Shown here piece after piece: positions 1 through 64,000 of a stretch of 64,000 nt of DNA. How positions within the stretch are numbered: position 1 is the stretch's first letter; every line of letters starts with the position of its first letter. The DNA is taken from positions 124,001-188,000 of the forward strand of contig NZ_JANKMS010000002.1 in NCBI RefSeq assembly GCF_024649945.1. The letters are read 5' to 3'. A model generated the notes under the pieces. That model saw only the letters and a list, made by a program, of their open reading frames with translations, did not search any database and was not told the origin of the DNA. This stretch comes from Flavobacterium panacis (GTDB lineage: Bacteria > Bacteroidota > Bacteroidia > Flavobacteriales > Flavobacteriaceae). The translations under genes and the position numbers were made by a program.

Positions 1-23
1 AGGGACAAAGGTTCAAAGAAACA

Positions 24-97
24 AAGTGACAAAGTTAAAGGCTCAAAAGTACAGGTTTAAACCTCTGTAACTTTGAGCCTTTGTAACTTTGTCACTT
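24..97. repeat. imperfect inverted repeat (AAAGTTACAAAGGCTCAAAG type)
   Basis: The left arm begins AAGTGACAAAGTT and continues with AAAGGCTCAAA. The right arm is its near reverse complement, ending AACTTTGTCACTT, with a centre around GGTTTAAACC. It lies just past the stop codon of the minus-strand lactonase gene. It could fold in that transcript, but there is no clean T-tract typical of an intrinsic terminator. Confidence 0.6.
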
Positions 98-105
98 TTT
101 AAAAA

Positions 106-1218
106 TTAATTTTTCGTAAAAACCAGTCCCACTGGTGAACACAACTGGATTCTTCTTCCTGTGTCTGTGATTTTTCCTGTTGCGATATCTCTTTTAAAAA
201 TAACGATATCATTAGTATATTGATGCCCTACTAAAAGGTAATTTCCTGTTGGATCAATGGCAAAATCTCTTGGTCCTTTTCCTGCACTACTTTGTTGTTC
301 TACTAATTCTAAAGCGCCTGTTTTAAGAACTTTATAAACTGAAATCGCATTCGCATCAACACGGTCAGAGACGTACAAGAAATTTCCATCAGGCGAAAGT
401 TTTATTGCCGCTGCTCCTGTTCCACCTTTAAAATCTTTTGGTAAAATACTTGTTTCGGCAATAACTTTTAAACTTCCTGTTTTATCCCAGCTTAAAGTAG
501 TCAAAGTTCCATCTAATTCTTGAACTAAATAAACAAATTTTCCGTCTTTGCTAAAAGTTAAATGTCGTGGTCCGCTTCCCGGTTTTACATCAACGCTTCC
601 TTTTAAAGTCAGCATTTCATTTTTAGAAGCTGGATTATATCTGTAAATAAATACTTTATCTAAACCTAAATCGTTCGAAAGCACAAACTTTTTGTCTGGC
701 GAAAAAACAACCATATGCACATGCGCTTTTTCCTGACGCGCTGCGTTTGGTCCTTTTCCTTCGTGCTGAATCAATTGCTGCACTTCTGTAATGCTTCCGT
801 CAGGGTTTTTCTTGAAAACAACAATACTTCCACCAGAATAATTCGCAACGATTACATTTTTATCATCATTAATCAAATGACAAGGATCTGCTCCCAAAGC
901 ATCATTTTTATTTATAAAATTTACTTTTCCAGAAGCTGAATCGTATGAAAAAGCACTTACTGTACTTTGTGTTCCATTTTCATTCACCGCATAAATAAAC
1001 TTATTATCGGCAGAGACAGATAAATAACTTGGACTGACAACATTCTCAGAAGAGTTTTTCAATTTATATTCGCCGTTTGTGGCATCGAATTCGTAAACGT
1101 AAATTCCGTTGCTTTGGCAAGTGTTAGTGTAAGTTCCAACTAACAAGTTGAATTTATTTTGAGCTTTAACCGTGGTCAATGATAAAGCTGAAAATAATAC
1201 TAGATATATTTTTTTCAT
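106..1218 (-). CDS. secreted lactonase family protein (beta-propeller, 6-phosphogluconolactonase-like)
   Basis: A protein of 370 residues with an N-terminal signal peptide (MKKIYLVLFSALSLTTVKAQ) followed by LVGTYTNTCQSNGIYVYEF, the usual opening of the YbhE/Pgl seven-bladed propeller lactonases. Repeated blades containing SPDGNFLYVSDR and SKDGKFVYLVQE run to the C terminus. Cytoplasmic Pgl hydrolyses 6-phosphogluconolactone. Because this copy is exported, its substrate is more likely another lactone or carbohydrate in the periplasm. I chose the ATG at 1218, which starts the signal peptide, over an in-frame upstream start at 1251 that would add 11 non-signal residues. It is transcribed away from the BatA-like gene. 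The family is clear; the substrate is not. Confidence 0.85.
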   Translation of the reverse strand: MKKIYLVLFSALSLTTVKAQNKFNLLVGTYTNTCQSNGIYVYEFDATNGEYKLKNSSENVVSPSYLSVSADNKFIYAVNENGTQSTVSAFSYDSASGKVNFINKNDALGADPCHLINDDKNVIVANYSGGSIVVFKKNPDGSITEVQQLIQHEGKGPNAARQEKAHVHMVVFSPDKKFVLSNDLGLDKVFIYRYNPASKNEMLTLKGSVDVKPGSGPRHLTFSKDGKFVYLVQELDGTLTTLSWDKTGSLKVIAETSILPKDFKGGTGAAAIKLSPDGNFLYVSDRVDANAISVYKVLKTGALELVEQQSSAGKGPRDFAIDPTGNYLLVGHQYTNDIVIFKRDIATGKITDTGRRIQLCSPVGLVFTKN

Positions 1219-1310
1219 AGTTTGTTTTTTTGAATCAGCTAAAATAAGCAATAATATCGTTTAGAAGTACCATCTTAATTCCAAGAAATTACAAAAATTA
1301 CATTTTTTTC

Positions 1311-1395
1311 TTAAACCATATAAGTACATATAAGTTATATAAGCTATCCTTTATTCTTTTACTTATAATCTCTAATATGAACTTATATGGTTTAA
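1311..1395. repeat. palindromic repeat with AACCATATAAGT arms
   Basis: Two perfect 15-base arms, TTAAACCATATAAGT (1311-1325) and ACTTATATGGTTTAA (1381-1395), enclose an AT-rich centre. The same arm sequence recurs at about 32649-32717, so this is a dispersed element and not a site specific to this gene. Confidence 0.65.
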
Positions 1396-1410
1396 ATAAT
1401 TTTTAATTCG

Positions 1411-1418
1411 TATTTTTG
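1411..1418 (+). promoter_or_regulatory. candidate -7 promoter element of the BatA-like gene
   Basis: TATTTTTG fits the Bacteroidota -7 consensus TAnnTTTG and lies about 50 bases upstream of the start codon at 1469. No clear TTG -33 element is seen at the usual spacing. Confidence 0.4.
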
Positions 1419-1468
1419 ACCAGCATCTTCGCGAAAAACAAAACGTAGTGAAGTAAATCGAAGCCAGA

Positions 1469-3397
1469 ATGCATTTTAAACATCCCGAAATTTTATATTT
1501 TCTGTTTTTATTGATCGTTCCTATTTTGGTTCACTTATTTCAATTAAGACGATTTAAAACTTCCTTTTTCACCAATGTCCGATTTTTAAAAGAACTTGCT
1601 ATTCAGACTCGTAAGAGTTCTAAAATCAAAAAAAGACTTTTATTAGCCACACGTTTATTATTGCTTACTTGTGCTATTATTGCATTTGCACAGCCATTTT
1701 TTGAAGCTGTTGACAGTAAAAATGTTTCGAACGAAATGTATATTGTTTTGGATAATTCCTTCAGTATGCAGGCAAAAGGCAAAAAGGGAGAATTATTAAA
1801 AAGAGCCGTTCAGGAATTATTAGAAAATACTCCAGAAAACACGCAATTTTCTCTTTTAACTAATACCGAAAACTTCTGGAATACCGACATTAAATCATCT
1901 AAAAGTGCTTTACAGAATTTAAAATACAGCGCCACTTCTTTTGATCTTTCAGCAATTACAGCCAAGATTAAAGCACACAAATCGGCTCATAAAAAAGATA
2001 TTGTGATTATTACAGATGCGGTTGGCTTAAAAGAAAAAGACATTGCAACTGTCAATTTTGAAGAAAAACCATACTTCATTGTTCCAGAAGCAGAACAAAA
2101 AAATAATGTTTCTATTGATAGTGTTTATATCAATCAGACTTTAGAAAACTTTTATGAAATTGGCATTAACTTATCGGCTTATGGCGAAGATTTCAAACCT
2201 GTTTCAACGGCACTTTACAATCAAAACAAACTAATTGCTAAAACAATTGTCAATTTTGATGCGAAGAAAAAGAAAATCAATTTCACGATTCCAAAAGAAG
2301 CTTTTCATGGTTATGTCGCAATTGAGGATAATGGTCTGACTTATGATAACAAACTATTTTTCAGTATTTCTAAAAACAAAAAAACAAACGTAATCAGTAT
2401 TGGAGAACCCGAAAAAAGTAATTTCCTATCGAGAATATATACTTCTAGTGAATTCAATTATAATAATTATCCAATTAGTTCTTTAGATTACAATAGTTTA
2501 GAAAAACAAAATACTATTATTCTAAATGAATTGATTGATATTCCGCAAGCTTTGCAGACGACTTTAAAAGCTTTTGTTTCTAAGGGAGGAAACTTGGTTG
2601 TGATTCCATCCGAGAAAACGTCTATTTCTAATTTGAATACATTTTTAAGCAGTTTTGGAAAAATTCAATTCGGAAATCTCGAAACCAACAGCAAATTAAT
2701 CACTAAAATTAATTTCGATCATCCTTTATTTTCAGGAGTTTTCGAAAACAAAATAACCAATTTCCAATATCCGAAAGTCAATAGTTCATTTGCTGTTTCG
2801 AGTTCGTATCCGACTGTCCTTTCTTTTGAAGATCAAACTGCATTTGTAACGGCAGTTCAAAATCCGATTTCTGGAGTAACCGTTTTTACAGCGCCAATAA
2901 ATAGCGCCAACTCAAACTTCCAGCAATCACCTTTAATTGTTCCATTATTTTATAAAATCGCTCAGAACAATCAGAAAACAGGAGTAAATGCTTTGACAAT
3001 TGGAAATAATCAGCCTTATTTTGTTGATGTTTTATTGACTAAAGATGCGATTTTGGAAGTCAAAGGAACAGAAGATTCATTTATTCCGATTCAGCAGATT
3101 TTAAACAATAAAGTCAAATTAACATTCAATGATTTCCCAGAAACTGCTGGAAATTATAGTGTTTTTGACAAAAAAGAATGGGTTGAAAATATCAGTTTCA
3201 ATTATAAAAGAACCGAAAGCGATTTGAGTCAAGTAAACACAAATGTAGTTTCTGATTTTAAAACTGCTGATACAATTTCAACCATTTTTAATACGTTACA
3301 AACAGAGCGAACTGACAGCCAAATTTGGAAATGGTTTGTTATCTTTGCACTGTTATTTTTAGCATTAGAAATGGCAATTATAAAATTTGTAAAATGA
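1469..3397 (+). CDS. BatA-like membrane protein with vWA-like domain
   Basis: A protein of 642 residues. The N terminus (HPEILYFLFLLIVPILVHLF, residues 5-24) and a second hydrophobic segment (about 57-76) form the double-transmembrane module typical of BatA and aerotolerance-type proteins in Bacteroidota. A vWA-like strand follows, with YIVLDNSFSM at 91-100; D95-x-S97-x-S99 matches a MIDAS metal-binding motif. The large middle part should be periplasmic, and a final transmembrane helix lies near residues 620-640. The family is widespread and its exact role is unproven. It lies upstream of the dihydroorotase-like gene in the same direction with a 156-base gap containing an inverted repeat, so co-transcription is uncertain. 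Confidence 0.8.
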   Translation: MHFKHPEILYFLFLLIVPILVHLFQLRRFKTSFFTNVRFLKELAIQTRKSSKIKKRLLLATRLLLLTCAIIAFAQPFFEAVDSKNVSNEMYIVLDNSFSMQAKGKKGELLKRAVQELLENTPENTQFSLLTNTENFWNTDIKSSKSALQNLKYSATSFDLSAITAKIKAHKSAHKKDIVIITDAVGLKEKDIATVNFEEKPYFIVPEAEQKNNVSIDSVYINQTLENFYEIGINLSAYGEDFKPVSTALYNQNKLIAKTIVNFDAKKKKINFTIPKEAFHGYVAIEDNGLTYDNKLFFSISKNKKTNVISIGEPEKSNFLSRIYTSSEFNYNNYPISSLDYNSLEKQNTIILNELIDIPQALQTTLKAFVSKGGNLVVIPSEKTSISNLNTFLSSFGKIQFGNLETNSKLITKINFDHPLFSGVFENKITNFQYPKVNSSFAVSSSYPTVLSFEDQTAFVTAVQNPISGVTVFTAPINSANSNFQQSPLIVPLFYKIAQNNQKTGVNALTIGNNQPYFVDVLLTKDAILEVKGTEDSFIPIQQILNNKVKLTFNDFPETAGNYSVFDKKEWVENISFNYKRTESDLSQVNTNVVSDFKTADTISTIFNTLQTERTDSQIWKWFVIFALLFLALEMAIIKFVK

Positions 3398-3402
3398 TTT
3401 TA

Positions 3403-3512
3403 TTTCACCATTAAGACATTAAGATTATTAAGTTTTTTCTTTATGATCTTATTTTAAATGTCCAGAGAATTAAGTTCCTCGCTTTATGAACTTAATTTCT
3501 TAATGGTAGAAA
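3403..3512. repeat. long inverted repeat between BatA-like and dihydroorotase-like genes
   Basis: The left arm is TTTCACCATTAAGACATTAAG (3403-3423). The right arm is CTTAATTTCTTAATGGTAGAAA (3491-3512), nearly its reverse complement. The AT-rich centre also contains a partial self-complementary stretch. It may act as a weak terminator or processing site. Confidence 0.5.
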
Positions 3513-3553
3513 TAAAAAACATTTAATGTTTGAATAAAATAAATATTTAAAAT

Positions 3554-4804
3554 ATGAAACTAATCATCAAAAGCGCCAAAATTATCGACTCAAAAAGTCC
3601 GTTTCACAATCAGACCGTTGATCTTTTAATTGCAGATGGTGTAATAGAAAAAATAGGAGTTTCTCTTCCGCACGATAATGATGAAACGGTTGTAAGATTT
3701 GATAATCTTCATGTTTCTCAAGGTTGGTTTGATAGCAGTGTTTCTCTTGGAGAACCTGGTTATGAAGATAGAGAAACCATTGCAAACGGATTGAATGTTG
3801 CAGCAAAAAGCGGTTTTACAGCAATTGCTTTGCAACCTAATTCATTACCAATTATTGACAATCAGTCTCAGGTAAATTTTGTAAAAAATAAAGCAAATGG
3901 TTTTGCGACAGAAATTTTTCCAATTGGTGCTTTGACTAAAGCCAGCGAAGGAAAAGATATGGCAGAACTTTTTGATATGAAAAATTCGGGAGCGATTGCT
4001 TTTGGAGATTACAACAAAAGTATCGACAACGCTAACATCCTGAAAATTGCTTTACAATATGTGCAAGATTTCGACGGATTGGTAATCGCTTATTCGCAAG
4101 ACCCAAACATTAAAGGAAATGGTGTTGCAAACGAAGGAATTGTATCGACAAGATTAGGATTAAAAGGAATTCCAAACTTAGCGGAAGAACTTCAAATTTC
4201 CAGAAACTTATTTTTATTGGAATATACAGGCGGAAAACTTCACATTCCGACCGTTTCTACAGCAAAATCGGTTGAATTAATAAGAGAAGCTAAAGCAAAA
4301 GGTTTACACGTAACCTGCAGTGCATCTGTTCATCATTTGGTTTTAACGGATGAAAAACTGGACGGATTTGATACCCGTTTCAAAGTAATACCTCCACTAA
4401 GAACAGAAGTTGACAGACAAGCTTTGCTAAACGGAATTGCTGATGGAACAATCGACATGATTACTTCAGACCACAACCCAATTGATATTGAATTCAAAAA
4501 AATGGAATTTGATACGGCTAAAAACGGAACAATTGGTTTAGAAAGTGCTTTTGGAGCTTTGTTAACGGTTTTACCAGTAGAAACAATTGTGGCAAAATTA
4601 ACTGCTAGAACTGTTTTTGGCTTGGAAAACACTATTATTGAAGAAGGTGCAAAAGCGAATATCACTTTATTTTCAACAGAAGGAAAATCAACTTTTGCAA
4701 AAGAAAATATTCTTTCAAAATCTAAAAATTCTGCTTTTTTAGGAACAGAGCTTAAAGGTTCTGTTTACGGAATTTTCAATCAAAATCAATTAGTTACAAA
4801 ATAA
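3554..4804 (+). CDS. dihydroorotase-like protein, metal site lost (probable non-catalytic pseudo-DHOase)
   Basis: A protein of 416 residues, colinear with class I dihydroorotases along its whole length: LGEPGYEDRETI near 65-76, GNGVANEGIVSTRLGL near 188-203, VHHLVLTDEKLDG near 259-271, PPLRTEVDRQAL near 280-291, and TSDHNPI at 304-310. The zinc ligands are not conserved. The usual HVH is S62-V63-S64, the histidine of the HCED motif is replaced in AYSQD (179-183), and the histidine of IQHVS is T233 in IPTVS. Only the aspartate of TSDH (D306) remains. Pseudo-dihydroorotases of this kind are known as structural partners of aspartate transcarbamoylase. I infer a non-catalytic role, with an active pyrC elsewhere. 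The next gene starts 5 bases downstream, indicating an operon. Confidence 0.8.
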   Translation: MKLIIKSAKIIDSKSPFHNQTVDLLIADGVIEKIGVSLPHDNDETVVRFDNLHVSQGWFDSSVSLGEPGYEDRETIANGLNVAAKSGFTAIALQPNSLPIIDNQSQVNFVKNKANGFATEIFPIGALTKASEGKDMAELFDMKNSGAIAFGDYNKSIDNANILKIALQYVQDFDGLVIAYSQDPNIKGNGVANEGIVSTRLGLKGIPNLAEELQISRNLFLLEYTGGKLHIPTVSTAKSVELIREAKAKGLHVTCSASVHHLVLTDEKLDGFDTRFKVIPPLRTEVDRQALLNGIADGTIDMITSDHNPIDIEFKKMEFDTAKNGTIGLESAFGALLTVLPVETIVAKLTARTVFGLENTIIEEGAKANITLFSTEGKSTFAKENILSKSKNSAFLGTELKGSVYGIFNQNQLVTK

Positions 4805-4809
4805 TACAA

Positions 4810-5136
4810 ATGAATAATTCAGTCGAAGAAGGAAAACCAATCGCAATAACGAGTTACATTCTAATCATTGGTGTATTAATCGCCATGAGCATGAACTCTG
4901 AAAACAAAAACAGTTTTGCTTCTTTTCATATCCGTCAAGCTTTAGGTTTGTCACTAACTTTTATTTCTTTAGGAGCAATTATCAGCAATTTCGATAGTTT
5001 TTTTATCACTTTTCCAATGTGGATTTGTATTTCAATTCTATGGACTTTCGGTATTTTTAATGCTATTCAAGGTCAAATGAGACCAATTCCTTTAGTTGGA
5101 GAATTGTTTCAAAAATGGTTTAAAAAGATTGGGTAA
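4810..5136 (+). CDS. small membrane protein, DUF4870/Tic20-like
   Basis: A protein of 108 residues with three hydrophobic segments (about 13-27, 47-60 and 69-87). The motif FASFHIRQALGL resembles the F-H-x-R-Q-A-L signature of DUF4870/Tic20-like small membrane proteins. The function is unknown. It starts 5 bases after the dihydroorotase-like stop codon, so the two are almost certainly co-transcribed. The link to a metal-less dihydroorotase is by position only. Confidence 0.65.
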   Translation: MNNSVEEGKPIAITSYILIIGVLIAMSMNSENKNSFASFHIRQALGLSLTFISLGAIISNFDSFFITFPMWICISILWTFGIFNAIQGQMRPIPLVGELFQKWFKKIG

Positions 5137-5188
5137 TTTTTTAAATTCCAATACAAAAATTTCAAATTCCAAACCTGAAACGCTAAAA

Positions 5189-5221
5189 AACTTTGTCAAA
5201 GTTTTAAACTTTGACAAAGTT
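5189..5221. repeat. perfect 14-bp inverted repeat (AACTTTGTCAAAGT)
   Basis: AACTTTGTCAAAGT (5189-5202), a 5-base loop, and ACTTTGACAAAGTT (5208-5221). It follows the DUF4870-like gene. It could form a strong hairpin but lacks a run of T on either side, so I list it as a repeat and not a terminator. A degenerate copy of the CAGTCGCAGTTTTCAGT family follows at about 5226-5253. Confidence 0.6.
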
Positions 5222-5284
5222 AAGAACTGAAAACCGAGACTGCGACTGAGACTAAAAATTCACAACTCACAATTCACAATTAAA

Positions 5285-5929
5285 ATGAATCTATCTTTAG
5301 AATATAAAATAAGAGAACCAAAAGTAATTTTAGATAAAAATCCGTTATTGCTTTTATTACATGGATACGGGAGTAATGAAGAAGATTTATTCTCGTTTGC
5401 TTCTGAGCTTCCAGACAATTATTACATCATTTCTGCAAGAGCGCCTTACGATTTACAATATGGTGCTTACGCTTGGTACGCCATCAATTTCGATGCAGAT
5501 CAAAACAAATTTTCGGATAATGAACAAGCAAAAATTTCTAGAGATAAAATCGCTTCTTTTATTGATGAATTAGTAGCAAATTATCCCATCGACGCTAACA
5601 ATGTTACCTTAATCGGATTCAGTCAAGGATCTATCTTAAGTTATGCTACAGCGCTTTCTTATCCTGAAAAAATTCAGAGAGTTGTAGCCATGAGCGGTTA
5701 TTTCAATGAAGAAATCATCAAAGAAGGTTTTGAAAACAACGATTTCAAAAACCTAAAAATATTCGCTTCACACGGAACTGTAGATCAAGTTATCCCTATA
5801 GAATGGGCGAGAAAAACTCCTGCTATTTTAGAAAAATTGAATATTCCTGTAATATACAGAGAATATCCTGTTGGACATGGAGTTGCACCACAAAATTTCT
5901 TTGATTTTAAGAATTGGCTAATTAATTAG
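5285..5929 (+). CDS. alpha/beta-hydrolase, phospholipase/carboxylesterase family
   Basis: A protein of 214 residues of the small serine-esterase family related to acyl-protein thioesterase and YpfH. The catalytic triad is visible: S113 in GFSQGS, D167 in HGTVDQVIP and H198 in VGHGV. LLLLLHGYGSNEEDL (21-35) forms the oxyanion-hole region. No signal peptide is present, so it should act in the cytoplasm on short acyl or thioester substrates; the exact substrate cannot be told. It stands alone, flanked upstream and downstream by dispersed repeats, and converges on the lipoprotein gene at 6025-6483. Confidence 0.85.
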   Translation: MNLSLEYKIREPKVILDKNPLLLLLHGYGSNEEDLFSFASELPDNYYIISARAPYDLQYGAYAWYAINFDADQNKFSDNEQAKISRDKIASFIDELVANYPIDANNVTLIGFSQGSILSYATALSYPEKIQRVVAMSGYFNEEIIKEGFENNDFKNLKIFASHGTVDQVIPIEWARKTPAILEKLNIPVIYREYPVGHGVAPQNFFDFKNWLIN

Positions 5930-5934
5930 TATTC

Positions 5935-6006
5935 AGTCGCAGTTTTCAGTCTTACACTACTTTAGAACTTTTTCAAAGTTGCAAGTAAAAACTGAAAACT
6001 GCGACT
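5935..6006. repeat. inverted pair of the AGTCGCAGTTTTCAGT repeat
   Basis: A perfect 16-base arm, AGTCGCAGTTTTCAGT (5935-5950), and its reverse complement (5991-6006) flank 40 bases between two convergent genes. It begins six bases after the esterase stop codon. Single copies of the same sequence occur at about 9623-9658, 25694-25727 and 47785-47850. Confidence 0.75.
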
Positions 6007-6024
6007 GTGACTTAAAACTTAAAT

Positions 6025-6483
6025 TTATTGTCCTGTATAAAGAATCTTCTCTCCTTTTTTCAAAACATAGCCTTTCCAAGGAATTAACTGCCAATCGCCG
6101 TTAATCCAAGAATCACCTTCCGATTTTCTTTCTAAAATGATGGATTCTTTTTGAGTATCTAAGAAAAGTTCTGCTTTGTTTCCGTCAAAGATTACGTAAG
6201 ATGCAGTTGTATACGTTTTTCCGTCATCGTAATGTGATAATTTCGTGCCTTCAAAAATTCGAATACATTCTTTTTTAAGCGTTGACCAAGTGTAGCCAGC
6301 TGAGGCTTTACAGCCATGTTCATCAGCATCTGCTCCTACTTTGACTTCTTTTACAGTATCTTTTAAATTTACTTCGACCCCATCTTTTTTTGGTTCTTGC
6401 AAATTAGTTTTTTCTCCTGAAGGTTTCTTTGCACAAGACACTACAGTACTTACAATCATTGCAATCAAAATTACTTTTTTCAT
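6025..6483 (-). CDS. hypothetical lipoprotein
   Basis: A protein of 152 residues with a lipoprotein signal, MKKVILIAMIVSTVVSC, with the lipidated cysteine at 17. A charged, low-complexity linker runs to about residue 55. A small domain follows, with conserved-looking segments HGCKASAGYTWSTLKKECIRIFEG and YVIFDGNKAELFL. I do not recognise a functional family. It should sit in the outer or inner membrane facing the periplasm. The gene lies 46 bases downstream of 6530-7033 but behind that gene's terminator, so it is probably transcribed separately. Confidence 0.7.
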   Translation of the reverse strand: MKKVILIAMIVSTVVSCAKKPSGEKTNLQEPKKDGVEVNLKDTVKEVKVGADADEHGCKASAGYTWSTLKKECIRIFEGTKLSHYDDGKTYTTASYVIFDGNKAELFLDTQKESIILERKSEGDSWINGDWQLIPWKGYVLKKGEKILYTGQ

Positions 6484-6507
6484 AATCTTATAATTTAAAA
6501 ATTGAGC

Positions 6508-6537
6508 AAAAAAAAATAGGATTAAAATCCTATTTTT
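6508..6537 (-). terminator. intrinsic terminator of the 6530-7033 gene
   Basis: Read on the minus strand, AAAAATAGGATT and AATCCTATTTTT form a near-perfect stem followed by a run of T. The stem overlaps the last codons and the TAG stop of the upstream gene. Confidence 0.75.
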
Positions 6538-7033
6538 GATATAACCAAGTTTGATTTACTTCAAATGTAATATTATCGTCGTTATCTACAAAATATTTTA
6601 ACAAGACTTCTCCCCATAATTCTCCATTACTGTAATCTGCAATAATCCATCTGTGGTTTAAAATTTTAACTTTATTGATAATGAATTTCTTTCCGTCCAT
6701 CATATCCTGACCTGTATAAGGATTTCCTTTTGGATTTGCATTAAAATCTAATAACTTTTCCGTTACAACTGGAATTAGTTTTTCATACAAAATCACTTTT
6801 CCGCCAGAAGCACTATTGTCAAAGTAATTTTGAGCGTTTTCATTATGTTCTAGAGAAAAATAATCAGCTTCTGCTAATTGAGTTTTTACAATATTGATGC
6901 TATCTCTAAGTTTCTTAGTAGTTTTATCATATCTATTCTGAGCAAATTTTACTTCGCCACTGTAGAATGCATACGTGAAAACATTCATCAAAATAGCCAA
7001 AATAAAAAGATAAAGCATTAAGGATTTTTTCAT
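6530..7033 (-). CDS. hypothetical membrane-anchored protein
   Basis: A protein of 167 residues with one N-terminal transmembrane anchor (about 5-24), a likely coiled-coil segment (about 33-58, rich in K, R, D and Q) and a soluble C-terminal domain ending FEVNQTWLYQK. The C-terminal part, with a segment IADYSNGELWGEVLLKYFV, looks like a small beta-rich fold, but I cannot assign a family. It starts 12 bases after the stop codon of the MBL-fold hydrolase gene, so the two probably share a transcript that ends at the terminator overlapping this gene's 3' end. Confidence 0.7.
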   Translation of the reverse strand: MKKSLMLYLFILAILMNVFTYAFYSGEVKFAQNRYDKTTKKLRDSINIVKTQLAEADYFSLEHNENAQNYFDNSASGGKVILYEKLIPVVTEKLLDFNANPKGNPYTGQDMMDGKKFIINKVKILNHRWIIADYSNGELWGEVLLKYFVDNDDNITFEVNQTWLYQK

Positions 7034-7045
7034 TGTGTGGTATAA

Positions 7046-7810
7046 TTAAATTGTAATTTCTAAATTGTCGTAAGCCAGAAAAACATTTTCTGGAAGTGTT
7101 TTTTGTACTTCTTCATGAAAACCTAAAACATGGCTAATGTGCGTTAAATAAGCCTTTTCAGGTTGTACAAGATTTATAAAATCAAGTGCTTCTTTAAGAT
7201 TAAAATGTGTATCGTGAGGTTCAACCCGTAAAGCATTTACAACTAAAACTTTCAAGCCTTTTAGTTTATCAACTTCAGCTTGTTCGATTGTTTTTACATC
7301 TGTTAAATAGGCAAAATCATCAATTCGATAACCAAAAACCTGAAGATCTCCATGCATCGCATTTATTGGAATAGCGATTTTATCACCAACTGCAAAAGGA
7401 GAGTTGTTTTCTACTTCGATTGTTTTGACACTTGGAGCACCTGGATATTTATTTACGGTTTCGAAAACATAATCGAAACGACGCCTCAAATTATCTAAAA
7501 CACGTTGATGTCCGTAAATAGGAATTTCACCTTGTCTAAAATTAAACGGACGAATATCATCTAAACCGGCAGTATGATCTGCATGTTCGTGAGTAAAAAG
7601 AATAGCATCCAGTTTTCGGCAGCCGCAAGAAAGCATTTGCTGTCTAAAATCTGGACCGCAGTCAATTACATAAGAATGCTCGTCCCATGTAATCCAAATG
7701 GATACACGAAGCCTTTTATCCTTAGCATCAGTGCTTTTACAAACTGGATGATCGATCCCGATAATCGGAATACCTTGAGAAGTACCTGTACCTAAAAAAT
7801 AAACCTTCAA
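7046..7810 (-). CDS. MBL-fold metallo-hydrolase (PhnP-like phosphodiesterase family)
   Basis: A protein of 254 residues. It opens with MKVYFLGTGTSQGIPIIG, as in PhnP and RNase Z-like enzymes. The metal-binding motif H74-x-H76-x-D78-H79 (THEHADH) is intact and the later ligand regions (NAMHGD near 175, THISHV near 225) are present. PhnP-type enzymes cleave cyclic phosphodiesters such as phosphoribosyl 1,2-cyclic phosphate. No phn genes are near, so the substrate here is open. Cytoplasmic. It is divergent from the 486-residue conserved protein and probably heads a two-gene operon with 6530-7033. Confidence 0.85.
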   Translation of the reverse strand: MKVYFLGTGTSQGIPIIGIDHPVCKSTDAKDKRLRVSIWITWDEHSYVIDCGPDFRQQMLSCGCRKLDAILFTHEHADHTAGLDDIRPFNFRQGEIPIYGHQRVLDNLRRRFDYVFETVNKYPGAPSVKTIEVENNSPFAVGDKIAIPINAMHGDLQVFGYRIDDFAYLTDVKTIEQAEVDKLKGLKVLVVNALRVEPHDTHFNLKEALDFINLVQPEKAYLTHISHVLGFHEEVQKTLPENVFLAYDNLEITI

Positions 7811-7828
7811 TTGAACTTAATTTTTTTA

Positions 7829-7836
7829 CAAAAATA
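7829..7836 (-). promoter_or_regulatory. candidate -7 element of the MBL hydrolase gene
   Basis: TATTTTTG on the minus strand fits TAnnTTTG and lies 18 bases upstream of the ATG at 7810. No TTG is evident at the expected -33 spacing. Confidence 0.4.
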
Positions 7837-7869
7837 GATTATTTCTCTTTCATTAGAAGCCTAATTTAC

Positions 7870-7877
7870 TAACTTTG
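7870..7877 (+). promoter_or_regulatory. candidate -7 element of the 486-residue conserved protein gene
   Basis: TAACTTTG matches TAnnTTTG and lies 22 bases upstream of the ATG at 7900, with no other gene between. The -33 TTG is not obvious. Confidence 0.45.
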
Positions 7878-7899
7878 TAACAAATCTATTTAAAACAAA

Positions 7900-9360
7900 A
7901 TGGGTACAGAAATAAAACTCAAAGGTGACAAGGTCATCGAACAGATTCCTTCTATAAAAGACAAAGCTTTACGCATTAATTTAAACGAGAATATTTACGG
8001 AACATTTGCTGAAATTGGCGCTGGACAAGAGACAGTTAGACATTTTTTCAGATCTGGAGGTTCTTCGGGAACAATCGCAAAAGCAATGTCTGCCTATGAT
8101 AAAGATTTTAGTGACGCCGTTTACGGAGTTGAAAGCGACGGAAGATATGTTACGGAAGAACGTTTGAAAAAAATGCTGACTCATGAAGGTCAGATCATTG
8201 AAGAGCGTTTGAGCAGAGAAAAACATCCAACCAAACTTTTTTTCAGTTACGCCAATACGGTTGCCACAATAGATTTTGCCAAACAATTTAAAGGTCACGG
8301 ATGGGTTGGAATTCGATACCAAATTGAACCAGACGAAGCTTACAACGAAATTATTCTTCACATTCGTTTTAAAGAAACTGACGCGAGATTACAACAAGAA
8401 ACACTTGGTATTTTAGGAGTTAACTTAATTTACGGTGCTTTTTACAAATACAACGATCCAAAACGATTACTTCGTTATTTATACGATCACTTAGATAAAG
8501 ATCAATTAGAAATTGACACCATTAACTTTTCTGGACCTCGTTTTGCCGATGTTGACAATCGTTTAATGAGTTTGCAATTGGTTAAAAACGGAATGACAGA
8601 TGCCGTAATGTTTAATCCTGAAGGAAAAAACATTCTTCCTGCCGCTATTTTATACAAGAAAAACCTCTTGGCTTTAAGAGGAAGTTTCCGTCCAGTTACT
8701 AAGGTAAACATGGACATGTATGAGAAGTCATTAGAAATGTTTCTCAAAGAAAATAAGGTTGAAAAAAACAATACGCTTGTAGTTTTTGAAATCACACTTT
8801 CGAATTTACGTTCAGATGGTGAAATTGACGAGCGTGACTTTATGGACAGAGCCGAATTGCTTTGTTCTCTTGGTCAAACGGTAATGATTTCAAATTTCCA
8901 AGAATACTATAAAGTTGTTGAATATTTCGCTAATTATACGAAAGCCCGTATGGGATTGGCAATGGGAGTAAATAACCTTGTTGATATTTTTGACGAGAAA
9001 TACTACCGTCATTTAAGTGGTGGAATCCTAGAAGCTTTCGGAAAATTATTCTATCGTGATATGAAAGTATTCTTATATCCGATGTTAGACGAAGATGGCT
9101 CATTAATGAATTCTAACAACTTGAAAGTTCATCCTAGAATGAAAGAATTGTACAAATTCTTTAAATTCAACGGAAAAGTAGTCGATATTGAAGATTATGA
9201 TCCAAATATTCTGGATGTTTTCTCTAGAGAAGTTCTAAAAATGATCAGTCAAGGCAAACCTGGATGGGAACCAATGCTTCCTCCTGGAATTCCAGAAATT
9301 ATAAAAGAACACCATCTTTTTGGATATCATCCACAGAAAGAATTAGAACAAAACGCATAA
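7900..9360 (+). CDS. conserved 486-residue cytoplasmic protein of unknown function
   Basis: A protein of 486 residues without signal peptide or membrane segments. Distinctive parts are FAEIGAGQETVRHFFRSGG (36-54), SYANTVATIDFAKQF near 115, and a C-terminal MISQGKPGWEPMLPPGIP. The glycine-rich GAGQE stretch could suggest nucleotide binding, but I see no complete Walker or Rossmann motif, so I assign no function. I recall similar full-length proteins across Bacteroidota under inconsistent database names. It is a single-gene unit with its own -7 element and a strong terminator. Confidence 0.75.
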   Translation: MGTEIKLKGDKVIEQIPSIKDKALRINLNENIYGTFAEIGAGQETVRHFFRSGGSSGTIAKAMSAYDKDFSDAVYGVESDGRYVTEERLKKMLTHEGQIIEERLSREKHPTKLFFSYANTVATIDFAKQFKGHGWVGIRYQIEPDEAYNEIILHIRFKETDARLQQETLGILGVNLIYGAFYKYNDPKRLLRYLYDHLDKDQLEIDTINFSGPRFADVDNRLMSLQLVKNGMTDAVMFNPEGKNILPAAILYKKNLLALRGSFRPVTKVNMDMYEKSLEMFLKENKVEKNNTLVVFEITLSNLRSDGEIDERDFMDRAELLCSLGQTVMISNFQEYYKVVEYFANYTKARMGLAMGVNNLVDIFDEKYYRHLSGGILEAFGKLFYRDMKVFLYPMLDEDGSLMNSNNLKVHPRMKELYKFFKFNGKVVDIEDYDPNILDVFSREVLKMISQGKPGWEPMLPPGIPEIIKEHHLFGYHPQKELEQNA

Positions 9361-9362
9361 TA

Positions 9363-9393
9363 AAAAAAGTCCCATTGTTGGGACTTTTTTTTT
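9363..9393 (+). terminator. intrinsic terminator
   Basis: AAAAAAGTCCC (9363-9373), a 6-base loop, GGGACTTTTTT (9380-9390) and a T-run, starting two bases after the stop codon of the 486-residue protein gene. The A-rich left arm could make it work in both directions. Confidence 0.85.
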
Positions 9394-9461
9394 AGTATTC
9401 AGTATCAGTTTTCGGTCTCAGTGCAATACTTTGTACTTACCCAAGCTTTGTGTTGATTTTT

Positions 9462-9604
9462 TTAACGCAAAGGACGCTAAGTTTTTTTTGCCTGGGTTTA
9501 CGCTGAAAAACACAAAGATCGCAAAGCTGGATTTACACAAAGCTTTGCGATCTTTACGTTTTTGTAAAACTTAGCTTAGAAAAACTTAGCGCCCTTTGCG
9601 TTAA
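9462..9604. repeat. nested palindrome (AACGCAAAGGGCGCTAAG / AAAGATCGCAAAGCT)
   Basis: The outer arms are TTAACGCAAAGGACGCTAAG (9462-9481) and its near reverse complement ending CGCCCTTTGCGTTAA (to 9604). Nested inside is a perfect 15-base pair, AAAGATCGCAAAGCT (9514-9528) and AGCTTTGCGATCTTT (9541-9555). CAGTTTTC-type repeats flank it on both sides. The whole stretch between 9394 and 9656 is repeat and holds no gene. Confidence 0.75.
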
Positions 9605-9622
9605 AATATGCCCAATTCTAAG

Positions 9623-9658
9623 AACTGCGACTGAAAACTGCGACTGCGACTGAAAACT
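9623..9658. repeat. ACTGCGACTGAAAACT repeats overlapping the bcp stop
   Basis: Two tandem units of ACTGCGACTGAAAACT, separated by GCG, end inside the TAG stop codon of bcp (minus strand). A degenerate copy lies at about 9396-9421. Confidence 0.7.
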
Positions 9659-10109
9659 ATTTCAATATCTGCGCTGCGTGTTCTTTTGTTTTTACTTTTT
9701 CGATTACTTCTTCGATGATTCCTTTTTCATTGATTACGAAAGTGGTTCTATGAATACCGTCGTATTCTTTTCCCATGAATTTCTTTGGTCCCCAAACTCC
9801 AAAAGCATTGATTACCGATTTGTCTTCGTCGGCAATTAAAGGGAATGGCAGTTCGTATTTTTCTTTGAATTTTTCCTGTGCTTTCTGGCTATCGGCACTT
9901 ACACCTAGAAGTTCATAATTATTGGCTTGAAAACGGTGGTAATTATCTCTTAAATCGCAAGCTTCTGCCGTACAACCTGGCGTACTTGCTTTCGGATAAA
10001 AGAAAACTACTAATTTTTTTCCAGCATAATCGGCTAATTTATGTGTTTTTCCGTCTTGATCTACTCCTGAAAAATTTGGCGCTTTATCGCCTTCTTTTAA
10101 TGTTGTCAT
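9657..10109 (-). CDS. bcp: thioredoxin-dependent thiol peroxidase (peroxiredoxin Q / Bcp)
   Basis: A protein of 150 residues, the normal Bcp length. It reduces hydrogen peroxide and organic hydroperoxides using thioredoxin. The active-site block FYPKASTPGCTAEACDLRD has the peroxidatic C46 in TPGCT and a resolving C51 five residues later, as in the alpha2-type PrxQ enzymes. Cytoplasmic, no signal peptide. The final codon and stop overlap a dispersed CAGTCGCAG-type repeat that supplies the TAG. Upstream lies a stretch of AT-rich simple sequence and a structured element (10218-10360). Confidence 0.95.
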   Translation of the reverse strand: MTTLKEGDKAPNFSGVDQDGKTHKLADYAGKKLVVFFYPKASTPGCTAEACDLRDNYHRFQANNYELLGVSADSQKAQEKFKEKYELPFPLIADEDKSVINAFGVWGPKKFMGKEYDGIHRTTFVINEKGIIEEVIEKVKTKEHAAQILK

Positions 10110-10216
10110 CTTTTTTATTTTAGATTTCTGATATTAGATTTTAGATTGTTTCTTCTAACAAAGATAACTTATAACTCATAATTCATGACTTATTATTCCC
10201 AACTTCTTTTGCCCCA

Positions 10217-10350
10217 GATTGAAGTGAAAACCCCGGAATTGTGGTAGTTTACATTTTTTGTATTTAAAAAGCGACCAACGGAAGCTCTTTTAAATACTTA
10301 AAAATGTTACTACCACAATGAGGAGTTGTAACGGAAAGCTGGATTAGGCA
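10217..10350 (+). repeat. structured intergenic element with long hairpin
   Basis: CAGATTGAAGTGAAAACCCC is followed by a hairpin whose arms run from ATTGTGGTAGT (10238) to ACTACCACAAT (ending 10319), about 36 bases each with a few mismatches and an 11-base loop. After the hairpin comes GTTGTAACGGAAAGCTGGAT. From memory, elements with these same ends and a variable hairpin occur in other flavobacterial genomes; only one is in this window. It lies between divergent bcp and nth. Confidence 0.6.
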
Positions 10351-10395
10351 CATGATAAAAATTATACTATTTTTACAGACGCTAAAATCACCGAA

Positions 10396-11082
10396 ATGAA
10401 TAAAGAAGCTCGTGTACAATTTGTTATCGATAAATTAAAAGAACTCTATCCTACCATACCTGTCCCGCTTGATCATAAAGATCCTTATACACTTTTAATT
10501 GCGGTTTTATTATCTGCACAATGTACTGATGTGCGTGTGAACCAGATTACCCCGTTATTGTTTGCAAAAGCGGATAATCCATACGATATGGTTAAAATGT
10601 CGGTGGAAGAAATTAAGGAAATTATTCGTCCTTGCGGATTGTCACCAATGAAATCTAAAGGAATTCATGGTTTGTCTGAGATTTTGATTGAAAAACATAA
10701 CGGAGAAGTTCCTGAAAGTTTTGAAGCTTTAGAAGCTCTACCTGCCGTTGGTCATAAAACAGCAAGTGTTGTGATGTCTCAAGCTTTTGGCGTTCCTGCT
10801 TTTCCTGTTGATACGCATATTCACCGATTGATGTACAGATGGAATTTATCTAACGGAAAAAATGTTGCTCAAACTGAAAAAGATGCAAAAAGATTGTTCC
10901 CAAGAGAGTTATGGAACGATTTACATCTACAAATCATTTGGTACGGACGCGAATATTCTCCCGCAAGAGGCTGGAATCTGGAAAAAGATATTATCACCAA
11001 AACGGTTGGAAAAAAATCTCTTATTGAAGAAATGGAAAAAGTTTCAACTGTTGTAAAAAAAACTAAGACACAAAGCAAATAA
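10396..11082 (+). CDS. nth: endonuclease III lacking the iron-sulfur cluster cysteines
   Basis: A protein of 228 residues of the HhH-GPD DNA glycosylase/AP-lyase family, acting in base excision repair of oxidised pyrimidines. The helix-hairpin-helix LPAVGHKTASVVM holds the catalytic lysine K121. The catalytic aspartate D139 is in FPVDTHIHR. The start of the protein (LLIAVLLSAQCTD) is typical. After residue 185, where E. coli Nth has four cysteines binding [4Fe-4S], this protein reads YGREYSPARGWNLEKDI and contains no cysteine at all. It is therefore a clusterless variant. Catalytic residues are intact, so activity is expected. The terminator starts within the last codons. Confidence 0.9.
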   Translation: MNKEARVQFVIDKLKELYPTIPVPLDHKDPYTLLIAVLLSAQCTDVRVNQITPLLFAKADNPYDMVKMSVEEIKEIIRPCGLSPMKSKGIHGLSEILIEKHNGEVPESFEALEALPAVGHKTASVVMSQAFGVPAFPVDTHIHRLMYRWNLSNGKNVAQTEKDAKRLFPRELWNDLHLQIIWYGREYSPARGWNLEKDIITKTVGKKSLIEEMEKVSTVVKKTKTQSK

Positions 11083-11100
11083 TCTTTGTGCCTTTTTTTT
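11067..11100 (+). terminator. intrinsic terminator of nth
   Basis: CACAAAG (11069-11075) pairs with CTTTGTG (11084-11090), followed by CC and eight T. The nth stop codon lies in the loop. Confidence 0.7.
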
Positions 11101-11190
11101 ATGTGTCAATTTATCAATTAGAAAATTAGATAATCAATTGATTGGTCGCAAAATATCTAATTATCACATTTTCTAATTTTCTAATACTAT

Positions 11191-12255
11191 TTACCTTCCA
11201 GCTTTTAAGGTATTATATTCGTTTGTCATATCCAGCGACCTATAAACACCTAACAAAGTTTTCGTCGCATCTTCATTTTTAGGTTCTATAGCAAGCACTT
11301 TTTTCAGATATGGAATGGCACTTCTTGTAATATCATCTTTTTGGGCATTCAGCTTATCATATTTCTGCATTTCTGCTTTGGTAGTTCCTAATGCTGATAT
11401 TTCATCTGCTAAATCTTTTTTAATTTGTAATTTCAAATAAGCAAGATTGATATAGGCATCAATGTAATCTGGATTTAACTCTAAAACATAATTATAAGTC
11501 GCTTCTGCTTTTTGATAATCTTTTCTCTCCAGATAAGCAAAAGCTAAATTACTATTAACTTCAATCTTTTTAGAAGGAACAGATTCTGTTCTTGGTTTTT
11601 CATAAAATCCTTGCTGAATGGCAGATTCTCTAGCTTTTGGTGAAATAAAAACGTCTTCTTCTTTCGTTTTCTTATTGGTTGCATAATACAAAACACCTTT
11701 TCCAGAGAAATTAATCTTTTTCAATAACTCATAGTAGGTAACTGCAGCACCATAATCTTTTGCATTTATAGATGAGGCTGCAGCGTTTAATAAGTTCAAA
11801 GTATCCTTTTTGTCGAATAAGTATACTTTATAACTCTTGTCAGCACTTTCTTTGAATTTTCCGGTATTAAAATCAGCCATTGCTCCCTTAACAAGACCAG
11901 CTTTCATATCTTTTAAGGCCATATTAGCTTTAACAGTAGATTTAAATTTACCAGACTCATTTTCATACAAAAATACATCTTGGTAAGCTTGTGATGCCAA
12001 TGTAAAATTATTCGCAGCATCAACATTCTTTAAAGCTAAATCTTTTAAAACATTCCCTTTCAAGAAATAGTAATCAGATTTATCTTCGTCTGGGGCATTA
12101 AGGATAAGATATTCGGTTTTGGTTAAAATAGCTAAAGATTCTTCGCTTTTTCCTTTATCATACAAAGATTGCGCTTCTTTAATTCGGTCTTTTTGGGCAA
12201 ACGTGGTCATGCTTATTAATAATAAGCAGGATAGCATTCTAATGTTCTCTTTCAT
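11191..12255 (-). CDS. exported tetratricopeptide-repeat protein
   Basis: A protein of 354 residues with an N-terminal signal sequence (about 1-20, ending TFAQ) and several TPR-like helical repeats: AQSLYDKGKSEESLAIL near 28-44, SNLAFAYLERKDYQKAEATYNYVLELNPDYIDAYINLAYL near 235-275, and a C-terminal RSAIPYLKKVLAIEPKNEDA. These modules mediate protein contacts. No enzymatic motif is visible. Location is probably periplasmic. It stands alone, convergent with nth; the 108 bases between them include an AT-rich inverted repeat around ATTAGAAAATTAGATAA. Confidence 0.8.
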   Translation of the reverse strand: MKENIRMLSCLLLISMTTFAQKDRIKEAQSLYDKGKSEESLAILTKTEYLILNAPDEDKSDYYFLKGNVLKDLALKNVDAANNFTLASQAYQDVFLYENESGKFKSTVKANMALKDMKAGLVKGAMADFNTGKFKESADKSYKVYLFDKKDTLNLLNAAASSINAKDYGAAVTYYELLKKINFSGKGVLYYATNKKTKEEDVFISPKARESAIQQGFYEKPRTESVPSKKIEVNSNLAFAYLERKDYQKAEATYNYVLELNPDYIDAYINLAYLKLQIKKDLADEISALGTTKAEMQKYDKLNAQKDDITRSAIPYLKKVLAIEPKNEDATKTLLGVYRSLDMTNEYNTLKAGR

Positions 12256-12732
12256 TTTGCGGTTAAGTTTTGAGGTGGTTAAATGATTTTCTTTTATTCT
12301 TGAAGAATAGTTACGAAAGACAATTAAACTGGTTAAAAATTACTTTCTTAAACTATAATATCAGCAAAAGATATTTTCTGGTTCAAATACTTTTACTTAA
12401 AATCAAATAGACAAACTTAACAAAATAAGGTAGGGTAGTTTTTCTTCATAAATGATCTGATTTGGGTTAAATATTTAATTTTTAGTTTATTATTATTTAT
12501 TGTTAGAATTCGACAGAAACAAACCAATATGAAAAATATTCAATAAAAGCTTTTTTACTGAATAAAAAATTAGTTTTTAACTAAAATAAAATTAAAAATT
12601 AAACAAACACACAAAAACCAGTCAAAATATTAAATTTTAACAAAACTTATAAAAAAATGATATAAAAAACTTACGCAACAAAAATTTAACTGATTATTCT
12701 CTAAAGAAATAAATTAAGGAATATTTTTACAT
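12256..12732. other. AT-rich gene-free stretch upstream of the TPR gene
   Basis: About 480 very AT-rich bases. I see no open frame with gene-like codon use, no tRNA shape and no strong palindrome. It presumably holds the promoter of the minus-strand TPR gene, but I cannot place it. Confidence 0.5.
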
Positions 12733-12772
12733 AAAAAAAACTCACTATTTGTTTTATATACAAACAGTGAGC
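12733..12772 (-). terminator. intrinsic terminator after the sigma factor / 47-codon gene unit
   Basis: On the minus strand GCTCACTGTTTG pairs with CAAATAGTGAG (one mismatch) across a 9-base loop and is followed by eight T. It lies 66 bases past the stop of the small gene. Confidence 0.75.
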
Positions 12773-12837
12773 CTTTCAAACCAAAACGACCATTTGGTTC
12801 ATGTTTTAATAAACATCCGACAGGAGCAGTGGGCTGT

Positions 12838-12981
12838 TTAATTAGCTATAATCTCAAAGCTTTTGTCCTCAACTTTAACTACAGTCAAAGCTTGAGAGTA
12901 GTTTAAAAGAAAAGAAACAACTTCTTTATTAGGTTTAAGATTTTTAGAAGCTAATGCTTTTTTTGAGTAAATTTTCGCCAT
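12838..12981 (-). CDS. small 47-residue protein downstream of the sigma factor
   Basis: An ATG-started frame of 47 codons. It begins MAKIYSKKALASKNLKPNK, continues VVSFLLNYSQALTVVKVED, and ends with a TAA stop. The first half is basic and lysine-rich; a short amphipathic helix (FLLNYSQAL) follows. It lies 49 bases after the stop of the ECF sigma gene on the same strand, and a terminator follows it, so the two most likely form one transcript. I do not know its function. A link to sigma activity or a regulatory small protein is only an inference from position. Confidence 0.6.
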   Translation of the reverse strand: MAKIYSKKALASKNLKPNKEVVSFLLNYSQALTVVKVEDKSFEIIAN

Positions 12982-13030
12982 ACTATCAAATGTTTTATAT
13001 TAGTATAACGAGCTTATTACCAAAATAGTA

Positions 13031-13615
13031 TTAGTTGGTTAAAATAATTTGATGTTTGTCAATTATTTTTCTCAAATTCATTAATGCATAACGCATTCTT
13101 CCTAACGCGGTATTGATACTAACGCCTGTAATTTCTGAGATTTCTTTGAAGCTCATATCCTGATACATACGCATAACCAAAACTTCTTTTTGGTCCTCAG
13201 GTAATTCTTCGATAAGCTTTTTCAAATCGACTTCGACTTGATCTACTATCATTTTACCTTCTATAGTTAGTGCGTCATCTGACATGATAGAAAAAATCGA
13301 AAATTCTTCGGTTTCTCTATACATTGGCATTTTTTTAGTTTTGCGAAAATGATCTACGATCAAATTGTGCGAAATACGCATTACCCAAGGCAAAAATTTA
13401 CCTTCTTCGTTGTACGAATTGCTTTTTAAAGTTTTAATAACTTTAATAAATGTATCCTGGAAAATATCATTTGAAATATCTCTATCAGCAATCTTAGAAT
13501 ATATGAAACCATATATTTTAGATTCGTGCCTTTTTATTAATGTTGCCAAAGCAGCTTCATTGCCGTCAACATAATTTTTCACTAATAGAGCATCTGGAGT
13601 ATGCAGATCAGCCAT
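13031..13615 (-). CDS. ECF-type RNA polymerase sigma-70 factor
   Basis: A protein of 194 residues with sigma region 2 (DIFQDTFIKVIKTL near 50-63, then GKFLPWVMRISHNLIVDHFRK) and region 4 (LPEDQKEVLVMRMYQDMSFKEISEITGVSINTALGRMRYAL), the full set for an ECF sigma factor. No anti-sigma gene is adjacent; instead a 47-codon gene follows. The promoters it reads cannot be told from this window. Its own upstream region is a 540-base gap shared with divergent uvrA. The family is certain; the physiological role is not. Confidence 0.9.
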   Translation of the reverse strand: MADLHTPDALLVKNYVDGNEAALATLIKRHESKIYGFIYSKIADRDISNDIFQDTFIKVIKTLKSNSYNEEGKFLPWVMRISHNLIVDHFRKTKKMPMYRETEEFSIFSIMSDDALTIEGKMIVDQVEVDLKKLIEELPEDQKEVLVMRMYQDMSFKEISEITGVSINTALGRMRYALMNLRKIIDKHQIILTN

Positions 13616-14131
13616 AATTCTACTTTTTTAGTTCTAATTTTAAAATTTGGAGTAATTTTTCTAAAAAGTAGTTTTTTTATATAGGCGAATCTTTTTTTTT
13701 GAGTTGTGTTAATATTGCGACCAAATTTAACAAATAAATGTTTTAGAAAGCAAATAAATTTGCTAATAATTAAGAAAAAAACATTTATTAAAGTAAAGTA
13801 AACTTAGATTTTACATAGAAAATGCTAACAATATCTACAATGAAATTAGCAAAATCCCTTTAAAAATAAGCTTTCAAACCTTAAATTTGATCTTTAAATG
13901 ATTCAAGTCATCCTTAAATCTGGATTTAAATTACAATTTTTTCTTCACTAATTTTATTTTTCTGACGTAATTATTTTTCTTGATTGCTTCTATTTTACTT
14001 TTATTCTTTTAAAATCAGGATAAAGTTTTACAAAATTTCTGTTCGAAAACCACTTTCCAACTTGTTGTTTTTATGATAAAATAGTTAAAATTTGGAACTA
14101 TATCCTTAACAGAATCCAATTCAAAATTGAT
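13616..14131. other. AT-rich divergent intergenic region, sigma factor / uvrA
   Basis: About 515 bases with no open frame that looks coding. It should carry the promoters of both divergent genes. The only recognisable element is the uvrA -7 box at its right end; short runs such as TTTTTTTT near 13684 are simple sequence. Confidence 0.5.
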
Positions 14132-14139
14132 TACTTTTG
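14132..14139 (+). promoter_or_regulatory. candidate -7 element of uvrA
   Basis: TACTTTTG fits TAnnTTTG. It lies 17 bases before the ATG at 14157, and downstream of an alternative ATG at 14127, which argues for the later start. The -33 element is weak (TTA near 14106). Confidence 0.5.
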
Positions 14140-14156
14140 TAAAAACCGACATTTTT

Positions 14157-16952
14157 ATGCAAATTGATCTTTCTACGATAGACCCAAAATCAAATATTAT
14201 AATAAAAGGAGCACAAGTACATAACTTAAAAAATGTAGATGTTGTGATCCCCAGAAATAAACTTGTTGTTATAACCGGACTTTCAGGATCTGGAAAATCA
14301 AGTTTAGCATTTGATACTTTATATGCCGAAGGACAAAGACGTTATGTAGAAAGTTTATCTTCTTATGCCCGTCAGTTTTTAGGCCGTTTAGACAAACCTA
14401 AAGTTGAATACATTAAAGGAATTGCTCCCGCTATTGCAATTGAACAAAAAGTAAATACAACCAATGCTCGTTCTACTGTTGGAACATCAACGGAGATTTA
14501 CGATTATATGAAGCTTTTGTATGCCAGAATTGGTCGTACCTACTCTCCTGTTTCCGGACAGGAAGTCAAAAAGAACACTGTTACAGATGTTGTTGCAGAC
14601 GTTAAAAGCCTGCCAATTGACAGCAAATGGCTTCTACTCGCTCCTATTCATCTTGAAGAAGGAAGACAATTAGAAGATAAATTAAAAGTACTTCTTCAAC
14701 AAGGATTTGCACGTATTCTGGTTGACAATGAAATGATTCGTTTAGATGAATTTTCAGCTTCAGACTTACATCAATTTGACAATAAAGATATCTTATTGAT
14801 TATCGATCGTATTGTTGTAAAAGAGGAAGAAGAATTCTTTAATCGACTTGCAGATTCTGTTCAGACAGCATTTTTTGAAGGAAAAGGAATTTGTTATCTA
14901 CAGGAATTAAATGCTGAGAAAAGATTTTCGTATTCAAACAACTTTGAATTAGATGGAATTACTTTCTTAGAACCAAACGTTCACTTATTTAGCTTTAACA
15001 ATCCTTACGGCGCTTGTCCTGTTTGTGAAGGATATGGAAATATTATCGGGATTGATGCTGATTTAGTCGTTCCAAATACTTCTTTATCTGTTTTTGAAAG
15101 TGCTATTTATCCGTGGCGCGGCGATAGTATGAGCTGGTATAAAGACGAATTGGTTAAACACGCTTATAAATTTGACTTTCCAATTCACAAACCATATTTT
15201 CAATTAACAGAAGAACAAAAAGATTTAATCTGGACTGGAAATCAATATTTTCAGGGATTGAATGATTTCTTTAGAGAATTAGAAGAAAAAAATTATAAGA
15301 TTCAAAATCGTGTTATGCTTTCTCGTTATAGAGGAAAAACAAAATGTCATGTCTGTAAAGGCAAACGTCTACGCGAAGAAGCATCTTATGTAAAAATAAA
15401 TGGAAAAACAGTTTCCGACCTAGTTGATCTTCCAATAAAACATTTGGTTACTTTCTTTAAAAACATCGAATTGAATGTTTATGAGCAACAGATTGCCAAA
15501 CGTTTGATGGTTGAAATCAACAACCGTTTATCTTTTTTAACCGAAGTAGGATTAGATTATCTGACTCTAAATAGAAATTCCGCAACACTTTCGGGAGGTG
15601 AATCACAGCGTATCAATCTTGCTACTTCTCTTGGAAGTAGTTTAGTTGGATCCATGTATATTTTGGATGAACCTAGTATTGGTCTACATCCTAAAGATTC
15701 GGAAAGACTGATTAAAGTATTACTTTCTCTTCGTGATTTAGGAAATACCGTAATTGTAGTGGAGCATGACGAAGATATTATGAAAGCTGCCGATATGATT
15801 ATTGATATAGGTCCTGAAGCCGGAACTTTTGGAGGAAAACTTGTTGCTCAGGGAACTTATGATGAAATCTTGAAATCAGATTCTCTAACAGCTCAATATC
15901 TTAATGGAAATCTGGAAATTGCTGTTCCTAAAAGAAGAAGAAAGTTTAAAAACCATATTGATATTGTAGGTGCACGCGAAAACAATTTAAAGAATATTAA
16001 TGTTACTTTTCCTCTCGATGTCCTAACTGTCGTTACGGGTGTTTCTGGAAGTGGAAAAAGTACTTTGATCAAAAAAATTCTGTTTCCTGCCATGCAGAAA
16101 AAACTGGAAAGTGCCTCTGAAAAAGCTGGACAATTCAGTGAATTAAAAGGTTCGTTCTCTCAAATCAAACATATCGAATATGTTGATCAGAATCCGATTG
16201 GTAGAAGTTCGAGATCAAATCCTGTAACGTATATCAAAGCGTATGACGATATTCGTGATTTATATGCAAAAGAGAAATTATCCAAAATAAGAGGTTATCA
16301 AGCCAAACATTTTTCTTTTAACGTTGATGGTGGCCGATGCGAAACTTGTAAAGGAGAAGGGTCTATAAATGTCGAAATGGTCTTTATGGCCGATGTTTCG
16401 CTTCCTTGCGAAACTTGTGGTGGAAAAAGATTCAAAAAAGAGATTTTAGAAGTTACTTTTGACAATCAAAATATCAATGATGTTTTGACTATGACCATTG
16501 ATGATGCAATTGCTTTTTTTGAAAAAAACAAACAAGCTAAAATTACTCAAAAACTACAACCGCTTCAGGATGTTGGACTAGGATATGTTCAGTTAGGACA
16601 ATCTTCTTCCACTCTTTCTGGTGGTGAAGCACAACGTATTAAACTGGCTTCATTTTTAGTAAAAGGAGCCACAAAAGACAAAGCATTATTTGTGTTTGAT
16701 GAACCAACAACGGGACTTCATTTTCATGATATAAAAAAGCTTCTTGCTTCTTTTGATGCTTTAATAGAAAAAGGACATTCTATTATCGTAATTGAACACA
16801 ATCTGGATTTAATAAAATGTGCCGACTGGATTTTGGATTTAGGTCCCGAAGGAGGAGAAAACGGAGGACATTTATTAGCTTCGGGAACTCCTGAAGATAT
16901 TGTAAAAGTAAAAGAATCTGTAACTGGCGTTTATTTAAAAGACAAATTATAA
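14157..16952 (+). CDS. uvrA: excinuclease ABC subunit UvrA
   Basis: A protein of 931 residues, close to the usual UvrA length of about 940. It is the damage-sensing ATPase of nucleotide excision repair. It has two ABC modules: Walker A GLSGSGKS (41-48) and a second GVSGSGKST in the C-terminal half, each with an LSGGE signature and a DEP Walker B. The zinc-binding cysteines are visible as [17 protein letters not shown] and the paired CETCKGEG / [10 protein letters not shown] chose the ATG at 14157 because the only promoter-like box overlaps the earlier ATG at 14127 and because the protein then begins [10 protein letters not shown], as in relatives. Single-gene unit with a strong terminator. 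Confidence 0.96.
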
Positions 16953-16967
16953 AAAGTATTTTATAAT

Positions 16968-17012
16968 AAAGCCCTAAATACAATTGATTAGTTTGTATTT
17001 AGGGCTTTTTTA
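16968..17012. terminator. bidirectional intrinsic terminator between uvrA and a convergent gene
   Basis: AAAGCCCTAAATACAA (16968-16983) and TTGTATTTAGGGCTTT (16993-17008) form a perfect 16-base stem with a T-run on the + strand. It can serve uvrA and the minus-strand gene at 17034-17333. Confidence 0.85.
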
Positions 17013-17033
17013 TTTTATTTCTCTTTTAATGTT

Positions 17034-17333
17034 TTATGCTACCAAGCATCTTTCTTCAAAAGGAAGACCATCTTCGTCGATAGCTACTAAAATCTTTTTT
17101 TGTTTTGAAGCCTCAAAGGTTAAATACAGCCAAGCAAATGACCATAAACCAAGAGTTAAACAAAAAATCATAAAATTTAAACTGTGATTAACTACTTTTC
17201 CTCCTTTTGATAAGACAGCGAAAAGGAATTCATCATTTCTTTCTTCTAAAGTAAATCCATTATGAACTTTGTTTGATATCATATTTGAAAATACTTGCAT
17301 GCTTTGTTCTTGGCTGAGATGGTTGTCTTTCAT
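17034..17333 (-). CDS. hypothetical small membrane protein
   Basis: A protein of 99 residues. The N-terminal half is soluble and charged (SQEQSMQVFSNMISNKVHNG); a single hydrophobic helix lies at about 52-74 (FMIFCLTLGLWSFAWLYLTF), followed by a short charged tail. I recognise no family. It ends facing uvrA across a shared terminator, and upstream is a 435-base AT-rich gap. Codon use and the ATG start support a real gene. Confidence 0.6.
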   Translation of the reverse strand: MKDNHLSQEQSMQVFSNMISNKVHNGFTLEERNDEFLFAVLSKGGKVVNHSLNFMIFCLTLGLWSFAWLYLTFEASKQKKILVAIDEDGLPFEERCLVA

Positions 17334-17768
17334 AATTATTCAATTCTACATTAATCCATAAACTTTTTCTTGCGCATTTTATTGCAAAACTACTCAATAT
17401 TAAATAATAATAAAATACCTACATTTAGTGATTTTGTTAGAAATAATTCTGCAATTTCCTCTAAGTAGTATTAAATTTTCAGACTAAAGTTAATTTTTAT
17501 CTAATTAATTACAAAATAAATACATGTTAAAATTTATTATTTAATAACTAATTTTCAATTACTTAACTTTTATCTGTAAAAAGCAAAAGACAGATTTTTA
17601 TAATAATGTTTGAAGAAATCTCGAGGAATCTAATGGCATTTTAATCTTTAGAATTCATTATCAAACAGATAACAAATTCCAGATTATTTAGAAAGAAAAC
17701 TAAATTTACAGTTTTCCAGAGCTTACAAGAAGTTTTTTAAAACACTAGTATTTTTCCTGCAATTAAAA
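17334..17768. other. AT-rich gap between small membrane protein and flippase genes
   Basis: 435 bases of AT-rich sequence with stop codons in all frames. Both neighbours are on the minus strand, so it is the 3' trailer of the flippase operon and the promoter region of the small gene. I see no conserved structure. Confidence 0.45.
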
Positions 17769-19238
17769 TTAGATTTTAATTCCTATCTTCTTAAAAACAG
17801 AATCGATAACATTATTGATGTCTGGAGAAATTTTGAATTTATAATTCAAATACACATACAGAATAGTTACTAAAATAGATTTTAATGCAATACTGATCAA
17901 TTGGAAAAATGGAAATTCCCAGAAGTAAAATACCAGAAATAAAGCAAATGTCAAAAGTATTGAATAAACAGTCTGATTGGTAAAAGGATATAAATGAAGC
18001 TTTTTAACTACAAAAAGCAATTTAGCCAAACTGTATAAAGTAATTGATAAAAGTGTCGCAAATGCAGAACCAAAAATTCCAAAAATCGGAATAAATATCA
18101 TATTCAAAACTACAGTCAAAACAACCAGCATTAGACCTAAATACAATACCATACGGTAATATTTTGTATTAAAAATAATGGCATTGTTATTTCCTAAAAT
18201 CAAATCAAAGTATTTAGAAAGACCAATCATAAATACTACTGGGATTCCTCCACTATATTCTTTTGGAACCAATTCGTACAACTGATCGATATTTACAAAA
18301 ATACAAAGCATTACAAATCCGCCCACAATTTGCAGATTGATAGACGTTTTTTTGTATAATTGATTTAGTTCATCATGTTTGTTTTCATGCATCAGTTTAG
18401 CTGTAATAGGATATACGATTTGATGCATCGCACGACTCGGAACCGATATTACTAAGGCAATATATGTCGCAACAGAATAAAAAGCAATATTGTCAATAAT
18501 CATATACTGATTCAATATCATTTTATCTCCGTCTAAAAGTAAATTAGCAACACTTCCCGACAAAATTATATAAAAGGAATACACCAATACATCTTTAGCA
18601 TTTTCAGGTTTTGTAAACTGAAACACTGGCTTCTTAATATTAAATGCATAAAACATCGTAACTAAAAACGCTAATAAATACAATACAGCAGTTGCATATA
18701 CAAACCCCTCGACACTAAGTACGTCATAATAAACTGCAATCAATAAAAACAAAGAAAACAATCGTAAACCGATTTCTTTAATAAAATTACCAAAAACAGA
18801 ATGCATATGAACGCGTGCCCAAGCATAAAAGATTTCAAAATAAGCCATCGTTAAGCCTATAAAAGGAATTAACCAGATATAACTTTTAACAATCGCATTC
18901 TTTTTTGACAAAAAGAACAAAATTTCATCATAGAAACAAAGTCCGATTAAGATCAGTGGAATTATTAACAGGATCGGAAATAAAACCGTGAAGGATAAAA
19001 ACCGATTTTTTTCTTCTTCTGTTTTATATTGAGAATAGAATTTTACTAATGTATTTTGCATTCCAATGGCAAACAACGGCATTATAACATTTGCACTGGA
19101 AGTAATGTAGTTCGTTAAACCATAGAAAGTCGCTCCAAGAAAAATCGGATATAAATAAAGTGTATTAATGGCTCCGATACCAAAACCTATATATGTAATT
19201 ACAGTATTTTTAAAAGACTGATTTAAGACAATACCCAT
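17769..19238 (-). CDS. oligosaccharide flippase (Wzx-like, MOP superfamily)
   Basis: A protein of 489 residues with about 12-14 hydrophobic segments along its length. The start, MGIVLNQSFKNTVITYIGFGIGAINTLYLYPIFLG, is typical of polysaccharide-biosynthesis (Wzx/RfbX) exporters, which flip lipid-linked oligosaccharides across the inner membrane. Short loops and a large middle cytoplasmic loop (about residue 290, HENKHDELNQLYKK) fit the fold. It lies 39 bases downstream of a glycosyltransferase gene and in the same operon as a YfhO-like protein, so a surface-glycan role is likely. The glycan is unknown. Confidence 0.85.
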   Translation of the reverse strand: MGIVLNQSFKNTVITYIGFGIGAINTLYLYPIFLGATFYGLTNYITSSANVIMPLFAIGMQNTLVKFYSQYKTEEEKNRFLSFTVLFPILLIIPLILIGLCFYDEILFFLSKKNAIVKSYIWLIPFIGLTMAYFEIFYAWARVHMHSVFGNFIKEIGLRLFSLFLLIAVYYDVLSVEGFVYATAVLYLLAFLVTMFYAFNIKKPVFQFTKPENAKDVLVYSFYIILSGSVANLLLDGDKMILNQYMIIDNIAFYSVATYIALVISVPSRAMHQIVYPITAKLMHENKHDELNQLYKKTSINLQIVGGFVMLCIFVNIDQLYELVPKEYSGGIPVVFMIGLSKYFDLILGNNNAIIFNTKYYRMVLYLGLMLVVLTVVLNMIFIPIFGIFGSAFATLLSITLYSLAKLLFVVKKLHLYPFTNQTVYSILLTFALFLVFYFWEFPFFQLISIALKSILVTILYVYLNYKFKISPDINNVIDSVFKKIGIKI

Positions 19239-19277
19239 TTCTTGAGTTTAGATTGTGTAATTTAAATTTTCAATTGA

Positions 19278-20564
19278 TTATTTCTTAATCAGTTGTGCTA
19301 ACTGTTTGGTTAGATTTTTTCGGGAATACTGCTGTAAACCAATTCCATGTGATTGCAATTTCCCTTCTAAAAACTGATTAAAAAAGTCCAAAATTACACT
19401 TTTTAATTTCGCTTTTTCAGAATAATCAAAAAATACTCCTGTATTGGTTTGTGTTACAATATCGGCAAAGTCAGAACCTTGTGGTCCAATGGCAATTATT
19501 GGACGGTTTGAAACCATATATTCAAATAACTTTCCTGGAATAATACTTTTAGTATCTTCAGAATTAATCTCTATTAAAAGTAAAACCTGAGATTTTCTTT
19601 GATGCGCAACTGCTTCTTTATGGGAAACATATCCAACTAAATTCAAATAATCATTTAATTGATGTTCCTTTATTGCATCTAAAACTTCCTGACTTACAGC
19701 ACCAATTAGTTTGATTTCTAAATGAGATTTGAATTCTGGAATTTCTTGCAGTAATTCAACCAAAACTTCCCAAAGAAAAGGCGGATTTCGATCTGATAAG
19801 AAAGAACCAATATGTGCCAGAGTAAATTTGGTATCTAAGGTTTGCTTTTCGACCGTTTCTACATCATAACCATTTGTAATTACTGTAATTGGCTTATCCG
19901 TAATGGCTTGAAATTCTGTTTTTGTAGTTTTACTAGTTACAATAATTTCATCAGCCATATTCAAAACCTTATGCTCTAACTTTTTGTGTTTTTTTTCAGC
20001 ATAAGAAGATAATCGAAGTGCTTTATGATATCCAATTGTGGTCCACGGATCGCGGAAATCTGCAAACCACTTTACTTTTAATTTTTGTTGTAATTCTAAA
20101 CCAATTAAATGCAAACTATGCGGCGGTCCAGAAGTTACAATCGTATCAATATTATTTTCCCGAATGTATTTTTCTAAATAAGAAACAGATGGTTTTACCC
20201 AAAAAACACGGGCATCTGGAATAAAAAGATTACCACGAACCCAAAGAAACGTTTTATCTAAAAAAGTCTGTTTTTTCTTTTGAGGAAAAATCCCAGAACT
20301 GATTTTTTTGGTTTTATTTTTTGAAAATATAGAAGCCAATTGATAAGGCTCCCAAATTTTATTCTTTAAAACAATTACTTTATCTGATATTTCACTTACC
20401 AATCCTTCATCAACAATGGGATAAGTCGGATTTTCTGGAACATAAACAATAGGTTGTACATCGAATTCTGGCAGATATTTTACAAATTTTAACCAACGTT
20501 GTACACCTGGTCCTCCAGCAGGCGGAAAATAATAGGTAATTATTAAAAGTTTTTTTTGTTCCAT
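19278..20564 (-). CDS. GT-B fold glycosyltransferase (family 1/4-like)
   Basis: A protein of 428 residues. The N-terminal segment KLLIITYYFPPAGGPGVQRW (5-24) is the usual opening of GT4-type enzymes, and the C-terminal nucleotide-sugar region holds SNRPIIAIGPQGSDFADIV near 370. The middle ADFRDPWTTIGYHKA is typical of Bacteroidota relatives. It would add a sugar to a lipid-linked or surface glycan in the cytoplasm. The gene is flanked by a flippase and a YfhO-like gene on the same strand with short gaps, indicating one operon. Donor and acceptor cannot be predicted. Confidence 0.85.
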   Translation of the reverse strand: MEQKKLLIITYYFPPAGGPGVQRWLKFVKYLPEFDVQPIVYVPENPTYPIVDEGLVSEISDKVIVLKNKIWEPYQLASIFSKNKTKKISSGIFPQKKKQTFLDKTFLWVRGNLFIPDARVFWVKPSVSYLEKYIRENNIDTIVTSGPPHSLHLIGLELQQKLKVKWFADFRDPWTTIGYHKALRLSSYAEKKHKKLEHKVLNMADEIIVTSKTTKTEFQAITDKPITVITNGYDVETVEKQTLDTKFTLAHIGSFLSDRNPPFLWEVLVELLQEIPEFKSHLEIKLIGAVSQEVLDAIKEHQLNDYLNLVGYVSHKEAVAHQRKSQVLLLIEINSEDTKSIIPGKLFEYMVSNRPIIAIGPQGSDFADIVTQTNTGVFFDYSEKAKLKSVILDFFNQFLEGKLQSHGIGLQQYSRKNLTKQLAQLIKK

Positions 20565-20633
20565 TTAGGATTTATTCAGTTCCACAGAGATTCGCAAAGA
20601 AATATTCACGGAGTGCTCGCAAAGTTTTAAAAT

Positions 20634-23090
20634 TTATTTTTGAGTATTTCCGTTATTGCTTTGTGAATCTTTGCGAAAGAATTTTTCAAAATAAACACCT
20701 CCAAGTAAAAGCAATAACATTCCGATTGAACTAATTAAAGTAATTGTTCCTCCTGTTTTTATTACTTGTGGTTCAAATTTAAATTCGATAGTATGTTTTC
20801 CACCTGGAATTTCCATTGCTCTTAATACATAATCAACAGGAAAATGATCTGTCAACTGACCATCTACATAAGCATTCCAGCCGTTTTTATAATACATTTC
20901 AGAAAAAACAGCCAAACCGTCTTTTGCATTATCCGATTTATATTTGATATAATTTGGCTTGTATTCTACCACTTTAATTGTTCCACTTGTATCCCAAGGT
21001 TTCTTTAATCGAGCATTAGGGAATTTACCTTCGTGTTCATGAACATTAAAAACTGCTACTTTTTTAGTATCCAAAGTATTCAGTGCTTTCATAACATCAT
21101 CTGCTTTGTTTACCAGTTTTACAGAACTTACAAACCAAGCATTTCCATTAGCATCTGGATTAACAGTCGGAATTTGATTTCCTTCCTTGTCTACCTGAAT
21201 TACATACTTAACATTTAACATATTAAGTATTTCAAGATTGTTTTTAGCAATTTGATAATCATACAATTGCTGCATTCTTCTAGGTCTTACAGCACTGTAA
21301 CCTCCAATTGTTTTATGAAAATAAGAAGATCTTCCCTGCAATTGTCCTTGAAGATCAAAAACACGATAAATTGAAGTATCTTTTAAAATCTGAGAATCAG
21401 CGGGCGTTTCCTGAAAAGGAGCCGCAATCTGAACTGGACTCACAAAATCTTTTGCCGAAACGTATTTTTTGTCTACAAAAAACAAATCAAAAATCATTAC
21501 AATTCCCACTACAATCAATGTAGTTGTCTGAGAAAATCTATTTTTGATAAACATCCAAAGAACGACAAAAGTAACTACGATTAAAAATCCAGATCTCAAT
21601 AAATCTGCATAATACATCGTTACTCGATCTTCTTTTAATGCATCAACGAAATCTGGTCCGTAACTTTCCATGAAATATTGATCACTTACTCCTGTAAAGT
21701 GAAAGAAGCTTTTAGCAATCAACAAAATAAAAAGTATTCCTAAACCAAAAACCCCTGTTTGAACCAGTGCTTTCTGTTGCAATTTAAGTTCATCTTTAGC
21801 TTTAAAAAAGGACTGTAATCCCATAACAGCCAAGACAGGAAAACATAGCTCTAAAATAACCTGAATAGAAGAAACAGCTCTAAACTTGTCATACATTGGA
21901 ACGTGCTCTATAAAAAAGTTTGTCAGTAAAGAGAAATTTTTTCCCCAAGAAAGTACCAATGTAAATAAAGCACCTGATAAGAATACGTATTTGATTTTTC
22001 TTTCATCAATAAATAAAGCTAAAACAGCTAAAAAGAAAACAACTGCTCCAATATAAGCTGGTGCAGATACTATTGGCTGATCTCCCCAATAGGTTGGTAT
22101 TCCAGAAACAAAGTCTTTAGCTTGTCCTTCCGGAACTCCTTTTTCTAACATGAAAGCATACATACGACTATCTGTACCTACATTTTCATGACTTGATCCT
22201 CCAAATATTCTTGGAGCAATTAAATTTAAACTTTCCGCTATACCGTAACTATATTCCGTAATATAATCGGTTGTCATAGAGGCAGTAGTTTCATTTTTTG
22301 ATCCATCCGGATTAAAAGTCAGCTCACTTTTGTCTCTTATACTGTATTTAGCGTACTCGCTAGTCGCTAATAAATTTCCAGCATTGGCTCCAATTGCAAA
22401 AATTCCGGCAACGATTAAAGTTCCGATTGAAATTAATAAAGGTTTGTATTCTTTGTTTTTAATAAATTCAAAAGCATAATAACCTGAAAGTATCAATAAG
22501 AAAATCAATAAATAATAGGTCATTTGAAAGTGGTTGGCATTCACTTCTAATGCCACTGCAAACATAGTGAGCAAACCTCCCCAAATGTATTTTTTCTGAA
22601 AGACGAGTATAAATCCAGCAATTACCAAAGGCATATAGGCAATAGCATGCGCTTTTGCATTATGGCCAACTCCTAAAATGATGATCATATAAGTTGAAAA
22701 ACCAAATGCAATGGCTCCGATAAAAGCCTTTAATGGATCGGTTTTTAAAACCAGTAACAAACCATAAAATCCAAAGAAATATAAAAATAAATAATCTGCA
22801 GGACGTGGCAGAAAACGAAGAACGTCATCTATTTTACCCACAAAATCATACGGATAATTTGCCCCAAGCTGATAAGTCGGCATACCACCAAAAGCAGAAT
22901 TGGTCCAATAAGGTTCTGCATTTTCCATCGCTCTAAAGTCATTTTGCTCTTTTGCCATTCCGGTGTATTGAGCAATATCTGACTGGAAAATCTGCTTTCC
23001 TTGTAGAACTGGATAAAAATAAATTAATGAAACAAGAATAAAGCCCAGTATAACAAGGGCATGCGGATAGAACTTATTTACTATTTTCAA
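20634..23090 (-). CDS. YfhO-like large multi-pass membrane protein
   Basis: A protein of 818 residues with a dozen or so transmembrane helices in the first 560 residues, followed by a soluble domain and a final transmembrane helix near 785-805. It has the YfhO features FQSDIAQYTGMAKEQNDFR near 34-52 and PYWTNSAFGGMPTYQ near 60-74. YfhO proteins have a GT-C-like architecture and have been tied to glycosylation of surface polymers in Gram-positive bacteria. The operon context with a glycosyltransferase and flippase agrees. The catalytic role is inferred from the family only. Confidence 0.85.
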   Translation of the reverse strand: MKIVNKFYPHALVILGFILVSLIYFYPVLQGKQIFQSDIAQYTGMAKEQNDFRAMENAEPYWTNSAFGGMPTYQLGANYPYDFVGKIDDVLRFLPRPADYLFLYFFGFYGLLLVLKTDPLKAFIGAIAFGFSTYMIIILGVGHNAKAHAIAYMPLVIAGFILVFQKKYIWGGLLTMFAVALEVNANHFQMTYYLLIFLLILSGYYAFEFIKNKEYKPLLISIGTLIVAGIFAIGANAGNLLATSEYAKYSIRDKSELTFNPDGSKNETTASMTTDYITEYSYGIAESLNLIAPRIFGGSSHENVGTDSRMYAFMLEKGVPEGQAKDFVSGIPTYWGDQPIVSAPAYIGAVVFFLAVLALFIDERKIKYVFLSGALFTLVLSWGKNFSLLTNFFIEHVPMYDKFRAVSSIQVILELCFPVLAVMGLQSFFKAKDELKLQQKALVQTGVFGLGILFILLIAKSFFHFTGVSDQYFMESYGPDFVDALKEDRVTMYYADLLRSGFLIVVTFVVLWMFIKNRFSQTTTLIVVGIVMIFDLFFVDKKYVSAKDFVSPVQIAAPFQETPADSQILKDTSIYRVFDLQGQLQGRSSYFHKTIGGYSAVRPRRMQQLYDYQIAKNNLEILNMLNVKYVIQVDKEGNQIPTVNPDANGNAWFVSSVKLVNKADDVMKALNTLDTKKVAVFNVHEHEGKFPNARLKKPWDTSGTIKVVEYKPNYIKYKSDNAKDGLAVFSEMYYKNGWNAYVDGQLTDHFPVDYVLRAMEIPGGKHTIEFKFEPQVIKTGGTITLISSIGMLLLLLGGVYFEKFFRKDSQSNNGNTQK

Positions 23091-23139
23091 TTTTGGCTGG
23101 TTTGGGTTAAAATGAATCCTAAATTTTCAGGACACAAAT

Positions 23140-23433
23140 CTAATCTATTTCTTCGTAATCAACATACTCTCCCACTTTTTTGGTTTCGCGTGGGTTTTTA
23201 GCATTAGCAGTATTAATGATTATTTCATCATTATTATTTGTATTCTGATTATTGTGATATGTATTCCCCTGATTATATTGCTGTTGTTGTCTTTGAAAAT
23301 TCTCACTAGCATTTTCTACAGCCTTTTTAACCAATACTGGCAAAAAGATTCTAGCTAAGAATTTAAAAATGTAATAAAAAGCTATAACCCACATGATGGT
23401 TTTAAACAAACCTGAAAATGACGCTTCTTGCAT
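23140..23433 (-). CDS. DUF4834 family small membrane protein
   Basis: A protein of 97 residues with one hydrophobic segment (about 10-35, IMWVIAFYYIFKFLARIFLPVLV), a glutamine- and asparagine-rich linker (QQQQYNQGN, NNQNTNNND) and a charged end KKVGEYVDYEEID. This matches the Bacteroidota DUF4834 family of unknown function. It is the first gene of the probable glycan operon, 49 bases upstream of the YfhO-like gene. Confidence 0.75.
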   Translation of the reverse strand: MQEASFSGLFKTIMWVIAFYYIFKFLARIFLPVLVKKAVENASENFQRQQQQYNQGNTYHNNQNTNNNDEIIINTANAKNPRETKKVGEYVDYEEID

Positions 23434-23511
23434 AACTATAATTTTTTTTCAAAATTAATAAATCCGTTGCTTAAAAATAAAATATGAATCTTAAATAAAT
23501 AATAAAATATG

Positions 23512-23519
23512 TACATTTG
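23512..23519 (+). promoter_or_regulatory. candidate -7 element of the outer-membrane protein gene
   Basis: TACATTTG fits TAnnTTTG and lies 36 bases upstream of the ATG at 23556. No -33 TTG at standard spacing is visible. Confidence 0.4.
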
Positions 23520-23555
23520 ATATGCGTTATTATATTTTAACCCAAAAAAAATTAT

Positions 23556-24524
23556 ATGTTTAAAATTAAAAACTTACTCGCCCCGGTACTTTTTTTTATT
23601 CCACAACTGTTTTTTGCACAATATACTGATGTCATTAATTCAAATCGTCCAGGCGAAACCATGTCGGCATATGGAGTCGGAAAATCAGTAATTCAGGCCG
23701 AACTTGGTGTTTACGGCATTAAAGAAAAACACGATTTATTAGATTATGATGCCAGCGGTTTTGGTACTGATTTAACACTGAGATATGGTGCTTTTCTTGA
23801 AAAATTAGAATTTGTTCTTGATTTGCAGTATCAAATGGAAAATTTTGACACACCTTATACCAGCTACAAGAAAAACAATTTCAGACAAACTGTTTTAGGA
23901 GCTAAATATCTTATTTATGATCCTTATAAAAACTATAAAAAAGAAGTTAATATTTACAGCTACAAAGCCAATCGAAATTTCCAATGGCGTGAGTTGATTC
24001 CGGCTGTTTCTGTTTTTGCGGGAGCCAATTTTGTTGGAGCCCAAAATCCATATTATTTTTCACCAGATGGCGCCATTTCTCCTAAAGTTTCTTTGATTAC
24101 TCAAAACTTATTTGGTGGTGGATCATGGGTTTTTGTAACCAATATTATTGCAGATTATATTGGTACTGACTACCCAAGTTACGGATATGTATTAACTTTG
24201 ACCCACGGATTCAACGACAAATGGTCTGGTTTTGTTGAAAATCAAGGATATAAAAGCGATTTCTATAGCGATTCAATTCTTCGTGGTGGTGCTGCTTATC
24301 TTCTTTCTTCCAACATGCAGGTCGATGCTTCGATAAGTACAAATTTTAAGAATACTCCATCAATATTATACGGAGGAGTTGGTATATCATGGCGTTACGA
24401 CGGATGGTACAAAGAAAAAGTAATCGAAGCTAAAAACGATGCCAGAGCCAAAAAGAATATGGACAATGAAAAAAGTGTCGATTATCAGGAAAAAGAAAGA
24501 AGACGTAAATCTAAATACGAATAA
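23556..24524 (+). CDS. outer-membrane transporter-like beta-barrel protein (phenol MetA-like)
   Basis: A protein of 322 residues with a signal peptide (MFKIKNLLAPVLFFIPQLFFAQ, cut near 22) and alternating hydrophobic strands through to GGVGISWRYDGWYKEK, followed by a charged tail rich in K, R and E. The start of the mature protein, NSNRPGETMSAYGVGKSVIQAE, matches the putative MetA-pathway transporter family found in many Bacteroidota. It should be an outer-membrane barrel. The substrate is unknown. A GNAT gene follows 48 bases later and may share the transcript. Confidence 0.7.
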   Translation: MFKIKNLLAPVLFFIPQLFFAQYTDVINSNRPGETMSAYGVGKSVIQAELGVYGIKEKHDLLDYDASGFGTDLTLRYGAFLEKLEFVLDLQYQMENFDTPYTSYKKNNFRQTVLGAKYLIYDPYKNYKKEVNIYSYKANRNFQWRELIPAVSVFAGANFVGAQNPYYFSPDGAISPKVSLITQNLFGGGSWVFVTNIIADYIGTDYPSYGYVLTLTHGFNDKWSGFVENQGYKSDFYSDSILRGGAAYLLSSNMQVDASISTNFKNTPSILYGGVGISWRYDGWYKEKVIEAKNDARAKKNMDNEKSVDYQEKERRRKSKYE

Positions 24525-24572
24525 AATTAATAACCCAAAAACTCTACAAAAGAGACACTCAATACCATATTA

Positions 24573-25691
24573 ATGATCACAATTAAAGAAGCTAAAAGCA
24601 AAAAAGAATTAACGGAATATATCAAATTTCCTTTTTCACTTTATAAAGACAGTCCATATTGGGTACCGCCAATTATTGCTGATGAATTAGAGTCATTTGA
24701 TAAAACCAAAAACCCTGCTTTTGATAATGCTGAAGCTTATTTCTATTTGGCTTACAGAGACAATAAAATTGTAGGTCGTATCACCGCAATTATAAACTGG
24801 TCTGAAGTAAACAATCAGCATAAACGAAAAGTACGTTTTGGCTGGTTTGATGTAATTGATGATATTGAAGTGACAAAAGCTTTATTGGAAAAAGTTTTTG
24901 AATTGGGAAGAAAACACAATCTAGAACATGCCGAAGGTCCAATGGGATTTTCGAATTTAGATAAAGTTGGAGTTCTTACAGAAGGTTACGATCAAGTTGG
25001 AACTATGATTACTTGGTATAATCATCCATATTATGTAACGCACTTAGAGCAATTAGGATTTCAAGTTGAAAAACAATATATCGAAAGTATATTTCCTTTC
25101 TCAAACGTAAAACCGGAATTCTTCCAAAAAGCTCAAGAATTAATAAAAAAACGTTACGGCTTAAAAGCGCTTAATTTTACCAAAACAAAAGACATTATGC
25201 CTCATGTGGACAAAATGTTTGATTTGTTTAATGAATCTTATGAGAAACTGGCTTCATTTGTAGCTATTTCTGATGTTCAAAAGGAATATTTTAAAAAGAA
25301 ATACATCAGTTTTATAAATCCTGAGTATATTAAATTTGTGGTTGACAAAGATGATAATCTAGTCGCTTTTAGTATTGTAATGCCTAGTTTTGTTGAGGCT
25401 TTACAGAAAATAAAGGGAAAATTATTTCCTTTTGGTTTTCTTCAATTATTAAAAGCAAAAAAACACAGTAAAGATGTGGTTTTCTATTTGATAGGAGTTC
25501 GTCCTGAATATCAAAACAAAGGTGTAACGGCTATTATTTTTGACGAATATTACAAGACTTTTTCTGCTAAAGGAATCCAGAAATGTATTAGAACTCCAGA
25601 ATTATTAGAAAACAACGCTATTCATTTACTTTGGAAAAATTTTGATCCGACCATTCACTGTCAGAGAAAGACTTATTTGAAGAATCTTTAG
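24573..25691 (+). CDS. GNAT-fold acyltransferase-like protein
   Basis: A protein of 372 residues, soluble. The N-terminal part has PFSLYKDSPYWVPPIIADE and AYRDNKIVGRITAIIN, and a C-terminal GNAT-like region has FYLIGVRPEYQNKGVTAIIFDEYY with the R/Q-x-x-G acetyl-CoA loop (EYQNKGVT). Two GNAT-like lobes are likely. Substrate is unknown; some databases give relatives unrelated names. Directly after its stop codon a CAGTCGCAG-type repeat begins. A small zinc-ribbon gene follows. Confidence 0.75.
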   Translation: MITIKEAKSKKELTEYIKFPFSLYKDSPYWVPPIIADELESFDKTKNPAFDNAEAYFYLAYRDNKIVGRITAIINWSEVNNQHKRKVRFGWFDVIDDIEVTKALLEKVFELGRKHNLEHAEGPMGFSNLDKVGVLTEGYDQVGTMITWYNHPYYVTHLEQLGFQVEKQYIESIFPFSNVKPEFFQKAQELIKKRYGLKALNFTKTKDIMPHVDKMFDLFNESYEKLASFVAISDVQKEYFKKKYISFINPEYIKFVVDKDDNLVAFSIVMPSFVEALQKIKGKLFPFGFLQLLKAKKHSKDVVFYLIGVRPEYQNKGVTAIIFDEYYKTFSAKGIQKCIRTPELLENNAIHLLWKNFDPTIHCQRKTYLKNL

Positions 25692-25693
25692 TT

Positions 25694-25727
25694 TAGTTTT
25701 CAGTCGCAGTCACAGTTTTCAGTTTTT
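25694..25727. repeat. TAGTTTTCAGTCGCAGT repeat after the GNAT gene
   Basis: TAGTTTTCAGTCGCAGTCAC followed by a second AGTTTTCAGT unit. It starts two bases past the GNAT stop codon and ends before the zinc-ribbon gene. Confidence 0.65.
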
Positions 25728-25733
25728 AAGATT

Positions 25734-25943
25734 ATGACACCAGATAAATCTTCATTAATTATTTGTGATGAATGTCAAAGTGAGTTTTATAAAGAAACAT
25801 CTAAGATGAAGAATTTATGTCCTGAATGCGCTCATTTATTATATGGCTATGAAAATTGTATCCACAAGTTTGAAAGCGGCCGTTGCTTAAAATGTTATTG
25901 GAATGGAGATTCTAGCGAATACTTGAATAAAATCAAAAAATAA
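25734..25943 (+). CDS. small zinc-ribbon protein
   Basis: A protein of 69 residues with three CxxC pairs: C11/C14 (CDEC), C29/C32 (CPEC) and C51/C54 (CLKC), plus C42. This spacing suggests one or two bound zinc ions. It looks like a full-length small gene with its own terminator. No partner or nucleic-acid target can be named. Confidence 0.65.
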   Translation: MTPDKSSLIICDECQSEFYKETSKMKNLCPECAHLLYGYENCIHKFESGRCLKCYWNGDSSEYLNKIKK

Positions 25944-25950
25944 TAAACAT

Positions 25951-25986
25951 AAAAAAAATCCATTCGCCCCCAAACGAATGGATTTT
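25951..25986. terminator. bidirectional terminator (AAAATCCATTCG stem)
   Basis: AAAATCCATTCG (25957-25968) pairs with CGAATGGATTTT (25975-25986), with runs of A on the left, so it can end the zinc-ribbon gene (+) and the lipoprotein gene (-). The stem sequence is the same as in the terminator at 26544-26578. Confidence 0.8.
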
Positions 25987-26006
25987 AACTTCATAGTCAC
26001 TTTCAT

Positions 26007-26495
26007 TTATTCTACTTTACAATCGACTTTTGTCAACGTATTTTTTGCATCAAATTTCAGTTTGGTTTTATCTTTAAAAGAAACTTTGTCATTTGCCTCC
26101 ACAACATCGCCGTAACCTTCGATGAACGCACCATCTTTTTGAAGAAAAGCAACTTCTCTTACAGACGAAACTCCCTCAGAACTAAAAGTATAATCGGCAA
26201 TTAAGGTATCTCCTTTCATGTTTCCGATCAGACTTCCTTCATTTTTATCTTTTCCAACTAAATTATAACTTAGTTTTCCGTTTACTTCTTGATGTGAATT
26301 TACATTAAAACTCATTTCTATAATGCTTCCGTTTGATCTCCAAGCGTAACATTGATCTCCCGCAGGCTCAACCAGCTCAGCTTCTTTCGGTGGATTTGGT
26401 GTAATTTGTACTGGCTCTGTCGTCGTTGTTTCTTTTTTACAAGAAGCAAAAATTGACAAGGCAAGTACTGCTGTTAGTGTTAGTACTTTTTTCAT
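26007..26495 (-). CDS. hypothetical lipoprotein
   Basis: A protein of 162 residues with a lipoprotein signal, MKKVLTLTAVLALSIFASC, lipidated at C19, then a threonine- and proline-rich linker (TTTTEPVQITPNPPKEAELV) and a small domain with QCYAWRSNGSIIEMSFNVN and LIGNMKGDTLIADYTFSSEG. The domain pattern resembles small lipoproteins that respond to environment, but I cannot name a family. Convergent with the zinc-ribbon gene and bracketed by two terminators with identical stems. Confidence 0.7.
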   Translation of the reverse strand: MKKVLTLTAVLALSIFASCKKETTTTEPVQITPNPPKEAELVEPAGDQCYAWRSNGSIIEMSFNVNSHQEVNGKLSYNLVGKDKNEGSLIGNMKGDTLIADYTFSSEGVSSVREVAFLQKDGAFIEGYGDVVEANDKVSFKDKTKLKFDAKNTLTKVDCKVE

Positions 26496-26543
26496 ATTTC
26501 CTCATTTTTATTTTGTGATTATGAAATAAAGTTACTTTAAATA

Positions 26544-26578
26544 AAAAAAATCCATTCGCATAACGAATGGATTTTTTT
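26544..26578 (-). terminator. terminator of the alpha-oxoamine synthase gene
   Basis: AAAAAAATCCATTCG (26544-26558), a CATAA loop and CGAATGGATTTTTTT (26564-26578). On the minus strand it lies 36 bases past the stop codon of the PLP enzyme gene. Confidence 0.8.
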
Positions 26579-26613
26579 ACATAATTCCCACATGGAAATC
26601 TATTTTTAAATCA

Positions 26614-27873
26614 TTACGAAACGTCTACAGTTGTACGTTCTGCAATTTCTTTGTAAGTTCCGTTTGTCAATTTCTCACGAATTGCTTCAAAAGCAGTTAA
26701 CGTTTCATCGATATCAGCTAAAGTATGAGAAGCTGTCGGGATCATTCTTAATAAAATGATTCCTTTTGGAATAACTGGATATACCACGATAGAAAGGAAA
26801 ATACCGTAATTTTCTCTTAAATCATTCACCATTACCATCGCTTCTGGAATACTTCCTTCTAAGTAAACTGGGGTAATACAAGTATTGGTATCTCCAATAT
26901 TAAATCCTTTTTCTTTAAGACCGCTTTGCAAAGCATTTACGTTTTCCCAAAGTTTATCTTTAATTTCAGAAGATTTACGCAATAATTCTAAACGTTTCAA
27001 AGAACCAATTGTTTGAATCATTGGCAATGCTTTTGCAAACATTTGAGAACGTAAGTTATATTTTAAATAATCGATAACCGTTTTATCAGCTGCAACAAAA
27101 GCACCAATATTTGCCATAGATTTTGCAAAAGTAGAGAAGTAAACATCAATATCTGCTTGAACTCCCTGCTCCTCACCTGCTCCGGCACCTGTTTTTCCAA
27201 GTGTTCCAAAACCGTGTGCATCATCAACTAATAAACGGAAATTGTATTTTTGCTTTAAAGCAACAATCTCTTTCAATTTACCTTGCTGTCCGCGCATTCC
27301 AAAAACACCTTCAGTAATAAATAAAATACCTCCGCCTGTTTCTTCTGCCATTTTAGTAGCACGCTGCAAGTTTTTCTCCATACTTTCCAAATCATTGTGT
27401 TTGTATGTGAAACGTTTACCCATATGCAAACGAACACCATCAATGATACAAGCATGTGAATCTACATCATAAACAATAATATCATTTTTAGTAACCAAAG
27501 CATCAATGATAGAAACCATTCCTTGGTAACCAAAATTCAATAAATAAGCAGATTCTTTCATTACGAATTCAGCCAATTCATTTTCCAATTGTTCATGGTA
27601 CGTAGTGTGGCCAGACATCATACGAGCTCCCATCGGATAAGCTGCACCAAACTGAATTGCCGCATCTGTATCTGCCTGACGAACTTCAGGATGATTTGCT
27701 AGACCTAAATAATCATTTAAACTCCAGTTTAAAATATTTTTTCCGTGAAATTGCATTCTAGGACCCAACTCTCCTTCCAATTTAGGAAAAACATAGTAAC
27801 CTTCTGCTTGAGAAGCCCATTTTCCTAATGGTCCTTTATTGTCCTGAATTCTTTCGAATAAATCTTTTACCAT
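26614..27873 (-). CDS. alpha-oxoamine synthase family enzyme (serine palmitoyltransferase / cysteate acyltransferase-like)
   Basis: A PLP-dependent protein of 419 residues. The catalytic lysine is K251 in STFAKSMANIG; H140 (DSHAC) stacks on the cofactor and the VDDAHG motif lies at 216-221. The F-x-K-S form around the lysine is closer to serine palmitoyltransferases (T-F-S-K-S) than to KBL or BioF. Bacteroidota use such enzymes to make sphingoid bases or, with cysteate, capnine sulfonolipids. Which amino acid this one uses cannot be read from the sequence. Cytoplasmic. Single gene with a terminator; divergent from nirK. Confidence 0.85.
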   Translation of the reverse strand: MVKDLFERIQDNKGPLGKWASQAEGYYVFPKLEGELGPRMQFHGKNILNWSLNDYLGLANHPEVRQADTDAAIQFGAAYPMGARMMSGHTTYHEQLENELAEFVMKESAYLLNFGYQGMVSIIDALVTKNDIIVYDVDSHACIIDGVRLHMGKRFTYKHNDLESMEKNLQRATKMAEETGGGILFITEGVFGMRGQQGKLKEIVALKQKYNFRLLVDDAHGFGTLGKTGAGAGEEQGVQADIDVYFSTFAKSMANIGAFVAADKTVIDYLKYNLRSQMFAKALPMIQTIGSLKRLELLRKSSEIKDKLWENVNALQSGLKEKGFNIGDTNTCITPVYLEGSIPEAMVMVNDLRENYGIFLSIVVYPVIPKGIILLRMIPTASHTLADIDETLTAFEAIREKLTNGTYKEIAERTTVDVS

Positions 27874-28063
27874 AATATATTGTAGTAATTTTTTTTACTT
27901 TATCAGCGAGCAAAAATAATCAATATTAATTTAAAATGAAGAGCCTCAATTATTTTTATTTAAAAATAATACGTAGATTTTTTTTTGCAGGATTTACCTT
28001 AAAATATCTCTAAAAATCATCATTGAAATCGAATTAAAATAATCTAAGTATGATTTTTATCAT

Positions 28064-28089
28064 AATAAAAGACAAATTAGTCTTTTATT
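28064..28089. promoter_or_regulatory. palindromic operator upstream of nirK
   Basis: AATAAAAGAC (28064-28073), six bases, GTCTTTTATT (28080-28089): a perfect 10-6-10 palindrome. Close variants lie before norB and the Rrf2 gene. The right arm overlaps the candidate -7 box of nirK. Inferred binding site of the Rrf2 regulator encoded at 36450-36899. Confidence 0.65.
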
Positions 28090-28093
28090 TTTG
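28086..28093 (+). promoter_or_regulatory. candidate -7 element of nirK
   Basis: TATTTTTG fits TAnnTTTG, overlaps the operator by four bases and lies 34 bases upstream of the nirK ATG. The overlap is consistent with repression. Confidence 0.5.
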
Positions 28094-28127
28094 ACTCATA
28101 TTTAAACGAAAACAAAAACCAAGTGAT

Positions 28128-29573
28128 ATGAAAAGAAATTACAAAATTTGGACACAAATGAACATGATACTTTGTTCGTTTTTTATGATTCTTCTTTTAG
28201 GCAGTTGCAAAAAAGAGGAAGCCAAAAATTATGCAGATATTATGACTGAAGGAGAAATGGAAGCCGAGCTTACTTCGCCTCCTCATGTTCCTAAACCGGT
28301 TGGAAACAGAACAGCCATGAAATTAAAATTAAACATGGAAATCAAAGAACAGGAAGGTACCATGACCGACGGTGTAAAATACACCTACTGGACTTTTGGA
28401 GGTTCTGTTCCAGGAAGTTTCATCAGAACACGTGTGGGTGACGAAGTCGAATTTCATTTAAAAAATCATCCAGACAACAAATTACCACACAATATCGATT
28501 TACATGCCGTAACGGGTCCAGGTGGTGGAGCAACCTCATCTCTTGTAGCACCAGGGCATGAAAAAGTATTTAGTTTTAAAGTAATCAATCCTGGATTGTA
28601 TGTGTATCACTGTGCTACAGCTCCCGTGGGAATGCACATTGCAAATGGTATGTACGGATTAATTTTGGTTGAACCAGAAGGCGGACTTCCTCCTGTAGAT
28701 AAAGAATACTACGTAATGCAGGGTGATTTCTACACTCAAGGTGAATACGGAGCAAAAGGTCTACAGCCATTTGATATGAATAAAGCCGTAAAAGAAACTC
28801 CCGATTATGTTGTATTTAACGGAAAAGTTGGCGCTTTAACAAATGGAGGTGAATTGACAGCAAAAGTGGGAGAAACGGTTCGTTTATATGTTGGAAATGG
28901 TGGTCCAAACCTAGTTTCTTCTTTCCACGTTATTGGAGAAATATTCGACAGTGTACACGTTGAAGGCGGAAGTACAATAAACAAAAATGTACAAACGACT
29001 TTAATTCCTGCTGGTGGCGCTGCAATTGTAGATTTTAAAGTAGAAACTCCCGGAACTTTCATCTTAGTGGATCACTCAATTTTCAGAGCATTTAATAAAG
29101 GGGCATTGGGAATGTTAAAAGTGGAAGGAAAAGAAAATAAAAACGTTTACTCTGGAACTATTCAGGAAGGTATTTATTTGCCTGAAGGCGGAACAATTCA
29201 GAAAATGCCAGGGACTACGGCTGCAAAAACGGAGATTCCAAAACGAACTGTTGCAGAGAAAGTTAAAATTGGTAAAGAAATTTTCGGCACAACTTGTTTT
29301 GCCTGCCACCAATCTGAAGGACAAGGAATTCCGAATACTTTCCCTCCTTTGGCAAAATCAGATTATTTAAATGCCGATTCTAAACGTGCTATTAATACCA
29401 TTCTTCACGGTTTAACTGGAGAAGTAACCGTTAATGGTAAAAAATACAACAATATAATGCCTGCTCAGAATTTGTCTGATGATGAAATTGCAAATGTATT
29501 GACTTACATCTATAACAGCTGGGGCAATAACAAAACAGAAATCACTCCTGAAATGGTGAAAGCGTTACGATAA
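28128..29573 (+). CDS. nirK: copper nitrite reductase lipoprotein with C-terminal cytochrome c domain
   Basis: A protein of 481 residues that reduces nitrite to NO. The lipoprotein signal ends LLLGSC27. Two cupredoxin domains carry the type 1 copper ligands H121, C162, H170 and M175 and the type 2 ligands H126, H161 and H316. The catalytic D124 and H267 (SSFHVIG) are present. The [18 protein letters not shown] spacing, two residues shorter than in Alcaligenes-type enzymes, marks the clade II form. A C-terminal class I cytochrome c (CFACH, 390-394; likely axial Met in IMPAQ) is fused on for electron entry. It heads an operon with nirV and a SCO protein. The leader has an operator. Confidence 0.93.
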
Positions 29574-29589
29574 CAGCAAAACTAACAGC

Positions 29590-30369
29590 ATGAAAAAATA
29601 CATTTTCATACTAATAACTCTCTTTTTCTCTGTGTTTAGTGTCATGAAAGCCCAGGAAAAAGGAATGGTTTTCATAAAAGGGGGATCTTTTGTCCCTCTT
29701 TATGGAGCCGTTTCTAAAAATCCTGTTGTGGTAAAATCATTCTACATGGATGTTTATCCTGTAACAAACGCCCAATTTTTAGAATTTGTCAAAAAGAATC
29801 CTTCTTATCAAAAATCAAAAATTAAAGGAATATTTGCTGATAAAAGCTATTTGTCTTACTGGAAAAGCGATTTTAATTTTGGAAATGCAAAACCAAATTC
29901 ACCAGTTACAGGTGTTTCTTGGTTTGCTGCAAAAAAATATTGCGAATGCGAAGGAAAGCGTTTAGCCACAATGGACGAATGGGAATATGTAGCAATGGCC
30001 GACACCAAAAAGATCGATGCCAGAACCAAGAAAGAATTCAACGAATATATTTTGTCTTGGTATGAGAAGTCGAGAACGTATGAAAATGAAATTGGAAAAA
30101 CTTTCAAAAATTATTGGGGAGTTTACGACATGCACGGTTTAGTTTGGGAATGGACTTCTGACTTTAACAGCATTTTTTTATCTGGAGAATCTAGAAAAGA
30201 TAAAAGTACTGATAAAAATCTTTTCTGCGGAAGCGGATCAGTAAATGCATCTGATTTAATGGATTATGCCGCTTTTATGCGTTACGCTTTTCGCGGAAGC
30301 TTGAAAGCACAATATTCTACAAGAAATCTTGGATTTAGATGTGCTAGTACGACAAAACCGAAAATCTAA
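29590..30369 (+). CDS. nirV: NirV, SUMF1/formylglycine-generating-enzyme-like protein
   Basis: A protein of 259 residues with a signal peptide (about 1-21, SVMKAQ). FGE-sulfatase fold features: KGMVFIKGGSFVPLYG, SFYMDVYPVTNAQFLEFVKK, PVTGVSWFAAKKYCECEGKRL, WEWTSDF and a C-terminal TRNLGFRCAS. In many denitrifiers a gene of this family, nirV, follows nirK; its exact role in NirK maturation is not settled. It starts 16 bases after nirK and is 16 bases before the SCO gene, so it is clearly the same operon. Export fits action on the periplasmic enzyme. Confidence 0.85.
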   Translation: MKKYIFILITLFFSVFSVMKAQEKGMVFIKGGSFVPLYGAVSKNPVVVKSFYMDVYPVTNAQFLEFVKKNPSYQKSKIKGIFADKSYLSYWKSDFNFGNAKPNSPVTGVSWFAAKKYCECEGKRLATMDEWEYVAMADTKKIDARTKKEFNEYILSWYEKSRTYENEIGKTFKNYWGVYDMHGLVWEWTSDFNSIFLSGESRKDKSTDKNLFCGSGSVNASDLMDYAAFMRYAFRGSLKAQYSTRNLGFRCASTTKPKI

Positions 30370-30385
30370 TTTAAATTAGTTTAAA

Positions 30386-30982
30386 ATGAAAAAAATAGCA
30401 ATTGCTTTTCTTCTTCTCTTCGCATTTTACAGTTGTAAAGAAGCAGATAAAAAAGAAGCTAAAGCAGAAACAAAAAAGGAAATCAGCGATTTATCGATTT
30501 ATAATCTTCCTTCTAAATGGACCACACAAGATGGAAAAGATATCGAATTGAAAAGCCTGAGAGGAAACGTTCTGGTAATGGTTATGATTTATACGAGTTG
30601 TAAATCGGCTTGTCCGAGATTGGTTGCCGATATGCGCGATATTGAATCCAAATTGGAAAAACAAACCAAACAACATGTAAAATTGATTTTGGTTAGTATC
30701 GATCCAAATACAGATACTCCAGAAAGATTAAAATCGTTTGCCATTGAAAATAAAATGAATCAAGATCCTTGGATTTTCCTTCGTTCAACAGAAGAAAACA
30801 CTCGTGAATTTGCGGCAGTTTTAGCAGTAAATTATAAAAAAATATCGCCAATAGATTTTTCACATTCGAATATCATAAGTGTTTTTAATCCAGAAGGAGA
30901 ATTGGTTTTTCAACAAGAAGGTTTAGGTGTAAATAATGAGAAAACAATTGAAGCAATAAATATGGAAGCAGGAAAAATATAG
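30386..30982 (+). CDS. SCO1/SenC-type copper chaperone lipoprotein
   Basis: A protein of 198 residues with lipoprotein signal ending FYSC17. The thioredoxin-like fold has the copper-binding CxxxC in TSCKSACPR and the third ligand histidine in DFSHSNII. SCO proteins deliver copper or act as thiol reductases; next to nirK the likely client is the NirK copper centre. Last gene of the nirK operon, followed by an intrinsic terminator. Confidence 0.9.
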   Translation: MKKIAIAFLLLFAFYSCKEADKKEAKAETKKEISDLSIYNLPSKWTTQDGKDIELKSLRGNVLVMVMIYTSCKSACPRLVADMRDIESKLEKQTKQHVKLILVSIDPNTDTPERLKSFAIENKMNQDPWIFLRSTEENTREFAAVLAVNYKKISPIDFSHSNIISVFNPEGELVFQQEGLGVNNEKTIEAINMEAGKI

Positions 30983-31007
30983 ATATTTAAATAGGTTAAT
31001 TAGTAAG

Positions 31008-31048
31008 AACAAGAGTAGGTTTATGATAAAATCTGCTCTTGTTTTTTA
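31008..31048 (+). terminator. terminator of the nirK-nirV-sco operon
   Basis: AACAAGAG (31008-31015) pairs with CTCTTGTT (31036-31043) and is followed by a T-rich run. It lies 26 bases past the SCO stop codon. Confidence 0.7.
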
Positions 31049-31059
31049 TTTATAATAAA

Positions 31060-31244
31060 AGCTTCGGAGAAGCGAAATATCTATAGAAAACATTATTGCA
31101 CGTTATGTTATAGAACTCCAGCGGAGTGAGATATTTATATAAAAAACAAAACAGTCAAAAAAAAGAGCTTCGGAGAAGCTAAATATTTATAGAAAACATT
31201 ATTACACGTTATGTTATAAAGCTCCAGCGGAGTGAAATATTTAT
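31060..31244. repeat. two 79-bp direct repeats with AGCTTCGGAGAAGC and CTCCAGCGGAGTG ends
   Basis: Copy 1 (31060-31138) and copy 2 (31166-31244) are nearly identical over 79 bases. Each has an inner inverted pair, GCTTCGGAGAAGC, a conserved TATAGAAAACATTATT, and CTCCAGCGGAGTGA before ATATTTAT. Partial inverted copies follow at 31270-31294 and 31319-31345 (AAATATTTCGCTCCGCTGGAGC). The whole 31000-31395 stretch between convergent genes is made of this element and holds no gene. Confidence 0.85.
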
Positions 31245-31395
31245 CAGGTTAGAAAAAAATAACTTTTAGAAAATATTTCACCCAGCTGGGGCTCTCTAAT
31301 CTTTATTAAAACATTTTCTAAATATTTCGCTCCGCTGGAGCTTCTTTTCTCTAGTATCTTATTCTTCTATAAATATGTCATCCCTCTGGGACTTT

Positions 31396-32634
31396 TTACT
31401 TAATCATTAATTTATTTTCTAAATCATCAAACTTTAATTTTATCATTGATAACATAATTAAAATTAATCCCAAAACCAAAAGAATACTAAAAATCAAAAT
31501 ACTTTGAAAATATCCAGGAAGACTTCCTTCTCCAAAAAAGAAAAGCCAACCTTGAAGAAACAGCAAAACTTCGGTCAAAATATATCCCGAAATAAAGCAC
31601 TTCACTCCTATTTTTAATGAAGAAGAATTCGCAGAAAGCATTTTATTCTGAAGCAAAATTCCAAACAAAAATCCGGTGATAATTCCTAAAGTCGTTAAAT
31701 GAATAAATCCGATTACAAAATTTCTGATTTGATGTGAAACTTCGGCAAGATTTGAAAAAATAGTCAGCAATTGAATTCCGACTTTTAGCAATAAAGAACA
31801 CAAAGCCAAACCATAAACTATTTTAGTGGTTTTATCTAAAGCACTTTTGAAATGACGAATTTGCGGTTTAAGCATTTGATAGAAATAAATAAAAGCTCCC
31901 AATTGAAGCAAAACTCCTAAAGCGTTGACATAACTCAGAATATCATTTTCGATAAACCAGCGAACTGGAAAACAAACCGTTAAAAGTGTAGAAACAATCA
32001 TTAAAACATAAAACTTCTTAAACTTTACCTCATCCATTTTATTTTGAAATTGTTTTAAAAACAAAGCCAAAATCGCCAATATAAACCATCCATTAAATTG
32101 AAAATGAAGAAAAAACTGAATCGCAATTTGATAAAATGCACTTTGTTTTCCTAATGTACTTACAGCTGGTCCGAGACACCAAACTCCGAAAGTCGATAAA
32201 ATCATAAACAGAATCGAAACCAACAAAAGTCTTTGCGATGGTGATTTATCTCTTAAACTGTCTTTCCAAACCAAACGGCAAAAAACATAACTGAGTACAA
32301 TATGCATCGTTGAAAAAACAATCGAAAACAAAGCATACCCTTGAATTGGAAAAGCAATCATCATTCCGATTACTGAAAATTCTGTCAACCAAAACAAACG
32401 ATTATAAATAGGTTTCTGGCTTTTCTCTTTTGGAATAAAAAAATGAACAACCAAAACATAAACGATCATATAAACCCAGCCCAACATGGCAACGTGAGAA
32501 TGCGCATGAAGCAAAAAACTATAGTTTAGAAAATCTAATGGAAAAAGATACATAAACCGCATCAATAATCCGAAAACACAGGCAATCAGAAAATTAAAAA
32601 AACAGCAAAGTATCCAGCTTTTTTGAGAATTCAT
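31396..32634 (-). CDS. polytopic membrane protein, heme-copper oxidase-like or NnrS-like, in NO cluster
   Basis: A protein of 412 residues with about 11-12 transmembrane segments. Histidine-bearing motifs LLHAHSHVAMLGWVYM (about 42-57) and FLHFQFNGWF (about 188-197) lie within membrane helices and resemble heme- or metal-ligating helices of oxidase subunit I and NnrS-like proteins. No classical oxidase active site is complete. It sits next to ric and norB, and related proteins tend to accompany NO reduction in Bacteroidota. Role inferred only from context. I chose the ATG at 32634 because the earlier starts lie in an AACCATATAAGT repeat. Confidence 0.6.
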   Translation of the reverse strand: MNSQKSWILCCFFNFLIACVFGLLMRFMYLFPLDFLNYSFLLHAHSHVAMLGWVYMIVYVLVVHFFIPKEKSQKPIYNRLFWLTEFSVIGMMIAFPIQGYALFSIVFSTMHIVLSYVFCRLVWKDSLRDKSPSQRLLLVSILFMILSTFGVWCLGPAVSTLGKQSAFYQIAIQFFLHFQFNGWFILAILALFLKQFQNKMDEVKFKKFYVLMIVSTLLTVCFPVRWFIENDILSYVNALGVLLQLGAFIYFYQMLKPQIRHFKSALDKTTKIVYGLALCSLLLKVGIQLLTIFSNLAEVSHQIRNFVIGFIHLTTLGIITGFLFGILLQNKMLSANSSSLKIGVKCFISGYILTEVLLFLQGWLFFFGEGSLPGYFQSILIFSILLVLGLILIMLSMIKLKFDDLENKLMIK

Positions 32635-32648
32635 AATGTAAAGTTTTA

Positions 32649-32717
32649 AAACCATATAAGTTCATATAAGAAATTATAAGTTTGTTTTAAATGAACTTAT
32701 ATGACTTATATGGTTCA
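32649..32717. repeat. second AACCATATAAGT palindrome
   Basis: AACCATATAAGTTCATATAAG on the left and its near reverse complement ending CTTATATGGTT on the right. It is the same family as at 1311-1395. Confidence 0.65.
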
Positions 32718-32751
32718 AAAATTATCCGTTAAAATTAAGTTTTATTGAAAT

Positions 32752-32793
32752 AAAAAACACCGATAATTATCATATTTAGATATTATATCGGTG
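32752..32793 (-). terminator. terminator after ric
   Basis: On the minus strand CACCGATA pairs with TATCGGTG and is followed by TTTTTTA. It lies 26 bases past the ric stop codon and ends the norB-ric transcript. Confidence 0.7.
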
Positions 32794-32818
32794 CTTTCCC
32801 AACTATTAAAATTAACCT

Positions 32819-33550
32819 TTATTCTACTTCAACAAAATCTTTTTCTAAAATCACAGCTTTCGGAAATAAAATATTGTTTTCCAAATGAATGTGTTTGTGT
32901 AAATCCGCTTCAAACTCTTTCAGCATCGCAAAAGTTACTCTGTAAGTCGTACAAGCATCTGCTGGCGGAGTATAATTATCGGTTAAAGCTGCAATTTCTC
33001 TAAAACGTTCACCTTCATTATCATGCTCATGCATCATCATTGCAATCGGATTTGAAACAGTTCCGAAAGATGGTTGAGATAAAATTCCATCAGATTCTTT
33101 CGTTTTTACCATTCTTTTCACAAATGGAAATAAAACCAATTCTTCTTTTTTCATATGTTGTGATAATTCACCCGCGCAACCTTGGAACAATTCGTTAATT
33201 TTAAATAATTCTGGATGATTTGCTCCGTGTACTTTGCACAATTTATCTAAAAACGGAAGTAAAACATTTGTTTTTTCTTCCACATAACGGTGATGCGTTT
33301 TCTCAATATAATCTGCCAATAAATCTAAAGGCCATGAATTAAAATCGATGCTTCCGTTGTTTTCTGATTGCACAACTTGAAGCACATTTTCCAGTAAAGT
33401 ATCTGCATCAATATTTTGTTTTTCGCAAACTTCAGTTACTGTTCGATTTCCTTTGCAGCAAAAATCAATTCTATATTTTGAGAACACAGCAGCCGTTCTA
33501 AAATCTTCGGCTACAAACGATCCTATTGTTTTGTTTTTTAAATTTTCCAT
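32819..33550 (-). CDS. ric: iron-sulfur cluster repair di-iron protein (Ric/ScdA/YtfE)
   Basis: A protein of 243 residues. It begins with the ScdA-N domain, with IDFCCKGNRTVTEVC (about 28-42) holding a cysteine pair, then a hemerythrin-like domain whose metal-binding histidines appear in EKTHHRYVEE, MMMHEHDNEG and HKHIHLENNILFP. Ric repairs iron-sulfur clusters damaged by NO or peroxide. It starts 23 bases after norB, so it is co-transcribed with it. I chose the ATG at 33550; a TTG three codons upstream is less likely. Confidence 0.92.
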   Translation of the reverse strand: MENLKNKTIGSFVAEDFRTAAVFSKYRIDFCCKGNRTVTEVCEKQNIDADTLLENVLQVVQSENNGSIDFNSWPLDLLADYIEKTHHRYVEEKTNVLLPFLDKLCKVHGANHPELFKINELFQGCAGELSQHMKKEELVLFPFVKRMVKTKESDGILSQPSFGTVSNPIAMMMHEHDNEGERFREIAALTDNYTPPADACTTYRVTFAMLKEFEADLHKHIHLENNILFPKAVILEKDFVEVE

Positions 33551-33573
33551 GGTAATCAATATTAAATTTGTTT

Positions 33574-35808
33574 TTATTTTTTCTTTTTTAAGGTCAGTTC
33601 AAATACAAACCAAGCCATTGTAATAAATCCGATTCCGAAAATTGAATCTCCAATCGCACGAAGCCATTTTAAGGTAATCATTGTTGGCTGTTGCATTAAT
33701 TCTGATGAACGAGCGTACCACATTCCGTGATTGATACTTTCAACTGCTTGCCAAACTCCAATTGGTAATAAACTTAGAATTGCCATTAGGAATAAACCAA
33801 TATTTAAAGACCAAAAAGTAATTTTAAGTAGTTTGTTATTCCAGCTTACATTTCGGTATAAACTTCTTAGTACAAATAATACCAGACCAATTCCTAACAT
33901 TCCGTAAACTCCAAATAAAGCCGTGTGTCCGTGTAAAGGCGTTGTATTTAAACCTTGTACATAATAAAGCGCAATTGGCGGATTAATGATAAATCCGAAG
34001 ATTCCGGCTCCTAGGAAATTCCAAAATGCTACAGAAATCATAAAGTAAATTGGCCATTTGTAATCGGCAATCCATTGCGTTGATTTTGAGATTTTATAGT
34101 TTTGATACGCTTCAAATCCGATTAAAGTTAGAGGTACAACTTCCAATGCACTGAATGTTGCTCCTAAAGCCATAATTGCTGTTGGTGTACCAGAGAAATA
34201 TAAGTGGTGGAATGTTCCTAAAATACCTCCAGACATGAAAATAATCGTCGCAAAAAGTACATTTAAAGTCGCTGTTTTCGTTTTTAATAATCCCAAACGA
34301 ACAAACAAGAATGCAATTACAACCGTTGCAAATACTTCGAAGAAACCTTCAACCCAAAGATGCACTACCCACCATCTCCAATATTCGGCAATTGCTAAAT
34401 TGGTTTGTCTTCCCCACATTAATCCTGCCCCGTAAAACATTGCAATCGCGCTACAAGAAACTAAGAACAAAATGATTAGGTTTTTCTCTTCTGTTTTTTT
34501 CTTTAAAACTGGAAGTAACGGACGAACCATTAAAGCCAACCATAAAAACAATCCCACTAAAAGGAAAATCTGCCAGAAACGGCCTAAATCAACATATTCG
34601 TAACCTTGATGACCAAACCAGAAGTTTTGAACCAAGTTTAATTTTTGCATTACACCAAACCATTGTCCAGCCATTGAACCTAAAACAATAATCAAAAGCG
34701 CAATAAACAAGAAGTTGATACCAAAACATTGGAATTTCGGGTCTTTACCAGAAACCGCCGGAGCAATATACAATCCTGTCGCCAGCCAAGCTGTTGCAAT
34801 CCAGAAAATCGCTAATTGCGTGTGCCATGTACGTGTTACAGCGTAAGGCAAGATTTTATCAATCGGTATTCCGTACAAACCATTTCCTTCCACTCCATAA
34901 TGTGCTGTGATGATTCCGAAAACCATTTGTAAAACCATCAGCAAACTCACAATCCAGAAATATTTAGTCACCAATCCCATAGATTTGGTTTTTCCCTGCT
35001 TGATAAGCGGATCTTCTTTTGGTAACGGAAATTCTTCTTCTTCACCCGATTTTGCGTGATAGAAAACTAAAATCCCAACACTTAAAATCAATAAAATAAT
35101 ACTAACTCCAGACCACGCTAAAAGTTCTGTTGTGGCTGTATTTCCAACCAATTCATCAGAAGGCCAGTTGTGCGTATATGAAATATCTCCATCAGGACGA
35201 TTGGTAACTGTTGCCCACGTTGCCCAGAAGAAAAAGGCATTCATTTTATGCATTCTATCAACATCTGTAATAGAGTTTTTCGGAATCGCATAGTCGCCTC
35301 TCAGTTTATCAAATTTTGGATCATTCGTAAAAAGACCTTTATAATATTCACTTAAGTGTTCAATTGCTGCCAAACGGTTTTCAGAAATGGTTAGAATTCC
35401 TGTATCCGGATTATAGCGATTAGTTCTTACATCTTTTTGAAGACGAATTTTTAAAGCCGATTGTTTTTCAGCGTCTAATTCTTCATACTTCTTATTGAAA
35501 TCTTTTTGAGCATAAAGATCCAGTATAAAAACCGCCTCTCTGTGCAGCCAATCTGCGGTCCAGTCTGGGGCCACATAGGCGCCGTGTCCCCAGATAGATC
35601 CCACTTCCTGGCCTCCTATACTCTGCCAGATATTTTGTCCGTCTTTAATTTCGCTTTCGCTAAAAACAGCTTTACCAGAATCGGTTACAATTTCTTTTGG
35701 AATTGGTGGTGCCTGCTGATAGATTTCATAACCGTAATATCCAAGCACTGCAAATGATATACTCATTACCAATGCAAAAACTATCCATAATTTTTTTTCT
35801 CTTTTCAT
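33574..35808 (-). CDS. norB: quinol-dependent nitric oxide reductase (qNOR)
   Basis: A protein of 744 residues of the fused qNorB type: an N-terminal cytochrome-c-like extension (KDGQNIWQSIGGQEVGSIWGHGAYVAPDW) without CxxCH, followed by about 12 transmembrane helices with heme and iron ligands in RTWHTQLAIFWI, VVHLWVEGFFEVF, FHHLYFSG and HGHTALFG. It reduces NO to N2O using quinol and sits in the inner membrane. Electrons need no NorC, and none is encoded here. The start lies 14 bases from a palindromic operator. It forms an operon with ric. Confidence 0.94.
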   Translation of the reverse strand: MKREKKLWIVFALVMSISFAVLGYYGYEIYQQAPPIPKEIVTDSGKAVFSESEIKDGQNIWQSIGGQEVGSIWGHGAYVAPDWTADWLHREAVFILDLYAQKDFNKKYEELDAEKQSALKIRLQKDVRTNRYNPDTGILTISENRLAAIEHLSEYYKGLFTNDPKFDKLRGDYAIPKNSITDVDRMHKMNAFFFWATWATVTNRPDGDISYTHNWPSDELVGNTATTELLAWSGVSIILLILSVGILVFYHAKSGEEEEFPLPKEDPLIKQGKTKSMGLVTKYFWIVSLLMVLQMVFGIITAHYGVEGNGLYGIPIDKILPYAVTRTWHTQLAIFWIATAWLATGLYIAPAVSGKDPKFQCFGINFLFIALLIIVLGSMAGQWFGVMQKLNLVQNFWFGHQGYEYVDLGRFWQIFLLVGLFLWLALMVRPLLPVLKKKTEEKNLIILFLVSCSAIAMFYGAGLMWGRQTNLAIAEYWRWWVVHLWVEGFFEVFATVVIAFLFVRLGLLKTKTATLNVLFATIIFMSGGILGTFHHLYFSGTPTAIMALGATFSALEVVPLTLIGFEAYQNYKISKSTQWIADYKWPIYFMISVAFWNFLGAGIFGFIINPPIALYYVQGLNTTPLHGHTALFGVYGMLGIGLVLFVLRSLYRNVSWNNKLLKITFWSLNIGLFLMAILSLLPIGVWQAVESINHGMWYARSSELMQQPTMITLKWLRAIGDSIFGIGFITMAWFVFELTLKKKK

Positions 35809-35822
35809 CTTTTTTTTGATTC

Positions 35823-35848
35823 AATAAAAGACATTTTTATCCTTTATT
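35823..35848. promoter_or_regulatory. palindromic operator upstream of norB
   Basis: AATAAAAGAC, six bases, ATCCTTTATT: the same 10-6-10 geometry as before nirK with two mismatches in the second arm. It ends 14 bases upstream of the norB ATG on the minus strand. Inferred Rrf2 binding site. Confidence 0.6.
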
Positions 35849-35852
35849 GGTT

Positions 35853-35892
35853 TTTAAAAAAACTCCAAATCCATTTTCAGTATTTGGAGTCT
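35853..35892 (-). terminator. terminator after the azurin-like gene
   Basis: On the minus strand ACTCCAAAT pairs with ATTTGGAGT across an 11-base loop, followed by seven T. It separates the rrf2-azurin transcript from norB. Confidence 0.75.
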
Positions 35893-35899
35893 TTATTAT

Positions 35900-36427
35900 T
35901 TACTCAACAATTAAAACACCTTTCATCATGGCTACGTGACCTGGGAAAGAGCAAATAAATGGATAAGATCCTTTTTTATCAATTGTAAACTCGATTGTAT
36001 CTTCTTCTCCACCACCTAATAATTTAGTGTGAGCGATAACTGAAGCTTTTTCAGATTCTGGAATATAATCAGTTGCTTTAGCATCATTCGCTTTTAGAGC
36101 AAAAGCAGCTTGATCTGTTACTTCTTGTAAAATCACTAAATTGTGTCCCATTGCTTCTTTTGGAATTTTACCAACGTGTTTCAACGTCAATTTAATTGGT
36201 TTTCCTGCAACCGCTTTTAATTCATTTACATTAAACTGCATTTGGTCATTTCCTTCAATAACTAAAACATTTTCTTCAGCAGCTGGTGTTACTGGTGCAG
36301 CTTCTCCTTCTGTCGATGGCTCAGTTGTTTCTGTCTGATCAGCCGGAGCTGTTTCTTTTTTACCACAAGAAGTAACTGCTAAAAATCCCATTAGGATTAA
36401 TACTGAAATTTTGGTTTTTGTATTCAT
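35900..36427 (-). CDS. azurin-like cupredoxin lipoprotein
   Basis: A protein of 175 residues with a lipoprotein signal ending AVTSC21, a 30-residue linker rich in E, T and P, then a blue-copper domain. The type 1 copper ligands are visible as H in MGHNLVI, C and H in FICSFPGHVAMM, and a Met two residues later. Azurins pass single electrons between cytochromes and nitrite reductase; here the partner would be NirK or its cytochrome domain. It starts 22 bases after the Rrf2 gene, so both share a promoter and probably NO control. Confidence 0.88.
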   Translation of the reverse strand: MNTKTKISVLILMGFLAVTSCGKKETAPADQTETTEPSTEGEAAPVTPAAEENVLVIEGNDQMQFNVNELKAVAGKPIKLTLKHVGKIPKEAMGHNLVILQEVTDQAAFALKANDAKATDYIPESEKASVIAHTKLLGGGEEDTIEFTIDKKGSYPFICSFPGHVAMMKGVLIVE

Positions 36428-36449
36428 TTTTAAGATAATTTATTATATG

Positions 36450-36899
36450 TTAATCGTTTATATTTAGTGTTTTTAAAAAGAAATCTCCCGATTTTACGTC
36501 CGAAGCCAATTGTTCTAAAGTCGTTTTGGTGAGCATTTCCAAAAGCAAACTTCTTATTTTTTTAAATTCATGGTGAACGGGACAAGGATGTATTTCAGAA
36601 CATTCTTTAAGGCCGATTCCGCAACCACTGTAAATTTTATTTCCATCAATGGCATCTACAATTTGAATTAACTTTATGGACTTCGATGCTTCTGGGGAAA
36701 CTTCAAAACCGCCTCCTACTCCTTTTGCCGAATGAATGATGCCACTTTTGGTTAAAATCTGCATAATCTTGGCTGTGAACGGTTCTGGAGAATCAATCTC
36801 TTTCGCTACATCTTTTATTCCAACCCTAATTCCTTTTGAGGATTTGGTTGCAATAAATATTGAAGCTCTTATTCCGTATTCACACGCTTTTGAAAACAT
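36450..36899 (-). CDS. Rrf2-family regulator, NsrR-like
   Basis: A protein of 149 residues with an N-terminal winged helix (MFSKACEYGIRASIFIA start, VGIKDVAKEIDSPEPFTAKIMQ recognition region) and cysteines C93, C100 and C106 in SGCGIGLKECSEIHPCPVHH. The three-cysteine pattern fits [Fe-S] binding as in NsrR and IscR; spacing differs slightly from E. coli NsrR. In this cluster the obvious signal is NO. It would bind the palindromes before nirK, norB and its own promoter and repress them until NO damages its cluster. This control is inferred, not shown. Confidence 0.85.
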   Translation of the reverse strand: MFSKACEYGIRASIFIATKSSKGIRVGIKDVAKEIDSPEPFTAKIMQILTKSGIIHSAKGVGGGFEVSPEASKSIKLIQIVDAIDGNKIYSGCGIGLKECSEIHPCPVHHEFKKIRSLLLEMLTKTTLEQLASDVKSGDFFLKTLNIND

Positions 36900-36920
36900 A
36901 CATCCTTTATTAATTCTTTA

Positions 36921-36951
36921 CAAAGATATAGAGCTTTTATATAAAAGACAA
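36921..36951 (-). promoter_or_regulatory. promoter of the Rrf2-azurin operon
   Basis: Minus-strand TTG (36949-36951), 20 bases, and TATCTTTG (36921-36928) fit the Bacteroidota -33/-7 promoter. The -33 TTG sits inside the operator at 36940-36965. Confidence 0.6.
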
Positions 36952-36965
36952 ATTTATCTTTAATT
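36940..36965. promoter_or_regulatory. palindromic operator upstream of the Rrf2 gene
   Basis: TATAAAAGAC, six bases, ATCTTTAATT. It has the same geometry as the nirK operator, with three differing positions overall. It covers the -33 box of the regulator's own promoter, which suggests autoregulation. Confidence 0.6.
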
Positions 36966-37099
36966 AATTTTAAACTCTTGAAAACTTATTTATAATGAAA
37001 ATAATTAATGCTGATTTAATCACTTATTCATCATTGAATTCTTATAAAAACCAATTTTAATTTTAACTTTGAGAGTATTTAATTTTTAATATTAAAATA

Positions 37100-37879
37100 A
37101 TGCCTTTAAGCAATTCAAAAGATTTAAAACTGGCAGTTCTTATTGATGCAGATAATGTGCCCTACAGTAATGTAAAAGGCATGATGGAAGAAATTGCAAA
37201 ACTCGGAACGCCAACTACGAAAAGGATTTATGCCGACTGGACAAAACCAAATGCAAATGGCTGGAAAGGTGTTTTATTAGAACATGCTATCACTCCTATT
37301 CAACAATATAGTTATACGGTTGGAAAAAATTCCTCAGATTCTGCTCTGATCATTGATGCTATGGATTTGCTGTATTCGGGAAAATTAGACGGATTCTGTA
37401 TTGTGTCCAGTGACAGCGATTTTACACGTCTGGCTGTAAGACTTCGTGAATCTGGTATGAAAGTAATTGGAATTGGAGAAAAGAAAACGCCAAATTCGTT
37501 TATTGTTGCCTGCGACCGATTTATTTATATTGAGGTTTTGGACGGAGCAACTCAAAAGAAAAAACCAAAAACTGTTGCCGCCGATACCAAAAAACCAGTT
37601 GAAAAACCAGCTGAAAAAGCGCTTCATAAAATTGACAAACAAACTATTGAACTAATTGAAGATACAATTGAAGATATCGAAGATGATGATGGCTGGGCGT
37701 TTCTTGGGGATGTCGGCAATTTGATTGTGAAGAAAAAACCTGAGTTTGACCCTCGAAACTATGGTTTTTCGAAACTGACGCCTATGCTGAAATCGCTGAC
37801 TGATTTTCTTGAAATTGATGAAAGAGAATCAGACAAAAAAGGAATCAAACACGTTTACGTTCGTTTAAGATTCAACTAA
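37100..37879 (+). CDS. NYN-domain (LabA-like) protein with OST-HTH/LOTUS domain
   Basis: A protein of 259 residues. The NYN/PIN-like nuclease domain has acidic residues in VLIDADNVPYSN (about 13-24), SDSALIIDAMDLLY and CIVSSDSDFTRLAVRL. A flexible, lysine-rich linker (about 155-185) leads to a C-terminal OST-HTH/LOTUS domain with DDGWAFLGDVGNLIVKKKPEFDPRNYGFSKL. Such pairs are thought to bind and cut or sense RNA. No partner gene is obvious; the glutamate-synthase-like gene 36 bases downstream is on the same strand. Confidence 0.85.
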   Translation: MPLSNSKDLKLAVLIDADNVPYSNVKGMMEEIAKLGTPTTKRIYADWTKPNANGWKGVLLEHAITPIQQYSYTVGKNSSDSALIIDAMDLLYSGKLDGFCIVSSDSDFTRLAVRLRESGMKVIGIGEKKTPNSFIVACDRFIYIEVLDGATQKKKPKTVAADTKKPVEKPAEKALHKIDKQTIELIEDTIEDIEDDDGWAFLGDVGNLIVKKKPEFDPRNYGFSKLTPMLKSLTDFLEIDERESDKKGIKHVYVRLRFN

Positions 37880-37915
37880 TTATCGCATTTATTACCTATT
37901 TAATTTTTTAAAAAC

Positions 37916-39430
37916 ATGAGAAAGAAATTCTTTATTTACGGATTCTTATTGTTTCTAATTGTTGCCGCAATTTACTATTATACCGGACGAGGTTATTTAC
38001 TCGTTTTTGTTATTCCAATTTTATTGATTGTTGGAGCTTATAATGCTTCGCAAAAGAAACATGCTATTTTAAGAAACTTCCCTGTTTTGGGTTATTTCAG
38101 ATATTTATTTGAAATGATTGCGCCTGAAATTCAGCAATATTTTATTGAAAGATCTACAGATGGAAAACCTTTTTCCAGAAATCAACGTTCATTGGTTTAT
38201 CAAAGAGCTAAAAATATTGATTCAAGTACACCTTTTGGAACACAATTGAACTTAAATACAGAAAACTACGAAGGAATCAAACATTCTATTTTTCCAGCAA
38301 AAGTAAACGAAGAACTACCTCGTGTTTTAGTTGGAGGAAAAGATTGTAAACAACCTTATTCTGCTTCTTTATTTAATGTCTCGGCTATGAGTTTTGGATC
38401 ATTGAGTGAACACGCTGTTCGCGCCATTAATATTGGAGCAAAAAAAGGAAACTTCTACCAAAATACGGGCGAAGGTGGTTTGACGGAATTTCACTTGGCT
38501 GGCGGTGGTGACATCACTTGGCAAATTGGAACAGGCTATTTTGGATGCCGTGATGCAGAAGGAAATTTCAGTCCGGAAAACTTCAAAGAAAAAGCCAATC
38601 TTCCGAATGTGAAAATGATTGAAATTAAACTTTCACAAGGTGCAAAACCAGGTCATGGCGGTGTTTTACCAGCTGCCAAAAATACAGAACAAATTGCAAA
38701 AATTAGAGGTGTTGTTCCTCATACCATGATTCTTTCTCCTCCTGGACATCATGCTTTTTCTGATGCGAAAGGACTAATCCATTTCATCAAACAATTACGT
38801 GATTTATCTAACGGAAAACCGATCGGATTTAAATTGTGTATTGGAAATACTGCCGAATTTGAAAATATCTGCCAAGAAATGATTGCTGAAGATATTTATC
38901 CAGATTTTATAACTATTGATGGTGCTGAAGGAGGAACTGGAGCTGCTCCGCTTGAATTTGCAGATGGCGTGGGAATGCCTTTTGAACCTGCATTAATCTT
39001 TGTAAACAAAACCTTGGTACGTCTAGGTATTCGCGATAAAATGCGTATCATTGGAAGCGGAAAAATCATTTCTGGATATTCTATTTTACACGCGATTGCT
39101 CTTGGTGCAGATATGTGTAATAGTGCCAGAGGATTTATGTTCTCTTTAGGCTGTATTCAGGCTTTACGTTGTCACAATAACGAATGTCCTACTGGAGTTG
39201 CAACTCAAAATAAAATGCTGATGAAAGGTTTGGTTGTTACAGACAAATCAGATCGCGTGTATCATTTTCATAAAAACACTCTTCATTCTGCAAACGAACT
39301 TTTAGCCGCTGCAGGAAAAAGCAGTTTTGCAGATGTTGATATTAATATCTTTATGCGTGGTGATGAATTTGCTAATTTATCTGATCAGTATTTTCCGGAT
39401 AACCTGAAAAACGTAACTCAGTTCTCTTAA
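37916..39430 (+). CDS. FMN-binding glutamate synthase family protein
   Basis: A protein of 504 residues with two N-terminal hydrophobic segments (about 5-40) and a GltS-type FMN/iron-sulfur domain. Visible parts are KPGHGGVLPAAKN, SPPGHHAFSDAKGL, DGAEGGTGAAPLEFAD, and the 3Fe-4S cysteines in GCIQALRCHNNECPTG. There is no glutaminase domain, so by itself it is not a full glutamate synthase. The membrane anchor suggests an inner-membrane oxidoreductase of unknown substrate. Ends in a strong terminator. Confidence 0.88.
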   Translation: MRKKFFIYGFLLFLIVAAIYYYTGRGYLLVFVIPILLIVGAYNASQKKHAILRNFPVLGYFRYLFEMIAPEIQQYFIERSTDGKPFSRNQRSLVYQRAKNIDSSTPFGTQLNLNTENYEGIKHSIFPAKVNEELPRVLVGGKDCKQPYSASLFNVSAMSFGSLSEHAVRAINIGAKKGNFYQNTGEGGLTEFHLAGGGDITWQIGTGYFGCRDAEGNFSPENFKEKANLPNVKMIEIKLSQGAKPGHGGVLPAAKNTEQIAKIRGVVPHTMILSPPGHHAFSDAKGLIHFIKQLRDLSNGKPIGFKLCIGNTAEFENICQEMIAEDIYPDFITIDGAEGGTGAAPLEFADGVGMPFEPALIFVNKTLVRLGIRDKMRIIGSGKIISGYSILHAIALGADMCNSARGFMFSLGCIQALRCHNNECPTGVATQNKMLMKGLVVTDKSDRVYHFHKNTLHSANELLAAAGKSSFADVDINIFMRGDEFANLSDQYFPDNLKNVTQFS

Positions 39431-39433
39431 ATA

Positions 39434-39462
39434 AAAAAAGCCTCTTACAAAGAGGCTTTTTT
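39434..39462. terminator. bidirectional terminator
   Basis: AAAAAAGCCTCT, a TACAA loop, and AGAGGCTTTTTT. It lies between the glutamate-synthase-like gene (+) and the convergent lipoprotein gene (-). Confidence 0.85.
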
Positions 39463-39480
39463 CTTTTAAATCTATTTTAA

Positions 39481-39912
39481 TTACAATTTTGCTGTTTCTT
39501 TATTTTGTGTTGCTTCTCCTTCTAAAGCTGCTAGTTCTTCCTGACCCACTAATTTTTGCGCCAAAATAGCATTGTTATAAGCTAAGAAATAAACGTCAAA
39601 CTTTACTCCTTCAGCAATAAGAGAAGATGAAATTTGATCATTTTTAATCATTTCTTTCAACAAATCAGGAAAAGATTCTTCGTAGGCTATTCTGTTTGCA
39701 TCTGTTTCCTCTAAATTCGTTTCAATTCTAATTTCAATTTTATTATCATTTAGAAAAGCTTTTGCTGTTGTACTCGTAATTCCGTTTCCTTTTATAGAAG
39801 AAGAATTGTTGTAACTACTTACATGTTCTTGGATTTTCTGTTTGGTGTTTTTACAGCTAACTAAAAAAAGTGCAAAAGCCAATGCAAATGCGATTTGGGT
39901 AATTTTTTTCAT
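39481..39912 (-). CDS. small lipoprotein, paralogue of 40181-40588
   Basis: A protein of 143 residues, lipoprotein signal MKKITQIAFALAFALFLVSC, lipidated at C20. The mature part has CKNTKQKIQEHVSSYN, a segment with ARTTA-like TSTTAKAFLNDNKIEIRIETNLEETDANR, and GVKFDVYFLAYNN. It shares this whole plan with the next gene upstream. Function unknown. It may sit in the outer membrane. Confidence 0.7.
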   Translation of the reverse strand: MKKITQIAFALAFALFLVSCKNTKQKIQEHVSSYNNSSSIKGNGITSTTAKAFLNDNKIEIRIETNLEETDANRIAYEESFPDLLKEMIKNDQISSSLIAEGVKFDVYFLAYNNAILAQKLVGQEELAALEGEATQNKETAKL

Positions 39913-40095
39913 AAATTATTGGTTTTATAGTTATTTTTTTAACTCAAACATAACTAATTTATAATATAAAAACAACATTAAACTAAAAAAAACAATCACA
40001 TAATGCTTTGAATACAAATCATTTATATCCAAAAATTGCAAAATTTTGTAAGAATAAAAGAGTAGATTTTACACTTAACTTTTAACTATAAATAC

Positions 40096-40130
40096 AAAAA
40101 AGTCTCTTTAAATTAAAACTTAAAGAGACC
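40096..40130 (-). terminator. terminator of the 40181-40588 lipoprotein gene
   Basis: On the minus strand TTAAAGAGAC and GTCTCTTTAA pair (10 bases) across an 8-base loop, followed by six T. Confidence 0.75.
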
Positions 40131-40180
40131 TTCAATATGTAAGAATTAAACTCGTATCTTTTTAAACTAAATCTGATACT

Positions 40181-40588
40181 TTATTTCAAAAAATCTTTAA
40201 GAGATTCTCCTGTTAGCACTTCCTTATCAAAAACAGTATTGTCATCTGCCAGAAAATAAACATCAAATTGTACACCTTCCTCAATTAGCTGTCTTGGAAT
40301 TTCGTCTTTTTCAATCATCAATTTGATTAATCTAGGAAAAGAAACAACCGAAGCTGCTTTATTCGTTTCGTTTTGCTCTAAATTGGTTTCAAATCGCAGC
40401 TCAATTTTATCATCATTGATATAACCTCTTGCCGTTGTAAGCGTTACATCATCGGCTCTAAAACTTGGTGCAATAGTTTTATTATATGTCACAACATACT
40501 CCTGAAGTTTCTGTTTAGTATTTTTACAGCTTGCTAGTAGAAACACCATCATTATTGCAAATGCAATTTGGCTTATTTTCTTGATCAT
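40181..40588 (-). CDS. small lipoprotein, paralogue of 39481-39912
   Basis: A protein of 135 residues, lipoprotein signal MIKKISQIAFAIMMVFLLASC, lipidated at C21. The mature part, CKNTKQKLQEYVVTYNK, TLTTARGYINDDKIELRFETNLEQNETNK and GVQFDVYFLADDN, matches the downstream paralogue almost segment for segment, pointing to tandem duplication. Function unknown. The GH88 gene starts upstream with an 7-base gap and may lead the transcript. Confidence 0.7.
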   Translation of the reverse strand: MIKKISQIAFAIMMVFLLASCKNTKQKLQEYVVTYNKTIAPSFRADDVTLTTARGYINDDKIELRFETNLEQNETNKAASVVSFPRLIKLMIEKDEIPRQLIEEGVQFDVYFLADDNTVFDKEVLTGESLKDFLK

Positions 40589-40595
40589 AATTTTT

Positions 40596-41774
40596 CTATT
40601 TTAATTTTTGAAGTCTTAATAATGCCTCAAGATAGTAATAATCTGCGTAATTTATAGAACAATCTATCTCACTATTTGCTGGTTTATGTCCTGTCGAGTG
40701 TAATAAAAATGCTGAATTCACATCATGACTTTGGTAATGATCTGAAAGTGATACAATCATTTTTTTAGCTTTCGTTAAATATTCAGCTTTCAAATTCTTG
40801 TCCTCGGTATAAGAACTTAATTCCAAAAGCACAGAAGAAACAATGGCTGCTGCAGAAGCATCTCTTGGTTCATTCGGAATATTTGGCGCATTAAAATCCC
40901 AATACGGAACTAAATCTTCTGTCGTTAATTTATCGAGATAAACACGAGCTAATTTATGCGCAAAATCTAAGAACTTACTATCTTTAGTTTCTCTGTAAGT
41001 CATTGTAAAACCATAAATCGCCCAAGCCTGACCACGTGCCCACATACTGTCATCACTATATCCTTGAGCCGTTCTTCCTTTTATCTTTTTTCCGGTTTCA
41101 TAATCGTAAATAATAACGTGATAAGACGTATTATCTGGTCTAAAATGATTGGCCATTGTAGTTTCAGCGTGCTTTACGGCAATATCGTATAGTTTTTTAT
41201 TTCCTCCATTTTTAGAAGCCCAAAACAAAAGTTCTAAATTCATCATATTGTCAATAATCGTATTGTGACCACCCATTTTGTTATGAGGCCAGGATTGAAT
41301 CGTTCCCACTTTCGGATTAAAAAGTGTTGCTAAAGTATCGGCAGTTTTTAGAATGATTTCTTTATATTCCTGATTCTTAGTCAATCGATATCCGTTTCCG
41401 AAACTATTAAAAATTTGAAATCCCAAATCGTGATCTCCTGCTTTACTGACAGATAATGGCGTTAAAAAACGACTAAATTTATCGGCTTCTTTTTCCCATT
41501 TTTTATCTTTTGTCACTTCGTACAAAAACCATAATTCCCCTGGCCAAAATCCGCTTGTCCAGTCTTTGTAGCCGACAAACTTCCAATCTTTACTTCCGTT
41601 TGGAACTGTTCTTGGCGAAGTTCCATCATTTGGAATCACTTTTAATGTTTTAGAAGCCTGTTCAGCGCAATACTCTAATTGTTTTTTGATATTAAACGAT
41701 TTGTCTTTTTGAGAATAACCTTGATTTCCTAAAAGAAACAAAGCGGCAATCAGCGTAAAAAATTTTGCATTCAT
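40596..41774 (-). CDS. glycoside hydrolase family 88 protein (unsaturated glucuronyl hydrolase-like)
   Basis: A protein of 392 residues with signal peptide MNAKFFTLIAALFLLGNQGYSQ. The six-hairpin fold typical of GH88 shows IDNMMNLELLFWAS (with a conserved aspartate) and YSDDSMWARGQAWAIYGF, the second acidic site. GH88 enzymes remove unsaturated uronic acids from oligosaccharides left by polysaccharide lyases. No lyase or SusCD pair is next to it here, so its substrate is open. I chose the ATG at 41774 because it opens the signal peptide; an upstream frame start at 41825 adds a non-signal prefix. Confidence 0.9.
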   Translation of the reverse strand: MNAKFFTLIAALFLLGNQGYSQKDKSFNIKKQLEYCAEQASKTLKVIPNDGTSPRTVPNGSKDWKFVGYKDWTSGFWPGELWFLYEVTKDKKWEKEADKFSRFLTPLSVSKAGDHDLGFQIFNSFGNGYRLTKNQEYKEIILKTADTLATLFNPKVGTIQSWPHNKMGGHNTIIDNMMNLELLFWASKNGGNKKLYDIAVKHAETTMANHFRPDNTSYHVIIYDYETGKKIKGRTAQGYSDDSMWARGQAWAIYGFTMTYRETKDSKFLDFAHKLARVYLDKLTTEDLVPYWDFNAPNIPNEPRDASAAAIVSSVLLELSSYTEDKNLKAEYLTKAKKMIVSLSDHYQSHDVNSAFLLHSTGHKPANSEIDCSINYADYYYLEALLRLQKLK

Positions 41775-41836
41775 GTGGTTGATAGTTTGTTTAATTGATA
41801 AATTTAGGAAATAAACCAAATGCATTTAGATCTTTG

Positions 41837-41844
41837 TATTTTTG
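41837..41844 (+). promoter_or_regulatory. candidate -7 element of the DUF2809 gene
   Basis: TATTTTTG fits TAnnTTTG, 38 bases upstream of the TTG start of the DUF2809 gene. Confidence 0.4.
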
Positions 41845-41882
41845 TCTACTAAATCTGTACAATTAATACCGTAAATTCCGTT

Positions 41883-42266
41883 TTGAACAAAGCAAGAATC
41901 TATTATTCCTTTACTTTCATCAGCATTATTGTCCTAGGAATTCTTTCTAGAAAAATTGCATTTATTCCCTTATGGATTGGTGATTTTCTGTACGCGGTAA
42001 TGATTTATTTTTTGGTTCGAATATTTTTTCCATTTAAAAAAGCATTTGCAATTTTTCTTCTTTCCTTACTTATTTGTTATGGCATTGAATTTCTACAATT
42101 GTACCAAGCAGAATGGATTATCGAACTAAGAAAAACTCTTTTCGGAAGATACGTTTTAGGTCAAGGATTTTTATGGTCGGATATTCTGGCTTACACTTTT
42201 GGAGCTTGTTTTGCTTTTGTTTTAGAAATAAGCATTCAAAAAGTCTTCAATCGAAAGTTTGAGTGA
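41883..42266 (+). CDS. DUF2809 membrane protein with TTG start
   Basis: A protein of 127 residues with four hydrophobic helices and the family motif LICYGIEFLQLYQAEWI. No in-frame ATG or GTG lies between the upstream stop (41850) and the conserved start of the protein, so TTG at 41883 is the best start. The 3' end overlaps the convergent ABC exporter gene by 20 bases. Function unknown. Confidence 0.75.
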   Translation: MNKARIYYSFTFISIIVLGILSRKIAFIPLWIGDFLYAVMIYFLVRIFFPFKKAFAIFLLSLLICYGIEFLQLYQAEWIIELRKTLFGRYVLGQGFLWSDILAYTFGACFAFVLEISIQKVFNRKFE

Positions 42267-44025
42267 TCTTTTCAATATTTAAGCTATTTGCCATTGCCAT
42301 AAATATCTGGTAATAAGTCCCTTTATTATCGTATAATTCATCGTGCGTTCCTTTTTCGACGCATTTCCCTTTTTCTAAAACAATAATATTAGAAGCATCA
42401 ATAATTTGAGAAATACTGTGCGATATTATAATTACCGTTCTGTCTTTTTTAATGGCATCTAAAGATTTTTTAATCTGTTCGGTTGCAATTGCATCTAGAC
42501 TTGCTGTTGGTTCATCTAAAAATATAATGGGCGGATTTTTGAGAAAAAGTCTTGCAATCGCAATTCGTTGCTGCTGACCACCCGAAAGCAAATGTGCATC
42601 AGAATCGTAACACTTTGGCAATTGCACTACTTGTTCGTGAATGTAGGCTTGTTTCGCCGCTTCAATTACTTCTTCTTGAGAAGCTTCGGGATTTCCGTAT
42701 AAGATATTTTCAGCAATTGTTCCTTTAAAAATATGGTTTTTCTGAAGCACCAAACCAATGTTTTTACGCAGAAAATCGGTATTGTAATCTACTAAATCTA
42801 CACCATCTAAAAAGATTTGCCCTGATGATGGTAGATAAAATTTATCTAATAAATTGATAATTGTACTTTTTCCTGCGCCACTTAATCCAACCAAAGCAGA
42901 GGTTTCGTTGGGTTTTACGGTAAAATTAATATCAAACAGCGCTTGTGTTCCGTTGGGATAAACAAAGTCAACATTTTTCACTTCAATTAATCCTATAATT
43001 TTTTCCGGAATATAATTCCCGCTGGTTTCCACTTCTTTTTCTGCTTCTAAAATATCAAAGAAACCTTCGGAATAAATCAAAGCATCATTTACTTCATCAT
43101 AAATGCGGTGCAACTGTCTAATTGGAGACGAAACATTATTAAAAAGCATAATATGAAACATAATCGCCCCAATCGTCATTTGATTATTCAAAACAAAATA
43201 AGCCGTCAAAATGATAATAATTACGACTCCTATTTGCTCTACAAAACTTTTAATACTTTCAAAAATAAAACTGGTTTTTCTGGTTTCCAGCTGATTTTCG
43301 GTCATTTCAAACTGAATTTTTTCATGACGATCTGCTTCTGTTGATTCTCGTACAAAAGATTTAATCACCGTTATAGATTCAATTAAACTAATAATTCCGT
43401 TATTTTTAGTTTCGCGGTAATTGCGCATTCTTCTTCTGAAACCGCTAAGCTTAGTTGCCTGCAACTGACTGATATAAAAGTAAATCGGAATAATGCATAA
43501 ACTGACCAATCCCACATAAACATTAGCATAAAACATGATGACTAAAGCGACAAAAGCATTAGCAAACAAAGGCAGAATATCAATAAAAAAGTTTTGCACG
43601 AGTCTGGTCAAACTGCTAATTCCGGCATCAATTCTAGTTTGGAGTTTTCCGCTTTCGTTTTCATCAGAAGTATAAAATTCCATTCTATAACTCAGAATTT
43701 TTTCGACAATGGTTTGAGAAATATCTCGAGTAATGAAAATACGGAGTTTTTCTCCATAAAACTTTTGTCCAAATTGTACAATTGAATTCACCAATTCTTT
43801 AGTCAGCAATACAATACTAATTATTCCCAGCAAATGAAATCCTTTAGACAAGGGTTCGTGAGCTACCATCAAATTGTTTATAGTATCTACAGTATATTTT
43901 AAGATTATGGCATTTACTTGTGCCGCAAAAGAACCTAAAAATGTGAGCAGTAGCGTTGCAATTACCATTTTTCTGTACGGCTTTACAAATGGTAGGATTT
44001 TTTTATAAAGGACTGATAATTGCAT
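42247..44025 (-). CDS. ABC exporter, fused membrane and ATPase domains
   Basis: A protein of 592 residues. The N-terminal part (about 1-320) has six transmembrane helices of the type I exporter fold. The nucleotide-binding domain shows Walker A GLSGAGKST, signature LSGGQQQRIAIARL, Walker B PIIFLDEPTASLD and the switch histidine in VIIISHSIS. It should export a lipid, peptide or drug as a homodimer or heterodimer. Substrate unknown. The last 20 bases overlap the convergent DUF2809 gene. Confidence 0.9.
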   Translation of the reverse strand: MQLSVLYKKILPFVKPYRKMVIATLLLTFLGSFAAQVNAIILKYTVDTINNLMVAHEPLSKGFHLLGIISIVLLTKELVNSIVQFGQKFYGEKLRIFITRDISQTIVEKILSYRMEFYTSDENESGKLQTRIDAGISSLTRLVQNFFIDILPLFANAFVALVIMFYANVYVGLVSLCIIPIYFYISQLQATKLSGFRRRMRNYRETKNNGIISLIESITVIKSFVRESTEADRHEKIQFEMTENQLETRKTSFIFESIKSFVEQIGVVIIIILTAYFVLNNQMTIGAIMFHIMLFNNVSSPIRQLHRIYDEVNDALIYSEGFFDILEAEKEVETSGNYIPEKIIGLIEVKNVDFVYPNGTQALFDINFTVKPNETSALVGLSGAGKSTIINLLDKFYLPSSGQIFLDGVDLVDYNTDFLRKNIGLVLQKNHIFKGTIAENILYGNPEASQEEVIEAAKQAYIHEQVVQLPKCYDSDAHLLSGGQQQRIAIARLFLKNPPIIFLDEPTASLDAIATEQIKKSLDAIKKDRTVIIISHSISQIIDASNIIVLEKGKCVEKGTHDELYDNKGTYYQIFMAMANSLNIEKITQTFD

Positions 44026-44064
44026 TTATTTTAAATTTTGATACTCTATCAAATATAAGAATTC

Positions 44065-44072
44065 TAAATTTG
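44065..44072 (+). promoter_or_regulatory. candidate -7 element of rdgB
   Basis: TAAATTTG fits TAnnTTTG, 31 bases upstream of the rdgB ATG. A TTG lies 24 bases upstream (44038-44040), slightly longer spacing than usual. Confidence 0.4.
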
Positions 44073-44103
44073 TGTTGAAAATCATTTAAAAAACTTTACT
44101 TCT

Positions 44104-44682
44104 ATGAAACTCGTTTTCGCTTCAAACAACAAAAATAAAATTGCCGAAATACAAAGCATGCTTCCAGAAAGTATTCAAATATTAAGTTTAGAAGACATTA
44201 ATTGTTTTGAAGATATTCCAGAAACAGCCGATACCATTGAAGGAAATGCCATTTTAAAAGCAGATTATGTAACTCAAAAATATGGTTATGACTGTTTTGC
44301 AGATGATACAGGTTTAGAAGTACAGGCGCTAAATGGCGAACCTGGAGTTTATTCTGCACGTTATGCTGGCGAACAGAAAAATGCCGATGACAATATGGAT
44401 AAGCTTTTGAATGCATTAGAAAATAATGAAAACCGAAGTGCTCAGTTCAAGACCGTTATCACTTTAAATCTTGAAGGAAAACAATATTTATTTACAGGAA
44501 TCGTTAAAGGAAATATAACTCTGGAAAAAGTGGGAACAAATGGTTTTGGATATGATCCAATTTTTCAACCTGAAAATTACAGTGAAACCTTTGCTCAATT
44601 ATCATTAGAGACCAAAAACACTATAGGTCACCGCGGAAAAGCAGTTAAGCAACTAATTGATTTTCTGAACAACACAAAATAA
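44104..44682 (+). CDS. rdgB: non-canonical purine NTP pyrophosphatase (RdgB/HAM1)
   Basis: A protein of 192 residues, standard for the family. It hydrolyses dITP, dXTP and related nucleotides to keep them out of DNA. Characteristic parts are [16 protein letters not shown] (4-19), [26 protein letters not shown] (about 60-85) and GFGYDPIF. Cytoplasmic. Single gene, followed by a 203-base gap before the DEAD-box helicase. Confidence 0.95.
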
Positions 44683-44857
44683 TTGTTTAAAATACAACAT
44701 TTTAACGCCTAAATTTTACATTTCACGACGTGTTTTTTAGGCAATTTCTCATTTTCGTTTAAAAATTTATTTTAATAAAAGTGTAACTTTTTGATAATCA
44801 ATTCTTAACAAATACATAATTCTTAAAATTGCATTAGTTTATCTGAATAATTAACAG

Positions 44858-44865
44858 TAATTTTG
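44858..44865 (+). promoter_or_regulatory. candidate -7 element of the DEAD-box helicase gene
   Basis: TAATTTTG fits TAnnTTTG and lies 20 bases upstream of the ATG at 44886. Confidence 0.45.
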
Positions 44866-44885
44866 CACCCTATTTTAAAACACAT

Positions 44886-46790
44886 ATGAATAAATTTGAA
44901 CAATTAGGATTGAATGAATCGTTACTGAAGGCGATTTTAGATCTAGGATTTGAAAATCCGTCAGAGGTACAGGAAAAGGCGATTCCCCTATTATTGGAAA
45001 AAGACACGGATATGGTTGCGTTGGCTCAAACAGGGACAGGGAAAACGGCAGCTTTCGGTTTTCCGCTAATTCAAAAAATTGATGCTGACAACAGAAATAC
45101 ACAGGCATTAGTTTTATCGCCAACACGCGAGTTATGTTTACAGATTACTAACGAACTTAAAAACTACTCTAAATACGAAAAAGGTATTAATGTGGTAGCA
45201 GTTTACGGAGGAGCTAGTATAACAGAACAAGCAAGAGAAGTAAAAAGAGGAGCTCAAATTATTGTAGCTACTCCAGGTAGAATGCAAGACATGATTAACA
45301 GAGGTTTAGTAAACATTAAAAACATAGATTACTGTGTTTTGGATGAGGCTGACGAAATGTTAAACATGGGATTCTATGACGACATCGTATCTATTTTATC
45401 AGATACTCCAGACGAAAAAAGTACATGGTTGTTTTCTGCAACTATGCCACAAGAGGTTGCTAGAATTGCAAAACAATTTATGAGCGAACCTTTAGAAATT
45501 ACTGTAGGAACTAAAAACTCTGGTTCATCTACAGTTTCTCACGAATTTTATTTAGTTAACGCTCGTGACCGTTACGAAGCTTTAAAACGTTTAGCTGATG
45601 CTAATCCAGATATTTTCTCTGTAGTTTTCTGTCGTACAAAAAGAGACACTCAAGCTATTGCTGAGAAGTTAATTGAAGATGGATATAGTGCTGCTGCGTT
45701 ACACGGAGATTTATCTCAAGCACAACGTGATGGTGTAATGAAATCTTTCCGTGGAAGACAAATTCAGATGCTTGTTGCTACTGACGTTGCTGCACGTGGT
45801 ATTGACGTTGATAACGTAACTCACGTTGTGAACTACCAATTACCTGATGAAATTGAAACTTACAACCACCGTTCTGGTCGTACAGGTAGAGCTGGAAAAT
45901 TAGGCACTTCTATTGTAATCGTTACAAAAAGTGAGTTACGTAAAATTTCTTCTATCGAGAGAATCATCAAACAAAAATTCGAAGAAAAATCTATTCCATC
46001 TGGAATCGAAATCTGCGAAATTCAGTTACTACACTTAGCAAATAAAATTAAAGATACTGAAGTTGATCACGAAATTGACAACTATTTACCAGCAATCAAC
46101 AATGTTCTTGAAGATTTATCTAAAGAAGAATTGATTAAGAAAATGGTTTCAGTAGAATTTAACCGTTTCATTGCTTACTACAAAAAGAACAGAGATATTT
46201 CTGTTTCTGGTGGAGAAAGACGTGAAAGAGGTGATTCTGAGCCAAGAGAATTCAACAATAACGGAGCAGTTCGTTACTTTGTGAATATCGGTTCAAGAGA
46301 CAACTTCGACTGGATGTCATTAAAAGATTACTTGAAAGAAACATTAGACTTAGGTCGTGACGATATCTTTAAAGTGGATGTAAAAGAAGGATTCTCTTTC
46401 TTTAACACCGACCCACAACATACCGACAAAGTAATGGACGTTTTAAACAACGTACAATTAGAAGGTCGTCGCATCAACGTTGAGATTTCTAAAAATGATG
46501 GTGGAGGAAGACGTGACCACAACAACCGTGGAGGAAGACGTGATTCTAACAGAAGAGACGGAAATTTTACACCAAGACGTGAAGGTGGATTTAGAGGAGA
46601 CAGAAATTCTTCTAGAGATGGTGGATCTCGTGACGGAGGTTTTAGAAGCGACAGAAACTCATCTTCAAGAAGAGAAGGTGGTTTTAGAAGTTCTGCTCCA
46701 AGAAGCGAAAATGGTGGCTCAGACAGAGCTCCAAGACGTTCAGAAAACTTCGGCGACAGCTCAAGACCAAGAAGATCAAGAAGAGATTAA
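44886..46790 (+). CDS. deaD: DEAD-box RNA helicase with DbpA-type RNA-binding domain and RG-rich tail
   Basis: A protein of 634 residues. Core motifs: Q-motif (LGLNESLLKAILDLGFENPSEVQ), AQTGTGKT, PTRELCLQ, DEAD (VLDEADEM), SAT and HRSGRTGRAG. After about residue 440 an RRM-like DbpA/CsdA RNA-binding domain follows (GAVRYFVNIGSRDNFDW and GFSFFNTD), then a long tail of R-, G-, S- and N-rich repeats (about 540-634), which favours RNA binding and condensate formation. This matches the cold-shock, ribosome-assembly helicase CsdA/DeaD. Single-gene unit. Confidence 0.93.
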   Translation: MNKFEQLGLNESLLKAILDLGFENPSEVQEKAIPLLLEKDTDMVALAQTGTGKTAAFGFPLIQKIDADNRNTQALVLSPTRELCLQITNELKNYSKYEKGINVVAVYGGASITEQAREVKRGAQIIVATPGRMQDMINRGLVNIKNIDYCVLDEADEMLNMGFYDDIVSILSDTPDEKSTWLFSATMPQEVARIAKQFMSEPLEITVGTKNSGSSTVSHEFYLVNARDRYEALKRLADANPDIFSVVFCRTKRDTQAIAEKLIEDGYSAAALHGDLSQAQRDGVMKSFRGRQIQMLVATDVAARGIDVDNVTHVVNYQLPDEIETYNHRSGRTGRAGKLGTSIVIVTKSELRKISSIERIIKQKFEEKSIPSGIEICEIQLLHLANKIKDTEVDHEIDNYLPAINNVLEDLSKEELIKKMVSVEFNRFIAYYKKNRDISVSGGERRERGDSEPREFNNNGAVRYFVNIGSRDNFDWMSLKDYLKETLDLGRDDIFKVDVKEGFSFFNTDPQHTDKVMDVLNNVQLEGRRINVEISKNDGGGRRDHNNRGGRRDSNRRDGNFTPRREGGFRGDRNSSRDGGSRDGGFRSDRNSSSRREGGFRSSAPRSENGGSDRAPRRSENFGDSSRPRRSRRD

Positions 46791-46809
46791 TCATTTAAGA
46801 TCTTAAAAT

Positions 46810-46853
46810 ACAAATCCCAAATTCCAATTTTATATGGAATTTGGGATTTTTTC
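46810..46853 (+). terminator. terminator of the DEAD-box helicase gene
   Basis: AAATCCCAAATTCCA and TGGAATTTGGGATTT form a perfect 15-base stem with an 8-base loop and a following T-run. Confidence 0.85.
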
Positions 46854-46962
46854 TTATATCTCATAATCTTCTCAGTGCCTTTGTTAATTTTCTTATAATT
46901 AAATTCCAAGACTACGAGATATTTAATCCCGATTTACTACTTTTAGTGCTTTAAATCAGGAT

Positions 46963-47736
46963 ATGAAATATTTCGCAGTTTTCTTTTTTACACTCCTAGC
47001 CAACTTTGGTTTTGCGCAAGATACGCAGCCAACAGTTCCTCAAAGAGTTTCAGGTTATATTATTAACGACAACACCAAACAACCTCTTACAGGTGTAAAT
47101 GTTATCAACACCAATAAAGTTCGTGGTGCAAAATCTGATGAAAAAGGGTATTTTGAAATTGACGTTCAAGTTAATGATACTTTGCACTTTTCTATTCTTG
47201 GTTTTCAATCTTTACGAATCAGAGTTACAAATGACTGGATTAAAAACAAAGTAACACGAATCCAACTTACTGAAAAAGCAATCGCTTTGGAAGAAGTCGT
47301 TATTGCTCCGTTTACTTTAACAGGATACCTAGAAATTGACTCCAAATTAATTCCAACAAAAGAAAACTACCGTTATAGCATTTCCGGACTTACACAAGGT
47401 TACGAAGCGGGAGAATATGCTCCAAACGCTTTTGGTAAGGTTTTAGGATCAATCTTTAACCCCGCCGATATGCTTTATAATTTCTTCGGAAAAAATGGTA
47501 AAGAGCTCAAGAAATTGAAAGAAATGAAGAAAGACGACACTGTTCGAACGCTTTTAGAATCGAAATACGATCGCGAAACAGTTGCCGTATTATTAGGCAT
47601 TAGCAAAGACGAAATCCCAGAAATCATGCATCGTTGCAACTATTCCGACTCTTTCATTCAAACCGCAAATGATTTACAGATTATGGATGCCATCAGTGCA
47701 TGTTATGAACAATATAAAGTTTTGAAACGAAATTAA
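46963..47736 (+). CDS. exported protein with CarboxypepD_reg-like domain
   Basis: A protein of 257 residues with a signal peptide (MKYFAVFFFTLLANFGFAQ). The first domain, about 28-110 (VSGYIINDNTKQPLTGVNVI, KSDEKGYFEIDV, LHFSILGFQSLR), is the beta-sandwich also found at the N terminus of TonB-dependent transporters. The rest has no barrel and is not recognised. It probably sits in the periplasm or on the outer membrane. Ends with a strong terminator followed by dispersed repeats. Confidence 0.8.
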   Translation: MKYFAVFFFTLLANFGFAQDTQPTVPQRVSGYIINDNTKQPLTGVNVINTNKVRGAKSDEKGYFEIDVQVNDTLHFSILGFQSLRIRVTNDWIKNKVTRIQLTEKAIALEEVVIAPFTLTGYLEIDSKLIPTKENYRYSISGLTQGYEAGEYAPNAFGKVLGSIFNPADMLYNFFGKNGKELKKLKEMKKDDTVRTLLESKYDRETVAVLLGISKDEIPEIMHRCNYSDSFIQTANDLQIMDAISACYEQYKVLKRN

Positions 47737-47744
47737 TTTTAGAT

Positions 47745-47784
47745 ATAAAAAATCCCCAATTTTTACAAATTGGGGATTTTTTTT
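47745..47784 (+). terminator. terminator of the CarboxypepD_reg protein gene
   Basis: AAAAAATCCCCAATTT (47747-47762), TTAC loop, and AAATTGGGGATTTTTT, then more T. It can also act on the convergent pepD strand. Confidence 0.85.
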
Positions 47785-47850
47785 AGTCATAGTTTACGGT
47801 CACAGTTTTCAGTCTGTTAAAATTGAAAACTGAGACTGCGACTGAAAACT
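47785..47850. repeat. CAGTTTTCAGT / ACTGCGACTGAAAACT repeat pair
   Basis: CACAGTTTTCAGTCTG on the left and ACTGCGACTGAAAACTA on the right, inverted to each other. The last bases supply the TAG stop codon of pepD. Confidence 0.7.
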
Positions 47851-49309
47851 ATTTAACCGGTATATTAGAAAGAATTTCCAATACAAATTTCCAATATTTC
47901 TGTGCAGATGAAATACTTGCTCTTTCGTCTGGAGAATGTGCTCCGTGAATTGTCGGACCAAAAGAAATCATATCCATATCAGGATAATTTGTACCTAAAA
48001 TTCCGCATTCTAGACCTGCGTGGCAAGCTACAACTTTTGGCTGCTCCCCATTTTGCTTTTCGTAGATTTCTTTTAAAACCTCTAAAATTTCAGAGTTAAC
48101 GTTTGGTGTCCATCCTGGATAAGAACCTGAAAGCTCCACTTCGCATCCAACTAATTCAAAAGCCGAACGCAATGAATTCGCCAAATCAAATTTTGAAGAT
48201 TCAACTGAAGAACGTGTTAGACATCCAACTAAAATTTCTCCGTCTTTAATCACTACACGAGCAATATTATTTGAAGTTTCAACCAAATCTGCCATATCAG
48301 CACTCATTTTGTAAACTCCATTTTGTGCTGCGTAAATTGCTCTGATAATTCCTTCCTGAACACCTAAATCCATCACCTTTTCAGGTAAATCGCCTTTTAC
48401 GATTTCAATAGATAAGTTTGGTTCAGTTGTTTTATATTCTGCTTTGATATCAGAAATAATTTCCTGCATATCATACACGTAAGCCTCATCAAACATTTGA
48501 GAAATAATCACTTTCGCAACACTTTCTCTCGGAATTGCATTTCTTAGACTTCCTCCATTTACTTCAACGATTTGCAAACCAAAGTTTTCAAATGCATCAA
48601 ACAATAAACGATTCATGATTTTGTTCGCATTTCCTAAACCTTTGTGGATATCCATTCCTGAATGTCCTCCGTTTAAGCCTTTTACTGTAATGGTATAACC
48701 AACAGAAGCTTCTGGAACTTCTTCTTCATGATAGGTTCTTGTAGCCGTTACATCAATTCCTCCAGCACATCCAATATCAATTTCATCATCTTCTTCAGTA
48801 TCTAAATTCAATAAAATCTGACCTTGTAAAATTCCACCTTTAAGATTTAATGCTCCAGTCATTCCAGTTTCTTCATCAACTGTAAACAAAGCCTCAATTG
48901 CTGGATGCGGAATATCTTTGCTTTCTAAAATAGCCATAATAGTTGCTACTCCTAACCCGTTATCAGCTCCAAGTGTTGTACCACGCGCGCGAACCCAGTC
49001 ACCGTCCACATACATATCGATTCCCTGCGTATCAAAATCAAAAACAGTATCTGCATTTTTTTGGTGCACCATATCCAAGTGACCTTGCATTACAATTGGT
49101 TTGCGATTTTCCATTCCTGGAGCGGCAGGTTTTCTGATGATTACATTTCTGATTTCATCTTCAAAAGTTTCTAAACCTAAGCTATTTCCAAAGTTTTTCA
49201 TAAACTCAATTACACGCTCTTCTTTCTTAGATGGACGTGGCACTTCGTTTAAATCTGCGAATTTATTCCAAAGTGCTTTTGGCTCGAGATTTCTTATTTC
49301 TTGACTCAT
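47849..49309 (-). CDS. pepD: aminoacyl-histidine dipeptidase (M20C, PepD-like)
   Basis: A protein of 486 residues, typical length of PepD. The metal-binding motifs are GHLDMVHQ (about 76-83) and GADNGLG; the catalytic glutamates appear in DEETGMTGA. A lid domain lies in the middle. It hydrolyses dipeptides such as carnosine in the cytoplasm. The stop codon lies in a dispersed repeat. Upstream (16 bases) is the ParE/RelE-type toxin gene on the same strand. Confidence 0.92.
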   Translation of the reverse strand: MSQEIRNLEPKALWNKFADLNEVPRPSKKEERVIEFMKNFGNSLGLETFEDEIRNVIIRKPAAPGMENRKPIVMQGHLDMVHQKNADTVFDFDTQGIDMYVDGDWVRARGTTLGADNGLGVATIMAILESKDIPHPAIEALFTVDEETGMTGALNLKGGILQGQILLNLDTEEDDEIDIGCAGGIDVTATRTYHEEEVPEASVGYTITVKGLNGGHSGMDIHKGLGNANKIMNRLLFDAFENFGLQIVEVNGGSLRNAIPRESVAKVIISQMFDEAYVYDMQEIISDIKAEYKTTEPNLSIEIVKGDLPEKVMDLGVQEGIIRAIYAAQNGVYKMSADMADLVETSNNIARVVIKDGEILVGCLTRSSVESSKFDLANSLRSAFELVGCEVELSGSYPGWTPNVNSEILEVLKEIYEKQNGEQPKVVACHAGLECGILGTNYPDMDMISFGPTIHGAHSPDERASISSAQKYWKFVLEILSNIPVK

Positions 49310-49324
49310 TATATTTTGTTTGAA

Positions 49325-49618
49325 TTATTTCGGATATTTTGAAGGATTTAATGATGTATTGAAAACAGATAATATGTAAATTGTTTTCAAGTTTTCATCA
49401 ATAAAATAAAAAATGATAAAAGGAAATTTTTTTATAGGTAAGCCGTGATAATCCTTATATCTAATTTGGAAGAAAGGATTTTTAGTTAATCTTTCTATAT
49501 TTTCATCGATTGTCTGATAAAAATATTCACCTAATCCTGTTTGCTTAGATTCATAATAATCAATAGCATCCTGAATATCATGAATTGCTCTCGGCTCAAT
49601 AACAAGATCAAAAATCAT
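49325..49618 (-). CDS. ParE/RelE-type toxin
   Basis: A protein of 97 residues of the RelE/ParE superfamily: LVIEPRAIHDIQDAIDYYESKQTGLGEYFY at the start and FPFIIFYFIDENLKTIYILSVFNTSLNP near the end, the two hallmark regions. Its start overlaps the stop of the antitoxin gene by four bases, the usual toxin-antitoxin arrangement. Whether it cuts mRNA (RelE) or blocks gyrase (ParE) cannot be told. It reads toward pepD. Confidence 0.85.
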   Translation of the reverse strand: MIFDLVIEPRAIHDIQDAIDYYESKQTGLGEYFYQTIDENIERLTKNPFFQIRYKDYHGLPIKKFPFIIFYFIDENLKTIYILSVFNTSLNPSKYPK

Positions 49619-49827
49619 TTTTCAGCTTTAAAAGAAAACTGTTTTTTTGCCTCATTCCAAGGAACAAAATTTTCTACTTTTGAAGTCAATCTTCTTTCGT
49701 CTAATAAATTTTTCATTTCATCAGACACAGAAAAATCATTAATTACCGTTTCGTAATTAAATTTCTCTATAAGCTTCATAAAGAATGTTAATTCTTCATC
49801 TGGAATATTTAAAGTAATTTGTGTCAT
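49615..49827 (-). CDS. antitoxin of the ParE/RelE pair
   Basis: A protein of 70 residues from the ATG at 49827 (MTQITLNIPDEELTFFMKL); an alternative ATG at 49842 adds five residues. The N terminus looks like a ribbon-type DNA-binding strand, the middle is helical and the C-terminal part, FVPWNEAKKQFSFKAEK, would bind the toxin. It precedes the toxin and overlaps its start. Confidence 0.75.
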   Translation of the reverse strand: MTQITLNIPDEELTFFMKLIEKFNYETVINDFSVSDEMKNLLDERRLTSKVENFVPWNEAKKQFSFKAEK

Positions 49828-49912
49828 TTTCTCCCTATTCATGAACAACAAATTTACAAAAAATAACACAAAATAGTATTTAATTATTATTTTTATAAAA
49901 AACAGATCATCA

Positions 49913-50974
49913 GTGAAAAAAAAATATATTTTACCTTTATTTCTTATAGTTCAGATTATCTTTTACAAAACCCTACCCTACTTTCCAGATTTTGTAGAAG
50001 GTTTTTACAGCAAAAATTTGTTCGTTCGGATTTCTAATTTTTCAAGAACGGTTTTGGGTAAAATTCCGTTTTCTATTGGGGACATTATTTATGCACTTTT
50101 ACTGATTTCTATAATCAGCTGGTTTTGGAAAATCAGAAAAACATGGAAAACAGAATGGAAAGATCATGTCTTGACCATCTTAGGAAAAATCTCTGTTTTC
50201 TACTTTTTCTTCCATCTGCTTTGGGCTTTCAATTATTACCGAAAACCTCTTTTTGAGAAAATGGAAATCAAAAGAGAATATACAGATGCCGATCTTCTGG
50301 CTTTCACTAAAAGGTTAATCACAAAAACAAATCAAGTTCAGTTTCAAATTACAAAAAATGATAGTGCTAAAGTTGTTTTTCCTTATTCACAAAAAGAATC
50401 GTTTCAAATGATTTTAAATGGTTATGATAATTTAGCCAAAGAACATCCTTATTTCAAATACAAAACGTTAAGCGTAAAAAATTCACTATTCAGCCTCCCT
50501 CTTACTTATATGGGCTTTGGAGGTTATTTGAATCCATTTACAAATGAAGCTCAACTTAACGATTTATTACCAATGTATAATTTCCCTCTGACTACATCGC
50601 ATGAAATGGCACATCAGATTGGCTTTGCAAGTGAAAGTGAATGCAATTTTATTGGCGTATTGGCTTCTGTTAAAAACGAAAACCTTTATTATCAATATTC
50701 CGGATATAGTTTTACTTTACGCTATTGTTTAGGAATCTGGAAATTTAAAAACGAAAAGATATTTGACCAGTTAAATAAAACTGTTCATGTTGGTATTCTG
50801 AAAAACTATCAGGAAAGTGAGGATTTCCGGAAAAAATATGACACTTTTATAGATGAAGGGTTTCATTTTCTTTGGGACAATTTTTTAAAAACAAACAATC
50901 AAAAAGACGGAATGGAAAGTTACAGTAAGTTCATCGATTTGACGATTAATTATTATAAAACGAGAAAATTTTGA
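49913..50974 (+). CDS. DUF3810 membrane protein with HExxH motif
   Basis: A protein of 353 residues with a GTG start. The N-terminal half has three hydrophobic segments (about 5-22, 50-68 and 90-110). The C-terminal half holds a zinc-metallopeptidase-like TSHEMAHQIGFASESECNFIG, an HExxH with a later glutamate (E in SESE). This is the DUF3810 family of Bacteroidota. Catalysis is likely but unproven. Divergent from the toxin-antitoxin operon. Confidence 0.82.
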   Translation: MKKKYILPLFLIVQIIFYKTLPYFPDFVEGFYSKNLFVRISNFSRTVLGKIPFSIGDIIYALLLISIISWFWKIRKTWKTEWKDHVLTILGKISVFYFFFHLLWAFNYYRKPLFEKMEIKREYTDADLLAFTKRLITKTNQVQFQITKNDSAKVVFPYSQKESFQMILNGYDNLAKEHPYFKYKTLSVKNSLFSLPLTYMGFGGYLNPFTNEAQLNDLLPMYNFPLTTSHEMAHQIGFASESECNFIGVLASVKNENLYYQYSGYSFTLRYCLGIWKFKNEKIFDQLNKTVHVGILKNYQESEDFRKKYDTFIDEGFHFLWDNFLKTNNQKDGMESYSKFIDLTINYYKTRKF

Positions 50975-51016
50975 TCCAACTGTAACAAAAATGATTTCAT
51001 AACTACTAACACTTAT

Positions 51017-51511
51017 ATGAGCGAAAATCTAGAACAGTCATTTGTTGCGCAATTGCAAGCAAATCAGAATATAATCCACAAAATTTGTAGATTATATACT
51101 GATAACGAAGACGCTCATAAAGATTTATTCCAAGAAATCACTATTCAGCTTTGGAAAGCTTATCCAAAATTTAGAGGTGACAGCAAATTTTCTACCTGGA
51201 CGTATCGTGTCGCTTTAAACACTGCGATTACGTTGTACCGTAAAACCAAAAGAACAATATCTACCGTAGATTATGAAAGCCACCAACATTTTGTTAGAGA
51301 TGTTGATTACAACTACGAAGAAGAAGAACAGATAAAATTGATGTATAAAGCGGTTTACCAGCTTAACGACATCGAAAAAGCATTAGTTTTTATGTATTTA
51401 GAAGACAAAGATTATCAAGAAATAGCTGAAACCCTAGGAATCAGCGAAGTGAATGCGCGCGTGAAAATGAACAGAATTAAGGGGAAACTTAAAAAAATAC
51501 TAAATCCTTAA
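51017..51511 (+). CDS. ECF-type RNA polymerase sigma factor
   Basis: A protein of 164 residues with region 2 (DAHKDLFQEITIQLWKAYPKF, TWTYRVALNTAITLYRK) and region 4 (YLEDKDYQEIAETLGISEVNARVKMNRIKGKL). It is followed 8 bases later by a membrane-protein gene that could hold it in check. Target genes unknown. Confidence 0.9.
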   Translation: MSENLEQSFVAQLQANQNIIHKICRLYTDNEDAHKDLFQEITIQLWKAYPKFRGDSKFSTWTYRVALNTAITLYRKTKRTISTVDYESHQHFVRDVDYNYEEEEQIKLMYKAVYQLNDIEKALVFMYLEDKDYQEIAETLGISEVNARVKMNRIKGKLKKILNP

Positions 51512-51519
51512 AAATTATT

Positions 51520-52152
51520 ATGAAAGAACTGGATTTACTAAAAAAAGACTGGCAAAAGAACTCAGGTTCTTTTCAACAAATTTCTGAAACTGAAATCTAT
51601 AAGATGATTCACAGAAAATCATCTTCTATTGTAAAATGGATTTTAATTATCAGTATTTTGGAGATTTCTTTTTGGACTTTTTCGAACTTATTTATCAATA
51701 CAGATGAAGTATTACGAAAAATGAATCATCCTGAAATCGTAATGGCTTTAGAGTTTTTGACTTACTTTAATTATATTGTAGTTTTAATATTTGTCTTCAT
51801 TTTTTATAAAAATTACAAAACAATTTCGACTACAATTGCCACGAAATCATTGATGAGTTCTATTTTAAAGACTCGCAAAACTGTTCAGTACTATGTTTGG
51901 TATAATCTAGGAATGATTGTAATTACATCCATTTTAAGCTTCTTTGTCGCTTTCGTCTACAATCCAGATATGGAATTTCTTAGAGAAAAATTAGCCATGA
52001 ACGGAAGAACTATGTTTGTTACAATAGGTATTTTATTTCTTGTAATTTTAGGTTTCTTCGGCTTATTCTGGTGTTTCTATAGAATAATTTACGGAACTCT
52101 TTTAAGAAGATTGTATGCAAATTATAAAGAGTTGAAAAAGATTGATTTTTAA
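51520..52152 (+). CDS. membrane protein, probable partner of the sigma factor
   Basis: A protein of 210 residues. A short cytoplasmic N terminus (MKELDLLKKDWQKN, ISETEIYKMIHRKS) is followed by four transmembrane helices (about 38-55, 78-97, 128-149 and 168-193). Relatives are often found right after an ECF sigma gene in flavobacteria. The arrangement suggests an anti-sigma role, although no zinc-binding anti-sigma motif is present. I treat the function as inferred. Confidence 0.65.
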   Translation: MKELDLLKKDWQKNSGSFQQISETEIYKMIHRKSSSIVKWILIISILEISFWTFSNLFINTDEVLRKMNHPEIVMALEFLTYFNYIVVLIFVFIFYKNYKTISTTIATKSLMSSILKTRKTVQYYVWYNLGMIVITSILSFFVAFVYNPDMEFLREKLAMNGRTMFVTIGILFLVILGFFGLFWCFYRIIYGTLLRRLYANYKELKKIDF

Positions 52153-52189
52153 TCAAAGAGGCAAAGGTTTTCAACTTGAAACAAAAAGC

Positions 52190-52999
52190 TTAATACTCCC
52201 ACTGTCTCAATCTGTTCAATTCTTCTTGCGCTTTAATTTCTTCGGCTGGAATGACTTTTAGAAATGATGGGTGCTGTTCAATAGCGTATTCTACTTTTTC
52301 TACAATTTCGTCAATTGTATCATTTTCATAATCGATATCAAGTGGTTCTTTGATAATAAAGGACTGAAGAATTCCTTTCTTTTTCATTCGAAGTCCTTTC
52401 TTATCGAATGATCTTCTAAAACCGTCAATTACAATCGGAATTACAATTGGTTTATGCTGCTTAATGATATGAGCGGTTCCTTTACGAACAGGTTTAAAAG
52501 ATTTTGTAGTTCCTTGCGGAAAAGTAATTACCCAGCCGTCTGCAAGAGCAATTTTGATATTTTCAGTATCGTTTGGGTTTACTTCGCGTTTTTCGGTAAC
52601 GTCTACTCCTTTAGCACGCCACGTTCTTTCAACAGTAATTGCTCCCACATAAGCTAAAATTCTTGGCAGTAATCCGGCCTGCATGGTTTCTTTTGCAGCA
52701 ACATAATAAATATTCATTTTAGGTTGCCACAAATATCCGATGTTCTTAATAGTATCCTGACGTCCGCTTAAACTTGCGTTAAACACATGAAACATTGCCA
52801 CAACATCTGCAAAATAAGTTTGGTGATTCGAAATAAACAAAACATTAGTATCAGGAAGTGTTTTTATAATTTCAGATCCTTCAATCTGCAATTCGTTAAA
52901 ACCTCTATATCTTCTGTGCGTCATAGCACCCAAGATTCGGATTAACCATTTCTTGATGAATAATATATGCCCAAAAGGATTTCGCTTAAACAATCCCAT
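52190..52999 (-). CDS. 1-acyl-glycerol-3-phosphate acyltransferase-like (PlsC family)
   Basis: A protein of 269 residues. The catalytic NHx4D motif is SNHQTYFAD (about 56-64). The second motif reads FPQGT in place of the common FPEGT. PVRKGTAHII and IVIDGF fit the later PlsC blocks. It would place an acyl chain on lysophosphatidic acid or an ornithine- or sphingo-type lipid at the inner membrane. Single gene. Confidence 0.85.
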   Translation of the reverse strand: MGLFKRNPFGHILFIKKWLIRILGAMTHRRYRGFNELQIEGSEIIKTLPDTNVLFISNHQTYFADVVAMFHVFNASLSGRQDTIKNIGYLWQPKMNIYYVAAKETMQAGLLPRILAYVGAITVERTWRAKGVDVTEKREVNPNDTENIKIALADGWVITFPQGTTKSFKPVRKGTAHIIKQHKPIVIPIVIDGFRRSFDKKGLRMKKKGILQSFIIKEPLDIDYENDTIDEIVEKVEYAIEQHPSFLKVIPAEEIKAQEELNRLRQWEY

Positions 53000-53125
53000 A
53001 ACTAATTTATCTTACTTTTTTGTTAGGTCGCAAACATACAAAAATTATTCTTTCAGCAATAGTTTTAAACATTTTCCAGAAATTAAACTTATCCAAATGA
53101 ATATCAAATTGTTAAATAAAAATCT

Positions 53126-53776
53126 TTATATATCTTTTTCAAATGTACTTTTCAATACATCTCTCAATTCGCTCAAAATCATAGCTGTTGCTCCCCAAAC
53201 TACATGATTTTGTATATTAAATGCAGGAACTAAAATATTAGCTCCATAAGAAGTTGATAATCTGGCTTCGATAATAATTTCATCATTTAAAAAAACCGAT
53301 AACGGAAGCTCTATAATTCCTGCAACTTCTCTAATGTCAGGATAAAACGAAAGTTCTTCTCTTGCAATCCCTAAAAAAGGATGCACTAGAAAATTACTTG
53401 GCGGAATGTACATGGGAGAAAATTTTTTAACGATTTCTATTTCCTCTTGTTCAATTCCTACTTCTTCGTGAGTTTCTCTAAGAGCCGTATTTTCAAAATT
53501 AAAATCATCCTTCTCAAACTTACCTCCCGGAAAAGCAATTTGGGCTGAGTGAACTCCTTCGTAGGTATTTCGAACAATCAAAACCAAATGTGTTTTTTCT
53601 TGTTTAGGATAAAACAACATCATAACTCCCGCCATTCTAGGATTTAATGCATCTATATCAAGATTTTTTAAACCTTCAATACGTTCTTTTGGAGCCATTT
53701 TCAAATGTGATTCTACCGCTGGCAGTTTAACTGGAATTATATTGGGAACATATTTCAAAAAATCTTGAAAATTCAT
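53126..53776 (-). CDS. Nudix hydrolase, CoA pyrophosphatase-like
   Basis: A protein of 216 residues. The Nudix box starts with GGKFEKDDF and continues with RETHEEVGI, giving G-x5-E-x7-REUxEExGU. Upstream, RMAGVMMLFYPKQEKTHLVLIVRN matches the CoA-specific Nudix (YeaB/NudL) pattern. It hydrolyses CoA or similar nucleotide pyrophosphates. Start: ATG at 53776; a TTG two codons upstream is less likely. Confidence 0.88.
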   Translation of the reverse strand: MNFQDFLKYVPNIIPVKLPAVESHLKMAPKERIEGLKNLDIDALNPRMAGVMMLFYPKQEKTHLVLIVRNTYEGVHSAQIAFPGGKFEKDDFNFENTALRETHEEVGIEQEEIEIVKKFSPMYIPPSNFLVHPFLGIAREELSFYPDIREVAGIIELPLSVFLNDEIIIEARLSTSYGANILVPAFNIQNHVVWGATAMILSELRDVLKSTFEKDI

Positions 53777-53786
53777 AATCAAACCT

Positions 53787-53794
53787 TATTTTTG
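53787..53794 (+). promoter_or_regulatory. candidate -7 element of the DUF4268 gene
   Basis: TATTTTTG fits TAnnTTTG; it is 74 bases upstream of the ATG, so the leader would be longish. Confidence 0.3.
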
Positions 53795-53868
53795 TACTTT
53801 CAAATAAAACATAAATATACTCCAGAAAACGCAGTACCACAAGTTTTCCGGAATTAAAGCCTTAAAAA

Positions 53869-54309
53869 ATGTACAGTAGAGAAGAATCACAAAGAATTAA
53901 AAGAGAATTTTGGGTAGCTTTTGCCGAAAAGTATCCAAGAAAATGGGTTCTTTATGATACTAAAATCAAAGACTTCTCTTTTAAATTTTTTGTTGATAAT
54001 AAAAAAGCACAAGTTTTAATTGATATTGAGCAGAGAAGCGACGAAAAACGCATTGCTTATTTTGAAAAACTAGAAGCCTTAAAAAATATTCTGGAAGAAG
54101 AATTTATCAAAGATTTGGTTTTTGAAAAAAACTATACTCTTGAAAGCGGCAAAACCATAAGCAGAATCTGGGTTGAAAAGCTTGGAGTTGGTTTTAGCAA
54201 CCGAAACAACTGGGATACAATTTTCGATTTCTTCAATGAAAAAATGCATGCACTGGAAATGTTCTATTTAGAATATGATGAGTTCATTAAGGATATAGAT
54301 GTTTTGTAG
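53869..54309 (+). CDS. DUF4268 family protein
   Basis: A protein of 146 residues, soluble, with SREESQRIKREFWVAFAEKYPRKWVLY at the start and GVGFSNRNNWDTIFDFFNEKM near the end, matching the DUF4268 domain. In other proteins this domain follows a nuclease domain; here it is free-standing. No catalytic motif. Convergent with a small exported protein gene behind a terminator. Confidence 0.75.
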   Translation: MYSREESQRIKREFWVAFAEKYPRKWVLYDTKIKDFSFKFFVDNKKAQVLIDIEQRSDEKRIAYFEKLEALKNILEEEFIKDLVFEKNYTLESGKTISRIWVEKLGVGFSNRNNWDTIFDFFNEKMHALEMFYLEYDEFIKDIDVL

Positions 54310-54366
54310 AAGATACTGAGCATTCTAAGGTTCTGAGGCAGTAAGTTCCTAAGCTTTTTATATAGC

Positions 54367-54399
54367 AAACCCGACAGATTTTAAAAACCTGTCGGGTTT
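54367..54399. terminator. bidirectional terminator within a larger inverted repeat
   Basis: AAACCCGACAG (54367-54377) and CTGTCGGGTTT (54389-54399) form a perfect stem. It is centred in a wider imperfect palindrome with CTAAGGTTCTGAGG and CCTGAGAACCTTAG arms (about 54326-54456). Confidence 0.75.
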
Positions 54400-54466
54400 A
54401 TTATTTTATTTAAATCTAGCCTATAGCTCTCAGCATCTTAGCACCTGAGAACCTTAGCCCCTTAAT

Positions 54467-54877
54467 TTACACTGTAAAAATATTGTAAACTATAATATGA
54501 TCGTCGTAATTGATATAAAGTTGTTTACGGAAATCCTGTTTTTTACGTGTTATAATAGAAAGTTTACATTCTCGACCGTCATTATCTTTACACATGAAAG
54601 AATAAACAATATCAGTATCATTTTCTTCGCGTTCGATATAGTTTAAAATATTAAAAAGCTGAATTTCCTGAGAATACACCACAATCCTATGTTTATTGGT
54701 ATCTAAAACAACGGAAAGATTTACCAAATCTAAATTGGACCATTCGCCCCATTTCCCTCTCTGATTTTTTTCTAAAACACTAAATCCAGATGTTTTAAAG
54801 TGATAAGTCTGACTCTGAACTTGTTGCAATCCAAAAGTTAAAAACAATAGTAGTATGTAGGTGCGTAGGGAATTCAT
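54467..54877 (-). CDS. hypothetical small exported protein
   Basis: A protein of 136 residues with a signal peptide (MNSLRTYILLLFLTFGLQQVQSQ). The mature part has TYHFKTSGFSVLEKNQRGKWGEWS and repeated short strands (KHRIVVYSQEIQLFNIL), typical of small beta-rich periplasmic proteins. No family recognised. I take the ATG at 54877, which opens the signal peptide and avoids overlap with the upstream nitronate monooxygenase gene. Confidence 0.65.
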   Translation of the reverse strand: MNSLRTYILLLFLTFGLQQVQSQTYHFKTSGFSVLEKNQRGKWGEWSNLDLVNLSVVLDTNKHRIVVYSQEIQLFNILNYIEREENDTDIVYSFMCKDNDGRECKLSIITRKKQDFRKQLYINYDDHIIVYNIFTV

Positions 54878-54896
54878 AAATTTTTCTTGCAGATAA

Positions 54897-55841
54897 TTAA
54901 AACTCAAATGTAGCCTTTTCTTTGATTGCGGCTTCAAATTCGGAGATCATTTGTTCGACAATTTTTTCGACTGGTAAAATTTCATGAATCAATCCAGCAA
55001 TTTGCCCGATTTCCAATTCACCTTCTTCTAAATCTCCTTCAAACATTCCTTTTTTGGCTCTTGCTCGTCCTAAAAGCTGTATTAAATCTTCTTTAGAAGG
55101 ACATTTTTCATATAAAGCCTGAACGTCATTAAAAAATTTGTTTTTCACTAATCGAACTGGAGCTAACTCTTTTAGAGTCAACTGAGTTCCTCCTTCTTTA
55201 GTATTAACTATCGTTTCTTTAAAATTATTGTGTGCAGAAGATTCTAGAGAAGCTGCAAAACGACTTCCAACCTGAACTCCATCAGCTCCAAGAATCATTG
55301 CAGCCAGCATTCCTCTTCCGGTTGCAATTCCACCAGCGGCGATTAACGGAATCTGAATTTTTTCTTTGACCATTGGAATTAAAGTCAGCGTAGTGGTTTC
55401 TTCGCGTCCGTTATGTCCACCAGCCTCAAAACCTTCGGCTACAACAGCGTCAACGCCTGCTTCCTGTGCTTTTAAAGCAAAAACAGAACTGCTTACAACA
55501 TGTACAACCGTAATTCCTTTTTCTTTTAAAAATGAAGTCCATGTTTTAGGATTTCCTGCAGAAGTAAAAACGATTTTTACTCCTTCTTCGACAACAATAT
55601 TCATAATCTCCTCAATATTCGGATACAACATCGGAATATTAACCCCAAATGGTTTATCCGTCGCTTTTTTACATTTTTGAATGTGCTCTCTTAAAACTTC
55701 AGGATACATAGATCCAGCTCCAATAAGTCCTAACCCTCCAGCATTACTAACTGCCGAAGCCAATTTATAACCGCTATTCCAAATCATTCCACCTTGAACA
55801 ATCGGATATTTTATATTAAAAAGTTGAGTGATTTTATTCAT
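54897..55841 (-). CDS. nitronate monooxygenase (2-nitropropane dioxygenase family)
   Basis: A protein of 314 residues of the FMN-dependent TIM-barrel family: PIVQGGMIWNSGYKLASAVS (start), GFEAGGHNGREE (about 138-149) and AAGGIATGRGMLAAMILGADGVQVGSRF. It oxidises alkyl nitronates; relatives act as FabK enoyl reductases, but that class has other sequence marks. It starts 9 bases after the T9SS subtilase stop codon in the same operon. Confidence 0.88.
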   Translation of the reverse strand: MNKITQLFNIKYPIVQGGMIWNSGYKLASAVSNAGGLGLIGAGSMYPEVLREHIQKCKKATDKPFGVNIPMLYPNIEEIMNIVVEEGVKIVFTSAGNPKTWTSFLKEKGITVVHVVSSSVFALKAQEAGVDAVVAEGFEAGGHNGREETTTLTLIPMVKEKIQIPLIAAGGIATGRGMLAAMILGADGVQVGSRFAASLESSAHNNFKETIVNTKEGGTQLTLKELAPVRLVKNKFFNDVQALYEKCPSKEDLIQLLGRARAKKGMFEGDLEEGELEIGQIAGLIHEILPVEKIVEQMISEFEAAIKEKATFEF

Positions 55842-55850
55842 TAAAGAAGA

Positions 55851-57458
55851 TTATTGCTTGATTATCTTTCCCGTTTTGTGCAAATTATCAGCATCAAAAC
55901 TATAAAAATACAATCCGCTTTGAAGTGATTGTAAAGAAAGAACGGGATTTGAATTATTAATTTTTTCTTCGATTACCTTTTGCCCTAATACTGAAAAAAT
56001 CGTTACTGAAGCAGTATTACTTTGATTTAGAAAAGAAAAAGTAATGGTATTTTTTACCGGATTTGGATAAACTGAAAAAGCGGTTTCTGCTATAAAATCA
56101 TCAACGCTCAATGTCTTTCCGAAATTCGGAATTCCGTAGCCATAATTATTATCTGGATTTGAATATCGATCTGCAGAAGCGATAATCATTTGTCTGATTT
56201 CTTTATTTGTTTTCGTTGGAAAAGCCTGCCATAAAGAAGCTGCCATTCCTGCCATAATCGGACACGAAAAAGAAGTGCCGCTTGCAGTTACAATATTTCC
56301 ATTCGGATCAGAAACTATCGCCGCAGCTCCTTGCGCCATAACTTCTGGTTTTATTCTGCCATCATAAGTCGGCCCAATTGAACTGGAGCTCGCTTTGACT
56401 TTAGATGCGGTAACCGATCCAACTGACAAAACTGAAACAGCATCGGCAGGAGAACCAATATGTTTTTCTACTTGAGTCCCTTCATTTCCTGCTGAAGCTA
56501 AAACCAAAATCCCTTTATTAAAAGCAGTTTCAGCTCCACGCGAAATAAAAGTAGTAATTCCGTTCATATCGCTGTAAGTATGATTATACCTCACTTCATC
56601 GCGATAAAGGAAATATCCAAGCGAAGTCGTGATAATATCCACTCCCAAAGCATCAGCTTTCTCCGCGGCTTCTACCCAAAGCGATTCTTCAAGCGGATTT
56701 TCTTCTGCATCAATTTCAGTAATAAAAAGATAATAGGAAGCATTTGGAGCCGTTCCTATCAAAGCATTTTCTTTGTAACCGCCCATTGTAGAAAGCACTT
56801 CCGTTCCATGGTTGTCTCCAGTATAGAAATTAGCATTTCGAGTAGTGTAATCGTAACCACCTAAAATTTTATTATTATTTCTTAGATTTTCAAAAGGCTG
56901 AGCTGTATTTACACCAGGAAATCCGGCATCTAAAACAGCAATAATTTTACCTTCTCCAGTATAATTCTGCTGATGCAAAACCTGCCCATTCAACATTTGA
57001 ATTTGATTGGCAGAGCTACCGTAAGCATAATCAATAGCAGTTTGTGATTGCTTTTTCGTCGGACTGACTGCAGTTTCAGAAACCTTTTTTCCAGTAGCAT
57101 TTAAAGTTCTATCTGCAAATTCTACTTTTTGAACAAAAGCTAAGGTTTTTAAGGCATTAATATTGGCTTGAGTTCCACGAATATGAAGCGCATTAAGCCA
57201 TTTAGACTGCGCCATAACTGAAATTCCCGTACTCGATTTGATTTGATTCACAAATGAAGTTTCCAAAGGAGCATCTGTAATATCCAAAGCGATCTTTTGA
57301 TTGGTTCTTCGATCCAAAGCTCTTTGAGAAAGCTCTACTAGTGGATTATCAAAAAAAGTTTGTGCATTAGGTTTAGCATTAAAATAAACCCAAGCCTCTT
57401 GTTGCCCAAAAACCGTAAACGAAAGAAGTAATAAAAGAAAAGTAAAGTTATATCTCAT
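55851..57458 (-). CDS. secreted S8 subtilase with T9SS sorting domain
   Basis: A protein of 535 residues. Signal peptide, a propeptide (to about 125), then a subtilisin domain with catalytic Asp (AVLDAGFPG), His (DNHGTEV) and Ser (GTSFSCPIMAG). The C-terminal 75 residues (FSVYPNPVKNTITFSFLNQS, TGKIIKQ) are a type A T9SS sorting domain, so it is sent across the outer membrane by the Por/type IX system and attached to the surface or released. Gene lies 40 bases after mnmA on the same strand. Confidence 0.93.
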   Translation of the reverse strand: MRYNFTFLLLLLSFTVFGQQEAWVYFNAKPNAQTFFDNPLVELSQRALDRRTNQKIALDITDAPLETSFVNQIKSSTGISVMAQSKWLNALHIRGTQANINALKTLAFVQKVEFADRTLNATGKKVSETAVSPTKKQSQTAIDYAYGSSANQIQMLNGQVLHQQNYTGEGKIIAVLDAGFPGVNTAQPFENLRNNNKILGGYDYTTRNANFYTGDNHGTEVLSTMGGYKENALIGTAPNASYYLFITEIDAEENPLEESLWVEAAEKADALGVDIITTSLGYFLYRDEVRYNHTYSDMNGITTFISRGAETAFNKGILVLASAGNEGTQVEKHIGSPADAVSVLSVGSVTASKVKASSSSIGPTYDGRIKPEVMAQGAAAIVSDPNGNIVTASGTSFSCPIMAGMAASLWQAFPTKTNKEIRQMIIASADRYSNPDNNYGYGIPNFGKTLSVDDFIAETAFSVYPNPVKNTITFSFLNQSNTASVTIFSVLGQKVIEEKINNSNPVLSLQSLQSGLYFYSFDADNLHKTGKIIKQ

Positions 57459-57498
57459 AGTATACTTTTATGGAATTTCTTCCAAATAAAGTATAAAG

Positions 57499-58686
57499 CT
57501 AAGAAATTACTCCCGAACCAACTAATTCATTTCCTAAATACCAAGCAACAAATTGTCCTTCTGTAATAGCAGACTGTGGTTCTTCAAACTCTACATACAT
57601 TCCGCCTTCAAATTGATGCAACGTAGCTTTTTGTAAGGGCTGGCGGTAACGAATTCTCGCCATCACTTCCATTGTTTCTCCAGCTTGTAACGTTAGATCT
57701 TCTCTAATCCAATGTACTTCAGATTCTCCAACAAAAAGTGCTTTTTTGAATAATCCTGGGTGCTGGCTTGATAATCCAGTATAAATGGTATTCGTTTCAA
57801 CATCTGTAGCAATTACAAACAAAGGATCTGTTGTTCCTCCTACATTCAATCCTTTTCTTTGTCCAACTGTAAAATAATGAGCACCTTGATGTTTTCCAAC
57901 CACTTTCCCCATTGTTGGAATATATTCTAATTTTTGAGATTCTAATTTTAATGCTGCTTCTACAGAAATTCCAGCAGATTTTTCGGCAACATAAATCGGA
58001 TCGTTTTTGTCAACCTGAACAATTTTCCCTTCTTTTGGCTGTAATTTTTGTTGTAAAAATTCTGGAAGACGAACTTTTCCAATAAAACACAAACCTTGAG
58101 AATCTTTCTTTTCTGCAGTTACCAGTTCCATTTCAGCAGCGATTTCGCGTACTTCTGGTTTGGTCAAAGCTCCAATAGGAAACAAAGCTTTTGACAATTG
58201 CTCTTGAGACAATTGACATAAAAAGTAAGATTGATCTTTGTTAACATCATTTCCAGCAATCAATTGATAAACTGTTTTTCCGTCAACTTCAATTTCGCTT
58301 TTTTGACAATAATGCCCTGTTGCTACGTAATCTGCACCAAGACTTAAAGCGATTTTCATAAAAACATCAAATTTGATTTCGCGATTACAAAGTACGTCAG
58401 GATTTGGAGTTCTTCCTTTTTCGTATTCGTTAAACATATAGTCCACGATTTTTTCTTTGTATTCTTCGCTTAAATCTACGGTTTGAAACGGGATTCCAAG
58501 TTTTTCAGCAACAAGCAAAGCGTCGTTACTGTCTTCCAGCCACGGACATTCGTTAGAAATAGTAACCGAATCATCGTGCCAATTCTTCATAAAAAGGCCA
58601 ATTACTTCGTATCCTTGCTGCTGCAATAAATAAGCTGCAACACTAGAATCTACTCCACCTGAAAGTCCAACAACTACTCGTTTCAT
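57499..58686 (-). CDS. mnmA: tRNA-specific 2-thiouridylase MnmA
   Basis: A protein of 395 residues. ATP-PP loop [15 protein letters not shown] (7-21), the catalytic cysteines C100 ([11 protein letters not shown]) and C200 (SQGLCFIGK), and DSSQ-like binding region are all in place. It adds sulfur to U34 of tRNAs for Lys, Glu and Gln. A good promoter lies upstream. It leads an operon with the subtilase and nitronate monooxygenase genes. Confidence 0.96.
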
Positions 58687-58713
58687 TTTAAAAAGATTAA
58701 ATTTTTAAGGTTG

Positions 58714-58746
58714 CAAAGGTACATCAAATAATAGAAAATTTCACAA
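58714..58746 (-). promoter_or_regulatory. promoter of mnmA
   Basis: Minus-strand TTG (58744-58746), 22 bases, then TACCTTTG (58714-58721) fits the Bacteroidota -33/-7 promoter and lies 27 bases upstream of the mnmA ATG. Confidence 0.55.
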
Positions 58747-58828
58747 TGGTTTTCATTAGTTTAAGTAATCCTGCAGTAGATAAAACTTATTGCTTTTTTA
58801 AGTACATTTAATCCTCTATTTTTTAAAT

Positions 58829-60706
58829 ATGAAAAAATACATTTACAGTTTACTTTTCCTTTTCGTCTTAACGAGTTTAAGCGCGCAGCGTTTTTCGGCT
58901 TCACTTGCAAATTATGAAGCTTACAAAGCTTTTAAAGGAAAACCTTTGTCTGATAAATTTTCGAATATCGAATCGGTTAAAGTGATTTACGATTTGCGAA
59001 AACAAAAAATGTATTACTTCAACAGCAGTCTCATTTTATTACATTATGATTTTGCTACAAATTATTTAGGATATACTCCCGATTTAGAATTTTTCAATCT
59101 AAGAAACTACAGCAACACCGAAAAAGACAGAGATTTTCTACTTGGAAATTTAAATCACATTAAAGGAACAGACAAATGGATTTTTGAACTTGCTGCGTCA
59201 GACCATATGCCGATTGTATTAATTGAACGTTTTTTCAATCTAGTCAGAAATTCAACATTTATTGGACAAAAACTAAAATTTTATTTGAACAATCCAGAAA
59301 TGATGGACTGGTATCAACAACAGAAATTCAAAATTCCTTGTGTGAAATCAGATTATATTTTTGGTGAAATTAAATATCAGGAAGTCGTTCGTGGCAGCAA
59401 CATTGGAATTTTAAAAAAATACAAAATCAAGGATTTAGAAACAATAAAACCTGGTTCTGATGAAATTATTATTTTAGACGGAACGCCTGATATTCTGCCC
59501 AATGTGAGAGGAATTATCGTGAATGAACTCCAAACACCTTTAAGTCATTTGGTTCTTTTAGGAAAAAACAGAAAGATTCCGATTATGGCTTACACAGAAA
59601 TCGAAAAAGATAACAATGTCAAAAAGCTCCTTTCTAAAAAAGTGGAACTTAAAATACAAGTTGATACTTTTTTCATCAAAGAAACCACTAAAAAAATCCC
59701 ACCAAAAACAATTGGCAAAAAGAAAAAACTAACGATCGACAACAGTGTAACCGAATTAGTCAACCTATCTCAAATTCCTAAAAAAGGAGTTAACTATATT
59801 GGTTCAAAAGCACAAAACATGGCGTATTTAATTGCAATTTCAAAAGAAATCCCTTTTAAAACCCCAGAAAATGCGCATGCGATTCCGTTTTATTTTTACA
59901 CCATTCACATTCAAAAGGAATCTATTTCTCCGTTAATTACAGAACTTTTAGCTTTTCCAAAGAAAGATTCAACAGTTTGGATTAATAAGCAGTTGAAAAA
60001 AATCAGAGACGCTATTAAAAAAGAACCAATTGATCCGGAATTAATTTCAAAATTAAATCTGGCTTTTAAAGATACTAAATTCAAGAATTTCAGATTTAGA
60101 TCTTCTACCAATGCTGAAGATTTAGATGATTTTAACGGCGCTGGATTGTACGATTCCAAAACAGGAATTTTAGGAGATTCTATCAAAACTTTTGAAAAAG
60201 CGATCAAACAAGTTTGGGCAAGCGTTTGGAACGAAGCTTCGTATAACGAAAGAGAACTCTTCGGAATCGATCAGCAAAATATTGCAATGGGCGTTTTAGT
60301 GCATCGTTCTTTTCCTGATGAATTAGCAAATGGGGTCATTATTACCAAAAATCTTTTTAGATTTAATTTTCCTGGTATAACAGTGAATGTTCAAAAAGGA
60401 GAAAACTCAGTTGTAAAACCAGAAAAAGGAGAAATCTGCGAGCAATTTGTCGCCTATCATTTTAACGACAGAAAAGACGAAACCGATTTTGACATTGATT
60501 ATACTTCCAATTCTAATCTGAATAATAACGAACCTTTATTGAGCAGAAAAGAAATGAGTAACATATTTAATGTCAGCAGAAAAATTGAAGAAAAAATGTA
60601 TCGTTATTGGCGTAAAAACCAATTTCATCCTGTTGATATTGAGTTTAAAATCGTTGGCAAAAAAAGAGATTTATACATCAAACAAGTTCGACCGTTTAAC
60701 GATTAA
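58829..60706 (+). CDS. exported dikinase-like protein (PPDK_N fold, resembling glucan water dikinase)
   Basis: A protein of 625 residues with a clear signal peptide (MKKYIYSLLFLFVLTSLSAQ). A phosphohistidine-type domain with TPLSHLVLLGKNRKIP (about 235-250, histidine near 239) comes first. An ATP-grasp-like domain follows, with GSKAQNMAYLIAI, RSSTNAEDLDDFNGAGLYDS near 424-443 and VWASVWNEASY. In pyruvate phosphate dikinase the order is reversed; this His-then-ATP order and the NAEDLDDFNGAGLYDS segment are as in plant glucan water dikinases. Export is unexpected for an ATP enzyme. Substrate and activity unknown. Its stop overlaps the convergent DUF4956 gene by four bases. Confidence 0.7.
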   Translation: MKKYIYSLLFLFVLTSLSAQRFSASLANYEAYKAFKGKPLSDKFSNIESVKVIYDLRKQKMYYFNSSLILLHYDFATNYLGYTPDLEFFNLRNYSNTEKDRDFLLGNLNHIKGTDKWIFELAASDHMPIVLIERFFNLVRNSTFIGQKLKFYLNNPEMMDWYQQQKFKIPCVKSDYIFGEIKYQEVVRGSNIGILKKYKIKDLETIKPGSDEIIILDGTPDILPNVRGIIVNELQTPLSHLVLLGKNRKIPIMAYTEIEKDNNVKKLLSKKVELKIQVDTFFIKETTKKIPPKTIGKKKKLTIDNSVTELVNLSQIPKKGVNYIGSKAQNMAYLIAISKEIPFKTPENAHAIPFYFYTIHIQKESISPLITELLAFPKKDSTVWINKQLKKIRDAIKKEPIDPELISKLNLAFKDTKFKNFRFRSSTNAEDLDDFNGAGLYDSKTGILGDSIKTFEKAIKQVWASVWNEASYNERELFGIDQQNIAMGVLVHRSFPDELANGVIITKNLFRFNFPGITVNVQKGENSVVKPEKGEICEQFVAYHFNDRKDETDFDIDYTSNSNLNNNEPLLSRKEMSNIFNVSRKIEEKMYRYWRKNQFHPVDIEFKIVGKKRDLYIKQVRPFND

Positions 60707-61260
60707 TAAAAAACCAACAAATCGATTTCGTTTGCAGCAGTATTGATTAAAACAATCCTGAAATCAAATTCTTCAATTTTAATTTTCTCTTTAATTGAGC
60801 TTCTAATCACTTCTTGATTCAAAGAAAAATTATCGTCAAGCGGAATTTTAACCTCTACAGAATTCAGATATTTCGAAGCTTTTTTGTTGACGATGATTGA
60901 AGCTGCAATGTAAAATCCGATAATAATGATTTGAAAAAATAGTAATAATTCAATCTTTTCAAACGGATACATAATATCTAAAATAGACAATGTAATGGTC
61001 GCAAAAAGAAAGATGATAGCATTTACCGTAAAAGATTGTGTTCTAAATCGAAGTATGGAAAAAATAGCAAATAATCCAAAACCAATTCCAACTCCTATTT
61101 CTATTTTGGTAAAAAGATAACAGAGCGAAAAAGTACAAAGCCCAACAATAACCATTAATGGATTTATAGTAGCGTTATCTTTTCTATTAGAGAAAAAATA
61201 CAGCACCAAAATCGAGAAAAACAAAAGTAGAAATCTTCCAAAAAGCTCGTTTAAATCCAT
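60703..61260 (-). CDS. DUF4956 membrane protein
   Basis: A protein of 185 residues with four hydrophobic segments (about 8-24, 36-50, 54-68 and 78-120) and the family stretch GLFAIFSILRFRTQSFTVNAIIF, as in DUF4956 proteins. The C-terminal 70 residues are soluble (VEVKIPLDDNFSLNQE). Unknown function; often paired with a polyphosphate-type VTC domain, not seen here. 36 bases downstream of the TPR gene. Confidence 0.8.
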   Translation of the reverse strand: MDLNELFGRFLLLFFSILVLYFFSNRKDNATINPLMVIVGLCTFSLCYLFTKIEIGVGIGFGLFAIFSILRFRTQSFTVNAIIFLFATITLSILDIMYPFEKIELLLFFQIIIIGFYIAASIIVNKKASKYLNSVEVKIPLDDNFSLNQEVIRSSIKEKIKIEEFDFRIVLINTAANEIDLLVFY

Positions 61261-61296
61261 TTCATGAAAAATATTAGCAAATAGTTCTTGATTTAA

Positions 61297-62352
61297 CTAT
61301 TTAAAATTCCATTTATAATTTTTAGACCATTCATAAAAATCATCTAGCTTATTTTGATTCTTTTTATGCCATTTCACAACATCATCTGTACCTGCATCAA
61401 CATACGCGATATAGGCAAATGGTTCTATTAATTTCTTATTCTTCATTTCAATGAAATAAGGTGCTAAATAACTCCAATAAAAACCACTATTATCTGATTT
61501 TACTTCTTCTAATGAAGAACAAATAACCTCAAATTTTCTAATAAAATTCTCTGCCTCTGTTTTTTTGACATTCTTCTTATCGTAATCCAAACCTGAACTC
61601 ATAGAAAGTATCAAATCGGTCACAGAAAAATCATTTTCTTTTTTTACTCCCGTCGAATCTGGAAGCATTCCTGCATCAATATTAATCGTTACGTTTTTAT
61701 CATCTTTTTGTGTAACTCCTTTCATCAATAAATTTTGCAAATTCTCAAAGTTTTTCTTCGATCTACTTGTTTGCGGCTCTACAATTAAAAATCTTGAGAA
61801 AGCCAAAATAGCAGGAATTCTATTAGAATTTGATTCTAATATTCCTATAGCATTTAATGAACCTGGATGTTTTGGATTTATAGCTAAAGATCTTTGAAAA
61901 CACAAAACAGCTTCAGCGCTATTATTGAAATTAGCATAACAAATCCCTTTATTAAAATATAACTGATAATAATCTGGAAATCTCTGAATACCTTGTTCAT
62001 AAATTTTTAATGCTTCTTCAGTTTTCTTTAAATGATCCAATGCATTACCATAAGTAACATAAATATTTTCAAGTCCTTTATTTGGGTGAGTTGCAATGGC
62101 ATGTTTTGAGATAGCTACAACTTCTTCAAATTTATTTAAAGAACTTAATGTTAACGATTTCTCAATTAATGCAAACAAATTATCTTTATCCAGACTTAAT
62201 GCGTTATCATAATTCTTGATTGCACCTTCAAAATCTCCTTTATCATGAAGAACAATACCAGCTTCAACCATCTTATCTGCATCGGCTTGATTTTGTGCAT
62301 AAACACCTGTAAACAACAATAGGAATAGTAAAGTTTTCAATTTCATAAACAT
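61297..62352 (-). CDS. exported tetratricopeptide-repeat protein
   Basis: A protein of 351 residues with a signal peptide (MFMKLKTLLFLLLFTGVYAQ). TPR motifs occupy about 24-200 (AGIVLHDKGDFEGAIKNYDNALSLDKD, ALKIYEQGIQRFPDYYQLYFNKGICYANF, AEAVLCFQRSLAINPKHPG). The C-terminal part is not recognised. It probably lies in the periplasm. Co-transcription with the DUF4956 gene (36 bases) is likely. Confidence 0.8.
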   Translation of the reverse strand: MFMKLKTLLFLLLFTGVYAQNQADADKMVEAGIVLHDKGDFEGAIKNYDNALSLDKDNLFALIEKSLTLSSLNKFEEVVAISKHAIATHPNKGLENIYVTYGNALDHLKKTEEALKIYEQGIQRFPDYYQLYFNKGICYANFNNSAEAVLCFQRSLAINPKHPGSLNAIGILESNSNRIPAILAFSRFLIVEPQTSRSKKNFENLQNLLMKGVTQKDDKNVTINIDAGMLPDSTGVKKENDFSVTDLILSMSSGLDYDKKNVKKTEAENFIRKFEVICSSLEEVKSDNSGFYWSYLAPYFIEMKNKKLIEPFAYIAYVDAGTDDVVKWHKKNQNKLDDFYEWSKNYKWNFK

Positions 62353-62418
62353 TAAAATTTAAGTTATAAACTTACTATATTTTACTTAGAAAAAAATAAA
62401 TTTTACAAGAAAACAATT

Positions 62419-62457
62419 GCAAAAAAAATGGATTTAAAAATTCATTTAAATCCATTT
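62419..62457 (-). terminator. terminator of the YwqK-like gene
   Basis: AAATGGATTTAAA and TTTAAATCCATTT form a perfect 13-base stem with a 6-base loop, with T-run on the minus strand. Confidence 0.8.
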
Positions 62458-62485
62458 ATCAATTTATTCCTTTTGCTTTCTAACA

Positions 62486-63211
62486 TTATTTCTTTTGTGT
62501 CCCTCCTTTTTCAGAAGCTTTATTCGTGTTTTTAGGATCACTCATATTGACTTCTTTTACCAATTTTCCTTTTTGATAAAACTGCCAGATTCCTGCTTTT
62601 TTACCATTTACAAATTTGCCTTTAGATGCAATAGATTTATCTGACTCATAAAAAACAGCATCTCCGTTGTATTCGTTATTTTTAAAAGTAGATTCTTCCA
62701 AAAGCGTTCCGTCTTGTCCTATCTTTTTATAAGCTCCTTCTTTCAAACCATTTTTATACATCATCTCTTCTGCAACTTTTGCATTTGGATAATAAATAGT
62801 TCGCAATCCTTCTAATTTTCCTGCTTTGTAATTTTCAACCGTCATTAAAACCTTAGAAGCTTTATGGTAATATTTCCATTCTCCTTCACGAGATTTCCCA
62901 ATTTCTTTTCCTTCGCTCACAATGTTTTTATTCTGATCATAAAAAATAGTGTACGAACTGCCATCATTCGCACTAAAATCTCTAGTTGCGATTATATCTC
63001 CTTTTTTAGTATCATCAAAAAACTTAAATAAACCCGTTTCTTTTCCATGATTAAAAGTTCCTTCATAACGAGGTCTTTTAGATTCGGTGTAAACACCTTT
63101 CCAAAGTCCGTCTTTTTTTCCCGATGCATCGACTTTATTACTATCGGTTTGCGCGTTAGAAATTAATGACGACAAGAACAATATTGCAAATATGATTTTT
63201 TTAGAGATCAT
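62486..63211 (-). CDS. exported MORN-like repeat protein (YwqK family)
   Basis: A protein of 241 residues with a signal peptide (MISKKIIFAILFLSSLISNAQ). Successive repeats such as GLWKGVYTESKRPRYEGTFNHGKETG, EGEWKYYHKASKVLMTVENYKAGKLEG and GDAVFYESDKSIASKGKFVNGKKAGIWQFY have the MORN_2/YwqK spacing. Database names call relatives toxin-antitoxin antitoxins, but no toxin is near, so I regard it as a repeat protein of unknown role. 95 bases separate it from yidC. Confidence 0.75.
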   Translation of the reverse strand: MISKKIIFAILFLSSLISNAQTDSNKVDASGKKDGLWKGVYTESKRPRYEGTFNHGKETGLFKFFDDTKKGDIIATRDFSANDGSSYTIFYDQNKNIVSEGKEIGKSREGEWKYYHKASKVLMTVENYKAGKLEGLRTIYYPNAKVAEEMMYKNGLKEGAYKKIGQDGTLLEESTFKNNEYNGDAVFYESDKSIASKGKFVNGKKAGIWQFYQKGKLVKEVNMSDPKNTNKASEKGGTQKK

Positions 63212-63268
63212 AGAAATGGTTTTGTTTTTAAGCTTAACGAAAATCTAAATTATAAATTATATTGGTAT

Positions 63269-63294
63269 AAAAAAATCCCGATTTAATCGGGATT
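63269..63294 (-). terminator. terminator of yidC
   Basis: AATCCCGAT and ATCGGGATT pair across a TTA loop with a T-run on the minus strand, just past the yidC stop codon. Confidence 0.75.
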
Positions 63295-63306
63295 CTTTAT
63301 TGAGAA

Positions 63307-64000
63307 TTATTTCTTTTTATTTTGAGCTTTTGCAGCTTCTTGTTGTTCCATAACTTCCTGAAGACGTTGCTGGAATTTGCTTGGCTTTTTAGGTTCTCTT
63401 TGTTTGTTTTCCTGAATCTGAGCGTGAATTTTATCACTATCTACAATATAATTCTTAATTACAAACATAATTCCAATTGTAATTAAGTTTGAAATAAAGT
63501 TATACAAACTCAATCCTGCACCATAACTATTGAAGAAAATCAACATCATTAATGGCGAAACATAAATCATGATTTTCATCATTTTTGCCATATCTGGCAT
63601 ACCTTCTTGTTGAGGCGCTGCCATTTGCTGATCTCCTGAAGTCATTTTCATGTAGAAGAAAATCGCGATTGCTGCCAAAATTGGGAACAAACTGATATGA
63701 TCTCCATACATCGGAATATTGAATGGTAATTTTACAACCGAGTCAAAAGATGACAAATCGTCTGCCCAAAGGAAACTTTTTTGTCTTAATTCAAACGCTG
63801 CAGGGAAAAACTGGAACGATGCGTACATGAAAGGCAACTGAATCAATGCTGGAATACATCCCGCCATTGGGTTTACACCTGCTTTGTTGTACAACTTCAT
63901 TGTTTCCTGCTGTTTCTTCATTGGGTCTTTTTTGAATTTCTCTCCCAACTCTGCAATATCAGGTCTTAAAACTTTCATTTTAGCCTGAGACAAGAATGAC
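63307..64000 (-). CDS. yidC: membrane protein insertase YidC, C-terminal part (continues beyond the window)
   Basis: The visible part is about 230 residues of the C-terminal insertase core: SQAKMKVLRPDIAELGEKFK, GCIPALIQLPFMYASFQFF and later hydrophobic helices, with a charged tail (KQREPKKPSKFQQRLQEVME). YidC inserts proteins into the inner membrane with or without SecYEG. The frame stays open to the window edge, and SFLSQAKMK precedes the first visible methionine, so the gene starts outside. No start can be given. Confidence 0.93.
   Translation of the reverse strand, partial: SFLSQAKMKVLRPDIAELGEKFKKDPMKKQQETMKLYNKAGVNPMAGCIPALIQLPFMYASFQFFPAAFELRQKSFLWADDLSSFDSVVKLPFNIPMYGDHISLFPILAAIAIFFYMKMTSGDQQMAAPQQEGMPDMAKMMKIMIYVSPLMMLIFFNSYGAGLSLYNFISNLITIGIMFVIKNYIVDSDKIHAQIQENKQREPKKPSKFQQRLQEVMEQQEAAKAQNKKK

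Follow-up and report, generated by a model that had tools for sequence, protein, structure and literature searches.

A cluster of genes for nitric oxide (NO) metabolism lies within the 64,000-nucleotide stretch of Flavobacterium panacis DNA analysed here (hereafter designated the window), and closely similar palindromes precede three of its genes, nirK, norB, and a gene for an Rrf2-family protein (rrf2), raising the question of whether the palindrome is an operator and, if so, which protein reads it and in response to what. On the forward strand, nirK (28128–29573), encoding a copper nitrite reductase with a C-terminal cytochrome c domain (TIGR02376, 353 bits; cut-off, 296), stands in series with genes for an FGE-sulfatase-domain protein (29590–30369; PF03781) and an SCO1/SenC copper protein (30386–30982; PF02630), and the order nirK-fge-sco is found again in relatives. 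The reverse strand encodes a 419-residue membrane protein (31396–32655), the iron-sulfur cluster repair di-iron protein Ric/YtfE (32819–33559; TIGR03652, 244 bits; cut-off, 205), the single-subunit NO reductase NorB (33574–35808; PF22085 and PF00115), an azurin (35900–36427; TIGR02695, 106.3 bits; cut-off, 105.1), and the Rrf2 protein (36450–36899; PF02082, 81 bits), a candidate NO-sensing repressor. The azurin gene separates rrf2 from norB, and the operator of norB, behind the azurin gene, is therefore its own. The 419-residue protein, which recurs in the NO cluster, gave no Pfam match at E ≤ 1, nor did five relatives of it; its predicted model has the fold of a heme-copper-oxidase subunit I and resembles cbb3 (Z 34.3) and cNOR (Z 33.0) subunits.

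The first-pass annotation had described the same 10-6-10 palindrome at all three promoters. Its coordinates proved exact, and the three sites (28064–28089 at nirK, 35823–35848 at norB, and 36940–36965 at rrf2; no strand assigned) share without mismatch an 8-6-8 core, TWAARGAY-N6-RTCYTTWA (28066–28087, 35825–35846, and 36942–36963), but the full pattern AATAAAAGAC-N6-GTCTTTTATT is perfect only at nirK, with 2 mismatches at norB and 3 at rrf2. With up to 3 mismatches allowed, the full pattern occurs 3 times in the 64 kb against 0.05 expected; for the core, 0.01 matches are expected, and 3 were reached in 0 of 100 shuffles. The home genome (5,959,941 bases in 37 contigs) contains the exact core at three places only, namely, the promoters of nirK, norB, and rrf2, in keeping with the candidate NO regulon that had been proposed, and the reversed core, used as a control, occurs once. 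Genome-wide, the 10-6-10 pattern with up to 3 mismatches gives 8 places, the three window sites and five others, which are chance-like because the reversed control gives 6. Matches to the core with up to 2 mismatches are fewer (322) than those of the reversed control (684); these weak matches thus carry no information and were left out of the argument. The palindrome is a genuine shared element.

Its occurrence among relatives follows that of rrf2. Across 150 genomes of the genus, the core is present in 52 of the 61 with an rrf2 ortholog versus 18 of the 89 without, at least two core sites are present in 50 versus 5, and the site density is 0.58 versus 0.08 per Mb (reversed pattern, 0.34 versus 0.29), counts that come from related genomes with kinship ignored. 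The absence of an exact core from the other nine rrf2 genomes reflects, in part, diverged sites. Moreover, 46 of 47 genomes with nirK have rrf2, and a site above 14 bits is present in 29 of 30 nirK promoters inspected; one genome (G002, 99% complete) retains the nirK operator without a close rrf2. In the fetched loci, which were mostly picked around rrf2 and partly supplied the seeds of the scoring matrix, 203 distinct sites exceed 16 bits, and 186 of these precede labelled genes: rrf2 (46), nirK (37), ric (32), norC (31), norB (28), nadA (6), nosC (3), hmp (2), and nrdD (1). A count over whole genomes, made for the 23 rrf2-bearing genomes with complete site lists, places 51 of 68 sites at NO genes, the remaining 17 not being confirmed there and nine of them lying clearly elsewhere or unexamined. 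Thus, the palindrome is not spread over many unrelated promoters; in relatives, the genes preceded by the core include norC, ric, nosC-nosZ, nadA, and hmp as well, with nrdD and narK joining them in one or two instances. In the home genome, a search for hmp gave no match above the cut-off, and nosZ, a plausible target on another contig, has no operator nearby.

Within the genus, a site above 10 bits is lacking from 11 of 59 rrf2 contexts, four of them paralogs with a TGGAY-type arm and seven others (L051, L055, L056, L058, L060, L068, and L077), and much of Flavobacterium has an rrf2 without a site of its own. Where the title of the locus does not name Flavobacterium, RGAY-N6-RTCY, a reduced form of the core, was found at −70 to −40 in 36 of the 41 rrf2 promoters and anywhere within 150 bp in 37, versus 0.48 anywhere on average (maximum, 4) in the shuffled promoters; of 250 other open reading frames, 10 are preceded by it at any position and 1 at −70 to −40. 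A Hymenobacter plasmid with rrf2-hmp carries TGTCGGATAAATTTGTCCGGCA in a GC-richer promoter. A profile of 24 Rrf2 proteins matched 353 of 395 genomes of the phylum at E ≤ 0.001, a figure not taken as the distribution because it includes many weak matches, which probably represent other members of the Rrf2 family.

The position of the operator within the promoters bears on its mode of action. A scan for sigma-70 elements (TTGACA/TATAAT) was uninformative (39 found, 35.2 expected), and the promoters were read instead with TAnnTTTG and TTTG, the −7 and −33 forms of Bacteroidota. The right arm of the nirK operator overlaps a putative −7 element of the TAnnTTTG form (TATTTTTG, 28086–28093, forward strand), and the rrf2 operator, which would serve autoregulation, includes a TTTG fitting the −33 element upstream of the −7 element TATCTTTG (36921–36928, reverse strand). 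The spacing is constant in relatives: TAnnTTTG is located at +24 to +27 from the operator center in 45 of 46 rrf2 sites and at +9, the same offset as in the window, in 21 of 37 nirK sites. In front of norB, the operator lies 16 bp before the start codon in the window and 10–17 bp before it when four further loci (L043, L045, L052, and L079) are included. Such coverage of the flavobacterial −33/−7 promoter at a fixed spacing argues for a repressor. In addition, an FNR/CRP-type box (ATGATTTTTATCAT, 28050–28063, forward strand), a candidate activator site, is located upstream of the nirK operator; boxes of this type number 2 in the window against 0.17 expected, and TGAT-N4-ATCA is centered 20 bp upstream of the operator center in 18 of 37 nirK sites, suggesting a second, activating input at about half of these promoters.

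The protein encoded by rrf2 belongs to the Rrf2 superfamily (PF02082, 81.3 bits with a cut-off of 30; TIGR00738, 79.6 bits with a cut-off of 73.3), as do all 24 relatives compared (TIGR00738, E ≤ 0.01). Its predicted structure (pLDDT 84) has the Rrf2 fold, the best matches listed, in a comparison that covers part of the known folds, being CymR (Z 15.6), IscR (14.4), and NsrR (13.3; 7b0c) with 114–129 residues aligned. Assignment below the superfamily is less clear. The protein falls under the cut-offs of four NCBIfam models, namely, SUF regulator (55 bits), RirA (43), IscR (41.2 in TIGR02010; cut-off, 207.55), and NsrR (28.7 in NF008240; cut-off, 182), and in the tree it belongs to a 27-row clade (support 96/98) that is separated by long branches from the group of five NsrR rows (100/95). 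Approximately unbiased (AU) tests of the clade as sister to NsrR (p 0.314), IscR (0.387), or the SUF regulator (0.328) reject none of these placements and single out none. The description NsrR-like given in the first-pass annotation therefore suits the job of the protein but not clearly its family; judged by its operator, its score, and its invariant residues, the clade looks distinct from NsrR. These residues, of the type that ligate clusters, are C6, C93, C100, C106, and H109, invariant in 24 of 24 relatives. The three Cys expected of an NsrR are thus present, with a spacing unlike that of E. coli NsrR, as is an IscR-type Cys3-His1 set, whose first loop exceeds that of E. coli IscR by one residue (C-X6-C-X5-C-X2-H versus C-X5-C-X5-C-X2-H). 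E7, present in 23 of 24 relatives, aligns with Asp8 of NsrR, and the pair E7/R11 mirrors Asp8/Arg12 there.

Variation in the recognition helix is accompanied by variation in the operator. Six paralogs of one clade carry Y41/S43 in this helix, and their sites have the arm RTCCAY in six of six cases and TGGAY in four of the five readable. Position 43 aligns with Glu43 of IscR, named as important for recognition (PMC9338935), and is Ala, Ser, or Gly in the Rrf2 clade. The link between arm and helix is not strict, since a left arm of the TGGAY form is found at L174, an ordinary member, too.

Collectively, the data allow the conclusion, with good confidence, that the Rrf2 protein of this gene cluster has the palindrome as its operator and would repress the NO genes until relieved by NO through an iron-sulfur cluster. 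The best reading is a Bacteroidota Rrf2 repressor that works in the manner of NsrR, and one regulator of this family probably keeps both NO-producing and NO-destroying genes off until NO appears. We infer that an Rrf2 dimer holding an iron-sulfur cluster binds RGAY-N6-RTCY palindromes and, as these overlap the −33/−7 elements of rrf2 and nirK and directly precede the norB start codon, would repress all three genes, its own included. NO would attack the cluster, and the dimer would leave the DNA, allowing expression of the genes for NO production, NO reduction, iron-sulfur cluster repair, and accessory functions. At nirK, an FNR/CRP-type activator would also be needed at the TGAT-N4-ATCA box 20 bp further upstream, and with these two inputs nitrite reduction may not start until oxygen has become low and NO has appeared.

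Several alternatives bear on this conclusion. A signal other than NO, that is, iron, cluster status, or redox as for IscR and RirA, with the NO genes responding indirectly through the same Rrf2 operator, would fit the IscR-like Cys3-His spacing and the higher scores of the SUF-regulator, RirA, and IscR models; we consider it unlikely, as the labelled targets belong to NO metabolism (nirK, norB, norC, ric, hmp, and nosZ), E7/R11 parallel the NsrR pair, and no isc or suf operon came to notice in a general labelling of the genes that the sites precede. The regulator might instead activate, as apo-IscR does at suf (PMC5411485), but the sites cover −33/−7 or sit just before the norB start codon, suiting a block, and at roughly every second nirK site an FNR-type box takes the usual activator position, making activation quite improbable.

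Marginally less probable again is that the neighboring Rrf2 protein is a bystander and that another protein binds the palindrome. Candidates exist in the home genome, which encodes four PF02082 proteins, three of them besides this Rrf2, and has six CRP/FNR-type matches, and G002 has a site without a close rrf2; against this, the palindrome co-occurs with the cluster rrf2, stands before rrf2 itself across genera, and has a changed half-site in the paralogs, and the FNR-type boxes are of a different sequence. That AT-rich intergenic DNA yields look-alike palindromes, as the hundreds of weak genome-wide matches illustrate, can practically be dismissed as the origin of the sites, since all three exact core matches of the 5.96-Mb genome fall in one cluster and the core is conserved across genera and in the GC-richer Hymenobacter promoter; chance is contradicted alike by the counts in window and genome, the co-occurrence with rrf2, and the position in loci not titled Flavobacterium.

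Beyond the Rrf2 repressor itself, a wider reading is conceivable, to which we give slightly less than even weight: a separate, non-NsrR Rrf2 lineage may act as the principal NO switch in Bacteroidota. It would comprise an operator, RGAYAAATTTRTCY, built into the −33/−7 promoter of the phylum; ligands of its own, with C6/E7 from one subunit and C93-C100-C106-H109 from the other; a two-input gate on nirK formed by the CRP/FNR activator and Rrf2; an extension in some lineages to nadA, whose 4Fe-4S enzyme serves NAD synthesis, and to nrdD, for the anaerobic reduction of ribonucleotides; and paralogs in which the helix (F41Y, A43S) and the half-site (AARGAY to TGGAY) were re-tuned together.

Bacteroidota are major carriers of clade II nosZ, which provides a biological sink for N2O, a greenhouse gas, and little on the control of denitrification in the phylum was found in the open-access literature. 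Among the open-access titles listed, a scope outside which subscription journals and RegPrecise lie, no description of this operator or of Rrf2-NO control in Bacteroidota was found beyond two notes on gene neighborhoods. The operator lets NO regulons be read from Bacteroidota genomes by sequence, and the paralogs with an altered helix and half-site offer a natural case of a specificity change in Rrf2 proteins.

In comparison with known systems, the regulon resembles that of NsrR, which in proteobacteria, Bacillus, and Streptomyces reads a palindromic operator before hmp, nirK, norB, and ytfE/ric (PMC1274295). An Rrf2-family protein, a palindrome, and NO-gene targets, here nirK, norB, ric, hmp, and nosC, are shared, as is an FNR-like site upstream, which at enterobacterial hcp precedes the NsrR operator (PMC1274295). 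The NsrR operator, gATGyAT-N5-ATrCATc, differs from RGAY-N6-RTCY; with up to 3 mismatches it occurs 8 times in the window (9.0 expected) and at none of the three promoters, and in the operator contexts it does no better than in shuffled sequence. The protein scores far under the NsrR model cut-off and falls in a separate clade, and its putative ligands, C-X6-C-X5-C-X2-H plus an invariant C6, contrast with the three Cys and Asp8 of S. coelicolor NsrR (PMC5411485). With IscR (ligands C92, C98, C104, and H107; PMC5411485), RirA, and the SUF regulators it shares the fold and the Cys3-His ligand-type spacing, but its labelled targets are in NO metabolism instead of iron-sulfur assembly or iron uptake, and Glu43 of IscR is replaced. 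HcpR, a predicted nitrosative-stress regulator of Bacteroides and Porphyromonas, is alike in role and phylum but belongs to the CRP/FNR family; its operator is GTAACnnnnGTTAC in the majority of genomes with HcpR2 and takes a different form in P. gingivalis, and its predicted regulon in these bacteria is hcp only (PMC1274295). Finally, Rrf2 genes adjoin clade II nos clusters in Bacteroidota, where their role was called difficult to predict (PMC6264515), and the nos cluster of Melioribacter (PMC3534657); the cited passages give the neighborhood alone, neither operator nor regulon. Now that an operator is defined and a regulator named, that role becomes directly testable, and, from genome position only, these genes probably encode the same kind of regulator.

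Three palindromes, at 28064-28089 before nirK, 35823-35848 before norB and 36940-36965 before the Rrf2-family gene rrf2 (36450-36899, minus strand), lie exactly where the first-pass annotation had placed them in proposing a NO regulon; its description of them as the same 10-6-10 repeat is right for one, with 0 mismatches, and overstated for the others, with 2 and 3. The part shared among all three, TWAARGAY-N6-RTCYTTWA, was observed 3 times in the 64-kb window versus 0.01 expected, and at 3 places in the whole 5.96-Mb home genome, where a tolerance of one or two mismatches added look-alikes and nothing more. In the surrounding cluster, plus-strand genes encode a fusion of NirK and cytochrome c together with FGE-domain and SCO proteins, and minus-strand genes encode Rrf2, azurin, NorB, Ric/YtfE and a membrane protein of 419 aa.

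When 150 genus genomes were searched at the protein level, 61 had an Rrf2 ortholog scoring at least 112 bits, and 60 rrf2 contexts of up to 20 kb each were fetched, among them that of another home-genome Rrf2 (L078). The sequence TTAATTAAAGATAAATTTGTCTTTTAT is kept with few changes 5' of rrf2 in close relatives, and several distant orthologs also keep a palindrome with the same core. A weight matrix built from ten sites, with seeds drawn partly from loci later scanned, detected 96 sites scoring more than 16 bits across 61 loci, versus 0.8 in first-order random sequence. These sites precede rrf2, norB, nirK, nadA and hmp (the last gene identified later) and are also held by the divergent norC/ric promoter, while ric takes the site where norB is missing. 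Additional stretches carry sites before nirK in other places, before nosC-nosZ (L123), before narK-like transporters (one each in L119 and L126) and at nrdD, divergent from nirK (L125). No site above 10 bits was present in 11 of 59 rrf2 contexts, four of which are paralogs with another arm. The operator also stands directly 5' of nadA-nadB in five genus loci (L054, L057, L059, L062, L063), and a weaker site lies 55 bp before nadA in two Aquimarina loci (L184, L213). NadA is quinolinate synthase, a 4Fe-4S enzyme, and a link between NO control and NAD synthesis is possible from this placement.

The exact core was found to co-occur with rrf2. Genomes with the ortholog (n = 61) held 152 sites (0.58 per Mb), with at least one in 52 and two or more in 50, whereas those without it (n = 89) held 23 (0.08 per Mb), with at least one in 18 and two or more in 5. 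The Fisher p of 4e-23 for the 150 genomes is no true probability, because they are related to each other. The reversed pattern gave 88 sites (0.34 per Mb) with rrf2 versus 80 (0.29 per Mb) without, and is therefore not tied to rrf2. In the 23 rrf2-bearing genomes with complete site lists, NO or denitrification genes account for 51 of 68 sites; the remaining 17 comprise six at unannotated positions roughly 1.1 kb from rrf2, where relatives have norB or ric, one before a norB with an uncalled first gene (L122), one before a NarK-like gene, and nine that are elsewhere or at locations not looked at. NirK exceeded its cut-off in 47 of the 150 genomes, 46 of which carry rrf2. The sole exception (G002, locus L277, 99% complete) has an intact nirK operator and only a distant Rrf2, for which recent loss of rrf2, an assembly gap or another binder are alternative explanations. 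Among the nirK promoters available from 30 of the 47 genomes, 29 hold a site above 14 bits and L252 merely a degenerate one.

Beyond the genus, 80 named loci, the best 80 of 544, were compared, from Flavobacterium, Myroides, Winogradskyella, Algibacter, Gelidibacter, Aquimarina, Formosa, Flavivirga and others; in 77 of them rrf2 shares the locus with ric, nirK, a nos gene or a gene for NO reductase. A sister form, roughly ATTnRGAYAAATTTRTCYnAAT, stands in the rrf2 promoters of marine genera. The reduced core RGAY-N6-RTCY occupies -70 to -40 of rrf2 in 36 of 41 promoters titled without the word Flavobacterium (a few unclassified Flavobacteriaceae included) and in 58 of all 81. Anywhere in 150 bp, it occurs in 37 and 59, respectively, compared with shuffle means of 0.48 (maximum 4) and 1.16 (maximum 5); before other ORFs it occurs anywhere in 10/250 and 15/467, and at -70 to -40 in 1/250 and 1/467. 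The core is missing before rrf2 in 16 Flavobacterium-titled loci, 12 of which have a site before ric with rrf2 downstream of ric; among loci lacking it there, L198 and L214 have a site before norC or nadA instead, and L201 and L217 have none at the locus. In 22 of 30 loci from a phylum-wide search, some of them from the same genus, the core lies no further than 220 bp from rrf2. Scanning 299 family genomes for the operator gave 65 places in 54 genomes, versus 19 in 18 for the reversed control (both counted by eye); of 30 loci returned, 17, including the home genome and one congener, stand immediately before rrf2, ric, norC or nosC, five lie within unrelated genes, and eight are followed by an unlabelled gene or by no gene. 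Plasmids of Hymenobacter, with rrf2-hmp, and of Tunicatimonas, with rrf2-ric and nosZ nearby, carry the core too. Collectively, the proposed NO regulon holds and extends to relatives: judged from sequence, Flavobacteriaceae have a conserved candidate operator for Rrf2 and, with it, a candidate NO regulon, probably shared by more of the phylum.

The element TAnnTTTG, the Bacteroidota -7 form, begins 24-27 bp past the operator centre at 45 of 46 rrf2 sites (36921-36928 in the window), and TTTG within the operator itself fits the -33 element; 15 of 32 ric sites share this layout. At nirK sites, TAnnTTTG begins 9 bp past the centre in 21 of 37 (28086-28093 in the window), and 18 of 37 also have a TGAT-N4-ATCA box whose own centre lies 20 bp 5' of the operator centre, represented in the window by the FNR-type box ATGATTTTTATCAT (28050-28063), at a fixed distance before the operator. 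A similar box lies 57-59 bp before the operator at 14 of 31 norC sites. The norB sites of the window, L043, L045, L052 and L079 are 10-17 bp 5' of the start codon, and at others the called start overlaps the operator. Since the operator covers the polymerase site, its placement would fit repression by Rrf2. The box 5' of the nirK operator would fit a site for an FNR-type activator, making nirK a putative two-input promoter of operator and candidate FNR-type box. The home genome encodes CRP/FNR-type proteins, the best of which lies 4.4 kb from nosZ and is 54% identical to a counterpart near relatives' clusters. The cytochrome gene that precedes nosZ in the home genome has a ATGATTGTAATCAT box some 60 bp upstream, and the Rrf2 operator is absent there.

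The window Rrf2 passes the Pfam and Rrf2 superfamily models, has a predicted Rrf2-family fold, and falls below every equivalog cut-off (NsrR, 28.7 of 182 bits; IscR, 41 of 208; SUF regulator, 55 of 111). The tree, in which branches are long, gave a 27-member clade (96/98) without IscR, the SUF regulator and five NsrR-type proteins (100/95), and favoured no single one of these as nearest. A member of the Rrf2 clade also occurs on the Acinetobacter pseudolwoffii tet(X3) plasmid NZ_CP084302.1 (L282, 5001-5447), with a weak RGAY-N6-RTCY upstream and predicted sul2 and dfrA36 genes close by; this segment may have a Bacteroidota origin. Residues C6, C93, C100, C106 and H109 are invariant in 24 diverse members, E7 is present in 23, and position 11 is R or K in all 24. 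The C-C-C-H set aligns with the four ligand positions of IscR, and E7/R11 align, via E. coli NsrR and IscR, with Asp8/Arg12 of S. coelicolor NsrR; passages of PMC5411485 describe four ligands for the IscR cluster, and Asp8 as cluster ligand with Arg12 as its partner. We infer that Rrf2 would bind the operator, repress, hold a cluster and sense NO. In six paralogs, all from one clade, the recognition helix carries Y41 and S43, and the arm in their promoters reads RTCCAY in 6/6 and TGGAY in 4 of the 5 that could be read. Position 43 corresponds in the alignment to IscR Glu43, named as a recognition residue in a passage of PMC9338935. The pairing of helix change and altered arm is a lead, because one clade represents one event and L174, an ordinary member, has the TGGAY left arm too.

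The 419-aa membrane protein (31396-32655, minus strand) recurs adjoining ric/rrf2 in NO clusters. Together with five relatives it had no Pfam match at E<=1, and it matched no PDB sequence. Its model (pLDDT 90.6) matches heme-copper oxidase subunit I, with Z values of 34.3 over 405 residues for cbb3 and 33.0 for cNOR, each at about 10% identity. His 52, 184 and 319 are invariant in 23 members, and His 50 and 54 nearly so; by our own reading, the oxidase helix VII His pair is apparently absent. The protein may play the same part as NnrS in NsrR regulons.

NsrR does the same job as that proposed for the window Rrf2 but through a different operator, gATGyAT-N5-ATrCATc (PMC1274295), which occurs at chance level in the window and operator contexts. 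The label NsrR-like thus suits the proposed function, and not clearly the family. The NsrR section of PMC1274295 covers proteobacteria, bacilli and actinobacteria, and its Bacteroides passages deal with HcpR; passages of PMC6264515 and PMC3534657 note Rrf2 genes adjoining nos clusters, with no operator given there. An Rrf2 encoded on the Dysgonomonadaceae plasmid CP070277.1 (L287, 2501-2944), near two nnrS genes, groups with NsrR; therefore, both Rrf2 types are present in Bacteroidota.
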